NCBI GenBank assembly: GCA_005877205.1
Contig: VBPL01000005.1
Span: forward strand, 1-36,887
Direction of reading: 5' to 3'
Length of the DNA: 36,887 bases
From: Nitrososphaerota archaeon
GTDB taxonomy: Archaea; Thermoproteota; Nitrososphaeria; Nitrososphaerales; Nitrosopumilaceae
Each line of letters starts with the position of its first letter. Position 1 is the stretch's first letter. The notes beneath the pieces are model-generated. The model saw only the letters and a list, made by a program, of their open reading frames with translations. It ran no database searches and was not told where the DNA came from. Positions 1 to 36,887 of this stretch are shown piece after piece. The position numbers were made by a program, and so were the translations under genes.

Positions 1-2
1 AG

Positions 3-545
3 ATAAATCTCGCTTGGTCTGCACCTAGTGATAATGGTGGTTCTGTAATCACAGGATACCAGATTGAGAGATCAACTGACAATGGTTCTACCTGGTCTGT
101 TCTTGTATCAAGCACTGGTTCAACTGCAACAACATATTCAGATACCGGACTTGCTGCTAGCACAGCTTACGCTTATCGAGTATCAGCTATAAATTCAGTT
201 GGAACAAGCTCTCCGTCTAATACCGCATCTGCTACAACAAATAATGCAGCGACTGCACCATCGCCTCCAACTGGATTAACTGCTACAACGGTATCATCAT
301 CACAAATCAATCTATCCTGGACTGCACCAACAAATAACGGCGGTTCAGCTATAACAGGATACAAGATCGAAAGGTCAACTGATGGCGGGACCACTTGGTC
401 TACCATTGTATCCAACACTGGTTCAACTGGAGCAACATATTCAAACACCGGACTGACAGCTAGTACCGCCTACACGTATCGAGTATCTGCGATTAATTCA
501 GTTGGAACAAGTTCTCCATCTAATACAGCATCAGCTACCACCTCT
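3..545 (+). repeat. Two tandem FN3 module repeats
   Basis: Two consecutive FN3 units (about 3-235 and 251-545) share protein stretches such as YRVSAINSVGTSSPSNTAS, and long nucleotide stretches are near identical. A third unit of the same family is at about 17951-18245. The low divergence suggests recent duplication or gene conversion. Confidence 0.8.
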
Positions 546-2336
546 GCAAGCACGGGAGATACCACACCTCCTGTCATAACGGTAAAAGGATCTAATCCTA
601 TGACAATTGCACGCAGTTCAATCTATATCGATCCAGGTGCAACTGCTTCCGATCCTGACAATGGTGACATGACAAGTTCTATTGTAATACAAAATAATGT
701 AAACAGTGGCACCGTAGGAACGTATACTGTTACATATAATGTAAAGGATCCTGCAGGAAATGCAGCACAGCAGCAAACAAGAACTGTAAATGTGATTGAG
801 CCTCTCGTGGTACAGATGAATGACACTCAAAGTACTTTTGGTTATAGTGTATATTCTGCAAGACAGATACAAGCAGAATTTGTATCCAGTTCCTCATCTC
901 TTGTTGGAAAACCTATAGATACCATAATAATCAAAATACAAAAGAACGGCTTGCCATCTGGTACTGTGCAGGTCGGTGTCTTCAATACAGACCTTACCGT
1001 CAAGCAACTTTTCGGTACGATGGATGCAAGTAACATTACACCCCAACTATACACCGCGTACTCTTTCTCCTTGCCTATCTCAAGTCAGCCATACAAGATA
1101 CAGTCAGGTGACAGAATAGGAATTAAATTTACTGGCGGTGATTCATCAAACCAAATTCTTATCATGACTGACCAAAGCAATACGTTTGATGGGACCAACT
1201 CGTATATTATCTACTATACTAATAGCTGGGTTCCATTCACAGGTCAGGACCTTACCATGGTTCTAGAAAGGAATCTTCCAACAGACCCTCCACAAGTCAC
1301 TCCTCCTCAGGGTATACTCTCCGTTACAACCAACTCATCACGAAACATTCCTAACTTGGGTACTCCTACAGTAATTGACAGAAATGATCCATCACCTGTT
1401 ATTTCAAACAATTCTCCAGTAGCTTTTCCAGTAGGTACTACCAATGTGCTTTGGCGTGCGACTGATTCACTAGGAAATATTGGTGCAGCATATCAGAAAG
1501 TAACTGTGATTTCCGCACTTCCACCAACAACTCAGTACAACAAGGTAATAATGATAAACTTCGATGATAATTACCAGAGTATCTATGATCTTGGAAAGCC
1601 AGTACTTGACAAGTATAACATCAAACCTACCATGTATATCATTTGTGGAGTTGTAAACACGCCTGATTACATGAATTGGAGTGAGGTCCTCTCGTTTCAA
1701 GCTGATGGAATGGACCTACAAGCTCACACCATGAACCATCTACATGGAAACCATCTTAGCCAATCCCAGATGGATTATGAATATGGCCAGACTCCATCAT
1801 GTTTGGTAAACAACGCAACGAATCCTATTCACATGATGGCTCTGCCATTCTATGAAGGCTACAACAATGCTACTGTTATCAATACAGTAGCAAAATACTA
1901 TGATATGGATAGAGCCGGTCCTGGTAACACGTTCTTCTTACATTGTGATGTACCTGGTTCTGGTCAGACCGATTGTAGGACGTTTGACTCAAGTGGCGCT
2001 CTGACTGCATACAACAAATACAACATTCGCACATATTCGTCTAATTCTGTAGAACTTCAAAATGGCTATAACGAGACAACGGTATTTAGCCTATTCATAA
2101 AAGAGGTCAACTCTGCTACAACAAATACTGGCCCCAACTCTACGGAGATACCTATCGTAATATACCACAGAGTGGCTCTAGATAACTCAAAGCTTGATGC
2201 TGATCATAAAGGGATCACCACAATGCTTCTAGATGCTGAGATGAAATATCTAGTAGATAATAATTTCAAGTTTTGGACAACCAAGAACTTGGCATATGAT
2301 TCTGTCAAGAACTGGTTCTACTTTAAGACCTCGTAA
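3..2336 (+). CDS. Secreted multidomain protein with FN3 modules and NodB-type polysaccharide deacetylase domain (5' end outside window)
   Basis: The reading frame is open from base 3, so the N-terminus and any signal peptide are outside the window; the ATG at 600 is internal. Domains in order: a partial fibronectin type III module (about 3-235), a second FN3 module (about 251-545), a DUF5011/HYR-like Ig fold (about 570-800), an unassigned beta-rich region (about 800-1280), a HYR-like repeat (about 1290-1515), then a carbohydrate esterase 4 / NodB domain to the end. The NodB part shows FDDN at 1560-1571 and HTMNH at 1725-1739, matching the family's metal-binding Asp and HxxxH. Such enzymes remove acetyl groups from polysaccharides, so a role in modifying surface glycan or exopolysaccharide is inferred. 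No C-terminal membrane anchor is visible. The FN3 modules closely resemble the one in the giant protein at 15898-21105. Confidence 0.85.
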   Translation: MNLAWSAPSDNGGSVITGYQIERSTDNGSTWSVLVSSTGSTATTYSDTGLAASTAYAYRVSAINSVGTSSPSNTASATTNNAATAPSPPTGLTATTVSSSQINLSWTAPTNNGGSAITGYKIERSTDGGTTWSTIVSNTGSTGATYSNTGLTASTAYTYRVSAINSVGTSSPSNTASATTSASTGDTTPPVITVKGSNPMTIARSSIYIDPGATASDPDNGDMTSSIVIQNNVNSGTVGTYTVTYNVKDPAGNAAQQQTRTVNVIEPLVVQMNDTQSTFGYSVYSARQIQAEFVSSSSSLVGKPIDTIIIKIQKNGLPSGTVQVGVFNTDLTVKQLFGTMDASNITPQLYTAYSFSLPISSQPYKIQSGDRIGIKFTGGDSSNQILIMTDQSNTFDGTNSYIIYYTNSWVPFTGQDLTMVLERNLPTDPPQVTPPQGILSVTTNSSRNIPNLGTPTVIDRNDPSPVISNNSPVAFPVGTTNVLWRATDSLGNIGAAYQKVTVISALPPTTQYNKVIMINFDDNYQSIYDLGKPVLDKYNIKPTMYIICGVVNTPDYMNWSEVLSFQADGMDLQAHTMNHLHGNHLSQSQMDYEYGQTPSCLVNNATNPIHMMALPFYEGYNNATVINTVAKYYDMDRAGPGNTFFLHCDVPGSGQTDCRTFDSSGALTAYNKYNIRTYSSNSVELQNGYNETTVFSLFIKEVNSATTNTGPNSTEIPIVIYHRVALDNSKLDADHKGITTMLLDAEMKYLVDNNFKFWTTKNLAYDSVKNWFYFKTS

Positions 2337-2405
2337 GTAAAATAGTTCTAGGATACATGCCAGAGTAGATGCAATTGGTTGCTTGTATGAATCAAGTATA
2401 CAATA

Positions 2406-2594
2406 ATGAAAATTCTGGGATTCAATTTTTTACTTGGCATCTTTGAAAACGATATGGCAAACTTTACAGCGCAGGATCATGTTATAACACACCTAAAGGT
2501 ATCTGTAAATAAAAAAACCAAGCCTGGGCAATACTATTGCTTCATCATTGGCAATTACCAGACATTAAGGGAAGGAAAATTAATTATTGAATAA
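2406..2594 (+). CDS. Small hypothetical protein or remnant of a surface protein
   Basis: This is a 62-residue frame in the 354-base gap between the deacetylase gene and the Rieske gene. The stretch THLKVSVNKKTKPGQYYCFI has the look of the C-terminal strand of an Ig-like domain found in archaeal secreted proteins (pattern VxxxxxPGxY). No signal peptide, Shine-Dalgarno site or well-placed TATA box is seen; a second ATG is at 2454. It may be a decayed end of a larger gene. I do not recognise a function and am not sure it is expressed. The rest of 2337-2690 shows nothing I can name. Confidence 0.3.
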   Translation: MKILGFNFLLGIFENDMANFTAQDHVITHLKVSVNKKTKPGQYYCFIIGNYQTLREGKLIIE

Positions 2595-2690
2595 ACCTTT
2601 CGCTTATTATTAATTTTGGCCTGTCTATTGCCAAAACCTTGGTCCAAATTATAATTCTTTAGGATCTTTTTGAGGAATTAATTAAACTTA

Positions 2691-2993
2691 TCACACATCA
2701 AGGTAAATGCCATCTTTTTTTACCTCTACCTTGTAGGTCTGAAGTTTCACTCCTTTGATATAATCCAAGAGCTCTCCAGTCTTGATGTTGTAATGCCAAA
2801 AATGCAATGGGCATTCAACTATGTCTCCATCGAGTTTGCCCGGAGCAAGAGAACCATCCTGATGCGCACAAACAGAATCAAGGGCATGAAAACCATCTTG
2901 ATTGAATACCGCGATTCGTTTTCCGTCAACTAGAAATTCTTTGCCTTTTCCAGGGGCTACAGCATCTTTTTCTGCCACTTTTTTCCATGTCAT
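2691..2993 (-). CDS. Rieske [2Fe-2S] ferredoxin-like protein
   Basis: A 100-residue single-domain soluble Rieske protein. Cluster ligands are C42 and H44 in VCAHQDG and C61 and H64 in CPLHFWHYN, the CxH...CxxH pattern of the family. There is no transmembrane segment, so it belongs with the NirD/bacterial-type Rieske ferredoxins rather than with membrane-bound Rieske proteins of cytochrome bc complexes. It probably carries electrons for an oxygenase or reductase; the partner is not in the window. Its start faces ahcY, and the two genes are divergent with a short shared promoter region. The nitrite reductase small-subunit assignment often given to such proteins is possible but nothing nearby supports it. 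Confidence 0.88.
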   Translation of the reverse strand: MTWKKVAEKDAVAPGKGKEFLVDGKRIAVFNQDGFHALDSVCAHQDGSLAPGKLDGDIVECPLHFWHYNIKTGELLDYIKGVKLQTYKVEVKKDGIYLDV

Positions 2994-3043
2994 ATTTTCT
3001 AAAACAAGTCGTTATCTAATATCTAGATTATTATTTCTGAACC

Positions 3044-3051
3044 ATTTTATA
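3044..3051 (+). promoter_or_regulatory. TATA-like box for ahcY
   Basis: The A/T-rich octamer ATTTTATA is centred about 26-27 nt before the GTG at 3074 but only about 14 nt before the TTG at 3062. Archaeal TATA boxes sit near -26, so this spacing favours the GTG start on a leaderless transcript. Confidence 0.4.
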
Positions 3052-3073
3052 CCCCCTTTATTTGACAAGCGCT

Positions 3074-4315
3074 GTGAGCCAGATAAAAGATCCGAGTCTT
3101 GCTGAAAAAGGAAAGATGTCATATGAGTGGGCAAGAGATCATATGAAAATTCTAACTAATACAATAGAAAGGCTGAAGAAATCGCGTCCTCTACAAGGAT
3201 TAAGACTAGGAATATGTTTGCACATTACAAAAGAAACATCAGTTTTGATAATGGGTGCAAGACAGCTTGGTGCTGATGTGAGTGCCTGTGCAGCAAACCC
3301 ACTTTCAACTCAAGATGACATTGCAGCATTCTTGGCAGAAAGTGGTGTGCATATTTATGCATGGGAAGGACAAACACTAGAAGAATATGACTGGTGTATT
3401 GAACAGATGCTCAATCACAAACCACATATCCTTACTGACGATGGTTCCGATAGTCATAGCAAAGTTCACGGTAATTCGAAATTTTCATCTCTTAAGATTC
3501 TGGGAGGGACTGAAGAGACTACCACTGGCGTAATAAGGCTCAAGGCTCTTGAAAAGCAAAAGAAACTCAAGTATCCAGTTATTGCTGTCAATGATGCTTA
3601 CACAAAGCACATGTTCGATAACCGATATGGGACAGGTCAGAGCACCATTGACGGATATCTTAGGTCAATGAATCTGCTCTTTGCTGGAAAGCGCGTTGTA
3701 ATAGCTGGATATGGATGGGTGGGAAGAGGGGTGACAGCCAGATGCAACGGGCTTGGTGCAAAAGTCTATGTGACTGAGATAGACCCAGTAAGAGCCCTTG
3801 AGGCTCATATGGACGGCTATGAAGTACTGCCCATGGACGAGGCTGCAAAGATAGGCGATATCTTCATTACAGCTACTGGTCAGACCGGCGTGATAAGAAA
3901 AGAGCATATCATAAAGATGAAGAATGGTGTAGTCTTAGGTAATGTAGGACACTTTGATGTTGAAGTGGATGCCAAATACTTGTTAAACGAATCAAAATCG
4001 GTAAGAGAAGTACGTCCAAATCTAGATGAATGTCTTCTTAATAATGGCAAGCGCGTTTATCTAATTGGGAAGGGAAGAATTGCAAATCTAGTTGCAGCGG
4101 AAGGACATCCTCCTGAAGTAATGGCTCAATCATTTTCAAATCAATTGCTATCTATGATTTATCTTGCAAAAAACCATAAAAGAATAGGAAAGAAGGTCAT
4201 CACCGTACCACCAGAGATAGACAAACAGATTGCAATAGATGCACTAAAAGCAATGGATGTGAGAATTGACAAGCCCACTGCAGCTCAGATAAAATACTCA
4301 CAAAGTTGGGCATAG
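3074..4315 (+). CDS. ahcY: Adenosylhomocysteinase (S-adenosyl-L-homocysteine hydrolase)
   Basis: Hydrolyses S-adenosylhomocysteine to adenosine and homocysteine, clearing the product inhibitor of methyltransferases. The protein is about 413 residues, the usual archaeal length. Visible family features are the N-terminal SLAEKGKMSYEWA segment, HITKET at about residues 50-55, EETTTG at about 147-152, NDAYTK with the catalytic Lys/Asp pair at about 173-178, and the NAD-binding GYGWVGRG at about 212-219. I chose the GTG at 3074 because it fits the upstream TATA-like box and gives the N-terminus MSQIKDPSLAEKG expected for the family. A TTG at 3062 would add four residues. metG follows on the same strand after 30 nt but seems to have its own promoter. 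Confidence 0.95.
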   Translation: MSQIKDPSLAEKGKMSYEWARDHMKILTNTIERLKKSRPLQGLRLGICLHITKETSVLIMGARQLGADVSACAANPLSTQDDIAAFLAESGVHIYAWEGQTLEEYDWCIEQMLNHKPHILTDDGSDSHSKVHGNSKFSSLKILGGTEETTTGVIRLKALEKQKKLKYPVIAVNDAYTKHMFDNRYGTGQSTIDGYLRSMNLLFAGKRVVIAGYGWVGRGVTARCNGLGAKVYVTEIDPVRALEAHMDGYEVLPMDEAAKIGDIFITATGQTGVIRKEHIIKMKNGVVLGNVGHFDVEVDAKYLLNESKSVREVRPNLDECLLNNGKRVYLIGKGRIANLVAAEGHPPEVMAQSFSNQLLSMIYLAKNHKRIGKKVITVPPEIDKQIAIDALKAMDVRIDKPTAAQIKYSQSWA

Positions 4316-4323
4316 CTTAAATC
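4316..4323 (+). promoter_or_regulatory. TATA-like box for metG
   Basis: CTTAAATC lies right after the ahcY stop codon and about 26-27 nt before the metG ATG, which suggests separate leaderless transcription of metG. Confidence 0.35.
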
Positions 4324-4345
4324 ACACTCGAACTTTACTCAGATA

Positions 4346-5992
4346 ATGAAGAAGACAATTATTACAAGTGCGTTGCCCTATGCCAATGGGGAAATACATT
4401 TAGGCCACGTAGCTTCTACATATCTTCCTGCCGACATTACAACAAGATTTCTAAAACTAAATGGCGTTGAAGCTTACTACATTTGTGCATCCGATGATTA
4501 TGGTACTCCTATTCTAATTCAGGCAGAAAGAGAGAAAAAAACACCAGAAGAATATGTGAAATTCTGGAACAAAAGGGATTACGAAGACTTTACTGCCTTT
4601 GGAATAGAATTTGATTTTTTTTATAGAACCAGTTCTCCTGAGAACATCAGCTTTGTACAAGGTATCTTTAGAAAATTGATGGAAAACGGTCATATCTATG
4701 AAAAAGAAATAATTCAATTTTACTGTGAGATTGACAAGAAATTCCTGCCAGATAGATATGTGATTGGTAGATGTCCTTATTGTAAAGCTGAGGAGCAATA
4801 CTCTGATCTATGCGAAAAATGTGGTAGGGTTCCTCAAGAAATAGAAGAGCCCAGGTGTTCAATTTGTAAGAATCCACCCACCAAACAGAAAACTAAACAT
4901 TACTTTTTCAAACTAACAAACTTTGTAGGCGAACTAAATGAGTGGCTGGAAGTGGACTCTCATCTTCAAAAAGACGTAAAGAAATATGTTCAAAATTGGA
5001 TAAAAGATGGATTAGTAGACTGGGACATTACTAGAGACATAAGTTGGGGTGTGCCTATGCCATTAGAAGGTACAAAAGGCAAGGTTTTCTACGGTTGGTT
5101 TGACAACCATCTTGCGTACATCTCTTCTGCAATTAAATTTCTAAATGACAAAGGATTAGATGGGAAAGAGTTTTGGAATGCTGCAGACATTTATCACTTC
5201 ATTGGTAAAGACATAGTGTACCATCATTACTTGTTTTTGCCTGCAATGCGAATTGGCATAAAAAAAGAATACAAATTGCCAGACTATATTCCAACAAGAG
5301 GGCATCTGATGTTACAGTCAAAAAAAATTTCAAAAAGTCGCAATTGGTACATAGGGCTGAAAGATTTTCTCGGTTTATATCCAGCTGACTATTTGAGATT
5401 TTACTTGACGTTGATAACTCCCTACAGCCAGGATGATCTCAATTTTGATTGGGATGAATTTGCCGCAAGAATAAACTCTGAACTTATAGGTAACATAGGA
5501 AACTTTGTAAATCGCGCACTCGGGTTCACACAAAAGACTCTCTCCGGGGTTGTTCCTAGTACGAATACTTTTGATCCTGCAGACAAAGATGCGCAAGACA
5601 AGATAACGAATTTAGCAAATGAGCTTACTCCTCTTATGGAAGAAAATAGCTTGGACAAAGCATTAAAAAAGATTTTAGAATTTTCCGCTAACTTTAATCA
5701 ATATTTTCAGAAAAAGGAACCATGGAAAGGCGGTGACGGTACTGAGAACTGTATATTTATCTCTGTTAATGCAGTTCGCACCTTGGCAATAACTCTCTTT
5801 CCATTTTTGCCCCAGTCATCGCAGAGAATCTGGTCACAACTCAACATGAGCGGAAACGTTTCTGCACAAAACTGGTCCTCAATTTCAGAAATTGTAATCA
5901 AAGCAGGTCATAAAATAGGTGAGGCTTCTCCACTTTTCAAGAAAGTCGAGACAGCAGATATTCAAACATACAAATCAAGACTTGGAAAGTAA
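4346..5992 (+). CDS. metG: Methionyl-tRNA synthetase
   Basis: Class I aminoacyl-tRNA synthetase that charges tRNA-Met. The HIGH signature appears as HLGH at residues 18-21 and the KMSKS signature as KISKS at 327-331. Six cysteines of the zinc-knuckle insertion are visible (C143, C146, C156, C159, C171, C174). At 548 residues it covers the catalytic core and the helical anticodon-binding domain but lacks the C-terminal EMAP-like tRNA-binding domain, which many archaea encode as a separate protein. The stop codon overlaps the next ATG by one base (TAATG), so the transporter gene downstream is probably translationally coupled. Confidence 0.96.
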   Translation: MKKTIITSALPYANGEIHLGHVASTYLPADITTRFLKLNGVEAYYICASDDYGTPILIQAEREKKTPEEYVKFWNKRDYEDFTAFGIEFDFFYRTSSPENISFVQGIFRKLMENGHIYEKEIIQFYCEIDKKFLPDRYVIGRCPYCKAEEQYSDLCEKCGRVPQEIEEPRCSICKNPPTKQKTKHYFFKLTNFVGELNEWLEVDSHLQKDVKKYVQNWIKDGLVDWDITRDISWGVPMPLEGTKGKVFYGWFDNHLAYISSAIKFLNDKGLDGKEFWNAADIYHFIGKDIVYHHYLFLPAMRIGIKKEYKLPDYIPTRGHLMLQSKKISKSRNWYIGLKDFLGLYPADYLRFYLTLITPYSQDDLNFDWDEFAARINSELIGNIGNFVNRALGFTQKTLSGVVPSTNTFDPADKDAQDKITNLANELTPLMEENSLDKALKKILEFSANFNQYFQKKEPWKGGDGTENCIFISVNAVRTLAITLFPFLPQSSQRIWSQLNMSGNVSAQNWSSISEIVIKAGHKIGEASPLFKKVETADIQTYKSRLGK

Positions 5993-7221
5993 TGGCTTTA
6001 GATTGGATATCAAGAGACGGCAAGCTTTTACTCTACGCACGAATAGTTAGAACTTTTTCTTATGGCTTTCTTAGTATCGTACTTGCAATTTATCTGAAAT
6101 TAAGCGGATTCAACGAGATTCTAATTGGAATAGTTTTATCTGCCACATTAGTAAACAGCGTAATTTTCAATCTTTTTTCTAGTGCATATGCTGATAGAAT
6201 AGGACGGAAAAAGATCTTAACATTATATGCAGTTTTAATGGTCATTTCGGCTGTAATCTTTTTCTTAACAAGTAACTATGTGGCACTAATCATAGCTGCG
6301 CTAATTGGGACGATAAACGTTACAGGTTCTGAGGTGGGTGCGTTTCTTTCTCTGGAACAAGCAATTCTGCCTCAAACTGTAAACAATATAAAAAAACGCA
6401 ACTCAATTTTTGCACTTTATAACATGGTTGGGACATTTGCGATGGCAGGAGGAGTACTTGCATCAGGTCTGCCAAATTTTTTAGAACACCACTTTGGCTT
6501 GGACCAAATTAGTGCAATTAAGACTCTCTTCATTTTCTACGCCGTATTAGCGCTTGTAGTAATGGGAATTTATCTTGCATTGTCTAAGAAAATCGAAATT
6601 CAAGTCCAGTCTGGACAGGACGTGTCACGAAAGAGCATTTCTCCTCAAACACGGAGAATAATTGCAAAGATGTCTTCACTATTTGCCGTTGACTCTTTTG
6701 CAGGCGGCTTTGTAATTCAAAGTATAGTTGCGTTTTGGTTTTATTCAAAATTCGGAGCTGATTTGACTATGTTATCATATATTTTTTCCATAGCAGGTGT
6801 CTTAACCGCGGTATCATTTTTACTTGCCACAAAAATTGCCTCAAAAATAGGGCTGATAAACACAATGGTGTTCACACACATACCATCAAACATCTTGTTG
6901 ATATTGCTGGCATTTGCACCAAACTTCTCGTTAGCTATCCTGTTATACATGGCAAGAATGAGTCTGTCTCAGATGGACGTACCCTCCCGTCAGTCTTACA
7001 TTGTATCTATTGTAAGCGAAAATGAGCGAGTTGCAGCCGCAGGCATAACCAATACATCAAGAAACGTAGCACAGGCAGTTAGCCCATCTCTTGCCGGAGC
7101 TGTGATACAAGGATTATCACTTTCTGCTCCGTTTGTGGTGGGAGGTATACTAAAAATTGCATACGATATAGGAATATTTGTGAATTTTAGGAAGATAAAG
7201 CCCCCTGAGGAAAAGATCTAG
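5992..7221 (+). CDS. Major facilitator superfamily transporter
   Basis: A 409-residue polytopic membrane protein with about 11-12 hydrophobic segments. The loop after the second segment reads SAYADRIGRKK, the MFS signature DxxGRKx. The second half carries a weaker version (MDVPSRQSY...NTSRNVAQAVSP). It belongs to the sugar/drug-exporter-like branch of MFS, but the substrate cannot be read from sequence. It is coupled to metG by a one-base overlap. The 3' end overlaps the end of the convergent dehydrogenase gene by four bases (7218-7221). Confidence 0.88.
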   Translation: MALDWISRDGKLLLYARIVRTFSYGFLSIVLAIYLKLSGFNEILIGIVLSATLVNSVIFNLFSSAYADRIGRKKILTLYAVLMVISAVIFFLTSNYVALIIAALIGTINVTGSEVGAFLSLEQAILPQTVNNIKKRNSIFALYNMVGTFAMAGGVLASGLPNFLEHHFGLDQISAIKTLFIFYAVLALVVMGIYLALSKKIEIQVQSGQDVSRKSISPQTRRIIAKMSSLFAVDSFAGGFVIQSIVAFWFYSKFGADLTMLSYIFSIAGVLTAVSFLLATKIASKIGLINTMVFTHIPSNILLILLAFAPNFSLAILLYMARMSLSQMDVPSRQSYIVSIVSENERVAAAGITNTSRNVAQAVSPSLAGAVIQGLSLSAPFVVGGILKIAYDIGIFVNFRKIKPPEEKI

Positions 7222-8099
7222 CTTTCTAATTTATTGGCCTTTTCCAAATATGACAGAATTCCAGTATAATCTAGCTCGCCCATTCCATCCTTGACTGCTC
7301 GTTGGTACAGCTGGTTTGCAAGCTTCGCAAAAGGCAAATTTGCACCAAATTTCTCTGCAGTATAATTTATCTCATCCAAATCCTTTTGCATCATCTTAAG
7401 GAAGAAGCTTGGCTCAAAACTACCCTTTACCATCTTTGGTCCCTTGTTTACACTCATGCCAGTCTTAAAGTAGGTCGAGTTCAATATCTCCAAAAAGGTT
7501 ATTGGATCAAGGCCTGATTTTCTGGCTAAAATTATTCCTTCTGATATGGATAATGCTAATATGGAAATTTGCAGGTTCATGACAAGCTTCATAGCATTAC
7601 CAGAACCGTTTTCTCCAAGATAAAATGACTTGTTTGCAATAGAGTCAAAGACAGACTTGCATTTTTCGTACACCTCCTTTTTACCACCTATCATGATTAC
7701 TAACTCACCTTTTTCCGCAAGAGATCGTCCACCCATAACCGGGGAATCAATCATAGGAATTCCATACTCTGAATATCTCTTGGCTATTTTTCTTGAAGAA
7801 ATTGGGTTTATCGTACTCATGTCTGACACGATCAATTTTTCATGTTTGCCATGTATGATTCCATCTGATCCAAAAGAGACAGATTCTACAGCAGAGGCAT
7901 CCTTGACTATAGTAATAACAAGTTCTGATTCACTTGCAACATTTTTTGGAGAATTTGCAATTTTTGCGCCTAATTTCTTTAAGGACTCGGTCTTTTCAAC
8001 AGTCCTGTTGTAAACAATTACGCTGTGACCAGTATTGAGCAAACGTGTTGCAACTGCCTTTCCAAGTAATCCTGTTCCGATAATTCCCACCTTCATCAT
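7218..8099 (-). CDS. NAD(P)-dependent beta-hydroxyacid dehydrogenase (3-hydroxyisobutyrate dehydrogenase family)
   Basis: A 293-residue enzyme with an N-terminal Rossmann fold (GTGLLG at residues 8-13) and a C-terminal all-helical domain. The substrate-binding segment DSPVMGG (about 118-124) and catalytic K171 in the GNAMKLVMN segment are present, so it should be active. The family reduces or oxidises short beta-hydroxy acids and semialdehydes, including 3-hydroxyisobutyrate, tartronate semialdehyde, glyoxylate and succinic semialdehyde. Which one is used here is not determinable. A role near the 3HP/4HB cycle would be attractive but is unsupported. The gene is convergent with the MFS gene. 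Confidence 0.88.
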   Translation of the reverse strand: MMKVGIIGTGLLGKAVATRLLNTGHSVIVYNRTVEKTESLKKLGAKIANSPKNVASESELVITIVKDASAVESVSFGSDGIIHGKHEKLIVSDMSTINPISSRKIAKRYSEYGIPMIDSPVMGGRSLAEKGELVIMIGGKKEVYEKCKSVFDSIANKSFYLGENGSGNAMKLVMNLQISILALSISEGIILARKSGLDPITFLEILNSTYFKTGMSVNKGPKMVKGSFEPSFFLKMMQKDLDEINYTAEKFGANLPFAKLANQLYQRAVKDGMGELDYTGILSYLEKANKLES

Positions 8100-8136
8100 T
8101 AGACAATTTTCGTGATACTATTTTTTCCTATTGGAT

Positions 8137-8664
8137 TTAGGCTATCAGGGCTTTGAACCTTGTATCGGCTCTGATTGTATCAAAATCCTTGTCGCCTGAT
8201 GCTTTTGAAGCAAACTCAGAATTGATTCTTATGGCTCGCTCAAGCAGTTCTAGTGCTGTATTGGCATCTCTTTGAATCGACTTGGTACATGCCTTGTGAT
8301 ACAACGCATTGGCGTTGTCTGGATTGTGTGAAAGGATTTTATCATAGCATGAGATGGCCTCTTCGTATCTTCTCGTGTAGTGAAGAGCAAGACCCCTGTT
8401 TAAGAGACACACGGCATTATCTGGCTTAAATTTCAAAGCGATGTCATAAGTAGCGATGGCTGCTTCGTACTTGCCTAGTTTACCTAAAGCATTCCCTTTG
8501 TTTACAAGTGCGTCAACGTGGTTTGGTTCTACTGAAAGGACTTTGTCGAAATAGAATATAGCATCACGGGGTTTACCACGTTTTGCATGGGACAAACCTA
8601 TGGTGTAGAGGTACTCCAGGTTGATTTCATCATCATCTGATGAAAATTTGATGACTTTGTCCAC
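8137..8664 (-). CDS. Tetratricopeptide repeat protein
   Basis: A 175-residue soluble protein made of about four TPR units. The consensus pattern is clear in repeated segments such as NKGNALGKLGKYEAAIATYD, NRGLALHYTRRYEEAISCYD and YHKACTKSIQRDANTALELL. TPR arrays form helical scaffolds for protein-protein contacts; the partner is unknown. The frame begins with GTG at 8664, and an ATG two bases further upstream is out of frame. There is no signal peptide, so it is probably cytoplasmic. It is transcribed in the same direction as the dehydrogenase at 7218-8099 with a 37-base gap, so co-transcription is possible. Confidence 0.85.
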   Translation of the reverse strand: MDKVIKFSSDDDEINLEYLYTIGLSHAKRGKPRDAIFYFDKVLSVEPNHVDALVNKGNALGKLGKYEAAIATYDIALKFKPDNAVCLLNRGLALHYTRRYEEAISCYDKILSHNPDNANALYHKACTKSIQRDANTALELLERAIRINSEFASKASGDKDFDTIRADTRFKALIA

Positions 8665-8761
8665 ATCAGAACGTGCAAAAATCTACCTGATAAACTCTCT
8701 TTGGTTATGACTGATTAACAAAGACAAACTGATATTGTGTTATGCATAAGATTACTCAGGT

Positions 8762-8881
8762 ATGGAAAAGGCGCGAGCGTGTCCTATATGTTCCCACTGC
8801 GGATCCAAAAAATTTGATAGGTTAAAGGCAAAACAGACGATTGTTAGATGCATAAATTGCGGTAAGGAAACAACGCTTTAA
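8762..8881 (+). CDS. 39-residue zinc ribbon protein
   Basis: A short frame starting at ATG 8762 encodes MEKARACPICSHCGSK at its N-terminus and ends RCINCGKETTL. The cysteines form CxxC-x2-C then CxxC, a compact zinc ribbon with one extra Cys. Such small proteins are common in thaumarchaeal genomes and are usually missed by length cut-offs. The ratio of Cys and basic residues and the closed frame make chance unlikely. The function is unknown; nucleic-acid or protein binding is an inference from the fold. It lies between the TPR gene (divergent) and ilvC (same strand, 185 bases downstream). Confidence 0.7.
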   Translation: MEKARACPICSHCGSKKFDRLKAKQTIVRCINCGKETTL

Positions 8882-9034
8882 GCTCTCTTAGAAAATCATA
8901 AGCCTTTTGTAATTCTTTTTAGTAAATTGAAATTGAATTTTTTATGATAGCCAAGTAGTCCGCAGTCATATGGTTAGTTAGAATTTCCGACTAAAATCTG
9001 TTCATGATGTGATTTGTATCTGAGCAGGTTGTAC

Positions 9035-9042
9035 ATTTTTAT
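9035..9042 (+). promoter_or_regulatory. TATA-like box for ilvC
   Basis: ATTTTTAT is centred about 28 nt before the ilvC ATG. This fits a leaderless transcript. Confidence 0.35.
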
Positions 9043-9066
9043 TTCCATTAATTTTAAGGGTCCAGC

Positions 9067-10065
9067 ATGGCAAGGATTTGGAAAGACTCTGATGTTAGTT
9101 TAGATCCTATAAAAAATCAAACTATAGCAGTACTTGGATATGGTATCCAAGGAAATGCCCAATCAAATAACCTCAAGGATTCTGGCCTTAATGTTGTGGT
9201 TGGCCTGCAGGAATCAGGTTCTAGCTGGCAAAAAGCAAAAGATGATGGTCATGAAGTTATGTCTATACCAAAAGCATGTGAAAAAGCCGACATTATCCAC
9301 GTTTTGATTCCTGATATGGTTCAAGCTCAAGTTTACAAAGAACAGATAGAGCCATACTTGAAGGTAGGAAAAGCCTTGTCATTTTCGCACGCAGCCGCGA
9401 TTTACTGGGGGTGGATAAATGCTCCAAAAGATGTAGATGTGATAATGGTAGCACCAAAGGGTCCAGGCTCAAAAGTACGAGAGACATACCAACAAGGATT
9501 TGGGACTCCATCAATTGTTGCAGTCCATCAGGATTATACTAAAAAAGCATGGGAGCGAACGCTTGCAATTGCAAAAGGAATTGGGAGCACACGAGCTGGT
9601 GTAATAGAGACTACGTTCAAAGAGGAAGTCGAAACCGATTGGTTTGGAGAGCAAGTAGACCTTTGTGGCGGCGCCGCTTCTATGATAATGAACGCGTTTG
9701 AAACACTAGTAGAGGCAGGATATCAGCCAGAGATTGCATACTTTGAGGTACTGCACGAACTTAAGCTAATAGTTGACATGATTCAAAGATATGGAATAGC
9801 TGGAATGTACAGAAGGGTAAGTGAAACCGCAAGATACGGCGGGCTTACAAGAGGTCCCGTGGTAATGGACAAGGATGTCAAAGAAAAGATGAAAAAAGCC
9901 CTAAAGTTGATCCAGGATGGAACATTTAACCAAGAATGGATAAGCGACTACAAGAAAAACGGAAAGAATGCATTTGATAGATACATGAAACAAATCGAGG
10001 CACACCAGATAGAAAAAGTAGGCAGGAACATGCGAAAGATGATGTGGCCTGATTCAACAGAGTAG
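9067..10065 (+). CDS. ilvC: Ketol-acid reductoisomerase
   Basis: Second enzyme of branched-chain amino acid synthesis: isomerises and reduces acetolactate or acetohydroxybutyrate. At 332 residues it is a class I enzyme. The N-terminal Rossmann motif is GYGIQG (24-29), the conserved PKGPG is at about 130-134, and the Mg-binding ETDWFGEQ has D191 and E195. The helical C-terminal domain contains HELKLIVD. Two departures are visible. The stretch normally close to HGFNIHFG reads HAAAIYWG (from H108), and the residue after VGL in the cofactor loop is Gln48 instead of the usual Arg, followed by ESGSS. Both may influence cofactor or substrate specificity. It ends directly against the end of the convergent mcmB. 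Confidence 0.95.
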   Translation: MARIWKDSDVSLDPIKNQTIAVLGYGIQGNAQSNNLKDSGLNVVVGLQESGSSWQKAKDDGHEVMSIPKACEKADIIHVLIPDMVQAQVYKEQIEPYLKVGKALSFSHAAAIYWGWINAPKDVDVIMVAPKGPGSKVRETYQQGFGTPSIVAVHQDYTKKAWERTLAIAKGIGSTRAGVIETTFKEEVETDWFGEQVDLCGGAASMIMNAFETLVEAGYQPEIAYFEVLHELKLIVDMIQRYGIAGMYRRVSETARYGGLTRGPVVMDKDVKEKMKKALKLIQDGTFNQEWISDYKKNGKNAFDRYMKQIEAHQIEKVGRNMRKMMWPDSTE

Positions 10066-10488
10066 CTAGTTTTTCTTACTCTTTGTCAGATGAGAGTGAA
10101 TAAAATCAACAATTGATGGAAGCGGAGTTCCAGGACCAAAGTTTCCACGGACACCTGCCTTTTCAAGCTCTGACTTGTCATCTTCAGGTATTACTCCACC
10201 ACCTATTACAAGAACATCAGTGATTCCCTTTTCTTTGAGTGCTTTTACAACTCGTGGAAATAGTGTCAAGTGAGCTCCGTTTAGCAGACTCAACGCTACA
10301 ACATCCACGTCTTCATCTTCAGCAATCTGGGCAACCCTTTCCGGAGTTGCAAACAATCCTGAGTAAATGACTTCCATACCAGCATCTCTAAAGGCACGAC
10401 ACAGTACAAGAGCACCTCTGTCATGTCCGTCTAGCCCTAATTTGGCTACAAGAATTCTAATTCTCTTTGTTTGGGCTTTTTGAGACAT
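10066..10488 (-). CDS. mcmB: Methylmalonyl-CoA mutase, cobalamin-binding subunit
   Basis: A 140-residue flavodoxin-like B12-binding domain. DGHDRG (20-25) supplies the DxHxxG motif whose H22 coordinates cobalt in the base-off, His-on mode. The later glycine-rich IGGGVIPEDD and FGPGT segments are also typical. It provides the B12 half of a split methylmalonyl-CoA mutase; the catalytic half is at 11544-13115 on the other strand, behind meaB. In ammonia-oxidising archaea this mutase converts methylmalonyl-CoA to succinyl-CoA in the 3HP/4HB carbon-fixation cycle. The two transcription units diverge from the gap 10489-10624. Confidence 0.93.
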   Translation of the reverse strand: MSQKAQTKRIRILVAKLGLDGHDRGALVLCRAFRDAGMEVIYSGLFATPERVAQIAEDEDVDVVALSLLNGAHLTLFPRVVKALKEKGITDVLVIGGGVIPEDDKSELEKAGVRGNFGPGTPLPSIVDFIHSHLTKSKKN

Positions 10489-10510
10489 GATTCAAGAAGT
10501 AATTTTTGGT

Positions 10511-10518
10511 CTTTAAAA
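10511..10518 (-). promoter_or_regulatory. TATA-like box for mcmB
   Basis: CTTTAAAA on the plus strand (TTTTAAAG on the coding strand) is centred 27 nt upstream of the mcmB ATG. This is the spacing expected for a leaderless archaeal mRNA. Confidence 0.4.
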
Positions 10519-10624
10519 CCTTTATTTGAAAATAATCGTTAACGGCAAATTCCAGATACTTTCTTAAAGAAAAAGATCAGAACAAGAAGATTTTATTGGT
10601 GGATTGACTACGTGATTGTTCTAT

Positions 10625-11539
10625 ATGGATTTGGTATCTGAACTCAAGCACGGAAAACGTAGGGCTATTGCGCGCGCAATCTCGATCGTAGAAAACAACG
10701 AGAAGGAAGCAAAAACTCTCATCAAAAAGATATTCAAGAATTCAGGCAAGTCTATCACGATAGGAATTACCGGTCCTGCGGGTGCCGGCAAGAGCACTCT
10801 GATAAACAAGACCAGTCTTGAGCTAAACAAACTAGGTTACAAAGCAGCAGTTCTTGCTATAGATCCGACAAGCCACATTACAGGAGGTGCAATACTTGGC
10901 GACCGGGTAAGAATGACCGAGTCTACCGATTCGGGCACATACATTCGAAGTATGGCATCTCGTGGTGCTACTGGAGCAATCTCCTCTTCCCTAAGAAACA
11001 GCATTCGGATTCTTGAGTTTGCAGGATTTGATCCTATAATTATTGAGAGCGTGGGTGCGGGTCAGACCGATGTTGATATCTCAAAGGTTGTTGATGTCAC
11101 AGTAGTAGTCTTCAATCCAAATACTGGCGATAACATTCAAACAATAAAGGCAGGCCTGAGTGAAATTGGTGACATTTATTTGATAAACAAAAGTGACCTT
11201 CAAGGTGCAAACCAGCTCTTTGACTCTGTAAGAGATTTCATTGGCATGTCAGACAAAAACCCCACAATAATGATGACTTCGGCCAAATCAAACAAGGGAA
11301 TTGTAGAGCTTGCCAAGAAACTAAAAGAACTAGCAGATGCAAAAAGGAAAACCAAAAAATCGCAAGAGCAAGAACGACTTGATGCAGAACTTCGGGATAT
11401 TGTTTTAAATAATCTAAAAAAGAAGGTGAGCAACGTGCTTGACTCAAGTAACACTTATGCTAAATACCTAAAAAAAGTACAAACAAAAGAGCTCGATCCA
11501 TTTGAAGCAGCAGAGAAGATATCAAAGATGTTAAAGTGA
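10625..11539 (+). CDS. meaB: Methylmalonyl-CoA mutase-associated GTPase MeaB (ArgK family)
   Basis: G3E-family P-loop GTPase that loads, gates and protects the B12 cofactor of methylmalonyl-CoA mutase. The Walker A motif GPAGAGKS is at about residues 50-57, the switch region includes DPTSHITGGAILGDR, ESVGAGQTDVD follows, and NKSD gives base specificity. I prefer the ATG at 10625 (304 residues, starting MDLVSELKHGKRRAIARA); an in-frame TTG at 10616 would add three residues with no family support. The next gene, mcmA, begins four bases after the stop, so the two are an operon. The C-terminal helical region is the family's dimerisation arm. Confidence 0.93.
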   Translation: MDLVSELKHGKRRAIARAISIVENNEKEAKTLIKKIFKNSGKSITIGITGPAGAGKSTLINKTSLELNKLGYKAAVLAIDPTSHITGGAILGDRVRMTESTDSGTYIRSMASRGATGAISSSLRNSIRILEFAGFDPIIIESVGAGQTDVDISKVVDVTVVVFNPNTGDNIQTIKAGLSEIGDIYLINKSDLQGANQLFDSVRDFIGMSDKNPTIMMTSAKSNKGIVELAKKLKELADAKRKTKKSQEQERLDAELRDIVLNNLKKKVSNVLDSSNTYAKYLKKVQTKELDPFEAAEKISKMLK

Positions 11540-11543
11540 TTTT

Positions 11544-13115
11544 ATGGATAAAATAAAGACGGACTCAAACATTCCTGTAAAACGATTCTATGACTTCACG
11601 GTAAAACCTCGCAGTAAAAGCGAACAGCCTGGAAAGCACCCCTTCACAAGAGGAATCCACCCAGGAATGTATCGGGATAGACTTTGGACAATGAGGCAGT
11701 ACACAGGCTTTGGCACCGCTGACCAAACAAATCAGAGATTCAAGTATCTTCTTGAGAGGGGACAGACAGGTCTGAGCATGGCCTTTGACTTGCCAACCCA
11801 GATAGGATATGATGCTGATGACCCACATGCAGAAGGAGAAGTGGGAAAAGTTGGAGTCTCAATTACCTCACTCAAAGACATGATGACATGTTTTAACGGA
11901 ATACCGCTTGACAAAGTAAGTACTTCGATGACAATTAACTCGACTGCATCTACTTTACTGTCGTTGTATATCGCAACGGGAGAATCACAGGGAGTAAAAA
12001 GCGAACAACTCAGAGGAACAACTCAGAATGATATTCTAAAAGAATACATTGCAAGAAACACCTACATCTATCCCCCAAGACCATCAATGAGACTAATTGG
12101 TGACATGATAGAATATTGTTCAAAGAAAGTTCCTCAATGGTATCCTATTTCGATATCAGGATATCACATGAGGGAGGCTGGCTGCAATGCAATTCAGGAA
12201 GTTGCATTTACGCTGGCAAATGCCATTGAGTACATACAAACATGTATAGACCGTGGCTTGAAGATAGATAAATTTGCTCCAAGATTGTCGTTCTTCTTTT
12301 GTTGCACAAGCGAGTTTTTGGAAGAAATTGCAAAGTTTAGAGTAGCAAGAAGAATATACGCAAAGATCCTAAAGGAGAGGTTTCATGCACGCGATCCAAA
12401 ATCATTGCAGCTAAAGTTTCATGTGCAAACAAGCGGCGAATCGTTAACTGCTCAGCAACCTGACAACAATATCGTTCGGGTCGCAATTCAATCAATGGCA
12501 GCTGTACTTGGAGGTTGTCAGTCACTTCATACCAATTCAAAAGATGAGGCACTTGCGCTCCCGACCGAAGCCGCAGTCAAGATAGCACTTAGAACGCAAC
12601 AAATTGTGGGTCATGAGAGCGGAATTACAAAAACAGTTGATCCAATGGCTGGCTCCTACTATGTAGAACATCTTACTGATACGATAGAAGATGAGGTAAA
12701 CAAGTATCTCAAGAAGATAGATAGGATGGGAGGCTCGTTGGTTGGAATAGAACGAGGATTTTTCCAGTCAGAGATTAGGCAAAATGCATACAGACTAAAA
12801 CAGGAAATAGACAAGGGTGACAGGATTATTGTTGGGGTAAACAAGTTCACTGATACAGCAGAACAAAAACAAGAAATTATGAAAATAGATAACAGTATTC
12901 AGGTAAAACAGACACAAAACCTTAGAGAATTGCGCAACACACGTGATAACAGAAAAGCTGAAAACGCTCTTTCAAAAATGAAAAGTGCTGCAGAAAAAGC
13001 TGAAAATCTGATGCCTTACATTTTGGAATCAGTACGAAGCTATGCTACACTTGGAGAGATTAGCAATACGTTTCGAGAAGTTTTTGGTATATATCAGCCA
13101 AAGGAGACCTTCTAA
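11544..13115 (+). CDS. mcmA: Methylmalonyl-CoA mutase, catalytic (large) subunit
   Basis: A 523-residue TIM-barrel subunit of the split adenosylcobalamin-dependent mutase; it lacks the C-terminal B12 domain, supplied by mcmB. Family landmarks are RQYTGFGTA (Tyr53, the equivalent of the substrate-contacting Tyr in RQYAGFST), FDLPTQIGYD, RNTYIYPPRPSMR, SISGYHM, FAPRLSFF, QTSGESLTAQ and SLHTNSKDEALALPT. Retention of the Tyr at the RQYxGF position argues for true methylmalonyl-CoA specificity and against 2-hydroxyisobutyryl-CoA mutase. The step makes succinyl-CoA in the 3HP/4HB cycle. The epimerase gene starts one base after this stop. Confidence 0.95.
   Translation: MDKIKTDSNIPVKRFYDFTVKPRSKSEQPGKHPFTRGIHPGMYRDRLWTMRQYTGFGTADQTNQRFKYLLERGQTGLSMAFDLPTQIGYDADDPHAEGEVGKVGVSITSLKDMMTCFNGIPLDKVSTSMTINSTASTLLSLYIATGESQGVKSEQLRGTTQNDILKEYIARNTYIYPPRPSMRLIGDMIEYCSKKVPQWYPISISGYHMREAGCNAIQEVAFTLANAIEYIQTCIDRGLKIDKFAPRLSFFFCCTSEFLEEIAKFRVARRIYAKILKERFHARDPKSLQLKFHVQTSGESLTAQQPDNNIVRVAIQSMAAVLGGCQSLHTNSKDEALALPTEAAVKIALRTQQIVGHESGITKTVDPMAGSYYVEHLTDTIEDEVNKYLKKIDRMGGSLVGIERGFFQSEIRQNAYRLKQEIDKGDRIIVGVNKFTDTAEQKQEIMKIDNSIQVKQTQNLRELRNTRDNRKAENALSKMKSAAEKAENLMPYILESVRSYATLGEISNTFREVFGIYQPKETF
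13100..13107 (+). promoter_or_regulatory. Ribosome binding site for mce
   Basis: AAAGGAGA lies inside the 3' end of mcmA, about 10 bases before the ATG at 13117. It fixes the epimerase start there, not at an out-of-context ATG at 13042 within mcmA. Confidence 0.6.
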
Positions 13116-13116
13116 A

Positions 13117-13512
13117 ATGAGAATTGATCATGTTGCAATAGCGGTAAATAATTTAGATGAAGCTGTCAAGCAATACAAGACAGCTCTTGGAATAAAGGAA
13201 ATAGAATTTGAAACAATAGAGAGTGAAGGGGTGAGAGTTGCAATACTTCACCTAAACAATTCAAGAATCGAACTTATGGAACCTACAAAGGATTCAAGTC
13301 CGATTAAAAAGTTTTTAGAAACAAGAGGAGAGGGACTTCATCATATCGCACTTGAAACTGATGAGATAGAATCTGAAGTAGAAAGAATGAAAGGCTGTGG
13401 AATAAGATTTCTTGGAGAAGTCAGACCTGGTTCACAAGGTACAAAGATTACGTTTATCCATCCAAAATCTCTTCATGGCGTTTTAACAGAGCTCTGCTCT
13501 CATCCTAAATAG
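13117..13512 (+). CDS. mce: Methylmalonyl-CoA epimerase
   Basis: A 131-residue vicinal-oxygen-chelate (glyoxalase/bleomycin-resistance fold) enzyme that interconverts (S)- and (R)-methylmalonyl-CoA so the mutase can use the product of propionyl-CoA carboxylase. The metal-binding pattern is present: RIDHVAIAV near the N-terminus, the ELMEP strand, GLHHIALE and the final HGVLTEL. The start follows a strong ribosome binding site in the end of mcmA, and the intergenic gap is one base, so meaB-mcmA-mce is one operon. The 3' end is two bases from the end of the convergent HTH-CBS gene. Confidence 0.94.
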   Translation: MRIDHVAIAVNNLDEAVKQYKTALGIKEIEFETIESEGVRVAILHLNNSRIELMEPTKDSSPIKKFLETRGEGLHHIALETDEIESEVERMKGCGIRFLGEVRPGSQGTKITFIHPKSLHGVLTELCSHPK

Positions 13513-13514
13513 TT

Positions 13515-14069
13515 TTACTCGACTAGCTTTAGCGTATCTGAGGCAGTAATTATTCCAACAATTTTGCTATGTTTTGATACCAAAACACATTTTGAGTATC
13601 TTATCAGCGAAACCAGAGTCTTCACAGGTGTGTTATAGTCTACTATTGGCGGTCTTGGGTCCATTATTTCAGACAGCCTTATCTTCTTTCTCTGGCTCTC
13701 ATCACTATCAAGAAGATGTTTTACTATTCCATCTTCTGTTATCACACCTACTACCTCGTTTCCATCAAAGACTGGAATCTGACTAATGGATAGGTCCTGC
13801 ATCTTCTTTATAGCATCATGCAGAGAATCTGTGGTCTTTAGTTTTGCAATTTCCTTACTGCAAATGTCTCCTGCCTTCATTGAAGACTGGCTCTCAAGGG
13901 ACCATAACACTTCGAAAATCTTTCTTGCAGTTGCATAGCTTGGCTGACATCTACCTGATTCAATTTGATTTATCATGGAGGTACTAACTCCAGTAAGGGC
14001 AGCAAGCTTTTGTTGTGTCAAACCAATTTTTAGTCTGGCTTGCTTTATAGACTCAAGCCGTGGAAGCAT
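13515..14069 (-). CDS. HTH (Xre/Cro type) regulator with two CBS domains
   Basis: A 184-residue protein: residues about 8-60 form a Cro/C1-type helix-turn-helix (KIGLTQQKLAALTGVSTSMI, IESGRCQPSYATARKIF), and residues about 67-184 hold a CBS pair (ISQIPVFDGNEVVGVIT and CVLVSKHSKIVGIITASD). CBS pairs bind adenosyl compounds such as AMP, ATP or SAM, so this should be a ligand-responsive transcription factor. The combination is common in archaea. It is convergent with the mce operon and divergent from the DM13 gene; the target genes are unknown. Binding in the 14070-14145 gap to regulate itself and the DM13 gene is a guess. Confidence 0.9.
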   Translation of the reverse strand: MLPRLESIKQARLKIGLTQQKLAALTGVSTSMINQIESGRCQPSYATARKIFEVLWSLESQSSMKAGDICSKEIAKLKTTDSLHDAIKKMQDLSISQIPVFDGNEVVGVITEDGIVKHLLDSDESQRKKIRLSEIMDPRPPIVDYNTPVKTLVSLIRYSKCVLVSKHSKIVGIITASDTLKLVE

Positions 14070-14115
14070 GTTTGTAATTTGATTATCCTAGATCGATATT
14101 TCAATATTCTTCAAT

Positions 14116-14123
14116 CCTTAATA
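14116..14123 (+). promoter_or_regulatory. TATA-like box for the DM13 gene
   Basis: CCTTAATA is centred about 26 nt before the ATG at 14146. Confidence 0.35.
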
Positions 14124-14145
14124 CTTTGATTTTACAAACTGTGTT

Positions 14146-14763
14146 ATGCTAAGAGGGGTTGTGATAGCAATAATCATAGGTGCAGCTATAGTTGGACTTT
14201 ATTACATAGGCGTTCTACAATTAGGCAAAAAAACTATAGAAGAAGAACTCCCAAAGGCTTTAGATCAGATACAAAGCGGTTTAACGTATGATAAATTTGT
14301 TAACATGGTAGATTCGCAGAGGGAAGCCCTGGTGCAAAAGATGCCCCAGAAAACAATAGGCCTCATACTGGAAGAGGCAAGGAAATTTCCGACAACAGTG
14401 TCAGAGAGCATCCAAGACATGGCTTCAAAAATAGGTGCAGGTTCGCAATCTATCATATATTCAAAACAAGGATCTTTTGTTGGACTAAACGGAAACGACG
14501 CTAAAGGTAAAGCGATAATAATTTCAGTTGGAAAGGTTGCCTTTCTCCGTTTTCAGGATTTTGAGGTGACTAATGGCCCAGATCTCCACGTATTCATGAC
14601 AAATGGTGGTGATATCGCAACTGGTATAGATTTGGGTAAGCTAAAAGGAAGTGTTGGGGACCAAAACTATGCTCTAAACGGTGTGGACCTTAAGACCTAT
14701 GATACAGTGGTGATTTATTGCAAGCCATTCCACATCAACTTTGCTGAAGCCAAATTGTCATAA
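14146..14763 (+). CDS. Membrane-anchored DM13 domain protein
   Basis: A 205-residue protein with an N-terminal hydrophobic segment (about residues 4-25, VVIAIIIGAAIVGLYYIGVL) that acts as an anchor or uncleaved signal. A helical spacer follows, then a DM13 domain from about 97 to the end. DM13 hallmarks are GSFVGLNGNDAKGKAII, FEVTNGPDLHVFM and the end VVIYCKPFHINFAEAKLS with its single Cys. DM13 domains are thought to take part in electron transfer or redox at the cell surface; this is known for the family, not shown here. The tail of this gene and 25 bases past its stop are duplicated at 15648-15693, and a more distant copy of such a tail is at 22653-22694. Confidence 0.85.
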   Translation: MLRGVVIAIIIGAAIVGLYYIGVLQLGKKTIEEELPKALDQIQSGLTYDKFVNMVDSQREALVQKMPQKTIGLILEEARKFPTTVSESIQDMASKIGAGSQSIIYSKQGSFVGLNGNDAKGKAIIISVGKVAFLRFQDFEVTNGPDLHVFMTNGGDIATGIDLGKLKGSVGDQNYALNGVDLKTYDTVVIYCKPFHINFAEAKLS

Positions 14764-14788
14764 ACGTATACTTTGCCATTAGTTAAAT
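14743..14788 (+). repeat. 46-bp direct repeat, copy A (DM13 gene 3' end)
   Basis: Covers the last codons and stop of the DM13 gene plus 25 downstream bases. Identical at 45 of 46 positions to 15648-15693. Confidence 0.9.
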
Positions 14789-15118
14789 GAAACAAAAACA
14801 GATGATGGTAATTTTAACGGTGATAATCAATTATCTGCACAAGTCCATCCGGCGGGCACTTCAAGTGCTGGAATTCCAATCTCACCAGATATTCAATATT
14901 ATGTGACCTTGGAAAAGACATCTTCTCTACTGACACTAAAATTATTCTCTGATCCTGCAAGGACTCTGCAAATCTCAGGGTCGCCAGTAACTTTAGACAT
15001 AACGGGAAACGACCTTAGCAATTTGGATTACTTGCAACATGATGGGTGTAAATATTGTGGTGATTCACGAACTCTGACGGCACAGATTGATAATACCGTA
15101 ATTTTCGTACCGTAGATA
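14783..15118 (+). pseudogene. Relic of a lectin-like module (copy of part of the giant surface protein)
   Basis: Read in one frame from about 14783, this stretch gives a peptide ending before the stop at 15116-15118. It matches the C-terminal half of the module inserted in the giant protein at about 19770-20020: SAGIPISPDIQYYVTLEK against SAGIPIVSNTQYYVKLER, LFSDPARTLQISGSPVTLDI against VFSDPARTINVAGSPVTLDI, and QHDGCKYCG against QHDGCTECG. There is no start codon with an upstream signal, and an in-frame TAG sits at 14780-14782, so it is a 5'-truncated fragment and not a gene. The reading frame has stayed open, so the truncation may be fairly recent or the peptide may still be selected. Confidence 0.75.
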
Positions 15119-15190
15119 CTTCCTCCAAGAGATCTTGTGAACTAGTTCAACAAACTTTCTTTAAAACTAAGTCCAACAGCTCTTGAACGA

Positions 15191-15415
15191 TCAGTTACAA
15201 AAGTCATTATGATTCATAAAGCACTCAAAGTGTGCATTCATCATTGCTAATAGAATAGTTTTGATTTTTTCAGAGTGTTTTTTGATTTCTTCTGTATCAT
15301 TTGTTATTGTATTTACTTTTAGTCCATTTACTTCTTGCATCATATCAATGAGGTATTGTATAAACAACGCATCATACGAAATTGTTCTTCTGTAACCGAT
15401 TAGATCCTCACTCAT
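15191..15415 (-). CDS. Small hypothetical protein
   Basis: A 74-residue, charged, helical protein (MSEDLIGYRRTISYDALF at the N-terminus, then TEEIKKHSEKIKTILLAMM). No transmembrane segment or known motif. A TATA-like AATTATAA at 15446-15453 lies about 34 nt upstream of the ATG, which would leave a short leader. It lies within the segment bounded by the 46-bp direct repeats, in a region rich in gene fragments. I do not recognise it; it may be a lineage-specific accessory gene or a chance frame. Confidence 0.45.
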   Translation of the reverse strand: MSEDLIGYRRTISYDALFIQYLIDMMQEVNGLKVNTITNDTEEIKKHSEKIKTILLAMMNAHFECFMNHNDFCN

Positions 15416-15620
15416 GTCTTTATCCGATTTAGGATAAGCATTTTGAATTATAAAAATGCGGTCTCCCAGAAATGGTAATCAATATTATATCATAATGGAG
15501 ATTTTTCTGAAATCAAAAAATGGAGGTTTTATGATGTGGTCCGATGCCCTAGACTTTTACTTTAGGTATGATAGCTGAGATCGCTCATACCTGCAGGTGT
15601 GCAAACAAGAGACCAATCAG

Positions 15621-15668
15621 TGCAAAGTTTACAAATTCATACACTTGGCTGAAGCCAAATTGTCATAA
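15621..15668 (+). pseudogene. DM13-type C-terminal fragment
   Basis: Fifteen codons plus stop read CKVYKFIHLAEAKLS, closely like the DM13 gene end CKPFHINFAEAKLS. The frame closes about 14 codons upstream, so only a gene tail is present. It extends into the 46-bp repeat. Confidence 0.55.
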
Positions 15669-15693
15669 CCGTATACTTTGCCATTAGTTAAAT
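15648..15693 (+). repeat. 46-bp direct repeat, copy B
   Basis: Matches 14743-14788 at 45 of 46 bases, including 25 bases beyond the stop codon. Copies A and B bound an 859-base segment that holds the lectin-like relic and the small gene at 15191-15415. Confidence 0.9.
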
Positions 15694-15701
15694 AGATAAA
15701 A

Positions 15702-15785
15702 ATGAATCAGCCACCTAAAATTTTGTATCATAATCTTGCCCAAATTGTTGGAAGTGATAATATTGAGTATGATGAGAAATCCTAG
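15702..15785 (+). pseudogene. 27-residue open frame, possible N-terminal remnant
   Basis: The frame starts MNQPPKILYHNLAQIVGSDN and ends EKS-stop. The pattern resembles the N-terminus of FAD-linked oxidases (L..IVG...), but the match is short and I cannot confirm it. It is a possible truncated gene start. Confidence 0.2.
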
Positions 15786-15897
15786 AGAAGAATCTTATCG
15801 AAAAATTCTACGTCCGTCATAAATAGAGCTTTGCACCAGAATACCTGGTTGGTTTGAGTTTGACAGGGGTTGAAGGCAGATCACAAGGCGGTACAAG

Positions 15898-18800
15898 ATG
15901 AAGACTTTGAAATTAATTTTTTCTGTCACCCTCGGCATCATATTGGTGCTTTCTCTTTTCGCACAAACAGATTTTACTGTTCCAGTTCAAGCAAGCCAAG
16001 ACCCACAATTGACAGCCGCACAGTTTGATACAACAACAAAGACGGCTTTACAAGATTTCAAGCAAGTCGGTACGGATTCAGCAACCAAAAAATTACAATC
16101 CGAAACAATTTCAGATACTGATAAATCAAAACTTGCAAAGCTTGCACTTCCGTTTATACAAAATATTGGACAAGTAAATTCACAAGTGAAATACTACGCA
16201 GAAACATTTGCAGGAACGGTCTTTGTCACAAGTCATGGGTTGAGGTATTCATTTATGCAACACGATTTCAAACCTAACAGTAATGTTGGCACCCGGATTA
16301 GTGGTATTGCCGTCGATGAGACATTCATCGGTTCATATGGGACCATAAATCCACGCGGTATTGACAAGAGCAGCTCACAAGTCAGCTATTTTGTCGGAAA
16401 CAAGGATTCATGGAAAAGTAATGCCCCTACATACAATACTCTAAGCCTCGGGTCGGTCTGGCCTCAAGTTGATATCACACTAAAAGCTTACGGCAAAAGT
16501 ACGGAGAAGATATTTACGATACACCCCGGTGGTAACGTAAATAGTATCAGAGTTGCATTAGATGGAATTAATTCTATTTCGGTAGACAAGGAAGGCAAGC
16601 TCTTGATTGGAACACAGCTTGGAACAGTATCCATGACAAGACCAGTTGCATACCAGGAGATAAACGGCATGCGACATGGAATCGAGGTATCATATGTCGT
16701 ATCTGGCAACTCGTATGGATTTACGGTAGGAAATTATGATAAACACTTTCCTCTCATCATAGATCCACTTTTAGCATCTAAAACTCTCGGCAGTGGCTAC
16801 GATACTGGCATGGCCCGTGACAGATCTGGCAATGTCTATATTACAGGTTTTACAGGGGCACCAAATTATCCAACCACTCCTGGCGCTTATCAGACAACCT
16901 TTGATTCTACTTGCAATTCTTGTTATCCAGATTCTCAGCGTAATGTTTCTAACTATTTTGTATCCAAGCTCGACCCATCTCTTTCTACACTTTTAGCATC
17001 TACATTCATTGGCACTACAGAGGATGACTGGAGCCCGGTGGCCATAGCCCTTGACAGCTCCGGTAATGTCTACATTACGGGTGTAAACCCAGCAAATTAC
17101 CCGTACACCTCTAATGCTTACCAGACTGCTAGGGGTCTCTCATTTGTATCCAAGCTCAACCCATCTCTTTCCTCACTTTTGGCATCCACGTTTATAGACA
17201 GTTTTAGTAGCAATGCCATAGCTCTTGATAGTTCTGGCAACGTCTACGTCGTTGGTACGGGTGTAAAAAAGTTCGATCCGTCCCTTTCCTCACTTTTAGC
17301 ATCCACATCTATTGGAGGTGGCAACGCCATTGCCCTTGATAGTTCTGGCAATATCTACACTACTGGCGGTGGTGTAGGCGTCTACAAGTACAACTCAACG
17401 CTTTCACTTTTAGCGTCCGCATCCCCCGGTGCTGGAACCGCTACTGCCATAGCCCTTGACAGCACAGGCAATGTCTACATTACAGGATATACATGGGCAT
17501 CAAATTACCCAACCACTACCGGTGCATATCAGAGAACATTTCGTGGTAGTGATTTTGGTAATCAAGGTGACGCATTTGTCACCGAGTTTGACTCCTCTCT
17601 TTCCACGCTTTTAGCATCTACATTTATTGGTGGTTCAAGTAATGACGATCCTTATGGCATTGCTCTTGACAGCTCTGGCAATGTCTACATTACAGGTCTT
17701 ACATTATCATCAAATTATCCGACCACTGCTTGCGCTTACAAGAGTACCTATGCTTTTGCTAATGGTGGAATATTTATCTCCAAGTTCGACCCGTCCCTTT
17801 CCTCACTTTTAGCATCAACATATCTTACCGATGGCACTGGATACGCTATTGCACTTGACAGCTCACGTGATGTCTACATTGGGGGCTCTTTCACTGTCTC
17901 TGTCTTTGAGATTACTGACGATCTTTCCGGAACGGCTTCCTGTAATTCTCCATCTACACCACAGCCTCCAACTGGACTGACTGCAACGACGGTATCATCA
18001 TCACAAATCAATCTATCCTGGACTGCCCCATCAAATAACGGTGGTTCTGCTATAACAGGATACAAGATAGAAAAGTCAACTGATGGCGGTACCACTTGGT
18101 CTACTATTGTATCCAATACTGGTTCAACTTCAACAACATATTCTGATACTGGACTTGCTGCTAGTACCACTTACGCTTATCGAGTATCAGCTATAAATTC
18201 AGTTGGAACAAGCGCTCCGTCTAATACTGCATCTGCTACAACAAATAGTGCAGCTACGATAATCAATTCAGACACAGACCAGACAACTCCTCTGGTAATA
18301 AATCAGGGAGATGTACTGCAAATCAACAGTGGCGCGACACTTACTATGGATAGTTCACTTGATAACAACGGAACAATTTACATTTTGTCAGGAGGTTCGC
18401 TTAAAATAGATCCGGGTTTTACAATGACAAACCATGTTGCTGGTCAAATAAATAACACTGGACTCATCATTACACCACCTTCCGATACCGGAAGATCAAC
18501 CATAACAAATGACGGAAAGCTAAATAATATGAATACTATCCAGATGCAAAGCACATCGTCCTTTACTAATTCCAACGGAGCTGAAATCAACAACTATCAA
18601 GGAGCATCACTAACTGGAGAGGGTGCCCATTTATTTAATGCTGGCAAATTAAACAACATGGGAAGCCTTGGCCTCTATGCTGGGGGTCTTACCAATTCCG
18701 GAGAATTCGATAATACCGGATCATGTAGTAATTGCGCCATCACTAACACTGCAACTGGCATAGTTAACAACAATGGGCAGTTATCCGGTGAATGTTGCAT

Positions 18801-21105
18801 TGATAATAGCGGGGTCGTTAATAATGAGGGTTTTATTAAAATGGTTGACGTAATAACAGTCAGATCAGGTGGCATCCTAAACAACGATAATGGAACCATT
18901 GTGGCCTTTGGTAATGATGCTGTCATCGATAACCATGGAGTGATCAACAACAATCAAGGTACCATCAATGACACACTTGGGGCATATTTTAGCAATAATG
19001 GTGGTTTGATGTCTAATTCTGGCATCATAAATAACATCAATGGTTCTCAAACCACCATATTTGATAACACTAACGGTACATTTAGGAACAATTGCGGCGG
19101 AGTATTCAACAATGAAGGTGTATTCAAAGGTAATCCAATTATCAATTCATGTTCACCCTTGCGAAGTACAAGCAGTAGTGTAATACCAAACCCGGCAACT
19201 GGAACTGTTGGTGTACCCAAGAACTTCAAGGCATCAGTTTATGACTCAAACGTTGGTACAAAGACTGCTCCAACAGGTACTATATCCTGGAGTGATAACG
19301 GTGCAGGTGGTACCTTTAGTGGTACAACATGCACACTGGCAGCAGCAACTCCTGATATCAGCCAGTGTATCGTATCATACACTCCAAAGACAGGACAAGT
19401 TAGTACGAGCGGAAACGTAATCTTTCAAGATGATTATTCAAGTAACGCAGGATGGACTCAGATAGGAACTTCAGTCACGGTAAATAGTCCATCCTTTCCT
19501 GGGGTGGTGAAATACAATGATGAAATAGGAGGTAGTGGTGTAGATCAAAACCGAGTTTACAAGCAATTGTCCACCACATTGCCATCACACGAATGGATTG
19601 CATATTTCGATTATGAATATACTGCATCATCACTTGCAAGAAGCTATATATTTGATCTTACCGCCACATCGGACGATCCATTTTCTCAATCACCCTCAAA
19701 TATGATAAGTGTTGAACATGGTGTTGATGTTGATAAATTGTTTGTGCAACGTGGTATTGGAGGTGCACTCTCTGCGGGAATTCCAATTGTATCAAATACA
19801 CAATATTATGTCAAACTAGAAAGAGTGCAAACCCAATTGATTTTAAGTGTGTTCTCTGATCCGGCTAGAACTATCAATGTTGCAGGTTCCCCGGTGACTT
19901 TGGATATTGCAGCAACTGACTATAACAATAATTTGAATTTCATACAGCATGACGGATGTACAGAGTGTGGACCTGGACGGACACTAACTGCAGAGATTGA
20001 CAATACATTAATCACTGCTGGTACAGGCCCCACTACAATTACTGCAACTTATTCAGGTGACACTACACACAGCACAAGCTCCGGCACATCAACATTAACA
20101 GTAAATCTCCGTACCACTACAACTACAATAATACCAAACCCAGCAAATGGTACCGTTGGAGTTGCAAAGAACTTCAAGGCATCAGTTTATGACTCAAATA
20201 CAGGTACAAAGACTGCTCCAACAGGTACCGTATCATGGGGTGATAACGGTGCAGGCGGTACCTTTGGTAGTTCGACATGCACACTGGCAACAGCAACTCC
20301 TGACATCAGCCAGTGTATAATATCATACACTCCATTAAAGACAGGTCCTGTAACAATAACTGCAACGTATCAAGGTGATGGTACCCATGGTACAAGCTCT
20401 GGCTCATCAGCTCTTACAGTATATCTCCATATCACCAGGACTACCGTAAAAACAGCCGAAACAAACCCAGCAAATGGAACTGCTGGAAAACCCAAACCCT
20501 TCACTGTAATAGTTACTGACACAAGCGGCAGCGGAAGAACTGCTCCAACAGGTACCGTATCATGGAGTGATAACGGTGCAGGTGGTACCTTTAGTGGTAC
20601 AACATGCACACTTGGACCAACAGGCGGTGGCGATTCAAGTACATGTATCGTATCATACACTCCATTAAAGATAGGGTCTGTTACAATAACTGCAACGTAT
20701 CCAGGTGATGGTACCCATGGCACAAGCTCTGGCTCGTCAGCTCTAACAGTATCTACTGATACTACAACTACTACCGTTACGCCAAAGCCAGCGACAACAA
20801 GTAATAGCAAAGATTCTGTAACATTTCATGTAACAGTTGTCGATTCAAGTCCTGGCCCCCAGAGTATTCCAACTGGACTGGTCATATGGAAGAGTAGTGA
20901 CTTGTCTGTACCCTTTGGTCCAGATTCATGCACATTGACATCTGTAGCTGGTTCCACTAACACAAGCACATGTGATATCGTATATTTCTACGGTGCACTG
21001 GATACGTGTGTCGAATTTTCAGACTCGATAACTGGAACTTATCGTGGTGACAGTACTCATGCCAGAAGCTCTGATACAACAACACTGTCAGTAACGTGCC
21101 CCTAG
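15898..21105 (+). CDS. Giant secreted multidomain surface protein (DUF7948-like, SBBP repeats, FN3, Ig-like repeats)
   Basis: A 1735-residue protein. Residues 1-32 are a signal peptide (hydrophobic IFSVTLGIILVLSLF, cleavage near VQA). Residues about 75-290 resemble the DUF7948 domain that precedes SBBP beta-propellers (FIQNIGQVNSQVKYYA). Residues about 295-680 hold SBBP repeats (IALDSSGNVYITG and variants). An FN3 module follows at about 686-782. Residues about 785-1085 are Asn/Gly-rich with repeated NNGTI/NSGxxNN units, perhaps a beta-helix. Four Ig-like repeats of about 100 residues run from about 1092 to the end. The first is split by a 211-residue lectin-like module (about 1167-1377). No C-terminal membrane anchor or sorting motif is seen. 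It is probably an adhesin or cell-surface matrix protein. Its DNA repeats suggest growth by module duplication. Confidence 0.88.
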   Translation: MKTLKLIFSVTLGIILVLSLFAQTDFTVPVQASQDPQLTAAQFDTTTKTALQDFKQVGTDSATKKLQSETISDTDKSKLAKLALPFIQNIGQVNSQVKYYAETFAGTVFVTSHGLRYSFMQHDFKPNSNVGTRISGIAVDETFIGSYGTINPRGIDKSSSQVSYFVGNKDSWKSNAPTYNTLSLGSVWPQVDITLKAYGKSTEKIFTIHPGGNVNSIRVALDGINSISVDKEGKLLIGTQLGTVSMTRPVAYQEINGMRHGIEVSYVVSGNSYGFTVGNYDKHFPLIIDPLLASKTLGSGYDTGMARDRSGNVYITGFTGAPNYPTTPGAYQTTFDSTCNSCYPDSQRNVSNYFVSKLDPSLSTLLASTFIGTTEDDWSPVAIALDSSGNVYITGVNPANYPYTSNAYQTARGLSFVSKLNPSLSSLLASTFIDSFSSNAIALDSSGNVYVVGTGVKKFDPSLSSLLASTSIGGGNAIALDSSGNIYTTGGGVGVYKYNSTLSLLASASPGAGTATAIALDSTGNVYITGYTWASNYPTTTGAYQRTFRGSDFGNQGDAFVTEFDSSLSTLLASTFIGGSSNDDPYGIALDSSGNVYITGLTLSSNYPTTACAYKSTYAFANGGIFISKFDPSLSSLLASTYLTDGTGYAIALDSSRDVYIGGSFTVSVFEITDDLSGTASCNSPSTPQPPTGLTATTVSSSQINLSWTAPSNNGGSAITGYKIEKSTDGGTTWSTIVSNTGSTSTTYSDTGLAASTTYAYRVSAINSVGTSAPSNTASATTNSAATIINSDTDQTTPLVINQGDVLQINSGATLTMDSSLDNNGTIYILSGGSLKIDPGFTMTNHVAGQINNTGLIITPPSDTGRSTITNDGKLNNMNTIQMQSTSSFTNSNGAEINNYQGASLTGEGAHLFNAGKLNNMGSLGLYAGGLTNSGEFDNTGSCSNCAITNTATGIVNNNGQLSGECCIDNSGVVNNEGFIKMVDVITVRSGGILNNDNGTIVAFGNDAVIDNHGVINNNQGTINDTLGAYFSNNGGLMSNSGIINNINGSQTTIFDNTNGTFRNNCGGVFNNEGVFKGNPIINSCSPLRSTSSSVIPNPATGTVGVPKNFKASVYDSNVGTKTAPTGTISWSDNGAGGTFSGTTCTLAAATPDISQCIVSYTPKTGQVSTSGNVIFQDDYSSNAGWTQIGTSVTVNSPSFPGVVKYNDEIGGSGVDQNRVYKQLSTTLPSHEWIAYFDYEYTASSLARSYIFDLTATSDDPFSQSPSNMISVEHGVDVDKLFVQRGIGGALSAGIPIVSNTQYYVKLERVQTQLILSVFSDPARTINVAGSPVTLDIAATDYNNNLNFIQHDGCTECGPGRTLTAEIDNTLITAGTGPTTITATYSGDTTHSTSSGTSTLTVNLRTTTTTIIPNPANGTVGVAKNFKASVYDSNTGTKTAPTGTVSWGDNGAGGTFGSSTCTLATATPDISQCIISYTPLKTGPVTITATYQGDGTHGTSSGSSALTVYLHITRTTVKTAETNPANGTAGKPKPFTVIVTDTSGSGRTAPTGTVSWSDNGAGGTFSGTTCTLGPTGGGDSSTCIVSYTPLKIGSVTITATYPGDGTHGTSSGSSALTVSTDTTTTTVTPKPATTSNSKDSVTFHVTVVDSSPGPQSIPTGLVIWKSSDLSVPFGPDSCTLTSVAGSTNTSTCDIVYFYGALDTCVEFSDSITGTYRGDSTHARSSDTTTLSVTCP
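17951..18245 (+). repeat. FN3 module related to the FN3 units at 3-545
   Basis: The first half is closest to the unit at 251-545 (SSSQINLSWTAP, ITGYKIE, TWSTIVSNTGST), and the second half to the unit at 3-235 (TTYSDTGLAAST, YAYRVSAINSVGTS, ATTNxAAT). It looks chimeric. Confidence 0.7.
19171..20105 (+). repeat. Ig-like repeat 1, interrupted by a lectin-like module
   Basis: Ig-like halves are at 19171-19394 and 20028-20105. The intervening 19395-20027 (633 bases, 211 codons) encodes a concanavalin/LamG-like module. The pentamer ACAGG is present at both edges (19390-19394 and 20023-20027). Removing 633 bases restores KTGPTTITATY, matching KTGPVTITATY of repeat 2. Confidence 0.7.
20110..20433 (+). 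repeat. Ig-like repeat 2
   Basis: The unit is bounded by TTTTIIPNPANGTVGV at the start and GSSALTV at the end. Long nucleotide stretches are shared with repeats 1 and 3, for example around the segment encoding DNGAGGTF. Confidence 0.75.
20434..20757 (+). repeat. Ig-like repeat 3
   Basis: Shares GTVSWSDNGAGGTFSGTTCT and VTITATYPGDGTHGTSSGSS with repeats 1 and 2. A fourth, more diverged unit follows to the end of the gene (20758-21105). Confidence 0.75.
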
Positions 21106-21571
21106 CCTTTAACACACAAAATTAGCTTAAACTTTCATTACGGATTCCATATGGTTTTAGCATGTACTTTAGTTTAGTCAAATGTAATAATGTTATCTTG
21201 AGCCAAGTGTAAGAGAGTCCCTAGATTTGAACAGACAAAAGTCTATTGCGTAATCCTATACCAAATTACGAAAAGATTCACATTTCATTGAATTATTTTA
21301 ACAAGAATTAGACATAGGCCAGCTTTTATGCGATCTTTTTCACCGCATACGCTTGTATTTCCACTGTCCTTACATCTATTCTTATTTTTCTAACAGCGGA
21401 GGGGATTGGTACAAAGGATAAGCAGATCATCTTCTGGTGTTCTTTTTATTCTGCGCGCCAGTTAATGGCTAATATTTTACAAATGGACAATATGGACAAT
21501 TTTACAACATGCAACAATGTAAACTCGCTCTTTATTTAGAAAGATGGAGAAGACTTTGTGGAGGGTATAGT
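21106..21571. other. Intergenic region after the giant gene
   Basis: A/T-rich, without a gene I can support. One short inverted repeat, TATGCG at 21327-21332 and CGCATA at 21344-21349 around an A/T-rich 11-base loop, could be a weak hairpin or operator. There is a tandem ATGGACAAT duplication near 21484-21501. Confidence 0.4.
21560..21565 (+). promoter_or_regulatory. Ribosome binding site deciding the start at 21572
   Basis: GGAGGG lies six bases before the ATG at 21572. This supports that start over an in-frame ATG at 21509. Confidence 0.6.
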
Positions 21572-21844
21572 ATGACAGCTATTGAAAATGATCGATCAGA
21601 GGCTGAGGTAGATAAGAGACCGCACTTGAGTAAAATCAGCGTTGAGGATGCAAATGATATCGCATCAAAGTTTTTTCGACAAAATTTTAATTTTGTCAAT
21701 ATAAAAAGCACAAATCTTCTAAAAGGAATTTGGCTTGTACAAGTAGTTACGTCCTCATTAGGTACTCTGGCAACTCATGTACTCTCAATTGATTCTCAAA
21801 CTGGGAAAATATTAACAACTGCGCAAATAGCGGAAAAAGAATAG
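21572..21844 (+). CDS. Small PepSY-like hypothetical protein
   Basis: A 90-residue protein using the ATG behind a clear Shine-Dalgarno site (the upstream ATG at 21509 would add 21 residues rich in Arg and Cys with no support). The core SVEDANDIASKFFRQNFNFV, followed by GIWLVQVVTSSLGTLATHVL and SIDSQTGKIL, has the alternating pattern of PepSY/propeptide-type domains (helix, then strands ending IDxxTGKIL). There is no signal peptide, so it would be cytoplasmic. Related short proteins are common in thaumarchaeal genomes. The function is unknown. Confidence 0.6.
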   Translation: MTAIENDRSEAEVDKRPHLSKISVEDANDIASKFFRQNFNFVNIKSTNLLKGIWLVQVVTSSLGTLATHVLSIDSQTGKILTTAQIAEKE

Positions 21845-21875
21845 TACCGCAAGTAAAAAATTCTAGAAAAATATC

Positions 21876-22394
21876 TTAATCGTGGGAAATCGTAAAACTC
21901 ATGTAATCACCGTTACCAACAAAATCCGTAAATCGCGTGGTGGTATCTTTGAATATTTTCTCAAAGACCATTTTAGTTATACTAGTCCAAGTCTTGCCCA
22001 ATTCGTGAAAAAGAGTATATCTTACAGACCCGCCTTCCAAGTCTTTTTCAGTAAATGGTATGTCCTGAATCAAGCAATTGGATTCTATAGTCTGCATCAC
22101 GGCTTGTACATCAAACTCGCCTTGTGAATACCTAATTTGTTTTTTCAAGTCTTTTGCGATAACATCACCAAGTTTTTCAATGCACTTGGAGTCGACGTTT
22201 TTAATCAGCTCTGTCATCAATTCCCTGCTAGACCAAACATAATGTAGCCTTTCCAAATGTCGATAACTTCCATTATAGTTAGTTAAGATACTACAAACAT
22301 GATTGCTAAGGGTAATTCTTCTTTTCCTTGAATCTCTACCTAATTCGTCTATGATTTCGTCATCTAGTCTAAAGCCCTTTACCGTACTTGTCAC
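21876..22394 (-). CDS. Hypothetical protein with N-terminal ribbon-helix-helix-like segment
   Basis: A 172-residue protein starting with GTG at 22394. Residues about 5-40 (VKGFRLDDEIIDELGRDSRK followed by RRITLSNHVCSIL) resemble a ribbon-helix-helix DNA-binding fold. The rest is a mixed alpha/beta domain with YTLFHELGKTWTSITKMVFE, which I do not recognise; a sensory or dimerisation part is plausible. A TATA-like AAATATAG at 22421-22428 on the opposite strand lies about 30 nt upstream of the GTG. The layout suggests a transcription factor, unproven. It is convergent with the small gene before it (31 bases apart). Confidence 0.65.
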   Translation of the reverse strand: MTSTVKGFRLDDEIIDELGRDSRKRRITLSNHVCSILTNYNGSYRHLERLHYVWSSRELMTELIKNVDSKCIEKLGDVIAKDLKKQIRYSQGEFDVQAVMQTIESNCLIQDIPFTEKDLEGGSVRYTLFHELGKTWTSITKMVFEKIFKDTTTRFTDFVGNGDYMSFTISHD

Positions 22395-22726
22395 AAAAGG
22401 CTTTCCAGTGAAGAACCTGGAAATATAGCTTTTGGCAAATAGATCACATGTTTGTATACGTCATCCTTCTACTTAAGGAATCATGTGTAACTTTTGAATC
22501 AATATGTTCAATTATTCAGGATCAGAATCTGTGTAGTCCCATACAAGACTATGCACTTCTTTAGTTGGTTAAAAGAAATTTTTTTTCTTTGTATATAAAC
22601 TCGTTAGCAAAAATACAAGCATAGAAGGCTTACGAAGAAATGCTACACGCAAGTTTACAATATCATGCACTTGGCTGAAGCAAAATTAGCATAATGATTT
22701 TGCTGAGTTTGAATTAGTTTAAACCA
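22395..22726. other. Intergenic region with a DM13-tail repeat
   Basis: A plus-strand TATA-like GTATATAAA is at 22591-22599 with no convincing gene behind it. Repeat copy C lies at 22653-22694. Nothing else is recognised. Confidence 0.4.
22653..22694 (+). repeat. Diverged copy C of the DM13-tail repeat
   Basis: Matches 15627-15668 at 36 of 42 bases. In frame it reads VYNIMHLAEAKLA-stop against VYKFIHLAEAKLS-stop, so both are relics of related gene ends. It sits 33 bases past the end of ppdK, on the opposite strand. Confidence 0.7.
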
Positions 22727-25405
22727 TTATTTTCGTCGACTAGATTTTGCCCTAGTCTTCATTTGTTTTTCTATTGCTACCTGCGCTGCAGCTAATATAG
22801 CTATGGGTACTCTATGAGAAGAAGCGCTAACATAGGTTAGTCCAGCTTTGTGGCAGAATTTTACTGATAGCGGATCTCCTCCATGTTCTCCACATATTCC
22901 AATCTCAAGATTTGGTTTAACACTTCGGCCTTTTGATATTGCTATCTGCATTAAACTTCCAACGCCATTGACGTCAAGCGATTCAAATGGATTTTCTTTC
23001 ATTATTTCTCTTTCAATATACTCTGGAAGAAACTTGCCTTCCGCATCTTCCCTACTAAAGCTAAATACCGCCTGTGTTAGGTCATTTGTTCCGAAACTGA
23101 AGAACTCGGTTATCTTGGCTATTTCATCAGACGTAAGACAGGCACGGACTACCTCTAACATGGTACCAAAATTAACTTTCAATCTTATGCCAAATTTTGC
23201 TTCCACGTCTGATTTTATCCTCTGATAAATTTTTTTGATATAGTCTAGTTCATTTACGCCACCAACCTGAGGTATCATTATCTGAGGATGGATGTAGACT
23301 TTGTCTCTTATCGATTCGGCGGCTGCCTCACATATTGCTCTAATTTGCATTTCATAAATCTCTGGATATGTGATGCCAAGTCTTACTCCTCTATGTCCCA
23401 TCATGGGATTAATTTCAGCTAGTTCCTTTGCTCTTTCAAAGAATGCTCGTGTTGTTGAAAGCTCGTCTGACGAATCTTTGCTCTCAAGTGAATGAATTTT
23501 GTTTATGAGTTCTTCAACATTTGGAAGAAATTCATGTAGTGGTGGGTCAAGCAATCTGATTGTAACGTGGTATCCTTCCATTATCTTGAGTATTTCTTTG
23601 AAATCTTCTTTTTGTCCCAGGCTTAATTTTTCTAAAGCTTTTTTTCTTTCTTCAACAGTTTTTGCCATTATCATTTCAACAAAGACTGGCAATCTGTCAC
23701 GCGCGTTGAACATTCGCTCCGTTCTGCACAAGCCAATTCCTTCTGCGCCATAGGTGCGTGCTAATTTCGCTGATTGAGGAGTGTCAGCGTTTGCTCTTAT
23801 TCCAAGCTTTTTGAGTTTCTGAGCCCAACCAAGTATTGTTCTAAAATCCTCCGTTAATTTCGGCTCAACAGTTGGTACCTCTCCTAGGTAGACTTTTCCA
23901 TTGCCTCCATCAATTGTTATTACCTCTCCTTCAAAAACAGCTCTGCTGTCCACAAAAAGTTTTTTTTCTGAATAATCTATTTTCATATCATTACATCCAA
24001 CTATGCACGGTTTTCCCATTCCTCTTGCAACCACTGCCGCATGTGACGTCTTACCTCCTCTACTTGTTAGAATTCCAACTGAAGCAAAAAATGCCGGAAC
24101 GTCCTCAGGTTTTGTTTCTTCTCTTACAAGAATAACTTTCACACCATCCTCGCCCATTTGAACTGCCTTCTTGACGTCAAAGATTGCTATGCCAGTAGCG
24201 GCCCCTGGTGATGCGGGTATACCCTTTGTTAAAGGATTGAATTTTTTTGATGCTTCACTGTCGATTGTCTTATGGAGCAACTGATCAAGATCTTCAGGGT
24301 TGAGGCGTAAAATTGCTCTGTCCTTTGTTATGAGTCTCTCCTTGAACATATCTACAGATGTTTTTATCATTCCAGCCGTGTTCATCTTTGCCGCTCGGGT
24401 CTGAAGAAGGTAAAATCTACCCTTTTCTACTGTAAATTCTATATCCTGAGGCTCCTTGAAATGCCTTTCAAGCTTTTCGCACGTCTTCAATAATTGTTGA
24501 TAAGTGGACGGTAATTCTTTTGTCATCTCGTCTATTGATTGTGGAGTTCTTATGCCAGCCACGACGTCTTCTCCTTGGGCATTTACGAGGTATTCCCCAA
24601 AGATTTTTTTTGTACCATCGGAGGGATTTCGTGTAAAGACTACTCCAGTAGCACTGTCATTGCCCATATTGCCAAAAATCATTGCGACAACATTTACTGC
24701 AGTACCATTTGCAATCTCTTTTGTGATCTTGTATTTTTCTCTGTATACTACCGCTCTTTCACCCAACCAACTTTTAAAAACTGCATCAATTGCAAGCTCA
24801 AGCTGCTTGTACGGGTCTTCTGGGAAGGGTGTGCCGGTGTGTAGTTGACAGATTGATTTGTATTCTGATACTACTTTTCTTAACGATTGTTCATTTAGTT
24901 CATAGTCTTGCTGCACATTCTGTTGTTTTTTGGCATTTTGTAAGACCTCATCAAATAGCTTGTCATCTATGCCAAATACTACCTTTCCAAACAATTGAAT
25001 GAACCTGCGATAAGAATCCCACGCAAATCTGGCGCTCTGACTGGTATTTGCAAGTCCCATTACGGTTTGATCATTTAGTCCCAAGTTGAGAATTGTGTCC
25101 ATCATGCCAGGCATCGATATTGCAGCACCTGATCTGACTGAAACTAGGAGGGGGTTTTGTAATGAACCAAACTTCTTGCCGGTTCTTGCCTCAATTTTCT
25201 GAATGCTTTTCTTTACTTTTGGCATTAACGTTCGTGGTAATTTTTTGTTATTATCATAATACTTGGTACAGACTTCAGTCGTAATTGTAAATCCAGGAGG
25301 CACAGGAAGCCCCAATCTTGTCATTTCGATGAGGCCAGCTCCTTTTCCCCCAAAAAGTTTTTTGTTCTTGCCGTTACCCTCATCAAAAAAATAAATTGGC
25401 TTCAT
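22727..25405 (-). CDS. ppdK: Pyruvate, phosphate dikinase
   Basis: Interconverts pyruvate, ATP and phosphate with phosphoenolpyruvate, AMP and diphosphate. In autotrophic thaumarchaea it feeds gluconeogenesis from the 3HP/4HB cycle. The protein is 892 residues, full length for the family. The N-terminal nucleotide domain has LFGGKGAGL and RSGAAISMPGMMDT. The swinging domain carries the catalytic histidine in GGKTSHAAVVARG (H455). The PEP-binding barrel has GIGLCRTERMF, GHRGVRLG, and GEHGGDP with the catalytic Cys in a segment ending SSHRVPIAILAAAQ. It follows tpiA by 26 bases and is the last gene of a minus-strand unit beginning at sucC. Confidence 0.96.
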   Translation of the reverse strand: MKPIYFFDEGNGKNKKLFGGKGAGLIEMTRLGLPVPPGFTITTEVCTKYYDNNKKLPRTLMPKVKKSIQKIEARTGKKFGSLQNPLLVSVRSGAAISMPGMMDTILNLGLNDQTVMGLANTSQSARFAWDSYRRFIQLFGKVVFGIDDKLFDEVLQNAKKQQNVQQDYELNEQSLRKVVSEYKSICQLHTGTPFPEDPYKQLELAIDAVFKSWLGERAVVYREKYKITKEIANGTAVNVVAMIFGNMGNDSATGVVFTRNPSDGTKKIFGEYLVNAQGEDVVAGIRTPQSIDEMTKELPSTYQQLLKTCEKLERHFKEPQDIEFTVEKGRFYLLQTRAAKMNTAGMIKTSVDMFKERLITKDRAILRLNPEDLDQLLHKTIDSEASKKFNPLTKGIPASPGAATGIAIFDVKKAVQMGEDGVKVILVREETKPEDVPAFFASVGILTSRGGKTSHAAVVARGMGKPCIVGCNDMKIDYSEKKLFVDSRAVFEGEVITIDGGNGKVYLGEVPTVEPKLTEDFRTILGWAQKLKKLGIRANADTPQSAKLARTYGAEGIGLCRTERMFNARDRLPVFVEMIMAKTVEERKKALEKLSLGQKEDFKEILKIMEGYHVTIRLLDPPLHEFLPNVEELINKIHSLESKDSSDELSTTRAFFERAKELAEINPMMGHRGVRLGITYPEIYEMQIRAICEAAAESIRDKVYIHPQIMIPQVGGVNELDYIKKIYQRIKSDVEAKFGIRLKVNFGTMLEVVRACLTSDEIAKITEFFSFGTNDLTQAVFSFSREDAEGKFLPEYIEREIMKENPFESLDVNGVGSLMQIAISKGRSVKPNLEIGICGEHGGDPLSVKFCHKAGLTYVSASSHRVPIAILAAAQVAIEKQMKTRAKSSRRK

Positions 25406-25431
25406 ACACGCATTCTCTTAAATCACGACTA

Positions 25432-26121
25432 TCAAACTTTTCTGTTCTTGACGAAAGCTAGAGCAAATTCTTGTATAGCTCTTTCCCAGTTTTTGGCTTT
25501 GACTATGCCGCTTGCTACTAAAATCCCTCTTGAACCAAGTTCAAGGGCGCGGGTGACATCATCGCTAGAGACAATTCCCGCACCACAGAGAAGTCGGGTT
25601 GAATTCTTGGCGCTTTTGACTGCTTTCACTGATTTTATTATAACCTCCGGTTTTTCGTTTGAAACTGCCTTTCCTGTTCCTATAAGCTCAGGAGGTTCTA
25701 TTGCTATGTAATCAGGATTCAGTTTTGAATATTGTCTTGCCTCACTTACGTTCTTCACACATACCACTGATGTCATTTTTAGCGCTTTTAGTCTAGATAC
25801 TAATTCTTTGATCTCTTTGCTTGTAATTCTGTGCTCGCTGTGGTTTATCAGAGAACCACTGACTCCAGATTTTTTGATTAGCTCAGGAACAACAAATCCA
25901 GTAGTGCTTCCCGGGTTCGCAGTATCAACGTGTTGTGCAAATACAGGGATGGCAACTTTTGTTATTTCTGAGATTACGTGTTGAGGCGGGCAAACTGCAA
26001 TTTTGATTTTGTATTTTCTAGAAATTTTTGCCGCTATCTTTGCAAGCTGTAATGATTTCAAACCAGAAACATCATCATAATTTTTGAAATTAATTACGAA
26101 CAATCTATTTTCAGCAGACAT
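25432..26121 (-). CDS. tpiA: Triosephosphate isomerase (archaeal type)
   Basis: Interconverts glyceraldehyde 3-phosphate and dihydroxyacetone phosphate. The 229-residue length is the short tetrameric archaeal form. Catalytic residues are visible: N11 and K13 in NFKNY, H94 in INHSEHR, and E142 in AIEPPELIG. The phosphate-binding CGAGI and GILVASGIVKAKNW lie near the C-terminus. It sits between rpl40e and ppdK, so gluconeogenic genes PPDK and TPI are adjacent and probably co-transcribed. Confidence 0.95.
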   Translation of the reverse strand: MSAENRLFVINFKNYDDVSGLKSLQLAKIAAKISRKYKIKIAVCPPQHVISEITKVAIPVFAQHVDTANPGSTTGFVVPELIKKSGVSGSLINHSEHRITSKEIKELVSRLKALKMTSVVCVKNVSEARQYSKLNPDYIAIEPPELIGTGKAVSNEKPEVIIKSVKAVKSAKNSTRLLCGAGIVSSDDVTRALELGSRGILVASGIVKAKNWERAIQEFALAFVKNRKV

Positions 26122-26174
26122 TGTACTGCCCTATATATCAAGAGTTCCGGTGTGATTGCAACCGATACTGATGA

Positions 26175-26342
26175 TTACTTCTTTATTCCCAATGTTCTAT
26201 TCTTTAGTCTTAGGTAAGAGTTGTGACACTTGCGGCATCTGGTTGCACTCATGGGGTTCTTTGCACCGCAGGAAAAACAGACCTTAAAGTACAATCTAGC
26301 TCTCTGGGCGATCTGTTTTTTGAGTGGATCTGTGATTGGCAT
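26175..26342 (-). CDS. rpl40e: Ribosomal protein L40e
   Basis: A 55-residue basic zinc protein of the large ribosomal subunit, too short for most gene callers. It begins MPITDPLKKQIAQRARLYFK and continues VCFSCGAKNP...TRCRKCHN, the CxxC-x14-CxxC zinc site and sequence of archaeal L40e. The C-terminus LGIKK is basic. A larger plus-strand frame across the same bases (26230-26727) is antisense shadow. The gene lies 22 bases after the end of sucD and 53 bases before tpiA, on the same strand, so a ribosomal protein gene is embedded in a central-carbon operon. Confidence 0.93.
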   Translation of the reverse strand: MPITDPLKKQIAQRARLYFKVCFSCGAKNPMSATRCRKCHNSYLRLKNRTLGIKK

Positions 26343-26364
26343 TTTGTATTCCTCTTCTTACACG

Positions 26365-27285
26365 CTATTTGATTCTACCCTTTCCAAGCTTTCCAGCAAG
26401 CAGCATGGGAATTTCAGCCGGCCTCTTGGCTACTGGAACGTTTGCCTTTGCATACATGGATACCTTGGATTCGGCAGAACCATAATTTCCGTAGATTATG
26501 GCTCCGGCATGCCCCATCCTCTTTTCCTTAGGTGCTGCTCTTCCCGCAATATATGCAACTACGGGTTTGTCAAACTTGGTATCAATAATGTGCTGAGCAA
26601 GCATCTCTTCCGCATCTCCACCTATCTCTCCTACTACCACCACTCCGTCTATATTAGCGCCGTCTCTAATTCGGTCAAACGCTTCAATAAGCGGGGTTCC
26701 ATTGATGGGGTCGCCACCAATTCCTAAGCATATGCTCTGGCCAAAATTTGCAAGTGAAAGATTGTGAGAGACTTCGTACATCAGAGTTCCACTCCGTGAA
26801 AGTACGGCAATTCTGCCAGGCTTGAATGGAGACGCAGGCATGATGCCTATTTTGATTATTCCAGGAATTATAATTCCAGGTGTATTTGGTCCTATAACGA
26901 TGGCGTCTTTCTTTTTTGCCAAATCTACTATTGTTAGCGCATCTTTTACTGGAACATGCTCTGGAATAGCAATTAATAATTTGATTCCAGCTTCTAAAGC
27001 TTCGACTGTAGCACTTAGAAAGAATTTTGCTGGAACAAACACTATTGAAATCTTTGCACCAGTTGCGTTGACCGCATCCTTCATTGTCTCATAAATTGAA
27101 ATTCCTTCTAATTTCTGTCCACCTTTGCCTGGGGTAACACCGGCTACGACATTTGTGCCATATGCTAGCATTTGCTGGGTATGAAATGAGCCAAACTTTC
27201 CTGTTATTCCTTGTACTATCACCGGCTTTTTCTTGTAATCTTTTTCACCTTCTTTTCCAACTAGTAATTCAAAAAGATCAGCCAC
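26365..27285 (-). CDS. sucD: Succinyl-CoA synthetase (ADP-forming type), alpha subunit
   Basis: Carries the CoA-binding Rossmann domain and the phosphohistidine of succinyl-CoA ligase. At 306 residues, it has the CoA-binding GITGKFGSFHT, GPNTPGIIIPG, LSRSGTLMYE, and the active-site histidine in MGHAGAI (H259). The start overlaps the sucC stop by eight bases, typical of translational coupling. The enzyme makes ATP (or GTP) from succinyl-CoA or works in reverse. It is a separate two-subunit enzyme, unlike the long fused acyl-CoA synthetases of the thaumarchaeal 3HP/4HB cycle. Confidence 0.95.
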   Translation of the reverse strand: MADLFELLVGKEGEKDYKKKPVIVQGITGKFGSFHTQQMLAYGTNVVAGVTPGKGGQKLEGISIYETMKDAVNATGAKISIVFVPAKFFLSATVEALEAGIKLLIAIPEHVPVKDALTIVDLAKKKDAIVIGPNTPGIIIPGIIKIGIMPASPFKPGRIAVLSRSGTLMYEVSHNLSLANFGQSICLGIGGDPINGTPLIEAFDRIRDGANIDGVVVVGEIGGDAEEMLAQHIIDTKFDKPVVAYIAGRAAPKEKRMGHAGAIIYGNYGSAESKVSMYAKANVPVAKRPAEIPMLLAGKLGKGRIK

Positions 27286-28390
27286 TTTTGTTCACCTCAA
27301 TTACACCTGCATTTATTGCATCTTCAATTGTATCAAACATTTTTGTTCTTGAGCCTTTGAGCATCTCTTTTGATTTGTCAGCTTCAGCGCCAGACATTCT
27401 TGCAAAAACTGGTACATCAATTATTTTGTTTTCATATGCCTTGATGAAGGCAGTAGCAACCGTAGTGGTTTTGACTATTCCTCCATATAGGTTTACGAGT
27501 ATTCCTTTGACTTTTTTCATCTTACTTATCAAGGTCAGGGCTTCGTAAACGGTATCAGTTGTAGCACCTCCGCCAACATCTAAGAAACATGCTGGCTTGC
27601 CTCCATGGTCTGATAACATATCTAGCGTGGACATGACAAGGCCAGCTCCGTTTCCAACGACTGCGATATTTCCGTCCAGTTCAACAAGCGAAAAACCGCT
27701 CTTTTCTGCACGCTCCTCAAGTTCTGAAACTTCTTGGAATTCACGTAATTCATCATGCCTAAACATGGCATTATCATCGATAATCACCTTGCCGTCTAGA
27801 GCAAGAAGCGAATCATCTTTTAATACTGCAAGAGGGTTGATTTCTGCAAGTTCGGCCTCTTTTTCTACTGTAACCTTGGATAATTTCAGAAGAATGTCTA
27901 CAAACTGAGATAGCGCCTTATCTTTTAATCCAACTTCCTTTCCTACCTCTTCAGCTGTTTTTGTCTCTATGTTTCCAAGTCCAACTTCGCGTATGACCTG
28001 ATTCTTTACGGATTCGATCTCTACGCCTCCATCGGAAGAAGAAATTATTGTATAACATCTCTTGCTTCTGTTCAGAAATAACGAAAGGTAAAGCTCTTTT
28101 TTGATATCTGCCATCTTTTCAAGTAAAATTGCTTTCGTCTTTTCACCCTTGACAACTTTTTGCATGATTTCAGGATACTTGAGTTCAAACTCGTCGGCAT
28201 TGTGACACTTTTGAATTGCTCCAGCTTTTCCTCTTCCACCTACTGCCATCTGCGCCTTGATGACAAACGGGTAACCAAGTACAGAAGCATCCTTACGCCC
28301 CTGCTCTATGGTAGTTGACGTAAATCCTTTAGGGATCGGGATTCCATAATCTGAAAATAACGACTTTGCTTGATATTCAAGTAAACGCAT
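27278..28390 (-). CDS. sucC: Succinyl-CoA synthetase, beta subunit
   Basis: A 370-residue ATP-grasp subunit. It starts MRLLEYQAKSLFSDYGIPIP, as family members do, and has FVIKAQMAVGGRGKAG in the nucleotide site, ELAEINPLAV, and FLDVGGGATTD with the later LVNLYGGIVKTTTVA. It pairs with sucD. It is the first gene of the cluster sucC-sucD-rpl40e-tpiA-ppdK. A TATA-like box at 28414-28421 is about 27 nt upstream of the ATG, so the operon probably starts as a leaderless transcript. Confidence 0.95.
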   Translation of the reverse strand: MRLLEYQAKSLFSDYGIPIPKGFTSTTIEQGRKDASVLGYPFVIKAQMAVGGRGKAGAIQKCHNADEFELKYPEIMQKVVKGEKTKAILLEKMADIKKELYLSLFLNRSKRCYTIISSSDGGVEIESVKNQVIREVGLGNIETKTAEEVGKEVGLKDKALSQFVDILLKLSKVTVEKEAELAEINPLAVLKDDSLLALDGKVIIDDNAMFRHDELREFQEVSELEERAEKSGFSLVELDGNIAVVGNGAGLVMSTLDMLSDHGGKPACFLDVGGGATTDTVYEALTLISKMKKVKGILVNLYGGIVKTTTVATAFIKAYENKIIDVPVFARMSGAEADKSKEMLKGSRTKMFDTIEDAINAGVIEVNKSG

Positions 28391-28413
28391 GGAAACTTTT
28401 CATTTTCACGGTC

Positions 28414-28421
28414 TTTATAAT
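28414..28421 (-). promoter_or_regulatory. TATA-like box for sucC operon
   Basis: TTTATAAT on the plus strand (ATTATAAA on the coding strand) is centred about 27 nt before the sucC ATG. Confidence 0.45.
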
Positions 28422-28502
28422 CTGTTAGCTGTGGCAATTCTGTTGATACTGCAATATTCAGTTCAAGCTTATGGTTAAGAAAGAATTGCAAACTATGGTA
28501 TT

Positions 28503-28528
28503 TATCATAATATTAAAATTTTATGATA
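28503..28528. promoter_or_regulatory. 8-bp inverted repeat, operator- or terminator-like
   Basis: TATCATAA at 28503-28510 and TTATGATA at 28521-28528 are perfect inverted copies separated by 10 A/T-rich bases. It lies about 85 bases before the sucC TATA-like box and just downstream of the possible peptide gene. Weak as a hairpin because it is all A/T except two pairs; binding of a dimeric regulator is an alternative. Confidence 0.35.
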
Positions 28529-28609
28529 TTAAGAATTAGCAATATTGCGACAGATTTCCGCAGGGCAGCCACATTTGGGCCAATTCATGGCTGGTTCTTT
28601 CATGTTCAT
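28529..28609 (-). CDS. Possible 26-residue Cys-containing peptide
   Basis: A short minus-strand frame reads MNMKEPAMNWPKCGCPAEIC then RNIANS-stop. The compact CGC-x4-C with flanking Trp-Pro-Lys resembles a small metal-binding or redox peptide and is not low-complexity. No clear Shine-Dalgarno site is seen; the TATA-like sequences nearby are not well placed. It may be chance. Confidence 0.25.
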   Translation of the reverse strand: MNMKEPAMNWPKCGCPAEICRNIANS

Positions 28610-28667
28610 GGTATAAATAAATGAGAATGTTTTAGCTAGTCCGTCCTCAAAAAATACTGACAACTCG

Positions 28668-28676
28668 TTATTAATA
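28668..28676 (+). promoter_or_regulatory. TATA-like box for the candidate RNA
   Basis: TTATTAATA is centred about 27 bases before the first paired base of the stem at 28699, which is the expected distance to a transcription start. Confidence 0.35.
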
Positions 28677-28698
28677 CCGCCTCATTATAATAGCATTA

Positions 28699-28766
28699 GA
28701 ACTGTGGGCTGCAGCCCGTTCTCATACGGACACCAACCCCCAAAAACGGCCCACGGTTTCTATCTT
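28699..28766 (+). ncRNA. Candidate structured small RNA of unknown family
   Basis: An 11-bp stem can form between 28699-28709 (GAACTGTGGGC) and 28749-28759 (GCCCACGGTTT), with two G-U pairs. Inside, CCGT (28716-28719) and ACGG (28726-28729) form a small hairpin, and GGGC-TGCA-GCCC (28706-28717) offers a competing fold. A C-rich single-stranded stretch (CACCAACCCCC) follows. A TATA-like box sits 27 bases before the stem, and the 3' side runs into a T-rich stretch (TTTCTATCTTATT), like an archaeal terminator. The G/C content stands out against an A/T-rich background. It does not match a tRNA, 5S RNA or C/D-box RNA that I know. Confidence 0.45.
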
Positions 28767-28797
28767 ATTATAATCTAAGCTTACTAGGGAAAATCAG

Positions 28798-29127
28798 TTA
28801 CTTGAATTGTTCTTCAAGAAGGTCTACACAGTGCAACAAAAGATCTCTACTTTTTCGCATTAGCCAGCCAGGAAATTCGTCTGTCGGAAATACTAGTTGT
28901 TGTTGAAAACTAGGAACTATTCCGCCTCCTGATGTAATGACTTGAACAAGCACGTATCCATCAGTCAGGGCGCAAACGGTCTCTTGATACGAATCTTCTT
29001 CTTCTTCCAATATGTTTCTGTACAATATAATAGGAGTTTTGGTTCTTGCAACATGGGCAGATCCTTTTTTTAAAAGCACCTCAAAATGAGATAAAAGCCA
29101 CCCGTCAAGTGTTATCTGTTTTGGCAT
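28798..29127 (-). CDS. Conserved-looking hypothetical protein
   Basis: A 109-residue soluble protein starting MPKQITLDGWLLSHFEVLLK. No transmembrane segment, Cys pair or catalytic motif is obvious; strands and helices alternate (PIILYRNILEEEEDSY, GYVLVQVI, FPTDEFPGWLMRKS). ATTTAATC at 29150-29157 lies about 26 nt upstream of the ATG, supporting expression as a leaderless mRNA. It follows ileS on the same strand after a 44-base gap. I do not recognise the family. Confidence 0.65.
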   Translation of the reverse strand: MPKQITLDGWLLSHFEVLLKKGSAHVARTKTPIILYRNILEEEEDSYQETVCALTDGYVLVQVITSGGGIVPSFQQQLVFPTDEFPGWLMRKSRDLLLHCVDLLEEQFK

Positions 29128-29171
29128 ATCAATGAATCACGTTGTAATTATTTAATCGAATTGCTAAAGAC

Positions 29172-31331
29172 CTACTCCACTGAGATTCGGATCTTTTGAC
29201 CATCAACGTCCTCCTCTTTGTAGCTTTTTGCTTTATCTGAAAATTCTACTCCCTTTACTCTAACTAAAAAAGCCAACTCTGACTGTTTTTCTTTAACCAT
29301 CTTAAATGACTCGTCATCTAAACCAAGCACATAGGCAGATTCCAACACATCGGTTGGATTGTATCCCCGTTCTTTTCGTAATACTTGTAATCGTCTAGCA
29401 ATATCACGTATTAATCCGCGCGCCATCATTTCACGGTTTCTTGTTGTGCTGACAAATACGATTAGTGAATCGCGATTTGCCATGGCATAACCATCTCGTT
29501 CTATAAAACCTATTACAAAATCGCTCTTTGACAGTTCGATTTTATTATTGTCTAAATCGAAAACAAATACTCCTTTCTTTAAGAGCTCATCCACAATGAT
29601 CTTAGGATTTGTCTGGGAAAACTTGGCTACAAGTTTTGTCATGTCCTGTTTTGCCTTGGGACCTATCTTTTTTCGTTCAAGTTCTACCTTGGGCACTATT
29701 GGCAAGCCAGCTTTTATGAGATTTGAAACTAGATCAAGACCATCTGATCTTTGCAATTCTACTATCTGATATTTCTCTACATTAAGCTGAGAAGTTAGTC
29801 GCTCTGAAAGAGATTCCAACTTTGCTTTCTGAGAGGGTTCTACACAAATAATTGCTTCATTTAGGGGCCACCTTCTCTTTAACTTGCCTTTCATCCTTGC
29901 TGCAGACGCAACAGATACTGTCTCTTTCATCAGATCAAAAGACTCTTCAATTGTCTCATCTAGGAGGGATTTTTGAGGCATGGGAAAATCCTCCAAGAGT
30001 ATGTTACTTTTGTCTGTGAACATGTCATTATACAAATATTGTGTGACAAACGGGCAAATGGGATGAATTAGAATATCAAGGGTTCTTAGAATTTCAGCAA
30101 GTACTGCATATATGGCAAATCTCCTTTCCCTTTGTGACTCATCCTCTGTCCAAAGTTCTTCTCGTGTGATTGGGATGTAAACTTGACTTACAGAATTTAT
30201 TACAAAATCATCAATTGCCTTTGCAGCTTCATGAAATCTGCACTTGTCCTGTGAGTCAATTACACTAGAAATTAGCTTTTGAAGCTTTGATAAAATCCAG
30301 ATTTCTGGCTCTGTCAAAAGATTTTTCTTTTTGGCCCATTGAACAGTGCATGTTTTATCATACTTGTCGTATCCGCTATTTTGTTTAAAGTATAGATGCA
30401 AATGATAAAGGGTGCTTAGAATTTGGTAAGGTCTTGAAACAAGTTCGTCAGTGCTAAAGTTCAGGGCTTCAATTGGACTTGATTTCCAGATGAAGTATAA
30501 TCTGACCAAATCAACAGAATACTTGTCAAGTAACTCTATTGCGTCTATAACATTTCCTAAACTCTTACTCATCTTGTTTCCGTCTTTATCCAGTACGTGA
30601 CCTTGAAATAGAAAAGACTTGAAGGGTGCAACAGGAGCGTTATTGAAGATCACATTTTCTATCAAAAGAGTATAGGCCCATCCTCTGGTCTGGTCAATTC
30701 CTTCTGTAAGAAAGGTAGCTGGAATATATTCTTTGTATTCCGAATCAGTTAATGAGGCATAAGGTGCAGCACCACTGTTATGCCACGTGTCAAGGACAAA
30801 CTGCTCTCTTTCCATCCTTGAATTGCATTTATCGCATTTTATGACTACGTTGTCTATCCAAGGTTTGTGCAATTCAAAGTTTTGTCCGTCTGGTAGCTCC
30901 GATGCTGCCTTGACTATGTCATTTCTCGAGAAAAACCACTTGTTGTTGGCACAGTTTGTGCACTTCCATAGTGGGAGTGGACAACCCCATACGCGTTCTC
31001 TTGAGATGCACCAAGGGTGTTTGTCCTTGATTATCTCAAGAAATCTGTTTCGTGGCGGTTCAAAAAAGTACTCAACTTTTTCTGCGGCTTGTACTGCCTT
31101 GTCACCAAGTCTGTCAAGAAAATAAAAAAAACCTCTTCTTGCAAGCCAGAGAAGCTTGTGCTGTGATCTCCAGCATAGGGGATACTGGTGTTTGATTTTT
31201 CCAATTCTGACTAGTGCTCCTTTTGCCTTGAGGGAATTTACAATTTTTTCATCCGCATCTCTTACAAAGAGACCTGAGTAAACACCTGCTTTCTCCGTGA
31301 ATTTCGCTTCATCATCTATCGGGTTAAACAT
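29172..31331 (-). CDS. ileS: Isoleucyl-tRNA synthetase, C-terminal part of a frameshifted gene
   Basis: A 719-residue frame covering the second part of IleRS. Homology continues upstream of its first ATG to about 31412, where the frame reads KTGSGLVHLSPPNGEEDFEI. It contains the end of the editing domain, zinc-binding-like CTNC and CDKC pairs, WHNSGAAPYA, the KMSKS loop in DGNKMSKSLGNVID, the anticodon-binding helical domain and the archaeal C-terminal extension. Everything is intact apart from the junction with the N-terminal part. Alone it lacks the HIGH motif and cannot be a working synthetase. Confidence 0.88.
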   Translation of the reverse strand: MFNPIDDEAKFTEKAGVYSGLFVRDADEKIVNSLKAKGALVRIGKIKHQYPLCWRSQHKLLWLARRGFFYFLDRLGDKAVQAAEKVEYFFEPPRNRFLEIIKDKHPWCISRERVWGCPLPLWKCTNCANNKWFFSRNDIVKAASELPDGQNFELHKPWIDNVVIKCDKCNSRMEREQFVLDTWHNSGAAPYASLTDSEYKEYIPATFLTEGIDQTRGWAYTLLIENVIFNNAPVAPFKSFLFQGHVLDKDGNKMSKSLGNVIDAIELLDKYSVDLVRLYFIWKSSPIEALNFSTDELVSRPYQILSTLYHLHLYFKQNSGYDKYDKTCTVQWAKKKNLLTEPEIWILSKLQKLISSVIDSQDKCRFHEAAKAIDDFVINSVSQVYIPITREELWTEDESQRERRFAIYAVLAEILRTLDILIHPICPFVTQYLYNDMFTDKSNILLEDFPMPQKSLLDETIEESFDLMKETVSVASAARMKGKLKRRWPLNEAIICVEPSQKAKLESLSERLTSQLNVEKYQIVELQRSDGLDLVSNLIKAGLPIVPKVELERKKIGPKAKQDMTKLVAKFSQTNPKIIVDELLKKGVFVFDLDNNKIELSKSDFVIGFIERDGYAMANRDSLIVFVSTTRNREMMARGLIRDIARRLQVLRKERGYNPTDVLESAYVLGLDDESFKMVKEKQSELAFLVRVKGVEFSDKAKSYKEEDVDGQKIRISVE

Positions 31332-31342
31332 AGGAACTAATC

Positions 31343-32350
31343 TTATATTTCCAATCTCAAAGTCTTCTTCTCCATTTGGAGGTGACAGGTGTACAAGTCC
31401 GCTTCCTGTCTTGCCACAACAAAATGGAATTGTGGAAGTATTGCCTTCTCCTGCAATCCAGGAATCTCATCTAGGAGTGGATGCTTGTACTTTTTCTTTT
31501 CCAAAGTATCCCCTTTAACAGTTTTAACTTTAGTATAATCTTCAATTCTTACCTCTTTCATAAATTCTTCAAGGCGCTTTTCACCTAGAAGCCAAGTCTC
31601 GTTTCCTACTTTTACGTGTACATAGTTTTCATCAGGATTTACACCTACCATGGCATCAGTAACAAGAGTGAAAGGCATTGTAGTCCAGACTATCAAATAC
31701 AAGTCTTCGTCCTGCAACTTTACTTTGTAGTAAAGGGACGGGTCTTGAACCATTTCATAACCTTGGTTTACCTCAGCGTGACTAAGTGAGGTCTGACAGC
31801 TAGGGCAGTACGCTACTACCTTGTAATCTTCTGAGAGTATGCCATTTTCGTGAGCCTTTTTGAGATACTTCCATTCTCGCTCAATGTATTCATCTTTGTA
31901 GGTCCAGTAGGCATTTTTTTGGTTAAACGACATTCCTAAAAGCTTGTCGGCCTCGACCCATTTCTCGTTGAACCTGTGAACTATTTTTTTGCACTCTGAT
32001 ACCATCTTTTCAACGCCAGCCGATTGTATAACTTGTGACTTGTTTCCTGATAGTCCAAGTTCTTTCTCAGCTTGCAACTCGACAGGAAGACCTTGTGTAT
32101 CCCACCCAGCATTGAATACTATTTTGTAACCACGTAAAGTCATGTACCTGTACCACAGGTCCTTGATTATTCTTCCTCGCAAGTGGCCTGCATGGGGAGT
32201 GCCATTCATAGTAGGTGGCCCTTCGATGAAAGCAATCTTCTTTGTTTTGTTTGGAGATTCGAAAATTAATTTCTCTAGATCAACAGATAACAACTTGTTT
32301 TTGACTTCTTGTTCGATCTGTTTTGGTTTAAACTCACTGGAAATCTGCAT
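31343..32350 (-). CDS. ileS: Isoleucyl-tRNA synthetase, N-terminal part of a frameshifted gene
   Basis: A 335-residue frame with the IleRS N-terminus: FIEGPPTMNGTPHAGH carries the HIGH-type motif (HAGH), then FNAGWDTQGLPVE, CPSCQTSLS and VWTTMPFTLVTDAMVGVNP of the editing domain. After QFHFVVA the frame leaves the homology (RQEADLYTCHL...) and stops at 31343. The correct sequence resumes in another frame (KTGSGLVH). The two parts together give about 1,060 residues, the normal archaeal length. The break falls at 31404-31420. It may be a sequencing or assembly error, a real mutation, or recoding. Confidence 0.88.
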   Translation of the reverse strand: MQISSEFKPKQIEQEVKNKLLSVDLEKLIFESPNKTKKIAFIEGPPTMNGTPHAGHLRGRIIKDLWYRYMTLRGYKIVFNAGWDTQGLPVELQAEKELGLSGNKSQVIQSAGVEKMVSECKKIVHRFNEKWVEADKLLGMSFNQKNAYWTYKDEYIEREWKYLKKAHENGILSEDYKVVAYCPSCQTSLSHAEVNQGYEMVQDPSLYYKVKLQDEDLYLIVWTTMPFTLVTDAMVGVNPDENYVHVKVGNETWLLGEKRLEEFMKEVRIEDYTKVKTVKGDTLEKKKYKHPLLDEIPGLQEKAILPQFHFVVARQEADLYTCHLQMEKKTLRLEI

Positions 32351-32375
32351 TCACAGATGAGGTAAATTCTATGAT

Positions 32376-32383
32376 ATTATAAA
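32376..32383 (-). promoter_or_regulatory. TATA-like box for ileS
   Basis: ATTATAAA on the plus strand (TTTATAAT on the coding strand) is centred about 29 nt before the ileS ATG. Confidence 0.4.
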
Positions 32384-32435
32384 GGTACAATCGTAGCAAG
32401 GGAAATTATGGCGTAATAGACCTTAGTGCAGGAAA

Positions 32436-33608
32436 TTAATTGACATTGATTTTAGAATCTACTTTGATGTGTATTTTCTCGCCAGTTCGCTGATGATCAT
32501 TGTAGATCATCTTGGTTTTGACTCCCTTCTTGTTGAGATATCCTTCAAGGAGCAAAGCCCAAGGGATTGAGTGTCCACTATTTGCTTTTGATTCTATCAC
32601 AAAGTGGTTCCCATGTGGTTCATATCGTAACTGACCTGAACAAGTAATGTCAAGAGTAGAATCAACTAATGATATCATGTCATCGAGAGTTTTCGATTGT
32701 AAATCAAGGCCGTTTTTTTCTAAAAACATTAACAAATCAATTCCCTTAGTCTTTGAATTCAAAACCGAATTGAGTACAAACCCAAGACCATTTTCATTGA
32801 TTAACTGAACTGCCTTGAGAGTTTCTTGAGCATCACTTTTTGTCATATCGATCAAATTGGTTATCTTGATTGCCCCCTTCCATATCTGGTCAAAGGCCTT
32901 CACTTGATTAGTTCCTAGGACATCTGTGGATAGAAATATTGCCCCTTTGCCGTTATTGCTGTTTATCATAAGAATTTCTGAATCGTCAAATATTATGACA
33001 TTCTGTGAACTCTCTGAAGTCTTGAGTTTGATGCCAGAAGGGAGCTCATGAAATGTCTCGGTACCTACGAGATTTGGAGAAATTACTATTTTTATGTCGA
33101 TATTTTTTCTAAGCTCGTTAATTAATACGTCCTTGCATTGCGAAAGGAGGTTGAGGCCCCACGAATCTACTATTGCATGAATCGATGTCTTTGAACCATC
33201 TATCATGGATTGAAGCTGTTTGAAGACGTAATTTGGGGCAAGATGGAAGTATCTTTTTTCTTCAGATCCTCTTGCCTTTTTGCTGTCTTCGCTTAGTTTC
33301 TTTAGTTTCGTAATTAGACTATTCATTGCATTTACGTGATTTATCTGCTCATGTATTATTTCATCAAAGGCATCTTCTGGAGCAAGTGCGGTACACATTA
33401 TCGGTTTGCTTTTTGATATAATGGCAATTTTCTTCTTTTCAAGCTTAAGCAAAGTAGGATAAACTTTTGTTCTAGGTAAATTAGAATAATACGCAAGCTC
33501 GCTTGCGGAGATAGTACCTTTTGTAATCAAGGTTACATAGGCCTGTGCTTCGTATTTGCTCAAACCAAACTCTTCTAAACTTACCGAGAGATCCTGACCT
33601 TTTACCAT
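32436..33608 (-). CDS. TrmB-family transcriptional regulator
   Basis: A 390-residue protein. Residues about 8-75 form a winged HTH of the TrmB type (LEEFGLSKYEAQAYVTLI, SASELAYYSNLPRTKVYPTL). A coiled-coil linker follows (about 85-120). Residues about 120-260 look like the phospholipase-D-like effector domain of TrmB proteins (SIHAIVDSWG, KIVISPNLVG, ILMINSNNGKGAIFL). A further C-terminal domain (about 265-390) is not the classical sugar-binding TrmB domain and is unassigned. The gene is divergent from the CdvB-like/CdvC operon across a 157-base region with operator-like repeats, so it may control that operon or itself. Confidence 0.85.
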   Translation of the reverse strand: MVKGQDLSVSLEEFGLSKYEAQAYVTLITKGTISASELAYYSNLPRTKVYPTLLKLEKKKIAIISKSKPIMCTALAPEDAFDEIIHEQINHVNAMNSLITKLKKLSEDSKKARGSEEKRYFHLAPNYVFKQLQSMIDGSKTSIHAIVDSWGLNLLSQCKDVLINELRKNIDIKIVISPNLVGTETFHELPSGIKLKTSESSQNVIIFDDSEILMINSNNGKGAIFLSTDVLGTNQVKAFDQIWKGAIKITNLIDMTKSDAQETLKAVQLINENGLGFVLNSVLNSKTKGIDLLMFLEKNGLDLQSKTLDDMISLVDSTLDITCSGQLRYEPHGNHFVIESKANSGHSIPWALLLEGYLNKKGVKTKMIYNDHQRTGEKIHIKVDSKINVN

Positions 33609-33687
33609 GGCACGGATCGTCTAGTTGCAAGGTAAACTGAATAGCTAAATTCATTGAACAAAGGCTTGAAAAAATACTAAGCTGTAT

Positions 33688-33727
33688 CCGTAGCAACGGT
33701 TACTACGGTTACAGAACTTGTTGTAAC
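33688..33727. promoter_or_regulatory. Operator-like repeat cluster between the TrmB-like gene and the Cdv-type operon
   Basis: Inverted repeat CCGTAG (33688-33693) / CTACGG (33703-33708), a direct repeat ACGGTTAC (33696-33703 and 33705-33712), and a second inverted repeat GTTAC (33708-33712) / GTAAC (33723-33727) are nested in 40 bases. The cluster ends about 8 bases before the TATA-like TGATAAAC at 33735-33742, itself about 27 nt before the ATG at 33766. Confidence 0.5.
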
Positions 33728-33765
33728 AAGGATCTGATAAACAAAAAACTAGGCATTTTGTTGAA

Positions 33766-34329
33766 ATGGCAATTCAATCAAAATGGGTAATCGAAAGTGA
33801 AGGCAAAAATCAGCTAGTTCGCGCAAGTACAATCAAGCCTAGGATGGACTATGCTGCAGAGATTGTAGATTCTGTGCTAGAAATTCTTGTCCAAAAGAAC
33901 CAAGAACTTAACAGGAAAAACTTGGAGCGCTATGGAAAAGTAGATGACAGTAAGGAATCTATTAATGCACTTGGAAATCAAATAAGATTCGAACTTGAAA
34001 TCTCATATTGCGTGGAATCGTTGCGACAGGTGAGACGGAGCTTGGATTCAGTTGCAGGATTGGGAAACATTCCTAAAGTTTTATCTCCTACTATATCAGT
34101 AGTGAGGACAATCAGGTCAAGACTATTTGGTCTCATGCCAGTCCTAGATTTTCAATTAGGTGAACTATCTCTCCTTATTGGAGGAATTATAATAGACGCT
34201 GCTCATTTAGCAAGCTCGAATTTGGACTTTGGCAAAGCAAATGAGGTGTCAAGAAGACTGCTAGATGAAGCGAAGTTGATTGCCGACTCTAAAATAAACA
34301 AGCAGTTCCCTAATCTAGATTTCTCGTAA
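33766..34329 (+). CDS. ESCRT-III/CdvB-like protein
   Basis: A 187-residue helical protein. It begins MAIQSKWV as thaumarchaeal CdvB paralogues do (xSKW), then KPRMDYAAEIVDSVLEILV matches the first ESCRT-III helix, and a later stretch LSPTISVVRTIRSRLFGLMP...LGELSLLIGGIIID resembles the CdvB segment before the C-terminal tail (LxPxIxxxxxxxxxLxxxMP). It ends KINKQFPNLDFS. It is more diverged than a core CdvB and lacks an obvious broken-winged-helix region. With CdvC two genes downstream, a membrane-remodelling or division role is likely. The start fits a leaderless transcript. Confidence 0.6.
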   Translation: MAIQSKWVIESEGKNQLVRASTIKPRMDYAAEIVDSVLEILVQKNQELNRKNLERYGKVDDSKESINALGNQIRFELEISYCVESLRQVRRSLDSVAGLGNIPKVLSPTISVVRTIRSRLFGLMPVLDFQLGELSLLIGGIIIDAAHLASSNLDFGKANEVSRRLLDEAKLIADSKINKQFPNLDFS

Positions 34330-34338
34330 GGCCATCAC

Positions 34339-34899
34339 ATGTTAAATTTTTCTAAGGTCGAGTCCAAGGAAGAGATATCAGGGCACCTCATAAAAATTCG
34401 AAGCCTCTCCGCAAAGGTGGAGCAAAAAATCACTCAAAAGGGAAAGGACAATGATGATAATTTTGTAGAAACACTTTCAGCTGAAGAATTAAAGGATCTC
34501 AGACAGGTCATGCTTGCTGCTGAATATCTTCTAACAAAATATCAAGATAAACGTGATCTCAAGGTCTTCCTTGAGGAATTTATTAGCATAATAATGCATG
34601 CTGCAAACTCTGTTAATACACTAAAAGACGAGCTTGAAGATCTTGTCATATCTGCAGAGGTGGCCTTGGAACAAATTCAGACCCTTCACAGTGAGGTGAC
34701 CTATAACCTAACGCTTGGAAAAGGCTTTCAAACAAAGCTTGATGATTTCAAGATTTCTCTTGTAAGAGCGGGGCAAGCAAAGGCTGAACCCATGCCCGAA
34801 GAAACTGCCAAGGTCGAACCAAGTTCAATTAATTTAACAAACCCTGCTAGACGAGTTCACACCAGTGATTACCTTACAAGAACCCCAGTTGAGATATAG
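34339..34899 (+). CDS. Uncharacterised helical protein in the CdvC operon
   Basis: A 186-residue protein with no family I recognise. Residues about 10-130 are predicted long helices rich in Glu, Leu and Lys (EEISGHLIKIRSLSAKVEQK, LKDLRQVMLAAEYLLTKYQ, FLEEFISIIMHAANSVNTL), coiled-coil-like. The last 40 residues are Pro-rich and flexible (EPMPEETAKVEPSS...TRTPVEI), like the tails through which ESCRT-III proteins bind MIT domains. It begins nine bases after the CdvB-like gene and ends 11 bases before cdvC, so the three form one operon. A divergent ESCRT-III subunit or an adaptor for CdvC is inferred from position and helical content only. Confidence 0.75.
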   Translation: MLNFSKVESKEEISGHLIKIRSLSAKVEQKITQKGKDNDDNFVETLSAEELKDLRQVMLAAEYLLTKYQDKRDLKVFLEEFISIIMHAANSVNTLKDELEDLVISAEVALEQIQTLHSEVTYNLTLGKGFQTKLDDFKISLVRAGQAKAEPMPEETAKVEPSSINLTNPARRVHTSDYLTRTPVEI

Positions 34900-34910
34900 T
34901 TGGTAAGATT

Positions 34911-36095
34911 ATGAGCCTAGCCCCGCAAGAATTGGAAAATAGCGCAAGTAAGTTTGCCGCAGAAGCAATAAAGCTTGATTCCCAGGGAGCACGCGGAATG
35001 GCAATTGCCAACTATCAAAGGGCTATCGAGTCTCTCCATAAACTGATTCAGCTCTATCCTGATAACAAACTAAACAGAGTATACCAAGAACGCATGGCAG
35101 CATATCAAAATCGTATCAAAGCACTCCAGATGAACCATATCGAAGTAGAACCAGTTGTAGACGCCAAGGCAACCCCTGAAGAGCAAAAGCAGTCGCTGAA
35201 TAGAAACGAGTTTGATGCGCTAGTAATGAAAGAAAAACCAAATGTGAGCTGGGCCGAAGTCGTAGGACTTGATGATGCCAAAAGTGCACTTCGAGAATCA
35301 ATTGTATATCCGGCTAAAAGACCAGACCTTTTCCCACTGGGATGGCCAAGAGGCATATTGCTTTATGGTCCACCTGGTTGTGGAAAGACAATACTTGCAG
35401 CTGCAACAGCAAGCGAGATTGATGGTTACTTTATCAATGTGGACGCAGCGTCGATGATGAGCAAATGGCTTGGCGAAGCTGAAAAAAACGTATCAAAATT
35501 ATTTTCGCTAGCTAGAGGGATGGCAGAAAAGGAAGGTCTTCCTGTCATACTGTTTATCGATGAAGTAGATTCACTACTTGGAAACAGTATCAGCGAAGTT
35601 GGCGGAGAGATTCGTGTTAAGAACCAGTTCTTGACTGAGATGGATGGAATCAATGGAAAAGGAAAGGATCTAAAACTCTATGTTATTGGTGCTACAAACA
35701 AACCGTGGACTCTTGATTGGCCGTTTCTTAGAAGATTCACAAAGAGAATCTATGTATCACTTCCTACTCTTGAGGCAAGAATAAACTTGTTTGATCTATA
35801 TACATCTCCTCTTAAAAAAGACGAAAAGGTAAGATCAACTGAGCTTGCAAAACTTGCAGACGGATACAGTGCAAGCGATATCAAAGATATCTGCCAGTCG
35901 GCACAATTAATGGTAGTAAATGACTTGTTCCATTCTCCAAACTTTGGAGAGGTGGTAGTAGGTGAGGAAAAATCACAACCACGTGCAATCACGGTGGCTG
36001 ACTTTAAGGAAATCATTACCCGACGCAAGCCAAGTGTAAGCATGGAGATGATCCGCGCCTATTACAAGTGGAGCGAGCAGTTCAGGGCTCTCTAA
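34911..36095 (+). CDS. cdvC: CdvC (Vps4-like AAA+ ATPase with MIT domain)
   Basis: ATPase that disassembles ESCRT-III polymers in archaeal cell division. The N-terminal MIT domain covers about residues 5-75 (three helices, AIKLDSQGARGMAIANYQRA). A linker follows. The AAA+ core has Walker A GPPGCGKT (153-160), pore-loop SKWLGEAEKN (about 184-193), Walker B ILFIDE (213-218) and the second region of homology with arginine fingers in FLRRFTKR. The C-terminal helix ends YYKWSEQF. At 394 residues it matches CdvC proteins. It is the third gene in an operon with the CdvB-like and helical proteins. Confidence 0.95.
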   Translation: MSLAPQELENSASKFAAEAIKLDSQGARGMAIANYQRAIESLHKLIQLYPDNKLNRVYQERMAAYQNRIKALQMNHIEVEPVVDAKATPEEQKQSLNRNEFDALVMKEKPNVSWAEVVGLDDAKSALRESIVYPAKRPDLFPLGWPRGILLYGPPGCGKTILAAATASEIDGYFINVDAASMMSKWLGEAEKNVSKLFSLARGMAEKEGLPVILFIDEVDSLLGNSISEVGGEIRVKNQFLTEMDGINGKGKDLKLYVIGATNKPWTLDWPFLRRFTKRIYVSLPTLEARINLFDLYTSPLKKDEKVRSTELAKLADGYSASDIKDICQSAQLMVVNDLFHSPNFGEVVVGEEKSQPRAITVADFKEIITRRKPSVSMEMIRAYYKWSEQFRAL

Positions 36096-36188
36096 TTTTC
36101 GCTTGTAATGGAATTATTGAGAAAAATTACAGCCAATTCCTCCCCAGAAAATAAAAATACGCTAATTTTCATTTATGAAAATACCATA

Positions 36189-36196
36189 TTTTTATA
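36189..36196 (+). promoter_or_regulatory. TATA-like box for the secreted protein
   Basis: TTTTTATA is centred about 27 nt before the ATG at 36220 and lies downstream of the alternative ATG at 36175, so it favours the shorter start. Confidence 0.45.
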
Positions 36197-36219
36197 GAGG
36201 TATTTTATGTGCTAGAGTA

Positions 36220-36732
36220 ATGATTAGCAAAACGATCTTGGGGGCGTCATTAGCTGTTGTTTTTCTAACAATAATGATGGCACCTGTATTTGCAGCCGAA
36301 AGCTGGCAACACAAAAACTCTAGTTCGGTTACCCCGTTAAATTCTGTGGTGACTAGGGTTACTGTGGTTGCTGCGGACAATATTCCTCAACAAACTTCGG
36401 TGCTTGGAGGATTTGCTTGGTTTTATGGAGATGGTCCTAACACCGTGTTTGTGGCAGTAACACACAAGGGAGTTCAAGACTCGAAACAAAATCCAAATGG
36501 TTGGCACACACACAACGTGCAATTGGCAGTTGGTACATCTTCAGGAAGTGATGCATGTATTACTGGCTTGGGTCCAGACACCTTTGCTGGAACATCAATA
36601 AACGGGAAAACAATTAATGTCAACGTCAGGAATTCTGAGCTTACAGGAACACTGACAGGTGGAGCAGTTGCGTTCACAATTGTACCCGATGCAGGCTGCG
36701 CAGTAACTAGGCTGGGAGTAAATCTCAGCTAA
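36220..36732 (+). CDS. Small secreted hypothetical protein
   Basis: A 170-residue protein from the ATG at 36220 (an in-frame ATG at 36175 would add 15 residues but lies upstream of the TATA-like box). A signal peptide is clear: MISKTILGASLAVVFLTIMM then a probable cleavage after VFAA. The mature part is beta-rich with a His-containing segment NGWHTHNVQL, two cysteines (SDACITG and DAGCAVT) likely to form a disulfide, and Thr/Gly-rich strands. It looks like a thaumarchaeal extracytoplasmic protein; copper or other metal binding through the His pair is a guess. I do not recognise the family. Confidence 0.75.
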   Translation: MISKTILGASLAVVFLTIMMAPVFAAESWQHKNSSSVTPLNSVVTRVTVVAADNIPQQTSVLGGFAWFYGDGPNTVFVAVTHKGVQDSKQNPNGWHTHNVQLAVGTSSGSDACITGLGPDTFAGTSINGKTINVNVRNSELTGTLTGGAVAFTIVPDAGCAVTRLGVNLS

Positions 36733-36814
36733 ATTCTCTTTTTTATAAACTAGATGTAGAAATTCATTGGCAAGGATTTATCATAAAACTTAAATTCTGA
36801 TCACAATCCACTTG

Positions 36815-36887
36815 GTGAGGGTCACAGAAATTCCAACAAAAAAGGCCAAACATGTAAACAAGTTTGGTAAGCTCATTTTGGAAGATG
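36815..36887 (+). CDS. 5' part of a gene running off the window
   Basis: From the GTG at 36815 the frame is open to the end, starting MRVTEIPTKKAKHVNKFGKL. A TTG just before it is in frame too. CTTAAATT at 36789-36796 lies about 22 nt upstream and CATAAAAC at 36782-36789 about 29 nt upstream. Too short to name. Confidence 0.4.
   Translation, partial: MRVTEIPTKKAKHVNKFGKLILED

Follow-up and report, generated by a model that had tools for sequence, protein, structure and literature searches.

How does a compact, lectin-like domain come to lie inside another domain of an archaeal surface protein? The question is raised by one gene in the window (the whole 36,887-nt stretch of DNA analysed here, contig VBPL01000005.1), which comes from the genome (1.56 Mb, 98 contigs) of a Nitrosotalea-type thaumarchaeon, a soil ammonia-oxidising archaeon. 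The encoded protein combines an N-terminal hydrophobic segment, which looks like a signal peptide and is regarded as a putative one, with DUF7948, SBBP beta-propeller repeats, fn3, an Asn-rich repeat region and Big_3_5 Ig repeats (Pfam); on the whole protein Big_3_5 (PF16640) scores 43.9 bits, above the cut-off of 35.5, and the sole NCBIfam match falls in the propeller. A sequence-only reading had proposed that the first Ig-like repeat is cut by a lectin-like module flanked by ACAGG. Domain insertion is a known way of protein evolution, and the majority of known cases are old and can be recognised from structures alone. In this gene the interrupted repeat stands beside uninterrupted near-copies, and free-standing relatives of the module exist in the genus, which makes the inserted part recognisable. 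The features of the locus and of its relatives are collected in Table 1.

Table 1. Coordinates of the host gene, the split repeat, the module and the surrounding island (positions in the window unless a locus is named).
Feature	Position	Strand	Remarks
att-like repeat, copy 1, left island edge	14739..14763	+	3' end of DM13 gene 14146-14763
Decayed module relic, C-terminal half only	14804..15115	+	57% aa identity to module residues 108-199, E 2.4e-28; stop at end
att-like repeat, copy 2, internal, between elements A and B	15644..15668	+	
Host gene	15898..21105	+	surface protein of 1735 aa, presumably secreted; ORF and translation
Ig repeat 1, left part, ending ...CIVSYTPKTG	19162..19394	+	85% nt identical to left part of repeat 2
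Left ACAGG	19390..19394	+	repeat 2 has ACAGG at the equivalent place
In-frame insertion, 633 nt / 211 codons	19395..20027	+	upon deletion, one open frame and a complete Big_3_5 repeat
Lectin-like module proper, 202 aa	19417..20022	+	homologues in six other genomes; fold match ConA-like/LamG/galectin
Module first strand segment VIFQDDYSSNAGWTQIGTSVTV	19417-19482	+	
Right ACAGG	20023..20027	+	
Ig repeat 1, right part, PTTITATYSGDTTHSTSSGTSTLTVNL	20028..20109	+	72% nt identical to repeat 2, 70% to repeat 3
Ig repeat 2, uninterrupted	20110..20427	+	paralogous empty site
Ig repeat 3, uninterrupted	20437..20757	+	
att-like repeat, copy 3, right island edge, by PPDK (22727-25405, -)	22670..22694	+	empty site in G024, G027
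Permuted relatives	L021 7653-8693, L022 1537-2484, L023 218-1168, L024 7692-8645		N-terminal membrane helix, coiled coil and core

On re-check, the coordinates, the letters, the length (633 nt, 211 codons) and the frame of the proposed insertion were all correct. Deletion of 19395-20027 leaves a single open frame reading KTGPTTITATY (...YTPKTG/PTTITATY...), the rejoined sequence being ...CIVSYTPKTGPTTITATYSGD..., and the parallel that had been drawn between repeats 1 and 2 is real, with 198 of 233 nucleotides identical in the left half and 59 of 82 in the right. The cut falls after position 2 of a Gly codon (GG/A), and repeat 1 is one codon (TTA) short 8 nt to the left of the edge, where it has TPKTG and repeat 2 TPLKTG. 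Once rejoined, repeat 1 aligns with positions 4-88 of the 88 positions of Big_3_5 at 31.5 bits, compared with 31.0 bits for the intact repeat 2; both lie under the cut-off of 35.5, and repeat 3 passes it (39.3 bits). The left part alone (19162-19395) gave no match to the Big_3_5 profile, and with the module left in place the best Big_3_5 alignment covers residues 240-315, from the tail of the module into the right part of the repeat. This confirms a nested domain insertion of the type A1-B-A2: the Ig domain of the host contains an entire independent domain and is whole again when its two parts are put together.

The description of this independent domain as lectin-like holds at the level of the fold but not of sequence, no named sequence family (LamG etc.) having been matched; none of 5 members of the module family had a Pfam match at E of 1 or below. 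Structure modelling of the nested segment, from a shallow alignment, gave a mean pLDDT of 51.5, with the Ig part and the first strand below 50 and confidence restricted to the module core (about residues 131-260 of the nested segment; pLDDT mostly 65-88). In Foldseek, this core matched agrin/neurexin/laminin LG domains, galectins and PL7 lyases with a probability of 1.00 (E about 1e-4, TMt up to 0.57). The core is predicted to be a two-sheet jelly-roll beta sandwich of the ConA-like/LamG/galectin type, an assignment from a moderate-confidence model that extends to the fold class only.

The module was found in 7 of the 250 genomes of the family, including 5 of the 36 other members of the genus and one genome of another genus (G299); beyond the family, 398 genomes of the phylum yielded one weak hit. 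Four of the genus members (G024, G002, G009 and G001) carry the module in an Ig-free protein with an N-terminal hydrophobic (membrane) helix and a coiled coil, a fragment lies at the end of a G027 contig, and in G299 the module adjoins an F5/8-C domain, likewise without Ig repeats. A two-cysteine motif, QHDGCxxCG, is common to the module of the window, its relic and G024, and is absent from the G002 group. Neither an intact donor nor a separate intact module gene was found in the genome. The decayed relic lies 4.3 kb upstream of the module and was rejected as a recent copying source (only 66% nt identity, over 237 nt). A viral origin of the module was also rejected, because viral contigs and phage records gave no hit (weak PHROG hits with E above 0.05 were disregarded).

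Comparison with other Ig repeats gives the order of events. Repeat 2, used as a query, has matches in 33 of 37 Nitrosotalea-genus genomes, and among 95 distinct complete repeats of the subfamily, from 40 loci of the genus, the split form was seen only in repeat 1. This is also the only place where a left-only and a right-only match form a pair in one frame; other left-only hits are truncated where the locus stops. The loop carrying the module comprises 7-11 residues in parsable repeats and more than 210 in repeat 1 (two loop lengths of 28 are due to faulty parsing, as the strings show). Since the uninterrupted repeat is the general state and the loop is short elsewhere, the module arrived later. 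The idea that one domain was put into another is therefore supported, the Ig repeat being usually whole and the module being known elsewhere without an Ig repeat, and no other searched genome has the module at this place. An orthologue with an empty site in repeat 1 was not found, because the whole host gene sits on a lineage-specific island and is missing at the syntenic position in G024 and G027. We consider it highly probable that the loop preceding the final ...TITATY... strands of the first Big_3_5 repeat received a free-standing ConA-like module in frame.

It is also conceivable, although unlikely, that the module and the right half of the Ig repeat were acquired as one segment by homologous recombination in the conserved left half, from a donor gene that was already nested, ACAGG being incidental. 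Half-repeats were compared, as MAFFT could not align the Ig repeats across the 211-residue gap. Repeats 1 and 2 agree more to the left of the cut (85%) than to the right (72%), and repeats 2 and 3 more to the right (87% versus 71%), the values for repeats 1 and 3 being 76% on the left and 70% on the right; such a pattern, in a genus rich in Ig-repeat genes and moving islands, speaks for joint transfer. However, the right half of repeat 1 is within the background distance (70-76%), and it is the two high values that are outliers, resembling local repeat exchange. Moreover, no second nested copy exists in the 250 family genomes, in which none of the module relatives lies inside an Ig repeat. The left/right pattern would fit a history in which neighbouring repeats swapped sequence once the insertion had taken place, the 633-nt block keeping repeats 1 and 2 from doing so past the cut. 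The right halves closest to that of repeat 1 are those of a related G027 protein and of repeat 2. Repeat 2 is itself a mosaic (20110-20757), its left part near repeat 1 and its right part near repeat 3.

The edges of the insertion had been taken for a clean trace of the mechanism, a view that could not be maintained. ACAGG is indeed present on both sides, but the match is weak and ends at 5 nt at either edge; shared runs of at least 5 nt occur in the host gene in 0.4% of pairs 633 nt apart and in 0.7% of random pairs, figures to be read with ACAGG having been picked post hoc. As repeat 2 has ACAGG at the equivalent site, one copy is native and only the right-hand copy is informative. With no empty-site orthologue and no intact donor, a match of 5 bp is too short to tell a target-site duplication from microhomology or chance. 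A transposition-like insertion, in which a mobile unit ending at the module borders generated ACAGG as a 5-bp target-site duplication, would account for the motif at both edges and is nevertheless very improbable: the native copy in repeat 2 speaks against it, the insert is one open reading frame with no transposase and no terminal inverted repeats at its ends (5 of 30 positions match), and no other copy of the unit was found in the genome. A transposon target-site duplication was rejected on account of these missing inverted ends, transposase and further copies. Least credible of all is an assembly chimera joining reads of a separate module gene into the repeat array, for although the array is repetitive and the genome is in many contigs, both junctions lie in one reading frame through 211 codons and the genome has no separate intact module gene.

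For the in-frame insertion of a free-standing module, the edges are most economically read as an illegitimate join at a microhomology. A LamG/galectin-type beta-sandwich module would have joined the Ig loop, probably the E-F loop of repeat 1, in frame by an illegitimate join, perhaps aided by the ACAGG microhomology. Both domains would then fold, the Ig repeat closing around the module through the close termini of the latter, and the module would project sideways from the Ig stalk and might bind a glycan or another surface ligand, glycan binding being predicted from the fold class.

Circular permutation is known in the ConA-like fold class, e.g., in concanavalin A itself, and relatives of the module suggest that it has occurred in this family as well. 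In the window, VIFQDDYSSNAGWTQIGTSVTV comes first and the core second. In G024, G002, G009 and G001 the order is reversed, with the core leading and ILFxDDYSxxxGWxQxGxSV placed after a short linker, at or near the C-terminus; the first segment of the window module (DDYSSxxGWTQ) matches after the core in all four (E 2e-8 to 4e-8), and no sequence resembling it was found upstream of their cores. Judged by their sequences, these four relatives appear to be circular permutants of the module; the structure model of a permuted relative, built from a shallow alignment, has a mean pLDDT of 51. The order seen in the window also occurs in G299 and in a broken gene of G024 (L010), and it is taken as the older one because another genus and a relic in G024 have it; in the tree of the module core, supports range from 27 to 92 and deep nodes are not resolved. 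Permutation via a short linker is possible only with close ends, which implies that the termini of the module would be adjacent. Adjacent termini would also account for the tolerated nesting, with the Ig repeat presumably closing around the module. The permuted relatives thus provide independent sequence evidence for close module ends, the feature believed to govern whether a domain can be nested. Closeness of the termini is the main characteristic of inserted domains (median 14.3 vs 29.8 A; PMC13114784). The permuted and nested forms in co-occurrence, like the module family, are absent as described entries from the libraries searched.

Two further observations concern G024. The broken gene (L010 1444-1755, minus strand, contig C12) is a secreted one that starts with the module first segment in window order and has an early stop. 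Elsewhere in this genome, 65-bp direct repeats (L021 4181-4245 and 9259-9323), 97% identical, flank a 5-kb segment holding the permuted module gene, and this bracket may represent a second mobile context for the module.

The host gene itself lies on an 8-kb island (14764-22694) between the DM13 and PPDK genes. The island is absent from both nearest relatives by region (G024 and G027), in which DM13 and PPDK are direct neighbours with 38-71 bp between the matches; the whole segment is an insertion in the lineage of the window. Three copies of an att-like repeat, corresponding to the 3' end of the DM13 gene, mark the two edges of the island and split it internally (Table 1), and no others were found in 37 genomes. 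Copies 1 and 2 share sequence downstream of the repeat core and copies 2 and 3 share upstream sequence, as expected for attL, an internal att and attR of two tandem elements; element A carries the decayed module copy and element B the host gene. That the repeats are decayed copies of the DM13 gene is disfavoured, similarity to DM13 ending about 15 codons from the stop, and att-type recombination is preferred. The island shows two hallmarks of integrated mobile elements, namely direct repeats of att type and a site that is empty in relatives; a tyrosine integrase (PF00589) gave no match anywhere in the genome. A gene on the island (21876-22394, minus strand) and one on a G002 contig (L005 2448-2978, plus strand), each lying near the module and encoding about 170-176 aa, look alike by eye; the product of the latter has only weak Pfam hits of the ribbon-helix-helix antitoxin type.

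We conclude that the nested insertion in this archaeal surface protein is real, in frame and derived, an event of a well-known kind in an unusually good sequence context. Nested insertion offers archaeal surface proteins a way to acquire binding domains, binding being predicted in the present case. More speculatively, a small family of lectin-fold modules in Nitrosotalea-type archaea might move as cargo of integrase-less integrative elements and be reshaped en route, leaving free-standing, permuted and Ig-nested forms in one genus, a proposal that we regard as possible but doubtful. If true, a single module family would be available for a joint study of adjacent termini, permutation and nesting.

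Among known systems, the island resembles the integrated mobile elements of thaumarchaea (PMC6563490) in having direct repeats of a gene 3' end and an empty site in relatives, and differs from them in its lack of a PF00589 integrase and in a cargo that is mainly a surface-protein gene; the att sites of thaumarchaeal elements are short (median 17 bp), and 14 of 68 cases involve the 3' end of a protein-coding gene (PMC6563490). The module shares its predicted core fold with the ConA-like lectins/glucanases (LamG/LNS, galectin, PL7), whereas it has no family match at the sequence level and 5-15% identity to the structural hits. The host repeats match the Big_3_5 Ig-like domain (PF16640), repeat 1 being distinguished by the 211 codons that split it. 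As in other domain insertions of the type A1-B-A2 (PMC13114784), a compact domain of about 200 aa with apparently close termini interrupts another domain and leaves it complete; however, the inserted family here is one outside Pfam and NCBIfam, and some of its relatives are permuted, circular permutation being treated in that survey as a separate phenomenon (PMC13114784).
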